Notes under the pieces: generated by a model | The model's database searches: none | Seen by the model: the letters and a program-made list of their open reading frames with translations, nothing else | Told to the model about the DNA's origin: nothing | Program-made: the position numbers and the translations under genes | Source: Phaeodactylum tricornutum CCAP 1055/1 | Lineage: Eukaryota; Bacillariophyta; Bacillariophyceae; Surirellales; Neidiaceae | Assembly: GCF_000150955.2 (NCBI RefSeq) | Contig: NC_011672.1 | Coordinates: 186,001 to 250,000, forward strand | Direction: 5' to 3' | DNA: 64,000 bases | Shown: positions 1 to 64,000 of the stretch, in pieces | Layout of the letters: every line of letters begins with the position of its first letter | How positions within the stretch are numbered: the first letter of the stretch is position 1

Positions 1-1398
1 GCTCAAACTTATATCATCCAAACTAAATTTTGATAGAGACTTGCTGCCCGCCGTCTGGGACGCAACGCTAGAAACGCCTGTGCTGTCATGTTTGACCCGG
101 GATAATGGATTCTGGTAACTCGGGGGCATATGGTAACAGCCGTTATCCGATGAAGAACCCGCATTGGATTTTGAAGCGGTGGGCGAGTGGTGCATAGTAG
201 TCGTGAAGGCGGAAAGACCTTTACCGGACGAGCCTACTTTGGTCGAAGCACTGCGGCCTCGCTTAAGGATAGTGTCGTTATCGGGTAGACCAATAGCAGA
301 TGGTAGACAAAAGACGACTAGGGTGCGTAGGCCTTGTAAGACAGTTCCCGCATAGAACGGCGTATCGCCCAGAATTAACTTTCCCGAAAAGTAGCAACGG
401 CGATTCCCACCTCGTGACGATTTGTGCTGGTGTTTTCCTACCGCGTAATAGGCCATGCGGCGGTTATCGGGAAGATTTGATTGAGAAGCTTCGTAGCCAC
501 CATATGAAGATCGCATCGTAAGCTCGGAAATTGTACGATCAAGATTTTTCGGTTCGAGATCCTTCCATTTGAATTCGCTGACCAGCGCCATCTTTCCCAC
601 TTTACACGAGGCAACCTCTCTTGCCGTTACGGAATTAGAGAGTGATGTATTTCTGGCTTTGCAAGTGCCCTTATCGCCGATATCCGAAGCATCAGCTTTT
701 TTCTGCCTGTGCTGATGCCTTACTTTTCGTCGATCGGCAGCGGTCCCAGTGCTCTCATCGGACTGTTGGTGCTCCGAGCATATGGTAGCCCAGTCGGCAT
801 GGTTTCTGGGACAAGCAGGATTTGCCCCCCTAGGCGGCGTCATCCTGGAAACCCCTACAACTGAGATGTCGTCATCAAAGTCATCGTCGGCTCTTGAAGA
901 GGCATACCAGGGAGTACAAGCGTCGCCCACATAGTCGGTGAGCACGTCAATGTTGCAACGCAAGGTTGGTGATACGATGCCATTGGCTCTCTCCCACAGC
1001 TTGCCCGTGTGTGATTCAGACTCGGTGGTCTGTCGACGGGATTCTGACGCCTTTCTGAAATAGCCCTGGTTGGGATTAGTGTTTCCGGAGTCGCCCCCTC
1101 CCGAGGCTGGCTCCGTTCCGTAGATCAAAATAGGAGAGTTCGGTTGCGAATTCGTCCTGATGTTAGGGTTCCTTTTGGCGCCCCACGGTGTCCGAAGGAG
1201 ATCGTCTCTTTCTCCATCGGAATCACTTTCAAGGGAATGGGAACGTCCCCATTTCGTGGTAGTCTTCGGGTTTGGTGAGGGCTGCCTCCGCTGAGGTGAA
1301 GCATCCTCGTCTTCCTGGGGGTTCACTCCATCGTCTACAACATTTTTTGTCCCACAAGGTGGATCCATATCAGGCCAGGGCAAAGCAGCCAACGACAT
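1..1398 (-). CDS. Unrecognised Ser-rich protein, C-terminus beyond window
   Basis: One minus-strand frame stays open from about position 1500 to the left edge with no stop, roughly 500 codons, which is far beyond chance. The first in-frame ATG is at 1398; the open frame before it could instead belong to an exon that starts after an AG near 1490. The visible protein is hydrophilic and rich in Ser, Asp and Arg, with an acidic run (DDDFDDD) in the middle. It then has one more ordered, hydrophobic block, RRCYFSGKLILGDTPF followed by YAGTVLQGLRTLVVFCLP, near positions 300-400. The rest looks disordered. I do not recognise the family; the ordered block is the part to search with. The gene continues beyond position 1, so its length and ending are unknown. 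Confidence 0.7.
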   Translation of the reverse strand, partial: MSLAALPWPDMDPPCGTKNVVDDGVNPQEDEDASPQRRQPSPNPKTTTKWGRSHSLESDSDGERDDLLRTPWGAKRNPNIRTNSQPNSPILIYGTEPASGGGDSGNTNPNQGYFRKASESRRQTTESESHTGKLWERANGIVSPTLRCNIDVLTDYVGDACTPWYASSRADDDFDDDISVVGVSRMTPPRGANPACPRNHADWATICSEHQQSDESTGTAADRRKVRHQHRQKKADASDIGDKGTCKARNTSLSNSVTAREVASCKVGKMALVSEFKWKDLEPKNLDRTISELTMRSSYGGYEASQSNLPDNRRMAYYAVGKHQHKSSRGGNRRCYFSGKLILGDTPFYAGTVLQGLRTLVVFCLPSAIGLPDNDTILKRGRSASTKVGSSGKGLSAFTTTMHHSPTASKSNAGSSSDNGCYHMPPSYQNPLSRVKHDSTGVSSVASQTAGSKSLSKFSLDDISLS

Positions 1399-1503
1399 TT
1401 TTTTCGCGTTCTGGCTCGTCAAATGACGAATGGGCTCAATGCGAGGTCCAGCTCGATTGTTTGCAATAAAGAGCGATTGGATTCCTGATACCTGTCGGTA
1501 CTA

Positions 1504-2358
1504 TGGATGTTCGAAAGTGCGTGCCACGATATGGTACTATTTCAATCGTTGGTGGTTCTGGAAGGTCCTATGTAACGACTCTTTCACTTTTCTTCGCCAG
1601 CTTCCAAGCCAATTGTATTTTCTGTAATCGTAAGGAAAAGGCCTACAAAAAGACATGCAGTTTGCATTTCAGACACTTCGTCTGAGAAGGATTTGGGAGG
1701 GTGCAGCTCACGACCCTTGACGACCCTTTCAGCTTTCCTCTTATATTCATGTGACCTACTGCCACAACAGGAAAGAAGCACGGGTTAGCTTTCGCCCAAC
1801 GCAATGAAATTTTGGAGCTCCAGAAATTATACGGTCAGGCGTGGTTATTGAAGAACCCGAGCTTAAATGGTACGAACTAAAAATTCGGAAGTACGTTATA
1901 TGACCTGTTCCAACGCATAGAGGCCGAAAATAGAGACATCCCGCTTTTGACACTTGTAGTAACCCTAGCTTTGTCGGCGACTCATTTTGCCAGAATCGAA
2001 CGCTTGCAGACAAAGGAACTGCCCGCGTCCATTTTGATCAGTTTCACCTTCTTTGGCGTTCTCATGCGTCTGCTCCTTCCTCTGTTGTCTTATTTTTTAG
2101 TAAGAAATCTAGGTCAACAAATGCTAAGGATGTACAATCTTGGATCGACAATGAGCCAAAATTATCGCCCAAGGTTGAGTGCGTGCCAGCAATGGGAGTC
2201 GAAAACGGAACCGCTTTCTGTTATTTGCAACTAATTGTAAATGCAAATTTCAAATGCTGACTATAAAAAGAAGCCTTTGCTGAATTCACAGTAATGACTA
2301 TATCTGACAACAAGAGAAAGGGAAATATTCTTCACACAAACAATTGACACAGTGAAGT
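1504..2358. other. Gap without a supported gene
   Basis: Only short, mostly non-ATG frames occur on either strand between the partial gene on the left and the 3' end of the three-exon gene. It may hold the promoter or a 5' exon of the left gene. No RNA gene or repeat was seen. Confidence 0.5.
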
Positions 2359-5300
2359 CTAGACTTCGTCTTCTTGATCCTCGTCACGATGTAATTTTTT
2401 TTCTGCATCCTTGAGCTGCGAGAGACTGCGGGATATAGCCCATTCTGCGGCATCGCTAGCACCCGCATCGGTTGCACCTTCAGCCTTCTTTTGTTCGGCA
2501 ATCTTCATCCAAACTTCAGCCTGTGCCAATGCTTCCTCTTCCTCTCTGCTGGGAGAGGTCACTTTGCTTGCTCTCTTGTCGTCCGTTCTAAATTCTTTCG
2601 CGGCAGTAACCACCGCAGTCCAGTCACCCTTTTCGATCATAGCATCCAGTTTCGCGGCTCGTTCCGCATTGACACCGGTTCTTGAAGATTTTCCGGTACC
2701 ACCAGATGACATAGAAAGATTTGTGCTGGCCAGACGATTTATTTCGGTGGTACTTGCGGTTGTAACAGAGGCGTCACTCATCATAGCGGCGGCTTCGCCT
2801 ACGGCCTCCCAGTCTCCAGCCTCAATGGCCATCTCTAATGCGGTTCGCTTTTGACTCAATGAACCCGTTCCCGAACTGTCGTGTGGGCTCGAAAGTGCTT
2901 CTGACGTTTCTTCACTCTTTTCGCTCGGACTTTTGGTTTTGTCCTTGGAAGCTCCGGTCGCAATGGCAGCGGCCGCAGCAGCTCCCGCTGCGATGCCAGC
3001 GGCTGCTCCAGCTCCGCCAACAGCACTTCCAGGAGTGTCTTCCACTCGCGATCCGGCGGCTCCTGCTCCCGAAACTACTCCTCTTTGAACAGTTTTACGA
3101 GCTTCGATTTTTGCGGACTTTTGGCCGGCAGTGCGCGCTTTTTGTGCGACGGCGCGTTCCTGCATAGTGCGCAAAGTTTCTATCAACTCATCTTCACGTC
3201 CTTTAAACTGATTCATCATTTCGTCCACGTTGTCTATTTCTTCCGGGACGACCCGACGTACAAGAGCTTCCACCTCTTCCCGATATTCAGCACGTCTGGC
3301 TGCCTTAGACGGACTGTCCGACGTATTCGTTGTCACTGATTGCGAAGGTCTCGTACCTGTCAAAGATTCTATACCACTATCCGCCGACGAACCCATACGG
3401 GAATCTCGCGAGCCCCCGGATTCTCCGGCTTCAAATTTGGCGGCCGCCAAGACGACTCCTTCCCAGTCACCCGCATCGACCAAGTGATCCAACTCGGCTG
3501 CCCGTGCGGCATCCAACGACGTGTTGGGATCCGTCCGACTGGTACGACTACGTGATGCTCGCGATTTGGAGCTGACGGACTGCGAATCAGACGCTGCCGC
3601 TAACAAGGCTGCAGTCGCACCGACAGCGGCCCAGTCGCCCGATTCAATCAAATCGTCCAGCTGATCCCGCGAGACAGCTGGCTCATCAGCGTCATCACCC
3701 TCACTGAAAAATACATACGTCAAATGAGATAAAATAGCACTCGAGGAAATAGTAAGATAACTCCACAAGTCTTGTCGTACCTTCGCTGAGTTCTTCCCGC
3801 TTCAAGCTTGCGGGATAGTGCCGACGTCGCACCGATAGCCGCCAATGATGTACCAGCGGCTGCTGCCGCATCCGTGGAATCATCCATGCTACCCGTATTG
3901 AGAGAGGAGATTCCCGCCGAACTGGACCATCCAGAGGAACCGGCATTGCTAGAGGAATCTGGAGCCACGTCTAGTTCCGGTTCGGCCAACACATCCTGGC
4001 CGGCCTGTAATTCGTCAATGACCCGCCGGGAGCTCTTTTTGCCGTAGTCGGGTTGGTTGGCACCCAAAAAGGCGGGAGGGGCAACATCGTCAAGTTGTAT
4101 GGCGGCATCAGTGTAAAGACTGTCGGAAACACTAGATTGATCCGCCTTGGCCAACTCGTCACCTTGGACATCCGAATTGCTGCCTTCGAATGCCTTGAAT
4201 TCTCCGGCTTCATCCTTTTCTGCCGGTTTCCTATTGCGAAGCACAAAAAATGCTACAATCGGTACGAGACCGAAAAGTAGCGCGCCTACAACGATTCCGG
4301 CCGTAGCGCCGGCGGTGAGACCGGAGTCACTGTCTCCATCGGAAGGACTGTCCCCTGAACCCGTGGTGACGCGCACGGGAGTGTCGGGGTTGACGCGCAT
4401 TAATTCCTGTTGAAGTTGCTGGTTCAAAATTGCGTTGTTCAAAGCAGCTTGGAAGAGTGTTACGGAATCCTCCGTGTCATCTTCACCGGATAGTTCCAAC
4501 GAGATATCGTGACTGATCGTTTGGCAGAAGTCGTCCTCCGAGGCTACGGAAGGATCGCACTCTGAAACGCAAGAAGAGTGACCGTGAGAACCAGGACGAA
4601 TGAGGCAAAAATGAAATATATTGGATTCTGCACATACCAATATTATCAACGGTTCCAATTGAGGTCGGCAATTGAACTTGCGCATCAAGACGACGCCTGA
4701 GCACAACCGAAACGCGAACCTTCAAATTTCGTCTTCGAGAGTCAAACGTCTCCGAGGCAATCTGCGGTGCCAAGACGTCCATGGCGCTAACCAAGTCCGC
4801 AAGATTGGCCGTTTGAAAAGCCACCATACCACTTTCCGGGCGGTTTCCTACGGCAATGTCGTATTCGACGTTCGCAACTCGGACGGAAGTAGTGGAGGGG
4901 GCTGCGGTCCCATCGACTGGAGCATTGGTGGGTGTACCGGGTCCTCCTGGTACAGGACCAGTGGTAGGAGTGTCGGCGCCTCCTGGCACGGGAGCAGTAG
5001 TGGGTGTACCGGGTCCTCCTGGTACAGGAGCAGTGGTAGGACTACCGGGTCCTCCTGGCACGGGAGCACTGGTGGGTCCATCACCGCCTCCTGGTACGGG
5101 AGCACTGGTGGGTCCATCACCGCCTCCTGATACGGGAGCACTGGTGGGTCCATCACCGCCTCCTGGTACGGGAGCACTGGTGGGTCCATCACCGCCTCCT
5201 GGCACGGGAGCACTCGTGGGTCCATCACCGCCTCCTGGCACGGGAGCACTCGTGGGTCCATCACCACCTCCTGGCACGGGAGCACTCGTGGGTCCATCGC

Positions 5301-6054
5301 CGCCTCCTGGTACGGGAGCACTGGTGGGTCCATCGCCGCCTCCTGGTACGGGAGCACTGGTGGGTCCATCACCGCCTCCCGGTACAGGAGCACTGGTGGG
5401 CGTGCCCGGTTCGATTGTAGGCGGGGTTGCCTGCGGTGCGGGAGCCGCGGTGCCACCCGCCGTCGGCGGATCGGTAGCGGGCACCGTGGGCGTCCCGGCG
5501 GGATTTCTCGTGGGTCTGGTCCCGGTAGTGGTCGTCGGAGCCGCCGTGGGTGTGTCGGTGCGGTTCTCCAAAGTCTGTTGCGCCGCTTGGTCGGTGAGTC
5601 CACATACTACGTAAAGGTAGCGAAAGTCTTCCAGACTCTGGTCTTCTCCCGGAGGTTCCGGTACGCGCAGCATCGCTCGGTCCCCCACACAGCATCGATC
5701 GTCTGTGGAAGTTCCGCCGAATCGTGAGTCGTCGCAGAGACAAGCCAAGTCGGCAAAGGCAATCTTGTAGTAGACCGGGAGGTCTTCGAAGGACGAAACA
5801 TCGTCGATGACACCAGGCGGGCCCAGTAATTGTCCAAAAGTAAGATATTCTTCCCTGTTGATGTCTCCATCGTTGTTTGCGTCCGCTTCCACGAGAGCCT
5901 CAAAGCAAGGCTCCGTAAAGACAACACCGCCAACGGAAATAAGCTCTTTCACCTGATTCGACTGAGCCACAGTACAGGTTGGCGTCCACAAGAAAAGAAG
6001 GCAGAAGGCAATTATTGGCAACGCCGTAAAGGGATTCGGTATCCGAATTGTCAT
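2359..6054 (-). CDS. EF-hand / Pro-Thr stalk membrane protein with cytoplasmic GDW repeats
   Basis: Inferred exons are 6054-4638, 4561-3781 and 3703-2359. The two introns have GTATGT...CAG and GTACGA...CAG ends, and the joins keep phase, giving 1180 residues. In order: a signal peptide (about 1-30); one EF-hand-like loop (DANNDGDINREE, about 58-69); a Cys-containing segment; a Pro/Thr/Gly stalk of about fourteen 12-residue units (PTSAPVPGGGDG type); a globular segment; one membrane helix (about 555-580) followed by RNRK. The inside tail has four copies of a motif of the form LDxxIExGDWxAV, at about 757, 813, 1031 and 1094, separated by Ser/Ala-rich linkers, with a charged helical segment between copies two and three. 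The topology suggests a cell-surface protein with an intracellular interaction tail. The GDW repeat has no function I can name. A cell-wall or adhesion role is only a guess. Confidence 0.85.
4918..5407 (-). repeat. 36-bp coding minisatellite (Pro-Thr stalk)
   Basis: Tandem 36-bp units encode the 12-residue stalk repeat. The units near 5060-5400 are nearly identical (GGGDG type); those near 4918-5060 have diverged (GGPGT, GGADT types). Since 36 is a multiple of three, copy-number change keeps frame. All three forward frames are also free of stops here, which creates long false antisense frames. Confidence 0.9.
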
Positions 6055-7529
6055 TTTGGCGCCGCTTCTGTTGCTTTCCAGTTGCTGGAGAGAGGCAAGT
6101 GCTGTTGACTAGCTTTCCCTTTAGTGTGTAATTGGAACAAGTAGCTGCCACGAACGATGCAGTCTTCACCTGTCGTCAGCTAAGTCTCACTGTTCCGTCC
6201 GTCTGTTTGATCCCACGGTTCTCTCTATTTCTTTAGAGTCGACGCTCGATCTCGATAGCTATTTTTCTTCAATTAGACTTTCGTGCAAAGGCCAAACGAG
6301 CAGCGACCTGGTTTTCGAATCGAGGAGATCCGACAGTTTTGAACGACTGACGATCACGACCTTTCCTCAGAGAACTGTGAACTCACTGTCCCTACCGTTT
6401 GGTGTTCAAGGCGGATGGATGGACGAATGGATGGATGTATCAATGCGTTCGTGACAACGACAAGGTTTGCTTCCGTGAAATATATATTCGGGCTAGTCGG
6501 GACGATTGCCGCTCGAGTGTGGCTGGGCAGCTATTGCAAGATTGCGTTTCTTGTGGTAGTTCTTTGGCTGCTCCTGCCACCAACACGTATCGATCCAGCT
6601 TGGTGGAGTAGGTGGCCCTGCACGCCGTCAATGTGAGAACGGGGTGGGGGGTTGGTGGTGTATATCGGTCTGTCGCTTTTCGTCTCCGGCCTCTGCCGCT
6701 AAGGGCGTAAAATTCACAATTATAGTGTGGAGTCACCCGCGGACGCACGCCGTTTCCTCTCACGGTTTTGGGTTGCATTCAAGTCGGATGGGATCGCGTG
6801 ACCGAGACATTCGTCTGTTCTAACAAATATTGATTTTTGTCGGTTGGAAACAAAGAGTTACGGTCATCAGACAGGAATGCTCCCCCGAATTTTTTGTATA
6901 TGTATTCCCACTTAAAAATTGCTTACTTATGCTCACTTAGATCCTGGACAAATTTTCGGGTACTTATAAGTCCTAGCATGTGTCAAAGTACGATCGAACG
7001 CGATCGTGACACGATTCCCGGTCATTCACGCTTAGCTCCCAACCACGCTACCTATTACTCGGACGGACTCTAGCGCCTCTCTCGATTTCCGGAAGTTCTT
7101 TCCCGGTGACGCCGAAGGAACGGTCATTCGCAACGCAAACGAAGGTCGAATCACCTGGCCTTCGTACGCAGAGTTCACGTTCGCGAGTTCGCGTTTGCCC
7201 CGTTCGACTGTAAATCTTTGGAGGGATCTTCCCACGTATGCTTCGGTTTCACTTGGATCCCTTCCCTTCCTCTTGACAAGAAAGAAAGCAAGCATCCAAA
7301 CTTTCGATTGTGGATCTCGGTGCTCCGCTATCTTCTTGCGTTGCGATTTTCTCCTTTTGAAGCAACGGCCATTCGAAAGCGATTTCTAGTTCTTCGATTT
7401 CCGTCACCGTCGTTTTTTGTAGAGTGATTGCAACCACGAAGGCGTGCCGTCGTGGAGGGGCCGCGTTACAATTGATCCGCTCTCATTCCAGCGGCCATTC
7501 TTAGAATATTTGACGGGCGCAACTTTTTG
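6055..7529. other. Intergenic, no supported gene
   Basis: Upstream flank of the membrane-protein gene and left flank of the permease relic. Only short frames without family resemblance occur. A short run of GGATG/AATGG-like units lies near 6414-6440. Nothing else was recognised. Confidence 0.5.
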
Positions 7530-8025
7530 CTTCTATTTCCTTTTGGTGGGACGTATTTGTCAGCTGCTTACTGGAAGTCAATTGTATCGAGAAGCCTGGA
7601 AATGCACAATGGGCAATTCAATGGCTGCGATATGTCCCGTCTTTCTTGTGCTCATGGCTGGGCTAGGAAACCTGGCCGGCCTACGATATGGTCTTGGTAG
7701 ACACGACGCGTTCTCTGTTGGCTCGTATATGCACGGAAATCAGTAGGACCGAGGCTCTAGTTGGAACGACTGTCCTTGTCCTTCTGCCTCTGTAAATGGT
7801 CGAAAATTATCTGCGCTAGCGCCGCTCAGTTTTGTGGGACTTGCAGGAATGATCGTTACTGTTGGTGTCATAAGTGTTCGATATTACAATGAAAGCTGTC
7901 ACAAGAGTGGCCGTCATTGGGAGGATAGGCCGGAGAATCTACGACCGTCATTTGGAAGTCATGGGGCAGGCGGAGCGTGTAGCGCAAACTTTCGCTTGCT
8001 TGTGTGTACGACCACCCGGTAAATG
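7530..8025 (+). pseudogene. Decayed AAAP amino-acid permease fragment
   Basis: Three plus-strand pieces in changing frames read, in the right order, like the middle of an amino acid/auxin permease (AAAP, SLC38-like). They are GSQLYREAWKCTMGNSMAA near 7570-7625; then, in another frame, YDMVLVDTTRSLLARICTEI and SRTEALVGTTVLVLLPL near 7680-7790; then KLSALAPLSFVGLAGM and VTVGVISVRYYNES near 7805-7890, followed by PENLRPSFGSHGAGG near 7940-7970. At least one frame change (about 7680) and an early TAA (about 7795) break it, and neither the start nor the C-terminal helices are present. It is best read as a truncated duplicate of a host permease gene elsewhere in the genome. An alternative is one degraded exon set of a gene whose other exons have been lost to the AT-rich tract on its right. 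Confidence 0.75.
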
Positions 8026-8109
8026 GAGGCTCGAAGCCGATTTTCCAATAGGTCTCATGCGTGTTAGAATAATTATGGGAGCCATAGGAACGGGATCCGC
8101 ACACTCTCT

Positions 8110-8141
<32 letters not shown>
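8110..8141 (+). repeat. (ACA)n microsatellite
   Basis: About ten uninterrupted ACA units directly right of the permease relic, at the edge of the AT-rich tract. Confidence 0.95.
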
Positions 8142-10211
8142 AAAATAGCTGGCAGTAAAGTACCCGTTGAGATACACAATTAGATATCTTTACTCTCTTT
8201 TGAATTCAGCTGCTCTTTTGAATTCAGGTGCTCAAAGGCTAAGGGTGTGGGACAGGACAGATACTGTTGCAGTTTTGAGAGTGAATGAAAGGAGGAACTG
8301 CAATTTTAAGGGCGTATGTAAAAAAACTGATTTGTCCTTCGCTGCTATCAATATTAAATTTTCTTACTGTTAGACCAAAACCAATGTTTTATACACACAG
8401 CAGAATTTGCGAAATGATTTCTAAACTTCGAGCCTTCTGACAAATCAAATCGATTTCTTTTGCACGTCGCGTTTCATAAATTATCAAGAACTCGATCTAT
8501 TCCTAAACCTTTGAGATCAAGAATTTAGCAAAATTTTTCTTATTCTAAAATACTAAGGATTTGATTTCCAAAATGATTGAAGCGACGTCTTTAGAAAAGA
8601 TGAATAAATTGCCGTTAATGTATTAAATGAACATTTAAATTTGCAAACATTACGAATGAGCTCAGCACATTTTGACAGAAGGGGTTCTGTAAAGTGTATT
8701 TGACAAGCTTAAAGTACAGCCGAATAATTGGTGCTTTCATTAGCTCTTTATTTTCTTATTCAGGTCTCAATCAGTCTACTGTAGCGGCGTACGCGAAGAG
8801 AATTGAATGACAGTAAATGTTTTTTCCTATTTTTTCAATAAATCTTTGTGTAAATTCGTTAAGCAAAGTTTTTCTGCCTTCCGGTATTCATAACTTACTT
8901 CATCTATTGATCATACTTTGACCGGCTTTGCAATTGCCGAGGATAATGTGTAGTTCTGAGAAACTGACCCTCAAAATTGTGCAATCCGTGAAAATGTTGC
9001 TCAATTCATTTTTAGGTGGATTTTTCTCATGTTTAACCAGATTTTCGTTGTTGTTACATTCATCACCCTGATATGACTTATTTATGTTAGTCATGTTATT
9101 TTTCTTGGTATTGTGGGACTGTCTCCTAGAATAGGGAGTATTTCCCAATGCACAGATATTCAGACATGATGTAAAAATTTCATTTTAGTGATTTTATAAA
9201 GTCAGTGTTTTATATATTTTATTTAGTTTTCTCGTTCATCAATATTTCCTCTGATTATTACCCCTAAAAGAAAGAACATGTATAAAGGTGCTGGGTGCTT
9301 CGGCTATAGAATAAGCCTGGAATAATCCTGGACGATTATAAAATCAGAATTGATTCCTTGCAGTGTACTTTCTATTTAGAAATTGTGTTTGGAAGTCCTG
9401 TTGAGCAGCGTTTGGCCTCGGCCGAAAACTCATCATAAAACGTGCACAACCGCTATTTGCACTTCACGAGAAAATTTTTTCAATTATCTTTTCATTTTCG
9501 AGGAATCCTTCGATCCATTTGGTTCTGCAACATTATTACTGAATAGTGATCGATACGATTGAATTTGACAGTAAGTAATTAAGTTGCCACACATTCTGTT
9601 CTCGAAAAAGTATTTCCTACAAAATTGCCAAACCTCAGGTTTTCCTTGCATCCGAGAGTAAATCAATGAATTTTTTAAGGACTTTTAGGTGACTTGCATA
9701 GAAGGCAGATTTAATTAAGTCAAAACAAGATCCGGATGAAACGTTACAGATAGTCATTTTTTGAAACTTTGGAGGTTTTAAAAGTTTCTTCTTGTGACTG
9801 TAGCCTTGATCTATTCACAATAATCCATAGCCGAGTTCGGTTAAGCCGGATATCTGGTCAAAAAAGTTTGTTGGACAACGCTAAAGCAAAGAGAAAATAC
9901 TACGGCGAACAAAGAGGTACCTGCGGCTTGAGAAAGAAAGTGTTATGATATTCTGTCATGGATTTACGAAGTGGTTTTCTGGTGTGAGCAAACAAGGCAG
10001 AAAGAACACGACTTATTTATCCCTGTGTCCGAAAAACGTATCACGTGTAACCCTTGAACTCGTCAGCCGTGCGCGAGAAAAAGAAACGGAGTATGTCGCT
10101 GGAAATTACGAAATGGATATGTGATTTTGCACTCCTTTTACCGTCGTAAATAGCGTCTGTAAAGGAGTCACCTACATGTATTTTTTACCTAGTGAGGTTT
10201 TGAAAATTAAT

Positions 10212-10591
10212 GTCAGAAGCCCGTTCAAAAATGATTTGATCAGTGCTTTGTTACAAACGGAATGAATGTTTGAACACGAGTGAACGTAAATCGACGTCAA
10301 TCGTGGACAAAATGGCTTACGTCAAAAGCCCGTTCAAAAATGACATGCTTGGTGTTTTGTTAGAAAAGGAATAAATGAATGATTACCCAGTGAACGTTGG
10401 TCGACGAAGTTAAACGTGGACAAAAAAGTGGCTTTTCTTCCTCTTTTCTTAGCGCTCATATGGTCGGTCATCTTTTGCGTTTTTAGAACCTGTGGTTGAG
10501 AAAAACCGAGTTACTTTTTTATAAGAAAGGAATGAATGAATGAACACCAGTGAACGTTGGTCGACGTCAATCTTGGACAAGTTGGCTTTTC
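10212..10591 (+). repeat. Three degenerate ~110-bp direct repeats
   Basis: Copy one (about 10212-10320) and copy two (about 10321-10437) both open with GTCARAAGCCCGTTCAAAAA and continue with a GTTTGTTA...GGAATRAATG section, then AGTGAACGT, TCGACG and GTGGACAAAA. A third, 5'-truncated copy lies at about 10517-10591. Similarity is interrupted by small insertions, so the repeats are old. Confidence 0.75.
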
Positions 10592-11501
10592 CGATGTTCT
10601 CTATTCTCATGATGTTGTTGAGGAGGACCGAGCTCTTTTTTCATCGCCCAGCACACAACAAAAACCTGGTGAGTTTAGGTTCATCTGAGCTGCTTCGGCT
10701 ACAAGAACCCATTCAAGATTTTAATCACCGTCAACTGCTAAAACTTCAAATTGACTGGGAGTTTGCTATTGGAGTACCTTCCTTGCGCAGACGAATCTAG
10801 AAAACTACGAAATATGGTTTAATCTGCTAGCAGCGCTTCCCAGAGAGACAGCCGTACTATGTCTTTGATTACCATACGTCTCGTTGCTATCAATACACTG
10901 TGATCTCTGTTCAGACTACAAGTTTTGCTGGCAGTGTAGTGCTTTCCATGTTTCAATTAGTTACTTTGCCCTGAGTCCTGTGACCAGGGCTAGAAAGGAC
11001 GAATGACCGCCGTGTTGAGATGACAAACCTTTCACTCCGGGTCCAAAGAAAGCTGAAAGTTCTCATCTAGCTACCTACTAGCACAAGCTAATAGAGGATG
11101 GGCTGGCCGAATCGAGTTCATTTACAGTTATAACTGTAAAACTGAAAAAATGTAAAGTAGCGTTCCCAAATCAAGAAGTTCGTATCCAGTCTGACGCGAG
11201 TCGTCGGAAGGACAATGCATCTACTATTGCTGGTTGCGGTGTGCGCGCTGCTATCAGAGTGCACGCAAGACAATCTACCTCCATTCCAATCAATTCGTTC
11301 GTGGCCAAGAGAGCCATGATCTGGTAGACAGCAAGACAAAAAAGGATCCTCTCGAAAGATTTCCAAGAACTTTCGCTACGTTATCGTACAATCTCGTCTC
11401 GAGTGATGATGACATACATTGCTTCGTCGCGTTTACATTACTTCCAAAAATATACCTGACAGTGACTGAAAGTTTTATCCAAACGAAGGGTACAAGTTTA
11501 T

Positions 11502-11622
11502 CTTACGTTGTATCTAACCTTCAAAATCCTCATAAGTTTGAGGTGCAAGCTCTCCTCGACTTACGTTGTATCTAATCTTCAAAATCCTCATAAGTTTGAG
11601 GTGCAAACTCTCCTCGACTTAC
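11502..11622 (+). repeat. 58-bp tandem duplication, two copies
   Basis: The unit starting CTTACGTTGTATCTAA and ending TCTCCTCGA occurs at 11502 and again 58 bp later at 11560, with only a few substitutions. It lies 25-145 bp upstream of the channel ATG, so it probably sits in the promoter or 5' UTR. Confidence 0.9.
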
Positions 11623-11647
11623 ATCACACTACACGATAAGCACAAAC

Positions 11648-14600
11648 ATGAAGGACGGCAGCAACAGTCGAAATGATTCAAGCACGGAGGGTCGTTCCGT
11701 TTTTCGGAATCTAGTTCCAGATCGCCATGATGAACATGATCCGTCTCCTTATGTACACGAACAACGCACCACCGCTCCACCATTGGTGTACGATGCGCCC
11801 TCCTTGTTGAATGAATCCCAAGCCGAAACGTCCAACTTTGCAGCGATTCACTCGAACTACAACGACAACAGCACAAGCAGCACCCGCACACCCGCTGTCG
11901 GATCTCTTCGGGATGCCGCGCGGCGTGTTTCCATGCTCAATCGGACTGGATTGTTATACAAACATGTACTTTCCTCTTCTCACCAGGCCCATCAACGCGT
12001 CTCGTCCCGTGCACAAGATCTGTTGTCAGCTATTCAAGAAGGTGGACATCTCAGCAATGACGAGCATGGCGATGACAATGTTCTTGCCGACGATATGTCA
12101 AGGTCCGATTTGACGGACGAAGAAGAGCAATTGCTCGGCACCGCCAGCGATGCGGCCAACAATACGAACGACACACTTCCGACTCGTCGTTCGGAGTACG
12201 GCTCCGTTCTCATGCAGCGACAAGAATCAACATCCCAAAAGTCTGTAGCATTCCGGCGCATGCGGTCCTGGCGTCGCAAGGTGGCAGTACTTTTTCACCC
12301 GACCCGCATGCTGCGAATTGCTTGGGAAAGCTTTCTTTTCCGTCTAGGCTTGCCCTTTTGCCTAGCAGCGTGGTTGCTGTATTATCCACTCGGAAACCCC
12401 GAAGTAGACGCCTTACCTGGCAAGACCCGGCTCTCTTGGTGGTTCAATTTTGCCGGTCGACAAGTGATTACTCTAGAATTGGCCCGACTCACGCAATGGC
12501 TTCTATTGGACCTATGGCTGTGTAGAAGTGGTAGTAGTGCTAGGGAACGACCGTGGTGGAAAGTTGATCCATTGGTGACACTCTGGAGCATTCACAGCCG
12601 CGGATGGCCGTTCCTCATTTCGACTTGGGCGCTTTGGGATTTACTCATTTTGCATGGCGATAATCCCTTCAATACGCACTGGTTGTATTGGACAGGCTGG
12701 GCTTTGTACAGCAACGAAAACGCCAATTCTGGGGCCTTCGTAATCAGCAGTGACCTGTATTTGCGGATCTTACTGGCCATGTTGGTTGCAGGCATTGCCA
12801 CCGCAGCCAAATGCGTTTATGTTGTCTTGCAATTCAGTCGTCGTCAGGTACAAACATTTCAAATTCGGCTTAAGGCAATTTTGGGCGAGCTCGTCACGGT
12901 CTCGCAGATTGCTGCGTTGGCAACGCAGGCTGATCTTGTGGCGGCACAATTGGAGATGCAAATGGATGAAGACTACAACGCTCCGGTAGGCACATCCATT
13001 CGTTCCATCGGCTCGTCTCTCAACAAGTCGACCAGACCTCAATCTTCCCTGCCACGCGGGGCTGCGCCTGTTACAGGGAACACCAATGTTCGTTGGAGTA
13101 ACCTACATTTTGAAGAACACGATTCCAAAGCTCCAGAACACGATGATGATGATGACGATTCATCCAGAAGCGAGAATACACCGGGATCCTCGTCTGGTCT
13201 CAAACGGTCGTTGTCCCAAGACTCGTCCGGTAGTTTGGCAGTTCTAAGCCTACTTGATCGCTGGGAGCCACCAGTCAACAAGGCGAACAAGAGCGATGTT
13301 GCAATTTCGGACGTGCTTAAATTTCAGCAAGCCTTGCGTTACATGGACGATGACGCTGTCTTTGGTGAAGACTTCGGACCCGCTCGAGATCGTAACGAGT
13401 GCGTGGGATCAGCTGTCGCAATGTACCACAAACTTGTCAAATGGACGCCTGATTCCTACGTACTTAAGTTTGACACGTTGGAGATTTTGGCCATGGACGA
13501 AGACGGTGTTGTGGATCCACTAAAGCGAAAAATGTTACGCAAGCTGTTCCGACCAGATAGATCCGGTCGAATCCCATTGGTTGCATTCATCCAATCCATT
13601 GATGCTGTCTATAAGAGATTGCGTTACTTTCGTGCGTCCGTGACGAACGCGACAGTGATTGATGACGTCTTGGAACATATTGTGGATGGGTTGTTCTACT
13701 TTGTATTGAGTTTGGTTGTATTGAGTTTGTTAAATTTCAATCCCTGGACCTTTTTGGTTCCCATCACGTCCCTCATGGTGTCGCTTTCGTTTGCCTTTGG
13801 TGGGAGTCTCAGCAAATACGTCGAGGTATGTTATTCGCGGGTCGTCTTGGGAAATTTGCGAATTCTGTTGAGCGCTCACAAAATTTGCCGGTTTGCTCAG
13901 GGTGTGCTCCTCATTGCGGTCCGACGCCCTTACGACTTGGGCGATCGCATTTTCATTGGCAGCGCGGAAGCTCAGGCCGAAAGCGATATGTCGATCCAAA
14001 CTTGGTTTGTTGAAGGTAAGTGCTTTTGTTGTTGAACACACCAATTTTGCGCCGTATGCGTAGGGCTCTTCCATTAACCTCTTATGTCTACTATTTCTTT
14101 TAGATATCAATTTGACCACGACGACTTTGCGATTCGCTCGTACCAACGAGGTCTCCACTGTTAACAACTGGGCCATTTCCGGCTCTCGTATTATCAACTG
14201 CAATCGCTCACCCAATGCTCTCATCTTCTACGAATGGAAGCTTCATATTAGCATATTCGACGGCAAGAACTTGGATAATTTCAAGGAAGCTTTGAACAAG
14301 TACGTCCGGGACCATCCCCGAACTTGGAACAGTCTGGCGTTCATCCGACACGACGTTATTGACGCGGATATGGAACAGGTGGGCTTCCGCATGGCCTTTC
14401 GCCACCGGAATGGATGGCAGGACGCAGCGCGGATCAAACTCAACCGGGCAGACCTATTGCGCTACATTCACGACACGGCCAAAGCCATGGGGGTCAACTT
14501 TGAGACCTCCCCGGCCCGACGTCTCTTGTACTACGGTGGCGTCTTGGAAAGCGGCCAAGTCAAGGATTACAAGAAGAATCTGTTGCGTCCATCAAACATT

Positions 14601-14735
14601 CGTAGTCACAGTCACACCTTTGACGATCATCGTTTTGAGTCGTCCTACCCCGGTACGGCGGGGATTCCGCATTCTCCTCCTCCGCAAGCAACTCGAGTCG
14701 CTCCACCCCCGGGAGACGTTTTAATGGGTGAATAG
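11648..14735 (+). CDS. MscS-family mechanosensitive ion channel with EF-hand-like segment
   Basis: The product should be a membrane channel that opens on membrane tension. Long Ser/Asp-rich cytosolic N-terminus, then several membrane helices from about residue 215. The region around 615-660 has EF-hand-like text (DEDGVVDPLK, RPDRSGRIPL) placed before the pore, as in eukaryotic MSY-type channels. The pore helix is near 715-725 (LSFAFGGSLSKYVE), followed by RRPYDLGDR. Exons inferred as 11648-13825, 13901-14015 and 14104-14735. The first intron (13826-13900, GTATGT...CTCAG) is exactly 75 nt and has no stop, so unspliced reading inserts 25 residues into the MscS core; removing it gives the expected KYVE-GVLLIAVRRPYD. 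The second intron is GTAAGT...TTTAG. Spliced length is 974 residues. The C-terminal tail is proline-rich. Confidence 0.9.
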
Positions 14736-14928
14736 CCTAGCTGCAGGAGTTGTCAATGAATTATGCAGTGAACGATTCCGAACCGATCAGGATGGTCCAT
14801 TCTTTATATTTAAGTCTACTTACTTTCGTGGTTTTACCAATGGGCTCTGGTTTCGTAGTAGCCGCGAGTTACAATTGGTGACCAGCAGTACGGGTGTCAG
14901 CGTTGTCCAACAATCATATCTTCGTTCG

Positions 14929-16791
14929 TTACTCGGGCGCCACGTAGAAGAGCGCGGCGGTGAGGTAGTTGCCGGCCGGGAAGGCCGCCGGGGATTGGAC
15001 GTGACAGGCGGCCGCCCCGGTGACGCGCAACAAGCGCACCTGTCGGGATGCCGACAAGGCGGCTCCGTGTACCATGTTTAGAAAGTACTGACCGCCATCC
15101 TTCTGAGTCATGGCGGCCGAGCAGGTGCAGGTCAGAAACAAGCCGCCCTTTTCTCGATTGACTACTTTGATCGCGTCGCGGTTGAGACCGTGATATTTGC
15201 GTCGGGCCTTGTCCAAGGTTGCGACGCTGGGAGCGAGTTTAGGCGGGTCCAGAACGACGACGTCGTATTCGCGTGTGCCGAAGGATGCCTGCAAAAAGTG
15301 CGTGACGTCGTCCTTGACGAATTCCGTCCGGTCGTCGCCAATTTCGTTCAACCGCACGTTTTCGTGACAGGCGGCAATGGCGTCGGCGGAAGAATCCACT
15401 CCGGTGACAAAACTTGCGTGGCCGTTGAGAATAGCGTTGAGGGCAAAGCCGCCGTGGTAGCAGCATAAATCCAGAACGCGCTTGTCTCGGCAAAGGGTGG
15501 CGAGGAGGGCTCGATTGTCGCGCTGGTCGCAGTAGACGCCAGTCTTTTGACCGTTCGCGTAGGGGTAGACTCGGTACGCCACACTATTTTCCAAAGATAG
15601 CACGGGCGTATCGGGGGGTTGGTCGGAGTCGATTACCATGGCGTGTTCGTCCTGATCTTCGTCGTCAATGGTCTTCTTGTTGTTTTCGTTGGATTCGGAT
15701 TGATACCCGTCCTGCCGCAAGCGGGACCCGGTGGTTCGCCAAACAATGTCAAAGGAGGACGGCAATACGTGCCGGAGTGCAGCGACAATGGCGGCTTGGT
15801 GGACTTGACACCAAGAGGCACTACTCATGACGACAGCAACGTTGTCAATCAGATCAACGGCCAATCCAGACAAGGCGTCTCCTTCGCCGTGAACGAGTCG
15901 GTAGGTATTGGTAGTATAGAGGGAAGGTGTGGCGGGGCTGATTGTTGTGGTTGATGATGATGGCGTAGTAGTCGTTTCGAGAGATACGGGACGGACGTCG
16001 GGGCCTACCAATGCTTGACTGGGGAGTCCCAACCCGTACTGACGAGTATGCCAGGCATTTTGCAAATGATACGTCACAATGAGTCGGATAAGTTCCGCGT
16101 CGTTGGACGGGTTGTTGGCTGGATACTGGCGTATGCGTTCGTACAGGACTCCGTGCGTGGTTTTGTGACAGAGAAAGCGAATTTTGTAGAGTGATTTGGG
16201 ATTGTACACGCCGTATCCCAGGGACAACAGGGGTGTGGTGGTCGATGGGGAGGAGGCGGGACGTTTGGCAGACTTGGGTGAGGACGATTGGGTATCGGGA
16301 ACCACCACGTGCACGAGCTGCCCGGGGAGTAACCGTGGGAGGTTCGTGGATTCGTCTTCGTCAATGGCTCGGGTAAAGACCAGTACGTTGCCGTTGCGGA
16401 AGGATTTGGATTGTGGGGACCGTTTGAGGGTCACGGTCGGAATGGAGGTTGACGTTTGGTGGTTGTTGGTGGGAGTAAAGGTAGCCGTCGTACCGGTAGT
16501 GGCGGTATGGATAGTATTGGTACGGATGGCGGTCCCGCGTTGCGTCGAGAGTCGTCGTGGACGTATGGCGGTGTTGGTTCCACGCCAGGCCAACGCGGAA
16601 CAACGCGACCGGGGAGTGTGCGTCGTCGTGGTCCAGAGGACGGCGGCAGCGAGGGAAAGCCACATGGGCACGCGACGGACGACGTGCGTGGAGGACAAAG
16701 TCGCGCGACCGTCAGTATCGGCAGTAGTACTAGGAAGAGTAGTAGTGGTACTGCTGGTGGTAGTAGCAGCTAGAACGGCAGTCACCTTCAT
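14929..16791 (-). CDS. RlmI-like SAM-dependent rRNA (cytosine-5) methyltransferase
   Basis: About 620 residues from the first ATG at 16791; the frame is open further upstream to 17031, but only from a GTG. The N-terminus is Thr-rich, with a hydrophobic stretch (about 42-52) and then SRCSALAWRG, which could be an organelle presequence. A PUA-like half follows: VLVFTRAIDEDES, LPGQLVHVVVPD, LGYGVYNPKSLYKIRF. The catalytic half holds the SAM loop VLDLCCYHGGFALNA, GVDSSADAIAACHENVRLN, and the DPPK motif in VVVLDPPKLAPS. Order and spacing match bacterial RlmI (m5C1962 of 23S rRNA), so a plastid or mitochondrial rRNA target is likely. Low-complexity Thr/Ser insertions enlarge the protein relative to the roughly 400-residue bacterial form. 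Confidence 0.88.
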   Translation of the reverse strand: MKVTAVLAATTTSSTTTTLPSTTADTDGRATLSSTHVVRRVPMWLSLAAAVLWTTTTHTPRSRCSALAWRGTNTAIRPRRLSTQRGTAIRTNTIHTATTGTTATFTPTNNHQTSTSIPTVTLKRSPQSKSFRNGNVLVFTRAIDEDESTNLPRLLPGQLVHVVVPDTQSSSPKSAKRPASSPSTTTPLLSLGYGVYNPKSLYKIRFLCHKTTHGVLYERIRQYPANNPSNDAELIRLIVTYHLQNAWHTRQYGLGLPSQALVGPDVRPVSLETTTTPSSSTTTISPATPSLYTTNTYRLVHGEGDALSGLAVDLIDNVAVVMSSASWCQVHQAAIVAALRHVLPSSFDIVWRTTGSRLRQDGYQSESNENNKKTIDDEDQDEHAMVIDSDQPPDTPVLSLENSVAYRVYPYANGQKTGVYCDQRDNRALLATLCRDKRVLDLCCYHGGFALNAILNGHASFVTGVDSSADAIAACHENVRLNEIGDDRTEFVKDDVTHFLQASFGTREYDVVVLDPPKLAPSVATLDKARRKYHGLNRDAIKVVNREKGGLFLTCTCSAAMTQKDGGQYFLNMVHGAALSASRQVRLLRVTGAAACHVQSPAAFPAGNYLTAALFYVAPE

Positions 16792-17086
16792 GGTGGTCGG
16801 TGATTGGGTTCGACCTGTATTCCGTACCGTGTGTGACAACACACGAAAATTGGTTGGATTGGAATGGTCGCGGCGAGTGCGCGACGTACGATGCGGGGAG
16901 AGGACCACACGTGACTCGGATCGGAAGAGGGGTTTCACTGGGACACCATTACCCCTACCCCTATTATGAATTGCTCGCCGGTCGGGCGCTCCGTTGCGAG
17001 TCTGGCGCGCGCCGCGCGTGCCTGTGCGCACTCCAATCTAGTTGTTACAGAACAGATACTCCAATACAGTTTCTTCCGACCTCTCA

Positions 17087-17122
17087 CTGCCTGCCTGCCT
17101 ACCTACCTACCTACCTACCTAC
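17087..17122 (+). repeat. (TGCC)n(TACC)n microsatellite
   Basis: About three TGCC units run into about six TACC units in the divergent intergenic region between the methyltransferase and the coiled-coil gene. Confidence 0.9.
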
Positions 17123-17692
17123 ACACGGTGGTAGAGGGGTTCGTTGGGGTAACGACCGGCACGACCGGTCTCCCGCTCGCGCGGACGGGCCCGCGATACG
17201 GTCACTGGACCGGAATTACCACAACACCCAACAAACCGTCCCCCGACCAACAAGTTTCGGGGGACGACGGGGACTGGCCACCGTCCCCGAATCTAGGAAC
17301 GACCGTAGGGAACCAACAAAGTTTCTTTCCTCTGTGGGAACGACGATCCCTGCCAACCAACTCGTTGGAGACGAAACACGAGAGAAAGAGAGCGAGACGT
17401 GCCGACGAGACGGTTAGAGTCCCACAATTACACCGGATATTCGACTTGTCATTTTCCCATTGCTGTCGTTGTCGCTATTGATTCACACTGTTGACCCACA
17501 CTCGATTCCCCGCATTCCTCCTTGTATCCCATCCCCTGCACGTGTACAACACTCTTTCCTCTTCCTTTCTTGCAACAAAGACAACCACAATTGGTTGGCA
17601 CCCTTGAGTATAGGACTCTTGTTACGGTACCAATTACGATCCCACGCCAATTCCACCCTAGTGCGACCCCACTCGGATATCCATCTTCTTCA

Positions 17693-20600
17693 ATGAACAC
17701 CGCGGCGGCGTCACCCTTTCCGCTGCCGTCCGCACCACAGCGCACGAGTCCCCGACGCCGTTTACGTCGGACACGCAGTGGTACGGTCGACACGAGTCCA
17801 ACCTTGCCGGAACGTCGACGGCAGTCGACCTCGACCCCACACCCGACACGACCCTCCCCACACCCAACCACCAACCAACCACCAACGCATTGCCCGCCAG
17901 CCTGCCAGTCGTACCCACCCAATCCTCACTCTCCCTCGGTACACCATCGGGGGGAGATCCACAATCCCCACCACCCTCGGCCCACGATTGTCTCGACGCA
18001 TCCTTGTCCATGTTACACACCAGTATGGAAAACGCCAAGGCGTACGAGTACTTGTTCGAACAACAACAACACCACCACGGCCATACGAACTGTGTCCCCA
18101 CCAATGCCGGCCACACGGCCAACACCAATCCTCCCGTCGGGAACGTCTCGGCGCATTCCAACCAAGACCCATCCTCCTCTTCCTGGTGGATGTCGTTGGT
18201 TTCCAAACTCGAACATTCCTACCAAAGCGAACAGCACGCACTCACGGACCGCCTCCACCAAGCCAAACGACAAACCAAATCCTACAAGGCCGAACTCCGT
18301 GACAATCTGCAATCCCGATTGGCCTACCTCGAAGCACAAGTCCAACAAGCCGCTCCGGAAACACTCAATGAATATCCCGGATTGTCACGCGTCTCGACTC
18401 TCACCACCCACGCTACCCAGAGTTCCGAATCGGACGACGACCACTTGCTCAATCCTGTACCCTGGAGTGCCGATCCCGACGCCGACGACAATGCGTACGA
18501 ACAAGCCGACGCCGAACGTCCGTCACCCCAACAACTCCGCAACGCCTACGCCCAGCGCTTGCACGAGACGGAATATCAGCTCGAACGGGTGGTATCGGCG
18601 CACGAAAAGGAGCGCGGCGAATGGGCACAAGCACTGGACCACGCCGCCGCCGCAACGGCCGACGGACAAGTACTTTCCACCTCCATGCAAGCCCAACTCG
18701 AGACTCTCTCGGCACAGGTCGAACAATCACACCGCGCACAAAAAGCACAGTGGCAGGAACGCACAAGGGTACTCACCCAACTCCTCGAATTGACCGAAAC
18801 ACAACACGCACAAGAACGCATTCAGTGGCAACGGTCGGTCCAACACGCCACGGACGCGGAACAGGAAGCCCAAGACCTTCGCGAACAACTCGCAGCGGCG
18901 GACGACCAGCGAATGCAAGACTCGGCCGAGACGGAAGCCTTGCGATCGGCCTTGGCCGCGGCAGAATCGGAACGCACCCGCGCACAGATGGAACTCGAAA
19001 CGGCCCGGACCACAGCGGAACAAGAGCTGGTCGCCGCCCGCGAGCAAATCAGAATCAGCCAACGACAGGTCGCCCGGTTACAGGAAAATTTGCGCACAGC
19101 TTCGCCCGTCCTCGCAATCCCGCGACCGTCCCCGTCGACTCCGTCCACACCAACCCGCTCATTGAGCTTTTCGCGTCAAGACCCCGACGCCGATTCGCCA
19201 CGCCGACGCGTCGAATGGGACGATAAGTTGGATCGAGCCATGGCCGAACGAGATGTTGCCCAACAGGAGCTGCAAACACTGCGGCGACAGTGGAACCGCC
19301 ATCTGGAAGACGGCGCCTCCCGGGATGCGGTCGCCCACCGCCAAGCCGTCGCCGCGCTGCGCGAGGAACACGAAATCGCCACGGAGCGTCTCCGGGACGA
19401 TCATCAAGCCGAGTTGGAGCGCATCCGCCACGAAGCCCGTGCCGAAGCCGATCGCATAGCCGACGCCAAAGTGGACGCTCTGGCCACTCGCCACCGGCAC
19501 GAATTAGAGACGGCGCGGCGGCAGCGCACCGAAGTTGTGACACACGACGCTCGCGGATCATCGTCCAACCCATCCGACGACGTACCGCCCGTGGTGCAAC
19601 CCGAGCTGGCCCGCAACGGGCAACCCGTCGTGTCGGAAAAGCGATACCGCGATTTAGTGGAAAAGCGTAACGAGCTCGTATCTCGGATTCGTAAAATGGA
19701 AGAACAACACGCCAACGATAAGGGTTCTTGGAAACTCCAGCTCGAAGGAGCTCTTGCGAACGGCCGCCGATTGGAGGAAGAAAAACAGACGGCGTTGGAG
19801 GACTTGGAGTCCTTGCGAGCCGAGTACCGAACCTCGCAACAATCATTGGAAACGCTTATGCAACAGGCCGAGCGAGAAGATGGAACAGCGAGGATGGACG
19901 AGTTACGCCAGTCCTTCCAATCGGATTTGCCAATATGGAAAACTCGTTGCGCCGACCTGGAATCAGAAAAGGAGGAGATCTTAGCAGCCGCCGAAATTGA
20001 AAATGCCCAACAGCTCAAGGCCATGGATCAGCAACTGGCGGAGGCGAAGAGTATACACGGACGCAAATTTACCGAGCTAGAAACCGGGCATGCGGACGCT
20101 ATTGAGTCTTGGAAGATCCGTGTTGCGGAACTAAATGCCGACCATCGCGTCGCATTGGAGACTCTACGATCGACCCATGCGGACGCCAGGGAAGGATGGC
20201 AAATCCGCCTGGCAGATCTGGAAAAAGAATGCCGAGAATTACGCGCTGTCCGAGACTCCTTCCTCAAAGAGATTCAAGAGTGGAACAACCGAGTTGAGAC
20301 CGTTCGGCAAGAGAGCAGGCAAGATTTGGAAACTCTTGCCGAAAGCCGCTGCAGGGAAGTTACCGAATGGAAGGACTGCGTTCAGGACAGGGACCGACGC
20401 ATCGTTCTTCTGGAAAAAAGTCACGCGGAAGATTTGCGAGAGTGGAAAGACCGTCTCGACGCGACACTCGAGGCGAATTCGGAGCAGCTGGAAGCGCTAC
20501 GCGGCAGTCACGATGCAGAAATGAGTGAATTACAAGAGGAGCTCCAATCCGCCCGCAAAGAGGTAGAGGAGCTGGAAGCTCGGTACGAAGAGCAGCTTGT

Positions 20601-22200
20601 CCAAAAGACCGACGAACTGCACGTGTCCCGCAGTGAAACCGAAGGGGTATTGGATCGGTCCAACGATTTGATGGAGAGCCTGGAGGAGCTCCGCGAATCT
20701 CACCGGATTGCAAAAGAAGAATGGGAAACCAAATTAAGAGACGCGATTCAGGATCGCGACGCCTATATCAAAGAATTGGAGGCCAATCGTGAACATACCG
20801 GCAATGGGGGCTGGCAGGATTACGCCTCACATCTCCAAACAAACCAAGCAGTGATATGCAAGGCGGTGGATGAGGTCCGCAAGGATGTTGTTGCGGTTCG
20901 AGAAACTTTACAGGACTCTGCGAAGACCACATCGGTGATTGAGAACGCGAACTATGTGGAACTCCGGGAAGACTTGGAGCACATACAGATAAGCTTGAAC
21001 GGGGCCGTGGCCGACTTGACCCTAGAAACGGAAGCGATGATGGAGAGTCGGAAGGACATCAATTCGCTAATCCACAATACCACTCGTGGACCGGACGCAG
21101 GATTGGTAGACAAGCAAGACAAGCTCATGTCCGAAATCGGCGACTTACGGGAATCATTTCAGAAATACATGAAGTTGACTTGTCCACCGGATGTAGCCAT
21201 TCAGGATACGATAAGATTGGAAATGGTTGCAGAACTGCAGCGGAAGGAGAATATGTTCTTACATGTCAAAACGGAAGTTGAGCACTTGACAGAACGCGTA
21301 GCTTCCGAACAGGAAGTACGCCAAGACGCAGAGAAAGAAGTGGCAAAGCTCAATGACCAAGTCGATGCCTATAGTGAAGAGTTAATGCACTTGCAGGCGG
21401 TAAACGCTGGTTTGGAGGAGACGCTTCGGGAAGCTGAACAACGCATAGAAGACGCCATGAAGATCGGGCACTTCGTTGATCCCGGTGAAATGGATCCGGA
21501 AAATGACACGGACTCTTCCAAATTCTACGGATATACGTCACCTTTACTCGAAGAAGCTCTGGCTTTAGCCGAAGGACTCACGGATATCGTGCATGGCCGT
21601 GGTGACTACAAAAAGGAGTCGAGCGTCATGGATATGCTGGAATCGATTTCGGAACTCATCGACGAGCACGAAAAGCGTTCGCCAGTTAAAGCTGCAGTGC
21701 CAGAAAACGAGGCTACCGAGAACGCTGTATCGCACTCCTCGCTTCATCACTTTAGCAGAATTGAAGAATTAGCGAAGGGGAATGTCGCTAATGTTTTGGG
21801 GGACCGTCTTAACGCTGTAGATGATCAGCACGAGCCGGAGCCCGTCACAAGCCCACATCAATCCCCGGACGTGACCAGTATGGCTATGGAGGACTTCTCC
21901 TCATCGACATTGTCCCTGGTGGTGGATCAACTCTACAGTCGTTGCCAGCTACTCGAACGCGAACGTACCGAACTGATGGAAGTGTCATTGGATTTGCTCC
22001 AGTCGGCGAAGCAAGCCAACGCGGCGGAATTAGACGCCGCCCTAGCTACGGCACAACGGCATGCGGCGGAGGAAGTGATTAAGATGCGGGCGCAAAACCA
22101 ACAAGATCAATGGCGACTTTACCACAAGCTGTGTGGCAAATGTCAGCATGGGGTTTTGCGAGACGTTAAAGGCGAAGAAAGGAAAGCACCATCTTTGTAA
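17693..22200 (+). CDS. Giant coiled-coil protein with periodic Trp
   Basis: A frame open from about 17662 to 22200 encodes a very long, charged, Glu/Gln/Arg-rich coiled coil with no other domain I recognise. Its first ATG is at 18010 (1396 residues). A better 5' end may be ATG 17693 in another frame, joined by an intron 17781-17908 (GTACGG...GCCAG, phase kept), giving about 1459 residues with a basic, Arg-rich N-terminus. That splice is inferred. In the middle, a unit with a Trp followed by a basic helix recurs about every 28-29 residues (SWKIRVAEL, GWQIRLADL, EWNNRVETV, EWKDRLDAT). Near the C-terminus are Ser-rich gaps and a last helix ending in CGKCQHG. Such proteins serve as cytoskeletal, centrosomal or Golgi tethers; which one cannot be told. 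Confidence 0.85.
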
Positions 22201-22289
22201 TACAGTTACTATTACTGTTAGCGTTTTGTTAAATTTCTTCTTAGTATTCCTTGGAGTTTGATCGCAACTTGAATTCGACCAGACATAGC

Positions 22290-23025
22290 TTAAAACAAGC
22301 CAAAGAATTTGCCCCCTTTTTTCAACTTTTTCTCATCCTGTTCCAACTCGGCCAGCAACGAGTCTTTTTTCCGCTGTGCCGCCTTTTGGGCTTCTTCCCG
22401 AACTTGGATCTGTTTTGTTGTTTCCGTCCGCTTCTTTTTGGCTTTGGCCGGACTTTCCACCACCAGCTTCACCTTGGCTCCTGCCCGGACCCGAATGGCG
22501 GCCAAGACACGGGTGAGACCGACGCCTCGTGTACTCCACATGTCGTCGCCGAAAGTCGCGCTGCACATTGTGACAATGTCACCTTCTTTGATCTGCAATT
22601 AACAAAAAGAGAAAGCAGTTTTACGTGATAAACTTGTTGTGTGAGTCCGGCTGTTTCTAGTGACTCCACCTGATCGCAATCGATACATTCGAGGTTTCCT
22701 TTAAACGAAGACTTACCTTGCCGGCTCGTGCGGCGTTGCCTTTTGGTGCGACGGTTTCCACGTACACGTTCCCCTGCTCATCTTCATTTAGAACCAGACC
22801 GAGCGGACGGAGTAGTTCGACCACATTATCTTCGGATTGTGCGGAACGGGAAGCTCGAGCCCACCGCATAAAATCCTGATCGCCACCATCGGTTGCCATG
22901 GACAAAACAGTCGACGATTGCGGGCGCGCGAGAGTCGGTGCCGACAGCGAAAAGGCCGTCGTAAGGTACGTTGAATACAACGCGATCGTCGCAATGATTG
23001 ATTTCTGTAAAAGTCCGGACATCAT
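22290..23025 (-). CDS. Plastid-targeted PDZ-like small protein
   Basis: Exons 23025-22717 and 22592-22290 are joined across a GTAAGT...TTGCAG intron in phase 0, giving 203 residues. The N-terminus MMSGLLQKSIIATIAL is a signal peptide, followed by TTAFSLSAPTLARP, an A-F type plastid motif. The mature part has a PDZ-like core: VVELLRPLGLVLNEDEQGNV, YVETVAPKGNAARAGK, IKEGDIVTMCSATFGDDMW, and then VLAAIRVRAGAKVKLVVES. It ends in a Lys/Gln-rich helix and GGKFFGLF. The frame is open above this start to an ATG at 23163, but that would put 46 residues before the signal peptide, so 23025 is preferred. It probably acts in the stroma in substrate or membrane docking; the partner is unknown. Confidence 0.85.
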
Positions 23026-23903
23026 AGCGAGTGGATACGACAGCGATAGAAATGAAACCCTTGAGGTGTGTAAGACGACAAGTAAATATTGTACCTGATT
23101 GGATCGACGACTGACTTGGAGAGGTGATGCGAAGGCGATCGAGTACGATGGATGTTGGTTCATTCACATGCGTTGGCACATTCACGGGTGACAGCACTCT
23201 CGCTTCTAGAAGGGAATCGGTCCGGAAATGCCGAATCAATTCTGATTTCGCTGCGTCGGCATCCTGACATCGAACACCTTGACGTGTTCGTGTCCTTCGG
23301 AAATGGACGATGCCAACGCAGAGACCAGTCGATCTGTGTTGGCAAATAAATATAAATCTGAAATGACATTTTGTATACCGGGGATACTTATTGATGTGTG
23401 GAATTGTTGGGGGATGTGGGGGGGGGGGCGGCATGATGCGCAAGCGCAGTCACACCTGGTCAAAAATTATCAACAAACTTGAAGCTGTTGCCCCAAGTAG
23501 TGTAGCATCACATGACGGGCTGGATGAACCGTGTATGGCCCCGCTCCGCTACACGAGGACTGACCTGTGGGATCGTCAGCGCCACTGTTGAAGGTAAGTA
23601 TGAGTATTATAGAGAAAGGGGCTCGGATAAATTCACCGAGCGAAAGCCAAAATCAGAAGTTGCAGCACTTTCAAAATGTAAAAAATGAACACCCATTCAT
23701 TCATTGTCAACAATTTACTATTACAATAATTTAAGAAGTCGCTCCAACTTACATTAAAATTCATCATTGACTTCAAAGGCTGGTTGTAAAATATGATCAT
23801 AGGCAACAGCAACTCCTTGTGCTGATCAAACTTCACTTTCTTTCGGATCTTTAAATACTTCGAATCGACAGGCTCACGTCAAAAGTTTCTGTGAGGACGT
23901 CAG
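23026..23903. other. Divergent intergenic region with poly-G run
   Basis: Region between the PDZ-like gene (minus) and the thioesterase (plus), likely holding both promoters. An uninterrupted run of about twelve G lies near 23417-23428. The small frames here have no family resemblance. Confidence 0.6.
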
Positions 23904-24779
23904 ATGCTTGCACTGCTTTGTTGTCGTGCCTCCTTCCTGACAACACTTCTCTTGATGAGCAACAGGCACACCATTTTCGGAAAAGCTTTGTCCATAATGT
24001 CCTCATCCTCTGGAAACAACAATAATAGCAGCAAAACAAAAGAGGCAGCCATCATTTTTCTGCACGGCTTAGGCGATAGCCCCGCCGGTTGGTCCTCCCT
24101 TGCACAAACTTTGCCGCGCCTTCAACCCCGTCTCGCGCGTGTGGAATACGTCTTTCCACCCGCACCAACCATTCCCATTTCCATCAACGGTGGCGCTTCC
24201 ATGCCAGGCTGGTTCGACTTGTACGACTGGCCTATCGCCGTTGGCGCGAAGCCTGACACAACGGGGCAAGCGCGTGGGACGGCGCAAGTGGAAAGCTGTA
24301 TCCAAGACGTGGAACGAATTCACGGTATTCCGCGCAGCAAAATTGTTGTCGGTGGATTTTCCCAAGGCGGGGCCGTAGCGCTCTGGAACGCCTATCACAA
24401 TCATGACCACGGCGTAAATCCCAGAAACTCAGAGTCAGTCAATAGCCGTCCCGCCCAACCACCCCTGGCCGGCTGTGCTGTATTATCGGGATGGTGGACT
24501 TTGGGCAACGATAGTACAATTAAAACAAGCGGCTCGCCTTCGAAAAGCGTTGTCAATGAGAGAACTCCATTGTTTTGGGCACATGGAGAATATGACGACA
24601 AGGTTCTATTCGAACATCACACTCACGGTGTGCAAACGCTAAAAGACGCCGGACTAGTGTCCATAGAAGCGCCAACTTACCCCATTGGACACGAGTCGGA
24701 TCCAAACGAAATAGAGGCATTGGCCGAGTTTCTGGATCGCGTCTTGTTTGGTGACAAAGCTGTATTCTCCGAGTTGTAG
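23904..24779 (+). CDS. Acyl-protein thioesterase / carboxylesterase (APT1-like)
   Basis: An intronless alpha/beta hydrolase of 291 residues. The N-terminal block IIFLHGLGDSPAGW matches the oxyanion-side strand of acyl-protein thioesterases. The nucleophile is Ser153 in GGFSQGG, the acid is probably Asp231 in HGEYDDKV, and the base His263 in YPIGHESDP; all are present, so it should be active. The family removes palmitate from proteins or acts on lysophospholipids. The first 30 residues (MLALLCCRASFLTTLLL) are hydrophobic and could be a signal peptide or anchor. A second ATG at residue 32, just before the Ser/Asn-rich linker, would give a cytosolic form. Confidence 0.93.
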   Translation: MLALLCCRASFLTTLLLMSNRHTIFGKALSIMSSSSGNNNNSSKTKEAAIIFLHGLGDSPAGWSSLAQTLPRLQPRLARVEYVFPPAPTIPISINGGASMPGWFDLYDWPIAVGAKPDTTGQARGTAQVESCIQDVERIHGIPRSKIVVGGFSQGGAVALWNAYHNHDHGVNPRNSESVNSRPAQPPLAGCAVLSGWWTLGNDSTIKTSGSPSKSVVNERTPLFWAHGEYDDKVLFEHHTHGVQTLKDAGLVSIEAPTYPIGHESDPNEIEALAEFLDRVLFGDKAVFSEL

Positions 24780-25023
24780 AGTGTATGAAGCACAGTTCGC
24801 TTGGGGGGGTCGATCCAGATGCTTAGAGTCAGGACCAATATTTGCTCCATTTTTTAGCTGTATTTTGTTGTACTGCCAAAATTTATTGGTAGAAAGTCGT
24901 GCTACTTTAAGATTCCTAATACACCAACATGATTTTGTGGGCTGCTTTGCAGGTCTACAAAGCCTCGAGAACAAACATGTCTGTCGTAGGCGTCCATGCT
25001 GGCTGTTGTCCTTTGTCTGATTT

Positions 25024-26280
25024 TTACACGTACCGGACCTCCTTGCCGGTATCAACTCGGACACACTTTAAATCGGGTAGCCCGCGACAGCAAATTGTAC
25101 AGCAGTCGCATTGAACTTCTGGAGCCGGTCCCAAACAGTCCGACACCAGCTCATTCAACTTGAGATCGCAAATTTCCCGAGGCATCGTTCCGACCACTGA
25201 AATGTCCAAGTTAAAGAGGCATCATACAATAAGTCAGAGGAACACTCTTACAGAACTCCGTGCCATAGTGAAAGCGTGAGGCGGTTTTTTACTGCTTCCA
25301 GCACTTACAGTTGTTGTCGTGAACATCCAAATACCGCAACTTTTTTAGACGGCCGAGCTCGGACGGAATTCGACCTTCCAGTTGATTCGCGTAGAGATCA
25401 ATAACTTCCAGATTGGACAAAGTCGCTAGCTCAGTAGGAATGCTACCGGCAATATAGTTTCCAAATATATGTAACTGCTTTAGAGAAACCAAGCCCGAGA
25501 TTTGACCGTAAAGCGTTCCAAAGAACCCATTCATGTGCAATCGCAAGTATTTCAATTTGCTGAGACTGGACAGCATTTTGTACGGCAAGACTCCTTGCAC
25601 TTTTACCAAGAGGACGCAGGTGAGATTCTATCCTCGTTCCTATGTACTCCAGCATCAAAGCACAACGACATTTTGGACAAAAATTTGTTTGACTTACAAT
25701 CGTTTCCATGCATGTCAATATCTTCTAGGTGGGGCAGCAGCGCTATTTCTCGGGGAATTAAACCGTCCAGTTTCATAAATCCTAAATCAAGTGCTATCAC
25801 GCGCGTCTTCCAATTACACTGCACACCGTACCATTGACATTCGTGATGATGAGCGCTCATCCAATTTCCCTTGGCTTTTTGTCCCGCGATGGACAAATCG
25901 CCAGCCATCGGCCAGTCCCAGACAGTCGAATTGGATTGCGTCGTCGTAAAGTGCAAAGTGGCGAGCGCATAACGTTGCAACAAGAGATCTCGTGATCGCT
26001 TTAAACTCTTTTTGCGGTCCATGTGTAGAATCCAACAGGCGGCTTGGTGCTGAGCCGAGCTTTTCATTAGCACAGAGTTCTCGCCGCTCGCTTCCATGAG
26101 CCAGGACAAGATTCTGGCTTCTTTTTTGGAAGTGAGGGGCTTCAATCCAGAACACATACTCATGTGCTTGTTCGTTATCTTGGTCTTCATGCTGGTACCT
26201 CCCTTCTTCTTGGCATCCACTATTACCAAGAAGTATGCGGCAACGAGGACAGCATACGACAACTTTCTCATGCCCAGCAT
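25024..26280 (-). CDS. Secreted leucine-rich-repeat protein, diatom type
   Basis: Exons 26280-25698, 25599-25309 and 25196-25024 join in consistent phase across two introns that each start GTAAGT, giving 348 residues. Signal peptide (MLGMRKLSYAVLVAAYFLV). The cap region has WDWPMAGDLS and CQWYGVQCN, as in plant-type LRR N-caps. Repeats follow: LDGLIPREIALLPHLEDIDM, LQGVLPYKMLSSLSKLKYLR, FGTLYGQISGLVSLKQLHIF, IAGSIPTELATLSNLEVIDL, LEGRIPSELGRLKKLRYLDV and VGTMPREIC. The C-terminus VQCDCCTICC is the Cys-Cys tail seen in many diatom LRR proteins. Each intron interrupts an N-x-L repeat position in phase 1, so exon borders follow repeat borders. No membrane helix is seen after the repeats, so it is probably secreted. 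Confidence 0.88.
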
Positions 26281-27155
26281 TGTACTATCAGTGCTGGCAC
26301 GACTAAGTTTTGGGAGTCAATCGATACCGCAGGACGATAGCTTCTCTACAAGGCGAATCGATCGATTAGTGGATGAAGAACAGAGGACTGTGGTCTACAT
26401 CACAAAACATCCAATCCATTTCACAACTCGCAATCAAAAATCTCTTCCCCTCATGCATCACTTCATATCGCTAGGATCCACTTGGAACCATTCCTGACCC
26501 CCAGACAGACGTCCGGTGGTTTTGATTGCTGTAAATATTGTCGCTTCGACGGATGCCGTCGACGTTGAAAACAGTCTGGCCGCCTGCCCAGAAAATTCGC
26601 TTCGATACCCTTTATTTGAGTGTTTGTTATTCCCCGTGCTTCTACCGACCCAGCCCCGCGCGATCCATTCGTTATCGAATTTGTACTAGGGAGGCTGTAG
26701 CTTTCTTAGTAGAACGTCAGCCACGCCTCATTTTTCGGACGCCCCCGACACAAAAATTCGGCGATGGTTGCTAACCGAAGATGGGCATATTCTTTTTATA
26801 TCACTTCGACACTATGCCCCCATGGTCCGGGTACCAAAATCATATCTCTTCGAATACCGGTGTGAGTCAAGCCCCGCACTCGATCGACTATGAGTTTGGC
26901 ACCAACTGACAGTCAACAACAACCACGGACAAAAGCGTACAAGCAAACCTCTCGACATGTGGACCCGATTGTCTGTTGCTCGTTCGCAAGGTTCGCAAGG
27001 CAGAACTCATTCATCTTGACTTGCTTTCGAAAGAAAAAAGAACAAGGTGGTTTTCGAATCTTGTCAGCAGAAGTGGTGGATACCTCCATATAGTCATTAC
27101 CAATCTCTACTCCTTTAGAGTCTCTGTTGACACCCACAATCCCGCAGTCGGGATC

Positions 27156-29051
27156 ATGAGACACATCTTGACCGACCTTCGCGGCAATCCCATTTATTCC
27201 TTCGCCCATCGCCGGCTCCGTCGTATGAGGCATTCCCACGCCTCAACGCTTTTGTTGCTCGTCCAGAATCGCTCGTGGGAATCCGTCCTCCACCGGGCAG
27301 CTCAGCACCCCCAAGAAGTTTGGATCGTCGACGACGGTGGGAATACGCCCTTGCACGTAGCTGCTCGGCTCGATCCTCCGCCTGCCGTCGTGAAGGCGCT
27401 GCAGGTGACGTCAAGGGTTGCAAATTTGGAAGGGATCACACCGTTGCACATAGCGGCATCGCATCGGTGTTCTGCCGCCGCTTTGCGGGCACTCATTGCC
27501 TGTGCTGGTTCTGCGACAACAATCACTACAGATGGAACTGTTGCTGGATGCCTCGTAGATACTCCTTCCTTGAAGGAAAGCGATGCTTCGTCTGTAGGCG
27601 AAAAAGAAAAAGTAGGGCTTTCTCCTACCGCTGACTTGTCTCGTATGGGCCGAGCCCCAATTCACTATGCTTGTTTGTCTTTTCGGGGACACAACATTGA
27701 GGCCTTTTCGGTCCTTCTTGATGCAACGCTAAAAAGCGGTTTTGTCACCTTGCACGATTTTGTGGTTGATGAAGCTCTACCGGACTTTGAAGAGTTCGAC
27801 GAAGAGTTCACTGACGACTTTTGCGACACCAAAAACCTTAAGTCTCAGCATTTTGAAGCGAAGCAACGAGTGAAGAAGGTCATTAACGTGATGAACATGA
27901 AGGACGCAACGGGACAAACCCCACTGGGACTTTTATTTCGCCGGTACCGGGAACGTGTCCGTTGCGTAATATCCACCGTGGATCGACTACGTCGCGAACA
28001 TCCGAATCGGGAACAAGCGGCAGTAGGAGCAGCGTTGGCTGTCCACGCCGATTTGGGAGAACTTTGGGAAAAGGCGCGCTTGATTGTTATTAAACTTACA
28101 GAGGAGCGATTGCAACGTGAAGATTCCGAAAAAGCGGCATCCAACAGGTCCATAATTATATCTAGCAACGCTACTGAAATGAGTCCTCCGTCTCCCGGAG
28201 AGGAGGCTGTCGCTCAAGAAGCAGCTCAGTATGCGATGGAGCGTCATCAAAGAGTTGACAACACGAGCATAGAAGACGAGGACTTCCTCACTTTGCCAGG
28301 AGACGAACTTGTTAACGACCGAGACACACGACGCCTTAAGTTCCGAATTGTCCATGCTTCGGTGGGTTTGACGGGGTACGGCTGTCCACCAGAAATGATA
28401 CGTTTGGCTCTTTCCATCTATCCCAACCAAGTCCACGAAATGGACGAAGACGGCAATTTACCACTGCACATTGCTGTAGCAGAGGCGAACTATGTAGCCA
28501 CGACACCGAATGGGGGTCTTCCAGAATTTCATAATCAACTCGGTATTGGAGAGATTTCCGACGATCACAGTGTTGTGTCTGCTATGAGTTTCTTTTCCTC
28601 GGCAACTATATCCCAGACCGTCAACCCATTCGACAAGGTCATCAAGATGCTCTTGCAGCAGTATCCGGAAGCTGCCAAGATCCCTCAAGGTCGGACTGGT
28701 CGGCTGCCGTTGGTAATGGCCTTGGAATCGGGTCTGCGGACTTGGGAAGACGGAATTCGGACCTTGTTGAACGCCTACCCGCCAGCGCTGCACGACAAGA
28801 AGCTAATTGAGCCTGCTTTGTATCCGAACGTGTTGGGTTTGGTCACGAACGCCTCTAACCTTCTCTTTCCCTTGTCACGTATTGGTGGAAGCTCTACTGG
28901 GCTGGACGATTTGCTGCCTAGAGGAAGCCAGCATCTTCGCTCGCGCAGAGCTCGCAGCAACACGCAAGCAAAACGTCGGGAAGAGTGCGCCCGAACGACA
29001 CTGTTTGAGCTGCTTCGCACTAAGCCTGAGTGGTTGGTGTCGGAAGCATAG
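27156..29051 (+). CDS. Ankyrin-repeat protein
   Basis: A frame of 631 residues from the first in-frame ATG at 27156; the open frame continues upstream to 26976 but only from a TTG, so a 5' exon (for example from the ATG at 26890) cannot be excluded. Ankyrin repeats show as GNTPLHVAARLDPPPAVVKA, GITPLHIAASHRCSAAALRA, GRAPIHYACLSFRGHNIEAF, GQTPLGLLFRRYRERV, GNLPLHIAVAE and GRLPLVMALESG. An acidic insert lies around residues 205-230, and a charged helix with PPSPGEE precedes the later repeats. There is no membrane segment, kinase or other domain, so it is a protein-interaction scaffold without a definable partner. Confidence 0.87.
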   Translation: MRHILTDLRGNPIYSFAHRRLRRMRHSHASTLLLLVQNRSWESVLHRAAQHPQEVWIVDDGGNTPLHVAARLDPPPAVVKALQVTSRVANLEGITPLHIAASHRCSAAALRALIACAGSATTITTDGTVAGCLVDTPSLKESDASSVGEKEKVGLSPTADLSRMGRAPIHYACLSFRGHNIEAFSVLLDATLKSGFVTLHDFVVDEALPDFEEFDEEFTDDFCDTKNLKSQHFEAKQRVKKVINVMNMKDATGQTPLGLLFRRYRERVRCVISTVDRLRREHPNREQAAVGAALAVHADLGELWEKARLIVIKLTEERLQREDSEKAASNRSIIISSNATEMSPPSPGEEAVAQEAAQYAMERHQRVDNTSIEDEDFLTLPGDELVNDRDTRRLKFRIVHASVGLTGYGCPPEMIRLALSIYPNQVHEMDEDGNLPLHIAVAEANYVATTPNGGLPEFHNQLGIGEISDDHSVVSAMSFFSSATISQTVNPFDKVIKMLLQQYPEAAKIPQGRTGRLPLVMALESGLRTWEDGIRTLLNAYPPALHDKKLIEPALYPNVLGLVTNASNLLFPLSRIGGSSTGLDDLLPRGSQHLRSRRARSNTQAKRREECARTTLFELLRTKPEWLVSEA

Positions 29052-29393
29052 GAGCACTTGTGATTTCAGCCTTGAAACTGTAATAACGGAAACCCTTCAA
29101 CGATCAAAAAGGAAGCTCCAAGATGAGGTAAAGATTGCCTGATTACTGTCATTAGTGTAAAAACTAAGAAGATAGCATTATAATTTATGTAAATATTGCA
29201 TTTTATTTTTTTGTCAGGTTTTCCTCTCTCCTCGGCAGGCAAAATCGTTTCCCGAAACCATGAATGAAAGCACCGAAACCTCAGTATTAAAAAGAAAAGT
29301 CGAATGGCCACTTCCGAAGATAAAAATATATGTCGAGTTGATTTACAAAGGGCGGGCAGAGCTGCAAGCAAAGTCGTGTGCTTTCAAACTCAA

Positions 29394-29815
29394 CTACCAT
29401 CCAGTCACTGAGGAATCGTCAAACGATGCCATGAACCAGCCAGCTGGCAGTTGGTCTCGTAAAAGTTGGGAAGCTATAATCCAGCCAATCCAAAGACTGG
29501 CGGCAGCTGGCGCGGAATATTGGCAGCGTTGTACCCACTTTTCAGCCTCTTGTTGGATTTCTTCTGGCGTCGCTTCCGGCGCTCCTTCCGCTTCAGGAAA
29601 ATCTGTGAAAAGTGTAGAGCGTTTGCTGTCAGTTTTATTTTCTACCAAGCCCATCGCCTGTCCTACAACAAATACTCACGATCGTCGGGATTTAAAATGG
29701 CTTCGGTTGACTCCTGGCGACTTCCTCTCCAATATAACACATGCACGATCCATAGCCACGGAAGTCCAAAGCATCCTGCTTGAAAAAGTCGTTTCGAAAG
29801 GATATCTGTTCTCAT
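29394..29815 (-). CDS. PEN2: PEN-2, gamma-secretase subunit
   Basis: Exons 29815-29680 and 29602-29394, with a GTGAGT...TCACAG intron, phase kept, give 114 residues; human PEN-2 has 101. An in-frame stop lies just upstream of the ATG. Helix one carries GLPWLWIVHVLYWR, matching the LPFLWLVNIFWFFR signature of PEN-2. After an acidic loop come EKWVQRCQYSAPAAASLW and IGWIIASQLLRDQLPAGWF, matching helix two and the RPRWGALGD region. PEN-2 binds presenilin and is needed for maturation of the intramembrane protease. Here the acidic loop between the helices (EAEGAPEATPEE) is longer than in animals. A 185-residue plus-strand frame overlaps the gene completely and easily hides it. Presenilin, nicastrin and APH-1 are not in this window. 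Confidence 0.82.
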
Positions 29816-30338
29816 GATGTGCTATATTCAGGAATATGATGGAGCAATATTCTATGAAGGATACCGCGTTCCCTTTGTCCCGCAATTTCGAGGCAATCGA
29901 TAGCAATCAAGGCTACTAATTGACTGTAAGTGTTATGGATAAAGGGAGTCGTGGCATCCTGTGCCTTGCCGTCGCTGCTTCCTTCACGCTGTCCCCCTAT
30001 GGGACCGTTCTGTCATTGTGAACGCTTTTCGGCGAGCGGGCCTCCGAGTTTCAACGAATGTCCGGGTTCAGAATGTTTTGTACAGTTCAATCCACAGTCC
30101 GTCCTGATTTTCTGACAATATATAAACAAATCGTTTCTACGACGTGATTTTTGAAGTTTTGAACCAATCAAAAGTGTGTCCTCCGCGCCAGTTGGTGCTC
30201 CGGTTGGACAACAGGAGAGTAAATGTCGTGGTGTAGAACTTGTACCAAATGCTACATGAGTCGGCACCGACAAAAAACTTGCTCGAACGAGACTTTCTCT
30301 CGAACGCATCAAAAAATCACTTTTGAGAGAAAACGAAC
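29816..30338. other. Divergent promoter region, PEN-2 / histone H1
   Basis: About 520 bp separates the two divergent starts. No coding frame of note was seen; it presumably holds both promoters. No TATA-type element could be assigned with confidence. Confidence 0.5.
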
Positions 30339-31348
30339 ATGACGACGATTGTATTGATTAAAGAGGCTATTGCCACGCTTAAGGACCGCACCGGATCTTC
30401 GGTAGTCGCCATCAACAAGTGGATTGAATCTGAGAAGAAGGTAAGCCAAATCGATCTGTGCGAAAAGTTATCGCCGACCAGAGACAGCTGGGTTCGGTCG
30501 AAACCGACGTTTTTTTGGTTCTTCGGGACATCCTCTTTTTTAAGAGTTACTGTTGAAACCAAAAGTTGCCCTACATCCGTATTCCCTACACCGATCGACA
30601 CAGTGTATCCAAGGGGACGGTATACGTGTGATTTGTTTCTCCATTTGTTCCCGCGGTTGCGATACGGATCTGTTTAGTTTGTACATGGATTCTACGATGT
30701 TTTTGTAGGAGGAAGTTGTGACCTCAGATTTCTTGGGATCTAGGTTCCGCAAGAGTACAAAAGATGTACAGATCTCTCTGAAATCCTATATTGAATAAGC
30801 TCACCAAGTTTCGTCCGAATTCATTGCGCAGGAGCCCGTCAAAAAGCACATTTTGAAAGCAGCATTGAAGCGGGGCGTAGAAACTGGTACCCTCGTGCAG
30901 GTAAAGAACTCCTACAAGGTTAGTCCGCAGGAAAAGGCGAAAAAGAAGCCGGCAGTCAAAAAGGCAGCCCCCGCAAAGAAAACAGCGGTCACGAGTAAGG
31001 TAAGTTGGAAGGAAGCGCTGTTGTGGGATCACTTCGTGGCCACTTTAACTCACGTCGCTGTTATACGACTGTGGAACTAGACTACCGCACCAAAGGTACG
31101 AATGTTTGGACCTACGCTATTTGTTACTTCCCATTGTTCTATCTAGCAACTCACAATTGACCTTATTTCTTCCTGTGCAGAAAAAGCCCCCTACCAAGAA
31201 GGCGACGACAGCAAAGAAGACAACAACGGTCAAGGCCAAGGCAACTGCATCCAAACCGGCGAAGAAGACATCTTCCAAGAAGGATACCAAGGCGAAAAAA
31301 CCTGCAGCCAAAAAAGTAAGCAAGAAGAAGGAAGTCGAGAAGCAGTAA
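30339..31348 (+). CDS. Linker histone H1
   Basis: Exons 30339-30440, 30832-30999, 31081-31095 and 31181-31348, all in phase 0 and all with GT-AG ends, give 150 residues. The first two exons make the winged-helix domain: VLIKEAIATLKDRTGSSVVA, INKWIESEKK, then EPVKKHILKAALKRGVETG and LVQVKNSYKVS. The rest is the Lys/Ala/Pro-rich DNA-binding tail (KKPPTKKATTAKKT, KKTSSKKDTKAKKPAAKK). Exon three is only 15 nt and encodes TTAPK. The presence of introns means the mRNA is probably polyadenylated and expressed outside S phase as well. It packs linker DNA in the nucleus. Length is at the short end of the family. Confidence 0.9.
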
Positions 31349-32082
31349 AGAAAGTGGATTGGATTGTTATGTTACCATTATCATGGAGGGTGTAATCGTG
31401 ATTTGGGTTTTGCCGGTGGTTGCACGTGGAGGCAGTTCTAGGTGTCTACAAACACAATGTGACTAAATTATTAAGTGAGTTAAACCAAAGTATATCTCTA
31501 TGAATCATTTCAAGGGGAACTCCTACTATCTTGGGATCACGCGTTGTTAGCCGTCTTTCTGACGAGACGACGCTTCCTCAATGGGCTCTCCGCTGCAGCA
31601 ACTGGAACTTCACGCTATAGGAACAAACAAACGCAGCTCTGATAAAAAATCTGGCGGAAGTCCTACAAATTTAGCTGTCACATTAGCGTAGAAGTTATCA
31701 ATTTGATCCATGGTGTCGTCCATCCTTTCGAAGTGTCGGGTCCGCAGCCCCCTCCTTGCGCTCGGGACATAGCATGTAGCGTTTTTTGGATTAACAGTAA
31801 GAGGTGTTGTGCGATGGTCACCGGGAATTACAGTCATATCCACGCGTGAAACACTGGAGTACAGCGGACTCTTTCTGTAAAAATTCACGATAGGACGTGG
31901 TCATGACGTGCATACGGTACTGGACGCCAGACAGACGGACGAGGAAGAATTGGCATCCAGCGCAATCGCAGATGAGACGGCATCGACTGTGTGACCTGTG
32001 AGTCGTTGAGACGCACTGACAGTGAGTAAAATCGACCTATTGAAAGGATGTAGGTATATCCGTCCCCACCAAACCTCGAATC
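31349..32082. other. Intergenic, no supported gene
   Basis: The 3' flank of histone H1 and 5' flank of gatC. A 92-codon minus frame (31610-31888) starts with GTG and resembles nothing I know. Confidence 0.5.
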
Positions 32083-32583
32083 ATGCATCGCCTGTGCACT
32101 TTTCGACCAGGCAGAACATACCGGACCGTTCGAGCGCACGTTGGTCAAAGGCTGTCGACAAAGATTCCGGAGCCGACTTGGTCGTTGGCGTCACTCGAAC
32201 TGGATCAACCCCATGAACCCATCACCCGATCCCAATTGGAGACCTTGGCGCGTCGAGCGTTGCTGTACGTGAAGGACGATGTACACGCACTCCAGTTGCA
32301 ACAAGATGTCGGTAATATGATGTTTCTATTGTCGCAAATTCAGCGGACCCAAGTTGTGACGGAACAGAGAGAAACCTGTTCCAGCACGGCCAAGCCACAA
32401 CCGGATGCGGGAGCCGTGTACGATGTACCACGACGAGGGATTTCCCGGGCTCCCCTCCGAGAATCGTCCGAACCTTTGGACAAGGAAGAAATGCAAAAGG
32501 TGTGGGATTCGTTGCTAAAGCCGAAAACGACACGAGTTGGCGCCCACAATTATTTCGTCATTCAAACTGGGGAAAAGCTTTGA
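32083..32583 (+). CDS. gatC: Glu-tRNA(Gln) amidotransferase subunit C, organellar
   Basis: 166 residues, intronless. The first 50 residues (MHRLCTFRPGRTYRTVR...) are basic and lack acidic residues at the start, as in a mitochondrial or dual-targeted presequence. The core ITRSQLETLARRALLYVKDD and DVGNMMFLLSQIQ matches the two helices of GatC. After a linker, APLRESSEP and the terminal GAHNYFVIQTGEK match the GatC tail (APLRED...FFVVPKV). GatC stabilises GatA in the GatCAB complex that turns Glu-tRNA(Gln) into Gln-tRNA(Gln) in organelles. The linker between helix two and the tail is longer than in bacteria. Divergence is typical for this small subunit, so the call rests on pattern and length. 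Confidence 0.8.
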   Translation: MHRLCTFRPGRTYRTVRAHVGQRLSTKIPEPTWSLASLELDQPHEPITRSQLETLARRALLYVKDDVHALQLQQDVGNMMFLLSQIQRTQVVTEQRETCSSTAKPQPDAGAVYDVPRRGISRAPLRESSEPLDKEEMQKVWDSLLKPKTTRVGAHNYFVIQTGEKL

Positions 32584-33046
32584 TTGTATGCGGATTAGCA
32601 GAAAAGCACTGCGTACAGGTGAAGGCAGTTAGTAAATGTACCATTAGGCACAATTCCGTTTAATGCATAAAAGATTATTTGGATTAAAATGAGCAATGTT
32701 TGTCTACAACGCGACCAAAGAGCCGGACCCAACGGAAGACGGCAGGCAAGCCCATAAATCGGAGTCCCACGTCCGTATCCCTGCGGAGTTGCCTTGGAAT
32801 GTTTTGGGAATAGAATCTAGTCATTTTGCAAAGGATCCAGCTGCTAGCTTGGAGAGCAAACATGCGAGAATTTTTGTGGAGCACACTCCTGTTTTGGTAG
32901 CGCGTCTTCTTTCGACTGTTGCCGAACGCAAAAAATGTTGGCAAGCCAAGCATCCTCCCACACTAGGCCCATTCATTACTCCATTGCCGCTTTGTTGATA
33001 CACAATGACTAGAACAAGAGTATACTGACGGGTATGGGCCGAACAC
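32584..33046. other. Short gap with an unsupported 100-codon frame
   Basis: A plus-strand ATG frame at 32696-32998 (100 codons) has no family resemblance, no membrane segment and overlaps a minus-strand frame of equal quality. It is left as uncertain; the tract is otherwise the 3' flank of both neighbours. Confidence 0.4.
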
Positions 33047-34441
33047 TCACACTTCACAGGATGTTTCGGGACAATCGGGATCGGGCGACGGTGCCGTGGC
33101 GGCCAGCCCAATGGCGGCCACAAAGAGCACGGCACCGAGTCCACCATACACTCCCAGGGTTTCTCCCAAACACAGGTAGGCCAGTATACCGGCCCAGATG
33201 GGTTGCGACGCGTACACGATTTGGGCCCGTGCTGGTCCCACGGCTTGTTGCGCACCGACTTGGAGGTACGGTACGACGCCGTTCACGATCACACCGCTCC
33301 AGATAGTCACGGCTGCAACAAGGGTCAAGTCGTGTGTCGAGGCTGTTTCAAAAAAGAGCCGACAACTATCCCATCCGCCGTTGCCGGATGTGGCGAGCAA
33401 CAAAGTGACACTGAGGGTTGCCTGGGTTGCAACCTTGTTGGTAATGAGCGGCAGTGGTGCTACCTGCTTGCCCCATGCAAAGAGGCGCAAGTCATAGATG
33501 GCGTAAAAAACGGCGGCCACAATGCAGAGGACGTCTCCAAGCCAAGCCGTCTGTATGTTAGCCACAGTCTGCGCCGTGTCGACGCCAGCAGCATCCTGTG
33601 TCAATAGGGCGACGCCCGCCATGGCCAAAGCAATGGCGGTCCAAATACGGGTGGGAATGGATACCCCCGTGGCACCTTGGGCGGCGGGTACCAAGAGTGT
33701 AGTGAGTTGTATCAAGAAAGCCCCATGGTCGGCTGTGGTAAGGGCCAGGCCGGAGAGATTGGCCGTCGTGCCGAGAAACTTCCAAAAGCCCAACTCGAGT
33801 CCCGCTCGGTGGGTACGATCGAGACCCCAGCAAACCGGTCCTTCCGTTGCAGTAGCGGTAGCTATCATTCTTGTCGTTGATACGGGTACGGCAGTGTCCG
33901 TGTCGGCATTGACGCGTTGGGGATCGGGAACGACCCGATCGAGAATGGGGCCCCCAAGGGCGACACCGGCCAAGGCAACGACACTGACGGCTGCGTTGAT
34001 AAAGAATACGGGTGGCGGAATGGCAGCTTGCGTGACTTGAGAAAAGGCGGCGTGAATGGCGGGACTATTGGACGCGAAGAGGACCGTAATGAGTCCGACC
34101 GTGAGCATGCCACGTTGATAGTCCGCAGTGGTTGTGGTGATGGTAGACGCCACGGAAGGCTTCGGTAGGCTGGCTGAATCGTAAGTCGCGGTTTGGGACG
34201 AAGCGACTAAGGCGTTGGTGCGATAACTACCACGGACGCTTGCTTTGTTCGGTTTTGAAATGGTGGCAAAGGTAGGCTTCGGGGTAGACGCTGCCGATGA
34301 GGTAGACGTTGAAGTTGAGGCGACCCTTCGTTGTAAATAGCACCAGTCGTTGCGTACGGGCGTCTTTCCGGTTACAAAGCGATTCGCAATGATGGACGGC
34401 GACAAAAAGGCTTGCCCTGGTAGGAAACACTGGAGCAGCAA
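33047..34441 (-). CDS. EamA-type drug/metabolite transporter, probably plastid; 5' end unresolved
   Basis: A frame of about 464 residues with roughly ten membrane helices in two EamA halves. Helices include GMLTVGLITVLFASNSPAIH, WTAIALAMAGVALLTQDA, AWLGDVLCIVAAVFYAIYDL, and near the end ARAQIVYASQPIWAGILAYL, CLGETLGVYGGLGAVLFVAA. These fit the DMT superfamily. No in-frame ATG starts the frame: at 34441 there is only a TTG, and the frame runs upstream through a hydrophobic stretch (VRVLVLVVSLLLQC) followed by GQAFLSP, a signal peptide plus A-F type plastid motif, to a TAG near 34510. The true start is therefore probably in a short upstream exon (an AG precedes the frame there). Substrate unknown. 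A Ser/Thr-rich linker (about 40-110) follows the targeting region. Confidence 0.82.
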   Translation of the reverse strand: MLLQCFLPGQAFLSPSIIANRFVTGKTPVRNDWCYLQRRVASTSTSTSSAASTPKPTFATISKPNKASVRGSYRTNALVASSQTATYDSASLPKPSVASTITTTTADYQRGMLTVGLITVLFASNSPAIHAAFSQVTQAAIPPPVFFINAAVSVVALAGVALGGPILDRVVPDPQRVNADTDTAVPVSTTRMIATATATEGPVCWGLDRTHRAGLELGFWKFLGTTANLSGLALTTADHGAFLIQLTTLLVPAAQGATGVSIPTRIWTAIALAMAGVALLTQDAAGVDTAQTVANIQTAWLGDVLCIVAAVFYAIYDLRLFAWGKQVAPLPLITNKVATQATLSVTLLLATSGNGGWDSCRLFFETASTHDLTLVAAVTIWSGVIVNGVVPYLQVGAQQAVGPARAQIVYASQPIWAGILAYLCLGETLGVYGGLGAVLFVAAIGLAATAPSPDPDCPETSCEV

Positions 34442-35346
34442 CGAAACTACCAGAACGAGGACTCGGACCGGACAGTCGGTAGATGCAGTCTCGGGAGAGC
34501 CCGGCTATGTTGGGAAACGCGCATGCTCAAGAGTTTGTCTGTCCTGGTCTGTGTGTATATACTATACGTAGATACGTGTGTGTGAGTGGGATCGGCACAG
34601 GCACGATACTGTAACTGTCAGTTGTGCAAGTACCGTTCCGCTGGTGCGGCATGGAACCAAAAAAATGGAGACAGAGGTCGGGGTTTCTCGATCTCGTTAC
34701 AGTTACCTACCATCTGGCTTAACTGTCGGCATCGGCAGGTTTTCCTCTTTCCTGCCGGCACACCTGGGTGTGTCGACTACCTATTTATCTAGTCCCGGTC
34801 CGCTATTGGCTACGTAGTCTCCGCCGGGAAAACCCGGAATCTTCAGCATGGACTGACGTGACCCTATTCCGGAAGAAACGGGGGTGCTGGTCCGTTGTTT
34901 TCATTGGAAAAGTTCGTATCCAAGGTGTCACGGAGTGTCACAAGGTCCGATCGCGTGGAACACGAGTCCATACGGCAAGGACATCGGAAAGAAGTGCACA
35001 CACCTCGCTTTGGTAACGGGATTCTCGAATCCCCCACGGCGCGATCCAACATTGCGCTTTTCCCACCCCATTGCAGTTAACCCGAACCTTGTTTCGTGCA
35101 GAATTTCTTCGGATGACGTCCGTATGACGTGTACAGGACGAATGACGTGGGAAACGTCTCGCACGATGGATCTTCCCGACGAACTGTAAGCAACCCGACA
35201 CGAGTGACCTTTCTCACATTCACAGGCAGCGCCTCGACCCAACGACGAGATCGTCCGGTATCCTTGACTATTTTCGAACACAACGCTGTGTTTTTGTTCT
35301 TTCATCCCTTTTTCTCTTCCTGCATTGTATCATCGTGATTAGTACC
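34442..35346. other. Divergent intergenic region, probably with a 5' exon
   Basis: Lies between the EamA gene (minus) and the ornithine cyclodeaminase-like gene (plus). The start codon of the EamA gene probably lies in its left part. A purine/pyrimidine-alternating tract (GTGTGTATATACTATACGTAG) sits near 34550-34575. No other gene was seen. Confidence 0.5.
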
Positions 35347-36438
35347 ATGTTGTTGTCGCTTTCCTCAGTAACGAGCAAATGCCTGCGCCATCGCGGCATG
35401 ACGTCTGCCTGGTCGGCGTTGACGAAGCCGACCTCCTTCCCTCTCCGCGTTCGGACCTTTGCGGCCTTTCCGGCGCCGCGCTTGTTCGACTACGACACCG
35501 TCACGTCCCATTTGTCCGTGGCGGACGCGATTGACGCAGTAGAGTCCGCCTTTGGCGCCCTCGCCAAGGGACAAGTCGACGTCCCCATGCCCATGCACAT
35601 TGGCGTGGCCGAAACACCCACCGCCGGTCCGGGCGATTGTCACATCAAGGGCGGCTACGTCCTCGGCGCCCCCACCTTTACCGTCAAACTAGCCTGCGTC
35701 AGCTTCTACAAGAATCTGGAACAGGGATTGCCCGCCGGTTCGGGTTTGTTCTGCGTCGTCGACGCCGTCACCGGAGCTCCGCTTGCCGTCCTCCAGGAAA
35801 ATCGCTACATGACGGATCTCCGGACCGGCGCCGCCGGGGCCGTCGCGCTCAAACACACTACACTACCCGGACAAGAACTCCGGATTGGTTTCATTGGTGC
35901 CGGAGCGATTGCTAGGACTATGGCTCGGGCGAGTAAGGCCGTCCGACCCCATTTTACCGGGATGGTATACGGACTCGCCGGCGCCGACGACTTTGCTAAC
36001 GACATGCACGACGAACTCGGACTCGACTTTACCGTGGCGGCCTCCGCTCGGGAATTGTGCGAATCCTGCAACGTCATTTACACGCAGACACCGGGAAGTG
36101 ACACCGTCCTCGAGTTGGACTGGTTGCAACCCGGGACCACCATTATTGCGTCCGGTAGTGACCAACCGACCAAACAGGAAATTCCCAACGACGTACTCAA
36201 GGCCTCCAAGTATATTGCCGATCTCATCAAGCAAACTTCTAAAGTTGGGGAACTTCGCGGTGCTCTGCAGGCCGGTGTCATGACGGAAGCCGACGTACAC
36301 GCCGAATTGGGACAAGTCGTCAACGGTGACAAGTCCGGACGGGAAGGGGACGAACTCATCGTGGTGGATTTGACCGGTACCGGTGCCCAGGATGCCGCCA
36401 TTGGACAAGTCGCCTGGGACAAACTTCGCAACCTTTAA
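35347..36438 (+). CDS. Ornithine cyclodeaminase / mu-crystallin family protein
   Basis: 363 residues from ATG 35347; an upstream in-frame GTG is not a start here. The N-terminus is Ser/Arg-rich and basic (KCLRHRGMTSAWS, FPLRVRTFAAFPAP), as in a mitochondrial presequence. The body matches the family: MPMHIGV, HIKGGYVLG, YKNLEQGLPAGSGLFCVVDA, TGAPLAVLQENRYMTDLRTG, then the NAD(P)-binding GFIGAGAIARTMARA (about 181-195). The family includes ornithine cyclodeaminase, alanine and other imino-acid dehydrogenases and mu-crystallin ketimine reductase; the sequence alone does not separate these. Lys101, Lys114 and the TDLRTGA loop near the active site are kept. Codon use is strongly C-ending, suggesting good expression. 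Confidence 0.9.
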   Translation: MLLSLSSVTSKCLRHRGMTSAWSALTKPTSFPLRVRTFAAFPAPRLFDYDTVTSHLSVADAIDAVESAFGALAKGQVDVPMPMHIGVAETPTAGPGDCHIKGGYVLGAPTFTVKLACVSFYKNLEQGLPAGSGLFCVVDAVTGAPLAVLQENRYMTDLRTGAAGAVALKHTTLPGQELRIGFIGAGAIARTMARASKAVRPHFTGMVYGLAGADDFANDMHDELGLDFTVAASARELCESCNVIYTQTPGSDTVLELDWLQPGTTIIASGSDQPTKQEIPNDVLKASKYIADLIKQTSKVGELRGALQAGVMTEADVHAELGQVVNGDKSGREGDELIVVDLTGTGAQDAAIGQVAWDKLRNL

Positions 36439-36801
36439 GAGCACAAAAGACAACAACGGAATCGTCCTTGACGCCCCCCACGGATGCTCCTTTGGTTTGA
36501 CAAGAATATAACGTCGAATCGCGTGGAGCTCTACGGGGAAAGGTAGACGCCGGGCGAGCACGTCGGGGACCATGCCAGCGCCGACGCACGTGTAATTCTA
36601 ACACACCAGCCCTTAATGCTTTCAGTAGACTTATGCTTTTGTTACGATTTTGAATGTGTTTACAAATAGCTTTGACGGGAGCACGAATGTGTTGTCGGAC
36701 GCCAATGACGATACCTATCAACCACGTCCCACTCCAACCTGTACGTACTATATTCTGGCCACCTACCTTCCACGGCGTAAAAAGGAGCATCAACTTTCTG
36801 C

Positions 36802-38287
36802 CTATGCCTCTTGGAGATGAATTTCGTCAATCAAGACCGTAAACGTGTCGTTGGTCGGTGGAGCACACATCACGTATTCGTTAACAAAAGTGGTCGTCGG
36901 GTCGTTCTGCGAATCACCCTCGTTCGGGCGGACATCATCGTACATTGCCAACAGCACTTGTCCTGCTTGCGGGCGCACGCGAACACCGGTTTGTGGAAAG
37001 TGCAAGGCACCCACGTCGTCTTGAACAAAGACAAACAATGTGGCCACCGGCCGTCCTCCGGTCGCATTCGTCGTCGTCGGAGAGGATGCCGTGACGGACA
37101 CAGCCAAGGAGCGAGATGTTTTGGTTGTAGTTGCCACTGCGCAGATTCCGTTCGGTGATTCCGATGCCGCGCAGGTGGAGTAGGTTGTTTCGCCGGTTCC
37201 TGCGGATGCCACTTGGTTGCTGTGGGTCTGCACGGTCAAATTGACATCACGGTAGCGAGGTTGATAGACTACCGCGTGCGATACCAACAATTCGAGTTTG
37301 CTCAACAGCTTTTTCACCGTAACTTCATCATTCTCAAGAGCGTCGCTGGCACCCATTTTCTGGCGGGTTGCAGATAGTAGCATTTCTGCCTCCGACGGAG
37401 TATACCAGTCGTTCGCGAGCAAAATGCGGCTCCCAATGTCCTTCGAGTCCTTGCGACCCTGAAATAGAACCTGGAGATCATACTTTTCCGTCCCTTCGAA
37501 TGTTAGCGTTTCGTTAAAGCGCGCACGACTTGTTTCTAGCTTAGAGGTATCATTGCAAACATAATCGACCATCATGGAACCCATAGATTGTCGGATTTGG
37601 GCGTTAAAGGTAATTTCCTCCTGTTGTGCCTGGACTGTCGCTTCAATTTTGCCCTCAATGCATGCCATCAGCGCATCCAGTTGTTCCATACTAGAAAGGG
37701 ACGAAGTAGGAGAATGATCGATCGCGCAGCCACTCAAGGCGTCCGCGGCCTTTTTTCGGGCTATCGTTTTGTGATCTTCACCGGTGACCAAAAAATCCTT
37801 GTCTACGGTGTAAACTACGAGTGCGAGTAGCGTGCAAGGTCACCGAAAGAGTGTCAGAAATCAGCAAGGAGTCCATGTCGAAAACTGCACATATAACTCG
37901 TTCATATTCCCACAACGTACTTTGGTCTTCGTTTCCGTTCACTTTGAAATATCCTTTCCGACAAAGTTGGCGTTTGCAAGGTTCCAATTCCTGAACTTCA
38001 AACGCGTGACCGACAAAGCTCGAGACTGCCGATTCTCCACCGTAAGGAACACCTTCTCCGTCAGTGTTGGAACCTGCCAAGACCCGTGTTTCGGGATGAA
38101 TCCAATAGAAATCAAACTTGGCCCCTGCCTTGTTGGCAACGCGAATCTCTCGAGCCAGAGGATGACCATTCTTCCGACGCCGCCGGCGATCGTCAATCGT
38201 TACGCTCGCACAGCTGTGTGCCGCCAACAACAGCAAAAGTGCCAAAAGGAGCAACGACTGATTCTCTAGTCTTTTACGAGATGTCAT
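36802..38287 (-). CDS. Secreted protein with VHL-beta-like part and degenerate prolyl-hydroxylase-like part
   Basis: Exons 38287-37921 and 37814-36802, joined by a GTACGT...CGTAG intron in phase 1, give 459 residues; the frame also has an earlier ATG at 38362. Signal peptide with a run of Leu (SLLLLALLLLLAAHSCAS). Residues about 45-115 read REIRVANKAGAKFDFYWIHP, SAVSSFVGHAFEVQELEP and CRKGYFKVNGNEDQ, resembling the VHL beta domain found in algal hydroxylases. The C-terminus GALHFPQTGVRVRPQAGQVL and LAMYDD follows the second half of the P4H double-stranded helix. However, the expected HxD and second His of the iron site are not seen (THSNQ and TTTFVNEYV stand near those places), so it may lack dioxygenase activity. 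The family call is by pattern and moderate. Confidence 0.65.
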
Positions 38288-38659
38288 TTCCCTTTTGGAT
38301 GCAACAATTGTATGAAACATTGGTGTTGTCATATGTATGGTAGAAAATAAGAGCCAAGGCATATTCGCATTTTTACCTCACGCCACACTCCGTTCGGTGC
38401 GTCGATCGCGCAACTGCTCGGAGTCATTTTTCGGGTTCATCGGAAACTGTTTCGGACGGGGGATAGACGCATAGTTGGAAACTACTTATGTAAGCATCGC
38501 TGTTAGGATCCTCATATACACTACGTTACTACAATCAATGCACAGTCCGCAAGACACGAATTCAAACAAATCGGATGGCTGTGGCGGCGATTGGAGCGAG
38601 TTGACACATTCTATCCTGGCTTGTTGTTCTGAATCTTATGAAAGCGGCTAGAATCAGAT
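38288..38659. other. Promoter region and left flank of the transposon
   Basis: No gene was seen. It holds the upstream flank of the secreted protein and the DNA next to the piggyBac-like insertion. Confidence 0.5.
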
Positions 38660-38675
38660 CTAGTGTCTATTCTAC
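38660..38675 (+). repeat. Left terminal inverted repeat
   Basis: CTAGTGTCTATTCTAC, exact inverted match to 41727-41742. It is followed by a subterminal palindrome with 12-bp arms (38684-38709). Confidence 0.9.
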
Positions 38676-38987
38676 TTCTGTGCTCACCTGAGGACCAGTC
38701 CTCAGGTGAGGACACTTTTCAGACCTATGGTAATAAACAAAGAAATCATTATTAAAGAAAGTTACCGCTACCGTTGTCTTCAGCATGCTCTAAAACGGCT
38801 TGGGGTAAAGTAGCAAGCTTTAATATCAAAAAGTGACAGAGAAATGACCGTCAACGGAAAGTTCATCGATTTTTTTTTCAAAATTTTTTGGCGGGTAAAA
38901 TGGCTTGTCTGGACGTCAATGAAATGGCCATTACATCTCCGATACTTGGTTTGAGTCATGTAAATTAGGCTTGGTGCATTGTCAGAC

Positions 38988-41285
38988 ATGCCAGTGAGGG
39001 ATCCTAGACTTAGAATTGGAGGGAAGGTGACGGCAAAGGCTTGTCATGTTGTGCATCTGAGCGAGTGCGCACGGAGATATGGCGTCAACAAGCACTCCAA
39101 GCGGCTTGTTGGAACGGTTCTAGACGTCACGACCACCCCTGTATCCATTACAACCGGGCGTACCTCTACTTTGATAACAGCAGTTTATGATTTTGGAGAG
39201 AGTTTGTTCAAGGAAAAAACACTGAACATTCGGAGTGTAAAGGCATTTGTACCGCCAGAAGATGAAGGAATGTCCTTAATTGAGGAATTAGCAGCAGAGG
39301 CTTTGCAGGCAGCAGAAGCAGACATGGAAGGCGGAAACTTGATGGAAGAAAGTGTCGAAGCCCCGGTAGCCAAAATGGTTGAAACCCCGGCTGACATAGA
39401 GCCCGATACCTTGGTCGACACAGAGCCCAATACCCCGGTTGACACAGAGCCCAATAGCCCGGTAGCCGAAATTGTCGAGACCCCGGTTGACACTGATACC
39501 TCGGTTGACACAGAGTCCGAAAACCCGGTAGCCACAGTGCACCAAACAGAGTGGTATGTGAATGAAAGAAAAACCCGGCTGGATGTGAATGGCCATGTCT
39601 ATGTTAGGCACTTCCATATCCGTACTTCAGTTGGTGACCTTATTGGTCAAGATTCTGACAATGGGGTGAGATTTTCGCGCCTCGAATATTTTCTGCTCAT
39701 GTTTCCGCCGACCCAGCTGACTACTATGTGTCGGCTTACAAATACTCAGCTTGCACAGCGAAACAAGAATCCAATCACAACCGGAGAACTTCTTCGGTTC
39801 TTTGGAATGCTCATACTCACTACAAAGTTTGAGTTCAGTAGCCGGGCCCAACTATGGTCCACCACTGCACCCTCCAAGTACATTCCTGCCCCTTCATTTG
39901 GACGCACAGGAATGTCCCGGCAACGGTTTGACGATATCTGGAAATATATCCATTGGAGTGAACAATGTCCAGTCTGACCCGATGGTATGAGCACTCATGT
40001 TCACCGATGGCAACTTGTTGACGACTTTGTCACAAGGTTTAATGAGCATCGTAGCAAAAACTTTGTACCTTCCCATCTGATTTGCGTGGATGAATCTATC
40101 TCAAGATGGTATGGGCAGGGTGGGGATTGGATAAACCATGGTCTACCAAATTATATTGCAATTGATCGAAAGCCTGAGAATGGGTGCGAGATTCAAAACG
40201 CAGCGTGTGGACAATCCGGTATTATGCTTCGATTGAAACTTGTAAAGGGAAAGACGATAACTGACGACGAAGAGGGTGACGAGGAGGATGAGTATCTACC
40301 GCATGGTGCAAAGATTATCAAAGAACTTGTTCGTCCTTGGTGGGGGAGTGATCGGATTGTGTGTGCTGATTCTTATTTTGCCTCCGTTGTGACAGCTGTC
40401 GAGCTTAAGAGGATTGGCTTGAGATTCATTGGGGTTGTGAAGTCGGCAACGAGAAGATATCCAATGGCCTACCTTTCACAGTTGGAAATGACAAGTAGAG
40501 GAGAATGGAAAGGATTGGTGACAGACGGAATCTCGGATGGAAGTTGTGACCTGATGGCTTTTGTATGGGTGGACCGAGACCGTCGATATTTTATATCAAC
40601 AGCATCCAATCTGAATAGAGGCTGGAATCCAGTTCGCTACCGGTGGAGACAGGTGGATACATCACCTGATGCAGACCCTGAGAGGGTGGAGATCAATATT
40701 GCGCAACCAGTTGCAGCAGAAGTGTATTATTCTTGTTGTGCAATGATTGACAGACATAACCGGAGTCGGCAGGATACACTGATGCTTGAAAGAAAACTTG
40801 GCACATGGGATTGGTTGACACGAGTCAACTTATCAATTTTTGGTATCATTGTTGTGGACACATGGTTAGCCTACAGCCAATGTACAGGAATAGGAAAGTC
40901 TGCTGGACGAGAAGAAAAGCAGAAGGATTTCTACAGTGCCTTAGCCGAGGAGCTGGTGGACAACCAGTACGATAGTGTTGGAAGTCGCAAAGTTGGGGGG
41001 GATGAGTTGGACAAGGATAGCCCAACCATCTCCAGAACTGGAGAGCCGCGATGTGGTCTCTCCGCACATCTAACACCCACCAAAAGAAAAAGAAAGAACA
41101 AAGATGGTACTATTAAAAACCAAAGACAGCAGGGAAGGTGTTTGGTGTGTTCCAAGAAGACCACATATGTTTGCTCTGTATGCAAAGATGTTGAGACAAT
41201 TGAAAGCAAAGAACCTTGGATTTGCTACACAACGGGAGGGCAGCTATGCTTTGCCCAGCACTTGACTACCTTGCATGGTAGTTAA
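38988..41285 (+). pseudogene. piggyBac transposase with one in-frame TGA
   Basis: Two long frames, 38988-39977 and 39978-41285, lie in the same reading frame and are separated only by a TGA at 39975-39977 (…SEQCPV, stop, PDGMSTHVHRW). The N-terminal third carries a chromo-like start (LRIGGKVTAKACHVVHLSEC) and a Pro/Val/Asp/Thr-Glu repeat. The core begins with RFFGMLILTTKFEF and RQRFDDIWKYIHWS. The catalytic aspartates fit VDESISRWYG and CADSYFASVV, with a third candidate in CCAMIDRHNRSRQD. The C-terminus is a Cys/His cluster (CLVCSKKTTYVCSVC ... CYTTGGQLCFAQHLTTLH), as in the piggyBac DNA-binding domain. The single stop probably makes this copy non-autonomous unless read through. About 765 codons in all. 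Confidence 0.88.
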
Positions 41286-41672
41286 AGACTTTATAGTACT
41301 AATTGGATACAAGTAACTCCTAGTAGTCATGGTAAAAATGTGTTTCTTAACCATCATAGCTAAATCCCTATTATCTGTATAGTTTTGTACTGTGTCTACA
41401 GGATTGTCTACAAGATTTGGCCCATTTAATTAAATTTTTTTTGTCAATTGAAGGCAAAGAACCATGGATTTGTTACACAACGGGAGGGCAGCCATGCTTT
41501 GCCCAACATCTGACTACCTTACATGGTAGTTAAAGACTTTGTAGTATTAAGTGGATACAAGTAACTCCTAGTATTTATGGTAAAAATGTGTTTTGTAACC
41601 ATCATAGCAAAATCCCGTTTACCTGTATAGTTTTGTACCGTGTCTACAGGATTTGGCCCATTTGTTTCTCTT
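41197..41672 (+). repeat. ~240-bp direct duplication at the transposon 3' end
   Basis: The stretch starting CAATTGAAAGCAAAGAACC at 41197, covering the last 30 codons of the transposase and its 3' UTR, recurs 248 bp later from 41445 (CAATTGAAGGCAAAGAACC) to about 41672, with scattered substitutions and small gaps. The second copy lies after the stop codon. Both copies end at the GTGTCTACAGGATT...TTTGGCCCATTT motif. Confidence 0.92.
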
Positions 41673-41726
41673 TTTTTGCGTCCTCAGCTGAGGACAAATG
41701 CCTGTCTCAGCTGAGGACAAGGGCCG

Positions 41727-41742
41727 GTAGAATAGACACTAG
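41727..41742 (-). repeat. Right terminal inverted repeat
   Basis: GTAGAATAGACACTAG, exact reverse complement of 38660-38675. A 16-bp subterminal palindrome (41690-41705) lies just inside. Confidence 0.9.
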
Positions 41743-41876
41743 TTCGTATATAAACCTGGCTCTCAGTGTCATAGCTTTTTTTGAATGCAATTTAAAGTTT
41801 CGAAATATGTACTACTAACAACATCATCAAGACGAGGTCGTCTAGTCATTTACGTAAATGACAATGGTGAAGACAG

Positions 41877-42737
41877 CTACCTATATTGCTTAAAATCCTC
41901 AGTACGCATTTGATTCAGCCAAGCTTTGTGGTCTGCTGCTTCAAACAGCGCTTCCATAGAGTACACACCGACGTGCTTTTCCAATTTGGACTCCGATGTG
42001 ACCACGTGAATGCGATTGCGGACACGGGATCGCAAGAAGACCTTGGCTATTTTGACAAATGTGTCCACCAGTAGCGGTGGACGTAAAATGCAACAGGCGG
42101 AGCAGCGCAAAGGGAAGCCGTCGTTGGTTGTTTCCGTCAAGCGTTTAATCAACGCTCGATCGAAGCCTCGGATACTGCCTTTCATATCGAGAATGAATAT
42201 CCCGCCTTTGCGTTGCATTTCTTCATCTGCTAGGAGGGCCTTAGTGGCGGTATAGAAGAGACAACGCACAATACTATCGACTTTGTAGTCACTTTTTGGT
42301 CCCGTCCGAGAAGGGTCAATGAGCAGCACACGTCCATGGCCAGCCACGACACGAGTAAAACCGTACTTCAAAACGTGCATGTCTTCGGTTGTCAAGGCGC
42401 TGTTCGGTGCCTGTTCCGTCGCCTCCATCACGTCTGCTTCATCTTTGATTACCAATGGCAAAAAGGCATGGACCGGACCAAACAGGTTCACTCGATGCTT
42501 CCAGTATGTAGCGTACCGTTTCGCGGCACGTTTGGCGTCCAGCACTTCCGTCCGCAAAAACGAAACTTGAAACGATCGGTCGCTGGCGAGAGCGGGGCAT
42601 TTGCGCATGGCCAAGTCAAGGCAATCTCGATCATAGGGAGACAGTAGCCTCAGTTCCACCTGCATCTCTTGCATGCGCTCCAATAGAATAGCCTCGGTTT
42701 CTTCCGGTTGAATCTGTTGGTCGTGACTGACGCCCAT
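41877..42737 (-). CDS. CRAL-TRIO (Sec14-like) lipid-binding protein
   Basis: 286 residues, intronless. An N-terminal helical part with LLSPYDRDCLDLAMRKCP and SFLRTEVLDAKRAAKRYATY matches the CRAL-TRIO N domain, in which residues after FLR are helical. The lipid pocket follows: GHGRVLLIDPSRTG, GGIFILDMKGSIRGFDRALI, FPLRCSACCILRPPLLVDTF and HVVTSESKLEKHV. It lacks a GOLD or other extra domain and has no signal peptide, so it is a cytosolic or peripheral lipid-transfer protein. The ligand (phosphoinositide, tocopherol or retinal type) cannot be told. It starts about 135 bp right of the transposon end, in the opposite direction, so the insertion lies in its 3' flank. Confidence 0.88.
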   Translation of the reverse strand: MGVSHDQQIQPEETEAILLERMQEMQVELRLLSPYDRDCLDLAMRKCPALASDRSFQVSFLRTEVLDAKRAAKRYATYWKHRVNLFGPVHAFLPLVIKDEADVMEATEQAPNSALTTEDMHVLKYGFTRVVAGHGRVLLIDPSRTGPKSDYKVDSIVRCLFYTATKALLADEEMQRKGGIFILDMKGSIRGFDRALIKRLTETTNDGFPLRCSACCILRPPLLVDTFVKIAKVFLRSRVRNRIHVVTSESKLEKHVGVYSMEALFEAADHKAWLNQMRTEDFKQYR

Positions 42738-43220
42738 AGCTGTGTCTGTGTTCGGGCTGTTTCTTTTTCCTGGTAGAGTCGAAATATCATACGCGACTCT
42801 TTCGATTTTCTCGTCGAAGCTGACAGCGAGCGACGATTGCGATGAGTTTCGCTGTCAGTTAGCTAGAGTAAAGGTGTCGTTTCAAGGTTTACTGTCTCAC
42901 AAAATGTTTTTTCGATGCGACCGAAATATAGATGAGCTCTACAAACGCAAGAACGCGAATGATGGAAATCGATGAACTAATAAGATTTATGACTAGTTTG
43001 AGAATCGTGATTGAGTTTGTATGATGCAGCTGAATCGCCAATGACTGTTTCATATGGCGATGACTTGTTTGAAATGTAAACGGGAAGGCTAGAACGTTCG
43101 TAGGACGTTAAAGCTCTGTATGTAACCGTGATAGGTTCTTTGGTACTATCAATCTTGTCACAACGGATTGGGAGAATATCAGTCTTGTCACAACGGATAG
43201 GGAAAGATTTAGTAGGCCCA

Positions 43221-43394
43221 ATGGAATTATCAACACGAAAACCCATTCCAAGGCTTGAAATTTGGAAAGTTGTGTTCATGATGGGGTTGGGCTGGGCTGG
43301 CTTCTTCACAATCAACGCTTTTGTAACTAGAATGTCTTTGGACAAAGTGCGACTCGACAAATATTCAATGAAACTACGTGGGACAGGAAAGTGA
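43221..43394 (+). CDS. Possible 57-residue single-pass membrane protein
   Basis: A short ATG frame with coding character: basic N-terminus (TRKPIPRLEIWK), one hydrophobic helix (VVFMMGLGWAGFFTINAFV) and a charged tail (MSLDKVRLDKYSMKLRG). This is the layout of small mitochondrial inner-membrane subunits, but I cannot name a family. The frame is open above the ATG to 43128, where two imperfect 30-bp repeats (43153 and 43183) lie. A longer minus-strand frame overlaps but begins at a TTG. It stands between a minus-strand and a plus-strand gene and could instead be a 3' exon of a longer spliced gene. Confidence 0.45.
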   Translation: MELSTRKPIPRLEIWKVVFMMGLGWAGFFTINAFVTRMSLDKVRLDKYSMKLRGTGK

Positions 43395-43686
43395 CTCGGA
43401 TGACTACGAGTCGGTCACTATCACGCATCAACGGTTGTCGGGGCATGTGAGAAAAGACGACGTCAGAGCTCACAATTTCAAAAATGCTGCTCTTTTGTAT
43501 AGCGCATTGTCTGTATACCGTCGCGCTTCTATCAACATCGACAATCACGCCCATCGATTGCGTACGTACACCTCTCTTGAGCTACTATTGGTAAGGATCA
43601 TTTCCTAGTGAACACATAACAGTCCACATACCGATCAAATAGGCGTCGAGACCTTGCCTGCATATTGGCGACCTTCAAGAACGAGA

Positions 43687-44680
43687 ATGATGTATGCGCT
43701 GCTTTTTGCGTGTATGTCGGGCGCGACAGCACTCGTGGGTAAGTCGTTGACTGTTAATGAGACTAAAGTGACGATGAAAATGTCGGTTTGCCGTTAGGAC
43801 TTGAATGCATTATGTCGGTACCCGACCCTTTCCGTTGCAGCAAAGGCCAACTCACGGTGTTCCTTCGAAATTTTCAGTCCGTACGCCAGCGACGAGGCTT
43901 TCTTTTCAGGAATTTCGAAAGACGCTGCCTAGCAATTTCAATGTTGTACAAAGCGGTGGCTGGTATGCGTTGGAGCAGACTGCGACAGCGAAACTAGCTG
44001 CAAGAAACTTTGCCAAGCTTCGACCCGATTTGCCGCCGACATTCGATGTCGAGGAGGTGCAAGGCGGTTGGTCCACAATGGAAACCTTAGCGGCCGACCC
44101 CAAAGGTGCTTTGGTCCAAATTGTAGCAAGTTTGAATCGGAAGGGCGAGACGGCAGCGACAGTTTCGGCTGATTATTTAGACGCTATACTGGCCTTGCTA
44201 CGAGCTCAAGGGAAAGGTTTCGACTCGAATTTGGTAGACGGTGAATGGCTGTTGGTCATGCAAAAGCAAGGTTCCAAAAGTCCGCGTTTTCAAAAGCTAG
44301 TAGGCAAAGGTGAAAAACCGGGCAAATCCTATTCGGATTTTGATGTAGGACACGGTACATTCAGCGGAACAGTAAAACTGCTGAAAGGTCTCGGTCTGGT
44401 ATCGAGTACGGTTCAGTACCGACCCGTTGCCGACAATTTCGACCGTACTACTGTTGGAGGAGGCCAGCCGGGCATCGTGTTGCGACGGATTTCTTGTGAT
44501 ATTGTAGACGCCTCCGTCAAGGTCTGGAAGCTGCCTAAACTTTCCCTGCGATTTTTGCGGAAAAAGGGTGGATACTTGGACTTTGTGTACCTCGATCGAG
44601 ATCTACGAGTGACCACCGGGAATCGGGGAGGTGTATTTATACACGCGCGGCCCTCGTTTGTCACCACTATGCTGTCCTAA
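43687..44680 (+). CDS. PAP/fibrillin family plastid lipid-associated protein
   Basis: The domain part is secure: residues DAILALLRAQGKGFD, DGEWLLVMQKQGSKSP, FQKLVGKGE, then DIVDASVKVWKL and LDFVYLDRDLRVTTGNRGGV fit PAP/fibrillin, whose hallmark is the final YLDxDLRIxRGNRG block. The family binds lipids at thylakoids and plastoglobules. For the start, a simple ATG at 43805 gives 291 residues without targeting information. A spliced start is better: exon 43687-43738 (MMYALLFACMSGATALV, a signal peptide), intron 43739-43877 (GTAAGT...TTTTCAG), exon 43878-44680, phase kept, 284 residues. A signal peptide is what a plastid protein needs in a diatom. The splice is inferred. Confidence 0.85.
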
Positions 44681-44945
44681 GTGGGTATAGACTTACAAAT
44701 CACAAGCTACTCAAGTGCTAATATTGTAAATGAAACGCTTTATATCATGCTTGCCGGCTAGTTCGGTTTGGTTAAGGGTGCTGTATAGCCGTCATGGGCC
44801 CTGAAAAGTTGTCCTCCTAAATTATTTCGACATCAACGCTCGCCTTGTCATTTTGCAAATTTCCTTCAGAGATCAAAATTACCAACAAACGACGGCAACA
44901 CAAGCGATAGATTCCGACACATGGTCGGTTCCTTCGCTCGCCCGT

Positions 44946-46238
44946 TTACGGACACTCTCCACAGACTTGTTGATAATATGAAGTGACGTCTTCTCCCGGC
45001 ACATCCGTGGTATCCCATTCCCACGCGAGTGGGTAGTAGACGAAGGTGGTTCCCGATGGATCTCGTTCCAGGCGTGCCGCGTACACGTGTGTTGCGTTCC
45101 GTGGGTTGGAGGAAAATCGGGTTGGCGAACAAAACCAACGGCGACACGGATCGCGATCCAAATCGTCCGGGTCCGTAGCCCCTGGAGAGGGTTCCAAGAA
45201 GGACCACGGACTAGTGGTGTGCACACTGCTGTGGCGTTTCCTGCGTGGGTCGTAGACTTCGACCCAGTTGTGATTGCCTTGTCCGCGGTCCTGGTACCAA
45301 GATGCCGTACCGACAACACGCGCCGGGACGCCCACCACACGCAACGCGTTGACTAGCAGAATCGCAAATCCCGTGCAGGAGGCGTAGCCAAAAGCCAAGA
45401 CCGACATGGGGTCGAAAATGAGCGGTGTTTGACCACTGACGAAAACGAGGCTTTCTTGTTCCGGCGGCGCTAAAACATGCCACAAGTGTGTATTGATGAG
45501 TTGGACTAGCTCTGGGATGGACCGGTTCATTGTGGCTTGGTAGAGAGATGTGGATGAGTTGAAGGATACGAGACCTGCTTGTTCCAATTTGGAGCGAATC
45601 AAGGGACGCCAATTGCTCCTTGCTTCGTTTGTATTGGCATAATTCAAAACATACTCTTGCCAAATGTGTCGAGGTAGGTTGTCGGTGGTGGGAAATAGTC
45701 GTTTCGTCTCCAGGGCGAGATCAATGGTCGGTCCAATCAAACCACCGGCTAGACCATCCGGCAACGTCTCGTCGTCACGATCGTTCGTAGTATCAAAGCC
45801 CAAGGTGGCCAAGAATGGTTGATCCATGGCCATAATGTGGCGACGTAGATAGATGTACGCACTGTATTTGGCTTCTGCGAAAGTTTCCCAGTGACAGCAG
45901 CCGCAACTACCGTCCGATACCTTCGAGAGCCCCAAGGCACGATCGTTCGCGGCACGGAGAGGAGGATTCTGCCTAGTCCCAAAGTAGTATTCCTGTTCGG
46001 CACCCGTGTTGTTTAATGCGGTGGATAAAGTAGAATGCACTGTTACCGGAATTGGCCCCTTCCAAGCGATATGGGTCGCGTTACTACGACATGAACATTG
46101 GAGGTCGTTGCCATCGTCGATCGCGATCTCGGAAACAAAAGTACGTATCAGTGCGAACGTGACGATCAGCGAAAACCATAGAGGTGTTCCCCAACCAAAA
46201 GGTCCAGTCGGACGTCGTACCATGGTGGTCCACATCAT
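44946..46238 (-). CDS. Membrane-anchored transglutaminase-like protein
   Basis: 430 residues from the first ATG at 46238; the open frame above it starts only at a TTG. An N-terminal anchor or signal (TPLWFSLIVTFALIRTFVS) is followed by a lumenal or extracellular body with many Cys and N-glycosylation sequons. The transglutaminase core is near residues 284-331: SCTGFAILLVNALRVVGVPA, RVVGTASW, GNHNWVEVYDP. The Cys (about 288), His (about 323) and Asp (about 330) triad is intact, so protease- or transglutaminase-type thiol chemistry is possible. The upstream part resembles no named domain. The start is divergent from the dehydrogenase gene across about 470 bp. Confidence 0.85.
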   Translation of the reverse strand: MMWTTMVRRPTGPFGWGTPLWFSLIVTFALIRTFVSEIAIDDGNDLQCSCRSNATHIAWKGPIPVTVHSTLSTALNNTGAEQEYYFGTRQNPPLRAANDRALGLSKVSDGSCGCCHWETFAEAKYSAYIYLRRHIMAMDQPFLATLGFDTTNDRDDETLPDGLAGGLIGPTIDLALETKRLFPTTDNLPRHIWQEYVLNYANTNEARSNWRPLIRSKLEQAGLVSFNSSTSLYQATMNRSIPELVQLINTHLWHVLAPPEQESLVFVSGQTPLIFDPMSVLAFGYASCTGFAILLVNALRVVGVPARVVGTASWYQDRGQGNHNWVEVYDPRRKRHSSVHTTSPWSFLEPSPGATDPDDLDRDPCRRWFCSPTRFSSNPRNATHVYAARLERDPSGTTFVYYPLAWEWDTTDVPGEDVTSYYQQVCGECP

Positions 46239-46711
46239 CCAGTGTGTTGTCGATACCGCGAGAGGAGCCAGGTCTCTTTGCAGGTTGACAGTTTGGAGTT
46301 GACAGTTAGGATTTTCCAAAGATCGCGGCGTTCTTGCGTTTCGTGAAGTCTCTGTTCTATTGACTGTGAGAGTGAATCATCGAAGTAAGTGTACTAGGTA
46401 ATTACCATATCGTAGTGGTATCTATTCCGGATTAGATCGGATAAGCATCCTTCGTGTGTCCTAGGCGATAGGAACATATAAATGCGTTTCGTCTGGATCG
46501 ACGCCGAAGATTCTCACGTGCTTAGTCGTCGAGAGGGCAATACGAAAATCACTTTTCCCTCCGTTCACTCTGTCATCGCAATCAATCAATTCCTTTGACT
46601 GCAAGAGGGGTTACGTTGAGAATAAACAAAATCCCAATCGCTGTCGTCAATTCCCAAAGCCGCATGCCGCTGTTTGCGTCTGTGGAGTAACGAACCACAG
46701 AAACTGCAAGA

Positions 46712-48055
46712 ATGGACAATAACCAAGACCAAGTACGGGCACAAAACCTGCGAGCCGGACTACTGCTCTTACCGTCCACCTTGGCAGCCGCGTATGCCTT
46801 CACGGTCGCTTGCTTTCTACCCTTCTTTCGGGAATGCTCCTATACTTCCATGCTACCTTCTATTTTCCCCAGTATGACGGTACTCGTGGCAACACTCGCC
46901 TACGTCCTAGCCCAGCCGCCGAATCGAACGACGTCCGACGCCGGAAGCAGTACTACCGATCTAGCCATACTCCACTCGAAGGCCGACATTGCCGTCCTGG
47001 TAACAACTGCTCTATTGGCTACGCTATTAATACGCAAAACTCGTCGTGATCAAGTCGAAGGAGGACCGCCTCCGTCCATACTTCGCTCGTCAGCATCCGG
47101 TTCCCTCCCGCCCCTTCGTGACAAGGTCGTTGTCGTCACCGGTGCCAACGCCGGTATTGGCAAGGAAACCTGTCACGCACTGGCATCCGCCGGTGCTACC
47201 GTCGTCATGGCCTGTCGGAGCCGAGCTCGAGCGGAACAGGCCCGGCGCGATATTCTTTCCCGCGGCTCTTGCAACTCTTCCATCATTACCGAATCCCAGC
47301 TTCCGATTATAGAATTGGATTTGTGTTCGCTCCGGAGCGTCCGCACCGCTGCCGCCCAAGTCCGCCGCGAGTATCCGCGCATCGATATCCTCATCAACAA
47401 CGCGGGTCTCATGATGGGGACTCAGCAATTCACCGACGAGGACGGACTGGACGTCGTCATGCAGGCCAACCACGTGGGTCACTACTTATGGACGCGTTCT
47501 CTGTTGCCGAATCTGGTGTCCCGCCGCGACGGCGTCGTACTGAACGTCACGAGCAGTACCTACACGTACGCCTCCCACATGGACGTGACGGACTTGTGCT
47601 GCACCCGCGGTCGTCGGTACAGTCTGTTTGGTCAGTACGCGCAATCCAAACTGGCGAATATTTTGTTCACGACCGAGTTGGCGCGGCGCGGGTACCGCCA
47701 CGCCTACGCCATTCACCCCGGTCTGGTCCGGACCGACGTGACCCGCCACATGCCGTGGTACTTGCGGGTGCCCAACGTGGTGTGTGCCGCCGCCGTGGCC
47801 GCTCTACAAAAAACACCCGCGCAGGGGGCCTGGTGTACCGTACACGTGGCCACACTGCCAGACAGTGACGGGGACGACGGTGGTGACCGTGTAGCCTCCG
47901 GGACGTACTGGGTGAATCGGGAACCGCAGGCCACGTGGCCGTGTGCGCGGGATACGGCCGCGGCGTTGGAACTGTGGAACGAAACGGCCCGTTTGGTCGA
48001 TTTGCCGGTGGAGGATGAGTACAGTAAACGGATGGATACGGACGATATAGACTAG
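46712..48055 (+). CDS. Short-chain dehydrogenase/reductase, membrane-anchored
   Basis: 447 residues, intronless. The N-terminal 115 residues hold about three hydrophobic helices, so the enzyme is membrane-bound. The SDR domain follows: cofactor loop VTGANAGIGKE (about 142-152), MACRSRARAEQA with Arg positioned for NADP(H), LDLCSLRSV, INNAGLM (about 228-234), a Ser near 281 in NVTSSTY, and the catalytic YAQSK (Tyr309, Lys313), then HPGLVRTDVTRH. Together these fit the retinol dehydrogenase/WW-oxidoreductase-like classical SDRs. The substrate is unknown; retinoid, sterol or chlorophyll-pathway reductases are alternatives. The C-terminus has Asp/Gly-rich and hydrophilic residues. Confidence 0.9.
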   Translation: MDNNQDQVRAQNLRAGLLLLPSTLAAAYAFTVACFLPFFRECSYTSMLPSIFPSMTVLVATLAYVLAQPPNRTTSDAGSSTTDLAILHSKADIAVLVTTALLATLLIRKTRRDQVEGGPPPSILRSSASGSLPPLRDKVVVVTGANAGIGKETCHALASAGATVVMACRSRARAEQARRDILSRGSCNSSIITESQLPIIELDLCSLRSVRTAAAQVRREYPRIDILINNAGLMMGTQQFTDEDGLDVVMQANHVGHYLWTRSLLPNLVSRRDGVVLNVTSSTYTYASHMDVTDLCCTRGRRYSLFGQYAQSKLANILFTTELARRGYRHAYAIHPGLVRTDVTRHMPWYLRVPNVVCAAAVAALQKTPAQGAWCTVHVATLPDSDGDDGGDRVASGTYWVNREPQATWPCARDTAAALELWNETARLVDLPVEDEYSKRMDTDDID

Positions 48056-48827
48056 AGGAGTGACTGTGAGTAGTTGTGGAGTGATTAATAATACCATAAG
48101 CTCTGCTGGAAGGCTGAAGAGGTAATTCATTGTACAATAAATTGGTAGGTAGCTAGCTGGCTGGCTATATCCGACCGGGAAGCATTGGAGGAGGTATTGG
48201 AGGAGTTACTGTTCGTTAGCTACCGTTTGACAGTTATGTTGCTGTTACAATTTGAAACATTGTGTGTACGAGTGCGGAGAAAGGTACATACCGACGGAGA
48301 GTAGGAAATCGAAGTAGACATGGAATTGTTTGCTTGTCACAGTGACTCTATCTACGACAAGCTATATCTACCCACCTTAATCGCGCTGACGCGATGCCGT
48401 GAGAGGAACCAGTATTCGTCCGGCGTGGGGTACTACTACTAGCTAGTAGTAGCTGGTACTAGTTACGAATGGGTAAGAGGTACTACGGTGTCTTGCCAGG
48501 ACAGGTATGTCGTGTTGTTGTTGGTTTGTTTTTTCCCGAAGCGACTCGGGGCTTCGAAATTACTCATTGTAATATACCCTCCTCGTGATTCCCCAGTGGT
48601 CGGTAAAACTCGCCCACGCAGCCTTTGGCGTTCCCACAACGCAACCTACCAAAGCAACAAACAATCAGTCCCAACCAGACAGTGTAGAGAGTTTGTGTTC
48701 TCTCCATTCAACATATTCTCTACCGCGACTTTTGGTTGCTGCCGTAGATCTTTTCTCATTTTTGTGTTTGGCATTGCAGGCCATTGGACTGTGGTTGACG
48801 GAGTGTGTTCTATTGATAGTTGACAGC
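48056..48827. other. Intergenic region with a 20-bp palindrome
   Basis: Between the dehydrogenase stop and the ubiquilin ATG. The ubiquilin frame is open leftward to 48585 but only from a GTG, so this is promoter and 5' UTR. It contains the palindrome at 48433-48452. Confidence 0.6.
48433..48452. repeat. 20-bp perfect palindrome
   Basis: CTACTACTAGCTAGTAGTAG reads the same on both strands and is flanked by further TAC/TAG text, so it can form a cruciform or, in RNA, a hairpin upstream of the ubiquilin gene. Confidence 0.9.
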
Positions 48828-50672
48828 ATGAGCGGTACCGGTACGACCGTCGACGACTCCCACGGCTTTTCCTTGACGATCCGCACGTCGAATGGCGATC
48901 GCTTCGACGTCCTCGTCACTAGTAGCAACGATTCCGATCCCACCGTCCGAGACGTCAAGGCCGCCATTGCTGCACGTCCCGGTGAGACGGTACCTATGGA
49001 ACGTTTGCGTCTCATTTACAAGGGACGCATTCTGGAGAACGAATCCCACGTATCGCACTACGCAATCCTTCCGCGGTCGACCCTCTTTCTCGTCAAGAGC
49101 AGTGGTCAAACTCCAACGGTAGGATCCGGGAACGCTACCACGAGTAGCCATCGCACGGCCTCGACGGGTGTCACCAGTAGTGGTACCGTCGCTCCAACAG
49201 TGCCGCCGCCTTTGTTCCAAACCGCTCCACCATTGTCGTCGTCGACGAATCCCTGGGGATTGGCGAATGTCAATAATTCGGCGGGGGCCTTTCCACCCGG
49301 CATGATGCCTCCAACCGACCCCCAACAACTGGAAGCCATGATGAATTCTCCCATGATGCAATCACTGCTCGACAATCCCGAACTCATGCAGAACATGATG
49401 CAGGCGCAGATGCGGAGCAATCCGCAGATGCGCCAAATGATGGAAGCCAATCCGCAGTTACAGCACGTACTCAACGATCCGCAAGTCTTGCGTGACGCCT
49501 TGCGGGTCATGCGCAATCCAGCCGCCCGCCAGCAAGCCATGCGCAATCAAGACTTGGCGCTCTCGCAGCTCGAAAATATGCCCGGCGGCTTTGCCGCTCT
49601 CAGCAGCATGTATCGGGATGTCCAGCAACCAATGGAAGAGGCGTCCGCGCTCATGAATCACACGGAATCGGCGCGGACGGCGGACCCGGCCCATACGCAA
49701 GCCGGGGCGTCCGGGACCGCCATGCCGAATCCGTGGGGGAGTAATTACACCCGAGCTAGCCCGGCGGCGTCCAACGCCACGGCCCATTCGAACAGCAGTA
49801 GTAACAGCAATGCCAACAATGCAGCGACGAATCCGTTCCTGGCTGCCATGGGAGGTAACCGCAATGCCGCTTCCAGTGCCAACAACAACACTGGAACAAC
49901 CGCCCACGGTACCGCAGCCACCGGAAATCCCTGGGCCAGTACCGGCATGCCGGGATTTGCCTCCTCACTGCAACAACCGCCCAGCCCGGACCAGGCTAAT
50001 CTCATGATGAATCTACTGGATAATCCGGCTGTGACACAAATGATGCAAAATGCCTTGGAGCAGAATCCCGACATGTTCCGGACCATGCTTGAACAACAGA
50101 ATCCTATGTTGAGGAGTATGTTCGCCAACAATCCCGAGGCTGGCAACGACTTTATCCGACAAATGATGAATCCGCAAATGCTTCGTACAATGATGCAGCT
50201 GCAGCAAAACATGGGTGGTATGAATCCGGGCAGCATGATGATGCCCCCCGTGACTCCCGCAACAAATCCTAGTCTCAATAATACGAGTACAGGGCTCGAT
50301 TTTTCCTCCCTGCTGCAAGGTTCCCAAGGAGCCAGCAGAAGTAACGCCACGGCAACAAATCCTTGGGCATTTCCGACGCCCAGCAACATTCGCAGTGTGA
50401 GCACACCCGTAACAGCTGCTCCGGCAGCGGATCGGTATCGCACCCAGCTGCGGTCCTTGTACGACATGGGTTTTGACGACGAAGCTCGCAACGTTGCGGC
50501 GTTGGAACGAGTACACGGTAATTTGAATCGCGCCGTGGATGCCTTGCTGTCGTCGCCGCCGCCTCCTACTAGTACAGCCACCAGCGCCCCAGCACCATCC
50601 ACAGGCAACGAAGATTCTGGTCCTCCCCCCGAAGAAGCGCCCAAGGGCTCGCAAGAGAAAAAGAATGACTAA
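48828..50672 (+). CDS. UBQLN: Ubiquilin / Dsk2-type ubiquitin receptor
   Basis: 614 residues from ATG 48828. The N-terminal ubiquitin-like domain (about 12-88) reads GFSLTIRTSNGDRFDV, PMERLRLIYKGRIL and HVSHYAILPRSTLFLVKS. The middle has STI1-type units rich in Met, Asn and Gln: MMNSPMMQSLLDNPELMQNM, ANPQLQHVLNDPQVL, and again LLDNPAVTQMMQNALEQNPD and RSMFANNPE. It is linked by Asn/Ser/Ala-rich spacers. The C-terminal UBA domain is RYRTQLRSLYDMGFDDEARN, VAALERVHGNLNRAVDALL, with the MGF loop intact. Ubiquilins carry ubiquitinated or hydrophobic clients to the proteasome. Full domain order is kept and length is in the usual 550-620 range. Confidence 0.95.
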   Translation: MSGTGTTVDDSHGFSLTIRTSNGDRFDVLVTSSNDSDPTVRDVKAAIAARPGETVPMERLRLIYKGRILENESHVSHYAILPRSTLFLVKSSGQTPTVGSGNATTSSHRTASTGVTSSGTVAPTVPPPLFQTAPPLSSSTNPWGLANVNNSAGAFPPGMMPPTDPQQLEAMMNSPMMQSLLDNPELMQNMMQAQMRSNPQMRQMMEANPQLQHVLNDPQVLRDALRVMRNPAARQQAMRNQDLALSQLENMPGGFAALSSMYRDVQQPMEEASALMNHTESARTADPAHTQAGASGTAMPNPWGSNYTRASPAASNATAHSNSSSNSNANNAATNPFLAAMGGNRNAASSANNNTGTTAHGTAATGNPWASTGMPGFASSLQQPPSPDQANLMMNLLDNPAVTQMMQNALEQNPDMFRTMLEQQNPMLRSMFANNPEAGNDFIRQMMNPQMLRTMMQLQQNMGGMNPGSMMMPPVTPATNPSLNNTSTGLDFSSLLQGSQGASRSNATATNPWAFPTPSNIRSVSTPVTAAPAADRYRTQLRSLYDMGFDDEARNVAALERVHGNLNRAVDALLSSPPPPTSTATSAPAPSTGNEDSGPPPEEAPKGSQEKKND

Positions 50673-50843
50673 ATAAAAAAGTAACCCGTTTAATGTTGAA
50701 TTACGTGTCTCTTCCACCGGGACTAACAGTAAGCTTGGAACAGATGTTGATCGCAAAAATTTGGTTCGCCCCTCGTGCTCTGATTCTCAGCACAAACGCA
50801 AATAGGTCCATCATAGTTTACGCATCAGCGTAACCTGTAACCT

Positions 50844-53800
50844 TTACACCGCGTCACCGACGATTGTCTTCCGTAGTCGTGAGACTGACATTGTCGCCAG
50901 CATTTTCTCCGTCCATTTTAAAAGTGTCGCCAAAGTGGAACATAATTCCCTTGTTTTCAGAATAAACTTGCATACTTGAGTTCGAGTGCTACCACTATTG
51001 AGTAGAGCCCCAAGTAGTCTGGTGCACCTCCCAACAACGTCAAGCTTTTCCAGGTCAGTGTACCCGTTGTCACAAAATGAGGTATCGTCATCCAGTGTGG
51101 CAAATTCCTCCTGGAATGACTTGATGCGTTCCTTAAACTGAATCACAATAAGTATTGCGCGAGCGGCCGCAATCTCCCTCAGTGGGGTATCCCCTTTTTG
51201 GATGACAAAGCTCTCTTCAAACTTGGTGAGGCATTGGATGAGATCTTGAGCACTCCATTTCATGACATCATCAAGGGTGTCCTTGTCGTCGGACGCAATC
51301 AATTCACGAAACTTTTCTTGCTCAGAGTGGGACAATCGAGAGTACCCTTTCCGAACACGCACTTTTTCGTATCCACTTCCGTAGTTTATTTTCAATTCCA
51401 TCCAATTGCTGTCTAGAGGCAAATGCAAGTTGTCACCTTGTTCAAAACCCAGCAGGTAATGAACAGCACCCTCGGGGTCATGGGCTGCACGTATCAACGG
51501 TGCTTCTTTTCCGTCCGTCTCGTTTACGTACGACAGTAGGTTTTGGCGAGAAGATGTGCTTAACTCTCCCGTTACCACATCGCTGATATTGTATATCCAA
51601 CCGGTTGGATGGCCCCATAACGAAAAGTTCCACTCTTCGCACTTCCATTCATGAACAAAATTCAAAGCTAAGTTGACGTGCTCCGGAATTTTTTGTTCTG
51701 GTACCAGCGGAGCGTAAATTCCTAAGTCGATGTACTCTCTTGCAGCCAGCACCAATCCCTCGGCCTTCAAGGAATCGTTCATGCTGGCACATCTAACAAA
51801 AACACCCAGCCCGGCACCTTTGATTGTGGACTTTTTTACTTGGAACTCCAACAGGAAACCTCTCACAGACAAGCACATATGTGGGAAATTCTTTGATGTG
51901 ACACTAGCTGCAGACACCTTGCAAGCATCTGGGCAGATCCATCTTTCGCACCGAATCCCTTTGTTTGGCTGAGGTACTTTGCCAGCTCGGTCTGAAAACA
52001 AGCAGTAACCTCCCCAAACAGCTTCCTCTGCTAAATCCTTCTCTTCCACAAGCGAGTACTTACAGTCCAGGAAAGACAGCGACCAGTTGTCGTAAGTAAT
52101 TGTGAAGTAGTAGTCTCCTGAAAAAATATCCTTTTCGCAAGACGAAATTATGCCTGACAGGGTTTTACAGTTTCCGTTCACATCTAACCAATCACGCCGA
52201 AAGCCTTTTCCTACCAAAGTATGCTCCACATTCTGCTCTCTTAACGGAATTCCAAGAAAGCCTTCATAAAAATCTTGCACCTCCTTACTGCGAGAGTCAA
52301 ACAAAGTACATGGCTTACTTGATTTCGTAAACCGCTGTGTCGATCCGTTTGCATCTATCACCACTAGGCCTGCAAGCTTCGGTGGAAGCCATCGAGGACA
52401 CCGGTCACTTTTCTCATTGTCGAAATAAAAAGTATACGAATCCAGCCTCGGGACGGCATGGGCTTTCTCGGATACTTTTATTTGAGAACAAACCTACTCA
52501 AAGCATTACAGAAAAGTTAGAATAAAGACCGCAGATTCTTGAATTGCTGCATATAATCACTCGTGACTTACTGTAAGGAAGCACTGCTGCTTGTACAATG
52601 TTGTATTCTCCTTATTTGACACGCAGGAAAAGCAAAAACCGCAGGATTCAGTACGGCAAGCTGAACAATTGTGGCAACGGCGCCTTCTCAGGTCTCTGGC
52701 ATTGAGGACGGTGCAATCCTGCTCAGTATCACTTTGTTCGAGTCGGCTAGGACGTTTCGGTATTATTTGAGTTGGATACAAATTACGGTATTCGCTCTCT
52801 GTAATCAGTTCCAATCCATTACCAAAGGGAACTCGATCTCGGGTATCACCATCGTCGAAAAGGACCTAACATAAGCGAGTGACAAGAATTAAAACATAGA
52901 AAATCATTCGGCGAAACAAACCAGAACACAAGCGTACGTTACAAAATTTCACTCCTCTTCTGTTATAGATCCTCTTCACAGTACCCCAATACCATTGCCT
53001 GTTTGTGTACATGGCATAGCAGCGAACCCCAACCCCCATTGAGCTGGAACTTTTTTGATTTGTTCGTTCGTTAGTAGCTCTTGTGTCATCCAATCCAACA
53101 TACTGGTAAAAATGCTGAATATCCACATTTCGCAGGGCACTAGGAGATCGGTTGACTGCGCTTTCCGCTCGTTTGTACCGAAGCCCACCAGGCCCTAAAA
53201 TGAATAATCCACAATATTTCTTGTCTTGCCCAAAATAAAAGCGCCAACCAGAAGGAAATGACGGAGCATGCACAGCGCTATCAGACTCATCCACCTGCAA
53301 ACACATCTATAGAGAAAAATGAGACCTGAGTACCGAAATCGGAGCATCGTGTAGTCAGACATACCTTTTGAAAGCACGACTGTCGCTTGCCAAGGATGCA
53401 ATTGTTGCACATCCCACACGAGGCTCTTATGCAATTTAAGCAGCATCCGCAGGGTTTCGCCGCATTTACCCCCGGTGGTCTGATACTAGCATGGTTCTCT
53501 GAGGGAGCCAAACCCTGTACATGTTTGCTATGAGTGCAATCATTCGGAATATCGCATTCGGAAACTGTGTCGTCCTCATCTGCATCCTGCATCGTCAAGC
53601 AAGAGTCCTCAATACTTTCATCCTGGAACATAAAGCTCCAGAAGGACTCTTCTTTTTCACTGGAAACGCTAGGTTCCAACTTTTCGGCAACGTTGGTTTG
53701 GATGCCATTGAGATTGGATGCTTCGGAAGCACTTTGATCATCGTCGCTCGAAGAAAGAAGAACAATGACTTCCTGGTTGTTTACAGGAAGGTGACAACTT

Positions 53801-56031
53801 CCATGTGGGCTATCAGCGTTTGTATTGGTGTAGCGTCGCTTTTTCCTGGATAAGTTGGAGTGTTCGAGGTCCCAAAGGACAGAAGCTGAATCAGCACCCA
53901 AAGGAGTTGAGGCAATCATTGGTTTATCTTGCAATATAGCCGTCCCGACCGCAAGGGTTTTGTTGGAACTAGCACTGCGTTTGAGAGAGGGGCTTTTTAC
54001 GGCAGACCGTCGCGACAAAGAAAATTTTAAAGCAGTTTCTGTCGACTTTGTCGGAGTCTCTTTGCTCATTGGCAGTGCGGTTGAATGTAATTCACCTGAT
54101 GTAATTTTGTTTTGGTGGACCATGCTCAAACTCATTGAAGACTCGGCCACTGACGACGTCCTACCATCGGAATTGCCTTGAAAAGTTTGTTCTCCAATCA
54201 CCGGTGCGAGTCTCGCATTTCGTGTTTCTGGGCACGAACGCCTACACGAAATTGAAGAATAAGGAGGTGGTAACAAGATACCTGAGTTTCGTGCGTTTCG
54301 AGGCACTGACTTGCCATGTGGTGCTTTGAATTTGGTGCCAGTAGACGAAAGACCCTGTGCGGCACTTGCAGGGCCACTTAAGCGCGTACGCGTTTTGCTC
54401 GAATTTTCGCCTTGCGCGAATTCTGTCTCTGGCATCGCCAGGTCAATTTCAATAATGGTGGGCACAGACGATGTTGAATCTCCCTGGGGCAAATCGCCCG
54501 CTGAAGTTGATACCAGTAAAAGACTGTCTATTCCCCGCTCTTCACCTTTGATGGACCCGACCGAGTCGATGATCTGCATCTTTTTGTCAACCCCCTTCTG
54601 CGTATCACTTTTAGCAGTCAACACAGCTCCGACTTCCTTTTCGCCATTGTTTGCGGGTTTAAATGGTTGCTTGTCGAGAGCATTCTGACCAGACGAAGCT
54701 CCAGAAGACGGGACACTGGCCAGTACTGATTTAGAGCTTTCCGATTGACCAGACGAGCACATCTCTGATGTCGATACAATCCGAACGGATTCAGTATTCT
54801 TTTCAACATCCTCATCTTCACTGGAGCTATCAAGCTTAATCGGAGAAGTTGAATAGAGCCATTTGACTCCGTCAGTGCTTTCAGCACTACCAGTAACCGT
54901 CTTTGATGTGCTTTCGTGATGAGGCTGTTCTACAGAATGCGCTGTAGTGTCAAGCGATTTCGCTTGTGGATCTTTGGTGACGTCCTTAGAAGCAGAGAAT
55001 ACGCTAACCGACATTACATTGACTAATGGATTTTCCTCGCATCCAAGAACAACCATTGCCTGCTCAACTTCGGGTTTGGAGTCAGCAGCGGCTGCGTCGG
55101 TGTAAGTAATCTTACTGAAGTCGATTTTGCCGTCTTGACTTTTCCCCAATTGTGCTGCTTCTGCAGAAAGTTTTGTCGTAGGGGAATGTTCTGGGGTGAC
55201 TGTTTCCTTGCGCGCCGGAGCCACTACGGCCAGTGGTTCTTGCATCTCGGCAATTTCATCGGGCGGTTGCTGATCAACATCATTCTGACCAGGCGTCACT
55301 CCAGAAATCGGGACACTGACCAATCCTGACTTTGAGCTTTCCAACTGACCGGACAAGTGCACTTGTGATGTTGATACCATCCGATCGGATTGACATTTCT
55401 TTTCAGGATGACCATTTTCACTGGATTGATCAATCTCGTTCGGAGAAGTCAAACGGAATCCGTCAGAACTTTCAGTACTGGCACCAAGTGCGGTTGCTAC
55501 ATTTTTGCATTTTGAGTGAGGCAGTTCTGGATCATTCGTGGCTGTGTTCGCCAATTCCAATCCTGGAAGTCCGTTGCCTTTATTGGAAGTAGAGACGACA
55601 CATTCGTTGTTCGATTCCAAGAGTTCTATTGCTTTATTGTCTTCGTATCCAAGAGCCACTTTCGAATCCTCGAATTCGGGTATGGGATCGGTAGCAGCAA
55701 TATTACACCTCCTTGAAGAGTCGCTGTGAGTATCGTCCAAAGACTTGATATTAACAACTGGACGCTCTTGTAATCGTGCTAGTTCCTCAGGTGAGTATGA
55801 AGTCGTAGCAATCCCTCCGGCAACAATGTCTTCAAGAGTCGGAGCCAATACCATCAACTCTTTTTGTGTCTCGGCATTGCCATTCGTTTTGAAATTGTCG
55901 ATTTCGTCGACAGGATTCGCGACCATGGTGGGGGGAATCGGTAGCGATGGAGGAGGAGCAATTGGCGTCTCCAAAGTAACAGAGTTCGCTTCCAACCCGG
56001 AGCTCGTTGCAATGTCCAATATTGAAGGCAT
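50844..56031 (-). CDS. Large chromatin-type protein: two CXXC-like fingers, MBD- and Tudor-like segments, variant SET domain
   Basis: Exons 56031-53365, 53306-52938, 52865-52572 and 52493-50844, all in phase 0 with GT-AG ends, give 1659 residues. Residues 1-850 are disordered, Ser/Glu-rich and carry two diverged copies of a Ser/Glu/Pro segment. Next: CXXC-like finger one (CGCCLNCIRASCGMCNNC ... SCFQK|MC, about 861-890, split by intron one); an MBD-like patch (FPSGWRFYFGQDKK); a Tudor-like patch (VRCYAMYTNRQWYWGTVKRI, then VLFDDGDT across intron two); finger two (CHNCSACRTESCGFCFSC ... QCFLT|VC, split by intron three). The SET-like domain has IKGAGLGVF (about 1334-1342), the DVVTGELSTSSRQ stretch and ELKINYGSGYE (about 1476-1486). 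The usual NHSC methyl-transfer motif is replaced by YVNETDG, so activity is uncertain. A nuclear reader or histone methyltransferase-like role is inferred. Confidence 0.82.
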
Positions 56032-56803
56032 TTCTCTCCTTGTGATAGCACCTACCGTGTAACAAACGATATTTTTCGTCTCGATCCTTTGTGTACCAAG
56101 ATTAAGTGGTCTTTAAGATACGGATGCCAACGGATACCTGATTCGGCTTTGCAAAGATCGCGGTTTGGAGGAACGAAACCAACGGCAGCAGCTCCAAAGT
56201 AATGCCGTCTTAAATTTGGAAAAATAAGAGCGTGGTAGAAGCTTAAGTCAAGTTGCTTTTCCTATCTGCCACAGTTGACAGAAGGGAAGATTGACAATGA
56301 ATGGATCCCAGTTGAAGGCTATTATTAGAGCTTTATACAAGAACAAAAACTTGTTCAACGTACAATGACCATGCGTTTGCTCCCAAAATACTGGTTAGGG
56401 GGAATCAGCGTCTCTGGTGGACACTCTAGACTGAAAAGATTGCAAAGAGCTGGCTAATGGAAATGCAATCCGGAAAGGTTGGTTGTGACGGGAAAGACTT
56501 GGGTCCAGGCAAAGCATGGACCATACGAGGTAACAGCCAATCTCATTTTTTGTTGACTGCCAAAATATGCTTACCGAGAAACCCTCCAATAGGTCGGCAA
56601 AAGACTGACGACACGTTTATGCGTCATATATGTGTCACATTCCAATCGGTAGCCACTTGAAATCTGCTTTTCAGGTAGCGCTCTCTTCTGTTTTCTACTG
56701 TGGCTTCCTGAAACAACTGGAAATTCAACGATGTCGGTGATGGAATCGACAGCCGAAGTTCCGTGGTCTGTCCCGCGACTATTCGAACCAGCAACTCAGT
56801 ACC
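56032..56803. other. Divergent promoter region
   Basis: About 770 bp separates the CXXC/SET gene (minus) and the sulfotransferase (plus). Short frames occur without family resemblance. Confidence 0.5.
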
Positions 56804-58090
56804 ATGGGGGCAGCATCCAGGCGGCACCATTTGAAGCGTCATCATTCCATCCTTTATGTCTACTCCGTTATGGCAATCATGATTGCTGGTGGGTTGCTAA
56901 ATGTGCGGTACAATGGCAACCCAATGAGTCCTCTTCCTCGGTGGGATGACAATAATTCGATAGTCGCACTGGCGAGAAGCTACGTCGACAAAAATACCAG
57001 TAACGATACGACTAGCGTTTATCAGCATGATGACGATGTCAAATTAAGCGGTCCGAGGGAAAACGACACTTTGAGAACGCCGCAATTGTCAGCAGTCGAT
57101 TCTGAAAGCATACGAAGGACACTACAGGCACCGAGCCTGAAGAAGCGTCTATATCAACCTTCCGATTTTGCAAACTTAACGCTTTTGACGTTCGGCGATC
57201 CCATCTTCGAGTACGGCGGCTACGACGAAGCTCCTATCGTCATTCCCCAGCACAAGCTACTCTTTTTCACTCTTCCCAAAGTCGGCTGTACCGTGTTTAA
57301 ACAGCTGTTCCGCCGTGTTATGAATCTGAAAGACTGGAAAGTGCATAACGATGTATTGCCACATGTACCGGGCATTAACGGTCTATACTACTTGTACCAT
57401 TATACACCAGCGGACGCGGACTACATGTTGACGGACCCCAGTTGGACGCGGGCAGTTTTCGTTAGAGATCCCATCGAACGAATCCTATCCGCGTATCTCG
57501 ACAAGGCGACGGATCAAAACGGAGTCTACTTGCAGAATCACTGCTGCCCAGTAGCCGTCAAGCTGGCACTCCAGAAAAAGACTGAAGGCCATACAGCTTA
57601 CCATCTACTTTCGTGCCAAAAACATCTCGCCCAACAACGCAATCCCGTGAAAACAAATTTCGGAAAGCAAGCGCTAGTTTCGTTCGATGACTTTGTCCAG
57701 AAGGTAATGCCCATATGTTCTGATCCACATTGGCGTTCCCAAAAACAGCGTATGGGGCCGCTGTACTGGGATCACATCAACTTTGTTGGTCACATGGAAA
57801 ATATCGCAAACGATACTGAGCGCTTGCTAACGCAACTAGGTATGTGGGAACAATACGGTGCGTCCGGATGGGGGTCAAACCCTCGAAACGATGGCGAAAA
57901 CACGTCCGTTTTTGCAGGTTTGTCGACCGTCAAACACGCCACGGGATCGGGCTCTCGTCTGGATCAGTATTTGAAGACAATCGACTTAAAAGCCACACTG
58001 CTACAACTAACGAGAGAGGACTACGATTTTGGATCGTTGGACTTAGCGTCACCCGGCAACAGCATTTTCGATGCAAAAACAAGTAGGTAA
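56804..58090 (+). CDS. Golgi-type carbohydrate sulfotransferase-like protein
   Basis: 428 residues, intronless, with a short basic N-terminus and one signal-anchor helix (about 15-33), the type II layout of Golgi sulfotransferases. The PAPS 5'-phosphosulfate loop is LFFTLPKVGCTVFKQLF (about 153-169), and the 3'-phosphate site is AVFVRDPIERILSAYLDK (about 217-234); both are intact. HWRSQKQRMGPL and DHINFVGHMENI follow, as in the Sulfotransfer_2 group. It should move sulfate from PAPS onto a secreted polysaccharide or glycoprotein; diatoms have sulfated mucilage and wall glucuronomannan, but the acceptor is unknown. Confidence 0.9.
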   Translation: MGAASRRHHLKRHHSILYVYSVMAIMIAGGLLNVRYNGNPMSPLPRWDDNNSIVALARSYVDKNTSNDTTSVYQHDDDVKLSGPRENDTLRTPQLSAVDSESIRRTLQAPSLKKRLYQPSDFANLTLLTFGDPIFEYGGYDEAPIVIPQHKLLFFTLPKVGCTVFKQLFRRVMNLKDWKVHNDVLPHVPGINGLYYLYHYTPADADYMLTDPSWTRAVFVRDPIERILSAYLDKATDQNGVYLQNHCCPVAVKLALQKKTEGHTAYHLLSCQKHLAQQRNPVKTNFGKQALVSFDDFVQKVMPICSDPHWRSQKQRMGPLYWDHINFVGHMENIANDTERLLTQLGMWEQYGASGWGSNPRNDGENTSVFAGLSTVKHATGSGSRLDQYLKTIDLKATLLQLTREDYDFGSLDLASPGNSIFDAKTSR

Positions 58091-59030
58091 AAAAGACACG
58101 CTCTTACTACAGCAAGCGTAGAATCATTTATGGTTCAGCAAGTTCCTCGACATCGTAGAATGTTAGATACAATTTGGCGTATCGAAACGGACGCGTCGCG
58201 AATCTCCAATGTACGTCAACTTGGAGAGCCTCTCCAAAGAGCTCTGCTGGGAACTACCAATATTGTTAACTGTAAATACGAATATCTAAAATCTCTTATT
58301 GGTATGGCAGCACAACATGATCACATGTGACAATTGGAAGGAATTTTCCAAAAATGCAATTTACCAACGGGAAGTTGGAAACGAAGATTGAATGCCAGGG
58401 GTCAAATTTGGATTACTGTTAGTGGGTAGTTTTGGCGAGAAAGTAGATGTAGAAATCGCATGTATGGTATATCTACAAGGCCCTCCAAGCCTGACCGTGA
58501 ATTTGACTGTGAATCCATCTGTTTATTGTAACGTGGCAATACGTCAAATATTTCAAATCCCTAAATGTACTGACGTCAGTTCACACCGTGACAATCTACA
58601 GTCCTTCCGGAAGCAGGCGATTCACGTCAGAATAGCTGCTGCTCGAAACGGCTTGAAAAATCCTTCTAACAGTAAATGACACTGCGTAGATCGTGGCATG
58701 AATTCAGAATGTCACAGGTTTCCGTTTGACGAACCAGAACCTTTTATGTTAACTTCAAACTCTAAGAAAGAAAACACAATCACGAGGCAAAAATGCGAAA
58801 ATTATTTATTTTGATACAATCGTGGCAACGGCCGCCCAGTCGCACGTAGTTCGCAGCTCCATCATAGTCACAACCTCGCACCGTTCGATGTGAGAAAAAC
58901 ACATAGCAACTTTCGTGCTTTTTGGAATTTCCGATCCTTGTCTCCAACTTACAAAGTGCAACGAGATTACATGCCAACCACAACCCATTTGGCTTGCTGT
59001 TTCTCCCTTCTTTAGCAGGCAAAAGCAAAC
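58091..59030. other. Intergenic, no supported gene
   Basis: Small frames only. The right end carries a possible acceptor (CTTTAGCAG) just before the glycosyltransferase ATG, so a non-coding 5' exon may lie here. Confidence 0.5.
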
Positions 59031-60377
59031 ATGTGCCGCTTGGAGGACAACAATCCGGGCAATCCACAGCTATCGTATTTACCCGTATTGGACAGCAGCT
59101 CTTCCTCGATGAAAACCAGCTTTTCACTCTCCAAACGCTTCATGCGGCGGCCGAGTCGCTCTCCGTCTCCGGTCAAATATCGAAGAATACATCGCGATGT
59201 GATCTTGATGATTGCGGTACTGCTATTAATCTCAGTACGATCTCTGTTTTGTTTTTTGTCTTTCAAGTCAGAGAAAGTCTCTATCTTAGTCACAAGAACC
59301 GTAGATTCAGAGTCCAGTACAGTGCTGCGGTCGAATGGAATGTGTGAATCACACGAAGCGAAGTTTTCACAAACGCCCAACCCTGTGTATACGGAATTAA
59401 CCCAATTTTTGAGTGGACCTGTCGAGCCTTCGACGTCCGAAGCCATATGTGTCTTTACTGATGATAAAATATCCGCGCATTTCCCCCATGCTATGCAACA
59501 ACTCTACGCTTGCTGGTCTTATTGGCAGCATTACAAGGATAAACGTCCCGTCTTGAATGTGCGCCTTGACACTAACGAATCTTTGCTGCAACGTGTGCAG
59601 CATTTTGTTTACCGCCGACGCAGCAGGGACAAACCTTTTCTTTCTACTTTTTGGAGACTACTGGAAGACGTTTTCCAGGTAGAAATTCGGCACAACTCCC
59701 CAGAGACAGTCGAAGGAGTTAGCGCCAGCGTTCCCGATCGCTGGAGCAACGTCGCTGCGAGCGAGCGTATGTCGGATGGTTACGCGATGCTTTCTGGCGC
59801 AGGCCATGCTGCAGCCTTACGTGATGGCCTTTTGGAGACCACATCGTGTCCGTCGCAAGTCCGTATCGGCTTGCTAAACCGCAAACAAAACCGGTCACTG
59901 CTGAACATTGTTGAGCTTCAGGATGCTATCCAGCTCCGTTTTCCTGGAAGCTCAATTGCTTTGGATTACTTTGAAGGCAAAACATTTGGGGAGCAAATCC
60001 AATTCTTCGGATCGGTGGATATTTTGGTTTCACCCCACGGAGCCCAACTAACGGGCATTCCATTTATGCCAACTTGTGGCCAGGTTTTGGAAATATTTCC
60101 GGAAGGATATCTCATCCCAACTTTTTTTGGCTCGCTCGCCGAGGCGTCTGACCTTGGCCACGCATACATGTATCTCGGCGATTCCAATCAATCATTGGAA
60201 GAAGTTCAAAGCCGTATGATGGAAGATCGCAAGCAGCGGAGCCGCATGCGACAGGCCAACCTGTGCCCAGTGTCGGATCAGGTCGCGGATTCAGTTGAGC
60301 AACTGATGGAACAGTGGCAAAACTGCTGCCATCAATACGGCATGGCACACAAAGGAAATCTTGCAATATACCGCTAA
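59031..60377 (+). CDS. GT61-like (DUF563) glycosyltransferase
   Basis: 448 residues from ATG 59031, intronless; an ATG at residue 27 is an alternative start. One signal-anchor helix (DVILMIAVLLLISVRSLFCF, about 56-75) follows a basic stem, giving a type II Golgi topology. The catalytic region near the end carries QVRIGLLNRKQNRSLLNI, YFEGKTFGEQIQFF and the family block VSPHGAQLTGIPFMP, then GQVLEIFPEGY; the HGA...N/T-type block and EIFP are hallmarks of GT61 enzymes, which act on xylans and N-glycans (xylosyl- or arabinosyl-transfer). Donor and acceptor cannot be told. It forms, with the sulfotransferase upstream on the same strand, a local pair of secretory-pathway sugar enzymes. Confidence 0.85.
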   Translation: MCRLEDNNPGNPQLSYLPVLDSSSSSMKTSFSLSKRFMRRPSRSPSPVKYRRIHRDVILMIAVLLLISVRSLFCFLSFKSEKVSILVTRTVDSESSTVLRSNGMCESHEAKFSQTPNPVYTELTQFLSGPVEPSTSEAICVFTDDKISAHFPHAMQQLYACWSYWQHYKDKRPVLNVRLDTNESLLQRVQHFVYRRRSRDKPFLSTFWRLLEDVFQVEIRHNSPETVEGVSASVPDRWSNVAASERMSDGYAMLSGAGHAAALRDGLLETTSCPSQVRIGLLNRKQNRSLLNIVELQDAIQLRFPGSSIALDYFEGKTFGEQIQFFGSVDILVSPHGAQLTGIPFMPTCGQVLEIFPEGYLIPTFFGSLAEASDLGHAYMYLGDSNQSLEEVQSRMMEDRKQRSRMRQANLCPVSDQVADSVEQLMEQWQNCCHQYGMAHKGNLAIYR

Positions 60378-60563
60378 AGAAAACTGTGATAAAGTTCTGT
60401 CCACAAGAGTTAAAGGGGGTCCACTGGTCTTCCGTGGTGTACAAACAAATTTATAATGTGTACTATAAGAAAACTTCGTCAACTTCCGTGTTTGCAGCCT
60501 GAAAAACTGTCGACTTGTCATCACCTACAACTCCATATGACCGTGAGAAAGCGACTCTCGAAA

Positions 60564-61908
60564 TTACATCGCTCCTGCGACGACATGGCTACCATATATA
60601 GCTGCTATACCTTGTTTGCTATTGAACATGAGACTGTGGTCATGCCCCACTCCCGGGACAACAATCCTGTTATGTGTTTCCCCAACACCGACCAGACGTA
60701 ACGAGTCCATGTAACGAGAATTTCGTTCCCACCGATTTCGTCCTTGCATCCGATCCATACATGTTGATTCAAGGCCGTGGGAAGAGCACCATCCTTTAGA
60801 GTTTCCGGGAACTGTACACACGTCTTGACTTCCTACCATGTAATACATGGAACGCTTACCAAAGCGATGAATCAAGGTCGACAAATCGAGCCGATGTAAA
60901 ACGCCATCTACGTAGGGTACCGTATAGTTTCCTCCTACGGCAACTCCCCATTCCCATTGATTGTATTGGTTACAGCGGGTAGAAGGAAGCTGCCATTTAC
61001 CGTGTATAGACCTTAGCGGTGTTAAAAAAGCGTAGGACGAAGGGTTCGCAACCACACCATGAAAGCGATCGTCCCACATTCTTGTCAGTAAGGACCACCG
61101 TTGCACAAACTGCCCACCAGCAGAGTGACCAGCAATCGTTATTCTTTCCACGCTGGCGAAAGCTCTGCGATTTAATAGAATGTCTATGAACTGGTCCAAA
61201 ACAGCAAAGGAACTAAAGTTGGTAGCGGACAGCGAGGCTATGGCATCGGCACCGTACCGCCAAGGGCCTCCCGACCCATCCTCCTCCCAACATGCCGCTC
61301 CTGCGGTAGCACAGATCTCTCTATCATCAGTGATAAAGAGGTGCCACGATGAGAACAGAATCAAGTGCGTACACTCCCTGCAGTTCAACCGACGCTGAGG
61401 CAGCACAAAAGTAGTCATCGGCATTGCGACCGGCACCGTGAATGATAAACAAAACCATTCTAATAGCAGTCCCATTCTTCATATTGGTCAAATCTCCATG
61501 TGAAGAGTAGTAATGTAAAAATTGCTCAGTTGACTCAGTCCTTAACGGAAGCTTCTCGACACGGTCTAATCTGTCCGAGTGACCTAGATGGTATCGAGGA
61601 AGAACTTGTACCAACGGATCTGTAATGTTTTCGCCAGCGACGCAACCAACATATTTCTCATAGCTGCACTCGTACCCGACCGCGCAACCCGTATTATGCT
61701 CATCGTTACAACAGGTCGCATTGAACGAGCCCAGATCGTCTGGGACGCAACCTGATTTGCCATCAGCCCGACGACAACAGGTATTGCCAGTTGGGCAAAA
61801 CCCGCTACCTTTTTCCTCGCTACATTGCTCCAGACCATACACGAACCAACAATTTAATAGGATTACTAGGAGCTTCCTACAGATCAGAGTATAATACCAG
61901 TACTTCAT
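60564..61908 (-). CDS. Secreted granulin-like / alpha-beta hydrolase, with frame discontinuity
   Basis: Two overlapping minus frames make one gene. The first (61908 to about 61327) has a signal peptide (LLVILLNCWFVYG) and a granulin-like Cys domain (GFCPTGNTCCRRADGKSGC, CCNDEHNTGCAVGYECS). It then starts a hydrolase (VLFIIHGAGRNADDYFCAAS, LDSVLIVAPLYH). The second (about 61340 to 60564) continues it: GAACWEEDGSGGPWRYGADA, Ser in IAGHSAGGQFVQRW, MYYMVGSQDVCTVP and the His in VPGVGHDHSLMF. The change lies near 61330-61345. The text on both sides (VAPLYH and FITDDREICATAG) looks coding, which favours a single-base frameshift. A 52-nt GT-AG intron (61372-61321) keeps phase but would remove VLIVAP. 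Both remain open. It resembles extracellular esterases of the PHB-depolymerase/acetylesterase kind. Confidence 0.75.
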
Positions 61909-62282
61909 TGCGATTCACTACTATGTCTTCGTCTATTTTTGATGGATTCCATGGTGCGTGAATTTTGGGGTTTTCATCTCATGGAGCCAGCCAGCACAAC
62001 ATTTTGCGTGATTTCGACCCTTACTGTTAGCGACCGATATTCTTACCACTCCGGCTTTTGCTTTTTGAACTCCAATAGTAAGACTGACACATATTGACAA
62101 TTCATTATCACAAGCTTGAAACCTCTTTCATATAGCTAGTCGATATAGCCAAATAGAGGATCTTCTTGGGGAAGAGTTTGGATTCATAACTTGCTGTGCC
62201 ATCTCTGGTTGATCAACAATTGCATCAACAGTGAGACCTTGGTGTGGCATTTCTTAAACACAGTTCTTTTGTCAGCGTGCTG
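61909..62282. other. Short gap without a gene
   Basis: The promoter side of the hydrolase and 3' side of the second channel gene. Nothing further was seen. Confidence 0.5.
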
Positions 62283-63578
62283 TTAGGAGATACACTTGAG
62301 CTTGACAGACGTTACAAACTGAACGTCGTTTTTCTTCACTGCGCGTTGAATTGCCTGCATGACTCGTTGTCGATTTTCCCAATATTTCTGTCCAATTGGC
62401 GGGATCTCGTAGTGGGTGTCAACCATCAGGGCAAGGTGGTCGTCTTTGTAATCAGCCCACAACGCTCGAAACGGTCGAGATCCATCCGTAATAGCTTCGG
62501 GGCACGCTTCCTTAATTTCCGCCAAAATATCCTCTTCTAGTTGCGGTATCTTGTCCACATCTTCATAGCGGATGCGAAGAGTTTGTTTGACTTGACATTT
62601 TGTTACTCGAGAAATATTTTTGACACGTTGCATGCCTAGTTCCGAGTTAGGAACAACCTCAATGAGCTCATCGTAGCCACGAATTGTAGTCTGCATCCAA
62701 CCAATTGACTCGATGCGTCCGCTGGTCCCGTCACCAAATCGAATATTGTCGCCTTCTTGGATACGATCGGACGTGGAAAGAGTCAAACCGCTAACAAACA
62801 TAGCCGCTACATCGCGCGAAGCCAACCCCACAACTAATGTTCCGGCTGAGCCAAAGGCAAAGATACTGGAAACACCCACTCCCATTTGTACATCTAAAAT
62901 GTCCAGCAGAAAGAGACCCGTTACAACGTAGATGATTCCGTCGGCGAGGCGATCTACCAAGAAGGCTCGACCTAATTTATCGGGTTTGCGAGAAACAGCG
63001 CGTCCCAGTATATATCGCTTGAAAACGGAAAGGCGCTGAGCACCCCAAGCAATGTACAGGATCTTGGTTATGCCCTGTGATAGTTCTGTGACATGGCTAA
63101 AGATAAAGCCAAGCGAGTTGAGAATTACGATGCAGCAATTTGCGATGTACACCAAAAGCGCAATCTTCGCGGCCTGGCTTATGTGATCAGCAAACTGATA
63201 TAGATAGGACTCGTGAAAGGTAAGTTTGTGGTTGCCAATCCAACGGAAAAAGAGAGCAAAAAGTGGTACAGCAGCCCAACCAAGAATGGAGAGAAACAAA
63301 ACATCTCCTGGATGGACTGCTTCAAGCAAGCGGAGCGAAACTCGGTGGAAGTCTTCCCGAGAAACTGCAAGTTTTTGCAGAATGGGAACGAATTGGCCAC
63401 CTTTCATTAGAATGGCTGTTGTTGTCATATTCGAGAGTGTTTCGTTGATGGTGAGCATGCTCGTTCTGGAGTGTAAATAAAGACCAAATGTAAGCAGGAA
63501 AACTGAGAAAGAGGTCGAGGATGCTTTTTTAAGAAGCTTTGGGATGATGATTTTTCGTTCCATGGTCATTCCATTCAT
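62283..63578 (-). CDS. MscS-family mechanosensitive ion channel
   Basis: 431 residues from ATG 63578. About five membrane helices precede the pore: FSVFLLTFGLYLHS, VLFLSILGWAAVPLFALFF, IALLVYIANCCIVILNSLGF, IIYVVTGLFLLDILDVQMGV. The pore helix and beta domain read FAFGSAGTLVVGLASRDVAA, DRIQEGDNIRFGDGTSGRIE and SIGWMQTTIRGYDELIEVVP, with NSELG, the standard MscS block. It is a plain MscS without EF-hand or nucleotide-binding additions, unlike the channel at 11648. The frame is open above the ATG to an AG at about 63609 (TTCTTTTCAG), so a further 5' exon carrying a presequence is likely. Organelle location is possible. Confidence 0.92.
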   Translation of the reverse strand: MNGMTMERKIIIPKLLKKASSTSFSVFLLTFGLYLHSRTSMLTINETLSNMTTTAILMKGGQFVPILQKLAVSREDFHRVSLRLLEAVHPGDVLFLSILGWAAVPLFALFFRWIGNHKLTFHESYLYQFADHISQAAKIALLVYIANCCIVILNSLGFIFSHVTELSQGITKILYIAWGAQRLSVFKRYILGRAVSRKPDKLGRAFLVDRLADGIIYVVTGLFLLDILDVQMGVGVSSIFAFGSAGTLVVGLASRDVAAMFVSGLTLSTSDRIQEGDNIRFGDGTSGRIESIGWMQTTIRGYDELIEVVPNSELGMQRVKNISRVTKCQVKQTLRIRYEDVDKIPQLEEDILAEIKEACPEAITDGSRPFRALWADYKDDHLALMVDTHYEIPPIGQKYWENRQRVMQAIQRAVKKNDVQFVTSVKLKCIS

Positions 63579-64000
63579 ACCAAATACGCTGTACGCGTAT
63601 TGATAACCTGAAAAGAATCCTCCGGAGTTATTTTATTATTGACAGTTGACTAACAAGACAAACGGACTTGTCACAGTTTCACAAACAGCTCTAAATAATC
63701 AACAATGAATAACATAAAACCCAGACTGCGACCTGGCAACTTCCACGTGACAGGAAGCAAGCCTTTTTACTCGATTTTGAGCTACATGGATCAGAAATGA
63801 TATGACTCCGACGCCGACGTCGACGTATTCTTGGGACTAACTGTAGAAAGGAATATGTGACTAGTAGTAAACGAGCAAGCGTGGTAGGGCACTGGTAAAG
63901 TCGCGACGGTAGGACAATCTGTTGTTCTATGCCTTACTAGTACCAAGAACAATGTGAAGAACTTTGTTACAAAAGTGTCTCGTATAGCTTGCTTGATTAC
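63579..64000. other. Right-end region, possibly with 5' exon of the channel
   Basis: No plus-strand gene was seen. On the minus strand, an acceptor-like TTCTTTTCAG lies at about 63610-63619, just before the open channel frame. A second, TTTCTACAG, near 63840-63850 could precede a small exon. No confident start codon or donor was found. Confidence 0.4.

Follow-up and report, generated by a model that had tools for sequence, protein, structure and literature searches.

A probable PEN-2 gene of gamma-secretase beneath a longer antisense open frame in the diatom Phaeodactylum tricornutum

Gamma-secretase in stramenopiles and in the present genome

PEN-2 is the smallest part of gamma-secretase, a membrane-cutting enzyme. 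In animals it attaches to presenilin, helps that protein to cleave itself into two fragments and lends stability to the active enzyme. In a 2009 study of the Notch pathway, presenilin, nicastrin and APH-1 are recorded from heterokonts, two Phytophthora species having been sampled, and PEN-2 is recorded from unikonts and plants only (PMC2770060). A 2011 paper states that Phytophthora possesses homologues of all four gamma-secretase subunits, the data being given as 'not shown', and some Phytophthora gene models are said there to need substantial correction (PMC3116508). A brown-alga paper mentions presenilin together with nicastrin in gametes of Ectocarpus; for the diatom Seminavis robusta it mentions nicastrin (PMC3879662). 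Among the matches listed for open-licence PMC titles and abstracts, no description of a diatom PEN-2 was found; one could exist in print elsewhere.

The locus considered here lies in a window of 64,000 nucleotides, the whole stretch of DNA analysed (C4:186001-250000), and the genome searched comprised 27,450,724 bases in 88 contigs. Judged from its sequence, the locus is very probably a diatom PEN-2 gene with a single intron, read from the minus strand. Compared with the 2009 survey, presenilin, nicastrin and APH-1 are shared with the heterokonts, whereas PEN-2 is here encountered in a diatom (PMC2770060). Phytophthora offers a parallel, in that a stramenopile PEN-2 likewise accompanies presenilin, nicastrin and APH-1, the likeness being one by that paper's statement and not by sequence (PMC3116508). 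Given this literature on stramenopile gamma-secretase, the present gene is therefore understood as a divergent representative of an established family.

A diatom PEN-2 had been taken in the preliminary description to imply an intramembrane protease complex in this lineage, and the search of the genome for the partner subunits agrees with that expectation. Presenilin (twice), APH-1 and nicastrin were all found, each with matches far over the cut-off. The two presenilins stand in tandem on contig C1 (1766938-1768389, 346.3 bits; 1768994-1770553, 341.1 bits); they agree at 238 of the 551 columns of their alignment (43% identity), and YD, GLGD and PAL motifs, and with them the catalytic aspartate motifs, are present in both. 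One further presenilin match, on C31, remained under the cut-off with 11.8 bits, and 3 of the 14 controls gave a signal, none of it over the cut-off. APH-1 is located on C10 (602987-603853, minus strand, 87.7 bits) and nicastrin on C2 (732019-732741, 81.1 bits), the latter with Pfam matches to both the large and the small lobe. Because the genome search scores best candidates only, these copy numbers are lower bounds. The genomic presence of the partners constitutes the strongest support for the PEN-2 gene. It is because the same genome encodes the other three parts of gamma-secretase that we regard the finding as sound, but as one within a known family. The side-by-side arrangement of two presenilins suggests that the diatom may have two alternative gamma-secretases.

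As a separate observation, the nicastrin on C2 reads GETYGFMGS, with the glutamate kept and the DYIGS motif changed relative to the human protein, which reads GETFDYIGS at the corresponding place.

Gene structure and relationship to PEN-2

The gene had been described as consisting of two exons on the minus strand, joined at 29680/29602, and this structure is borne out by an intact frame, running cleanly from ATG to TAG and yielding a spliced product of 114 amino acids. Its parts are as follows.

29815-29680, minus strand: PEN-2 exon 1, 136 nt, starting with the ATG at 29815; 45 whole codons plus one base of codon 46
29679-29603, minus strand: inferred intron, 77 nt, GTGAGT...TTTTCACAG; splice signals canonical
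29602-29394, minus strand: PEN-2 exon 2, 209 nt; acidic loop, second hydrophobic segment, C-terminal tail, TAG stop

Read without splicing, the frame of exon 1 hits a stop within the 77-nt intron. A scan of possible junctions (donor 60-259 nt downstream of the ATG, acceptor upstream of nt 360, introns from 30 nt upwards) gave 58 GT/GC...AG combinations that keep the frame open to the same stop, and 29680/29602 appears, by eye, the best-looking among them. Exon 1 carries the first hydrophobic segment, including LPWLW. Among 15-residue windows, hydropathy is highest in those beginning near residue 13 (1.6) and residue 79 (1.5), and it is negative in between, so that two hydrophobic segments are separated by a polar loop. 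This loop, to which an acidic character had been ascribed, contains 11 D/E against 2 K/R in residues 32-69 and is acidic indeed.

Two neighbours on the plus strand of the window were noted. A 713-residue frame with ankyrin repeats (26910-29051; Ank_2, E 8.3e-12) is placed tail to tail with PEN-2, and a candidate gene for linker histone H1, seemingly interrupted by an intron (30339-31080), is placed head to head with it; the downstream part of the putative H1 gene (30799-31080) barely passes the Pfam Linker_histone cut-off, with 22.5 as compared to 22.4 bits.

PEN-2 (PF10251) was the sole Pfam family found for the spliced protein at E <= 10, with a score of 27.3 bits against the curated cut-off of 25 (E 4.8e-6; residues 6-34). 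The margin is about 2 bits, the aligned part is a single hydrophobic segment belonging to exon 1 only, and the match stops at profile position 36 of 93. Exon 1 alone scored 27.5 bits, and the open frame containing exon 2 matched no Pfam family. The profile check suggested at the outset was thus passed narrowly, via exon 1 alone. The PEN-2 signatures claimed for the gene can be upheld, to a modest degree, through exon 1, which lies over the Pfam cut-off; exon 2 is without a profile match. Searching the genome with the PEN-2 profile returned this locus as the single reported place (25.8 bits), and none of the 14 control genomes gave a signal. No PEN-2 chain occurs among the 60 of 62 PDB matches listed for the spliced protein at E <= 10, all of which have E of 0.37 and up. 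With human PEN-2 as query no match was obtained in this genome, in a search lacking a positive control, whose empty result shows nothing. Pattern matches in viral contigs (1) and in prokaryote genome contigs (34) included no confirmed relative that might have served a conservation test; neither of these two collections contains eukaryotes, and the outcome is expected because the PEN-2 family is eukaryotic.

Human PEN-2 (PDB 5a63 chain D, among others) is of the same size class, with 101 residues compared to 114 here. Both proteins have a first hydrophobic segment with LPxLW (GLPWLW in the diatom, FLPFLW in human), and in both a second hydrophobic segment is found beyond a polar loop. The diatom protein differs by having, in the alignment, 8 residues fewer ahead of the first segment, by a loop that in this one comparison is longer and acidic, and by a divergent tail. 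The C-terminal DYLSF motif is important in human PEN-2; FMASF of the diatom protein aligns with it, retaining S and F but not D, Y and L. The alignment score against human PEN-2 was reached in 5 of 2000 shuffles when global and in 11 of 2000 when local. For the exon-2 half, the gapped score was not significant (241/2000 shuffles, global; 1254/2000, local). An ungapped register of 27 residues in exon 2, picked after the sequences had been seen, shows W-V-x-R...W-I...Q..R with 6 identities, and its score was reached by 12 of 5000 shuffles with the register fixed and by 32 of 5000 once it was allowed to shift by 5. Ungapped and gapped tests disagree, and the shuffle-based support for exon 2 is accordingly mixed.

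The narrow profile score, confined to a single segment, and the weakness of exon 2 are what one would see if a hydrophobic protein had passed the PEN-2 cut-off by chance, or if the locus were a PEN-2 pseudogene. We consider either improbable, given that frame and splice signals are intact and that the genome, which also encodes the partners, gave no other reported PEN-2 match. A PEN-2 gene on the minus strand is the reading retained in what follows.

The antisense frame and the choice of strand

The gene is overlapped on the opposite strand by a long open frame.

29260-29817, plus strand: antisense open frame, probably not a gene; 185 amino acids from the ATG at 29260

From stop to stop, this frame extends over 29176-29817 (213 amino acids). 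It had been pointed out that its 185 codons exceed either exon in length; this is correct, and the frame is also longer than the whole PEN-2 gene. Neither Pfam nor the PDB (E <= 10) gave a match for it, and the genome gave no second one. Long shadow frames are common in this genome: in 200 kb of it, 97 frames reach 185 amino acids or more, and 9 of these run largely antisense to a longer frame, itself of 300 amino acids or more. The openness of the frame was evaluated in tests run after the frame had been noticed. Of 1000 dinucleotide shuffles of 29052-30341 (1290 nt), 1 contained, on either strand, a frame of 185 amino acids or more counted from an ATG. When codons were redrawn for the unchanged PEN-2 protein, plus frames this long persisted in 84 of 2000 cases, and in 4 of 2000 when the flanks and the intron were shuffled as well; the plus phase stayed open over exon 2 in 121 of 2000 and over exon 1 in 566 of 2000.

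Codon usage was scored after training on 25,597 codons from 52 long frames. The minus-strand coding sequence obtained 0.058 per codon (exon 1, -0.087; exon 2, 0.162) and the plus frame -0.003, compared to a mean of 0.099 (s.d. 0.075; 5th percentile -0.010) for 200 training chunks. The three antisense frames of these chunks gave means of -0.025, -0.023 and -0.088, with 95th percentiles of 0.096, 0.095 and 0.029. The value of 0.058 is thus within the training range, yet it is exceeded by the 95th percentile in two of the three antisense frames, and the scores of both strands therefore fall within the spread of real genes as well as of their shadows. Synonymous usage alone hardly separates the two (0.000 for the minus-strand coding sequence, -0.031 for the plus frame; training 0.044, s.d. 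0.049). Codon usage was discarded as a means to settle the strand, the bias being weak; the mean scores lean to the minus strand without deciding.

If the plus-strand frame of 185 amino acids were the gene and the frames on the minus strand were its shadow, the length of the plus frame relative to either exon and its rarity in the shuffling and redrawing tests would be accounted for. The PEN-2 match would then be left unexplained, however, and the frame would be a gene lacking a Pfam, PDB (E <= 10) or second genomic match, scoring well under the training mean in codon usage, in a genome where antisense frames of such length recur. We regard this as highly improbable. The plus frame is more open than expected; a shadow frame is nonetheless the likelier interpretation.

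A further scenario, which overlaps the PEN-2 assignment and is compatible with it, involves use of both strands, with PEN-2 on the minus strand and a noncoding antisense transcript or small protein on the plus strand. Natural antisense transcripts are reported to cover 21.5% of annotated P. tricornutum loci (PMC7445176); they are thus widespread in the organism, and a noncoding antisense RNA is therefore plausible here. The unusual openness of the plus frame is in line with such use and its near-zero codon score is not, and we view the scenario as unlikely on balance, if worth keeping in mind. Its strictest version, a true antisense coding pair in which PEN-2 on the minus strand is matched by a translated plus-strand protein of 185 amino acids, with a gamma-secretase able to use either tandem presenilin, would have that protein overlap all of the PEN-2 coding region except the last base or so, and seems to us a poor prospect.

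Proposed role and significance

With the minus-strand PEN-2 gene as the preferred explanation, its product would most likely join presenilin, APH-1 and nicastrin in gamma-secretase. By analogy with animals, it may bind presenilin and promote autocleavage into two fragments, and it could stabilise the active enzyme, which would cut the membrane stubs of other proteins. The exons, the profile match and the partner genes, with catalytic motifs in presenilin, are observed in the sequence, whereas splicing, expression, complex assembly, activity and substrates are what we infer for this PEN-2.

Lastly, the gene is of a small, spliced and diverged type that automatic annotation may lose. A diatom PEN-2 is ordinary in kind; its use lies in annotation and in tracing how gamma-secretase evolved. 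The four-subunit set in the diatom, together with that stated for Phytophthora in the 2011 paper (PMC3116508), fits a complete gamma-secretase in early stramenopiles and weakens the 2009 result of PEN-2 only in unikonts and plants (PMC2770060); the complex is likely ancestral. Since the diatom is without a nervous system, the substrates of its enzyme would bear on the ancestral job of gamma-secretase.
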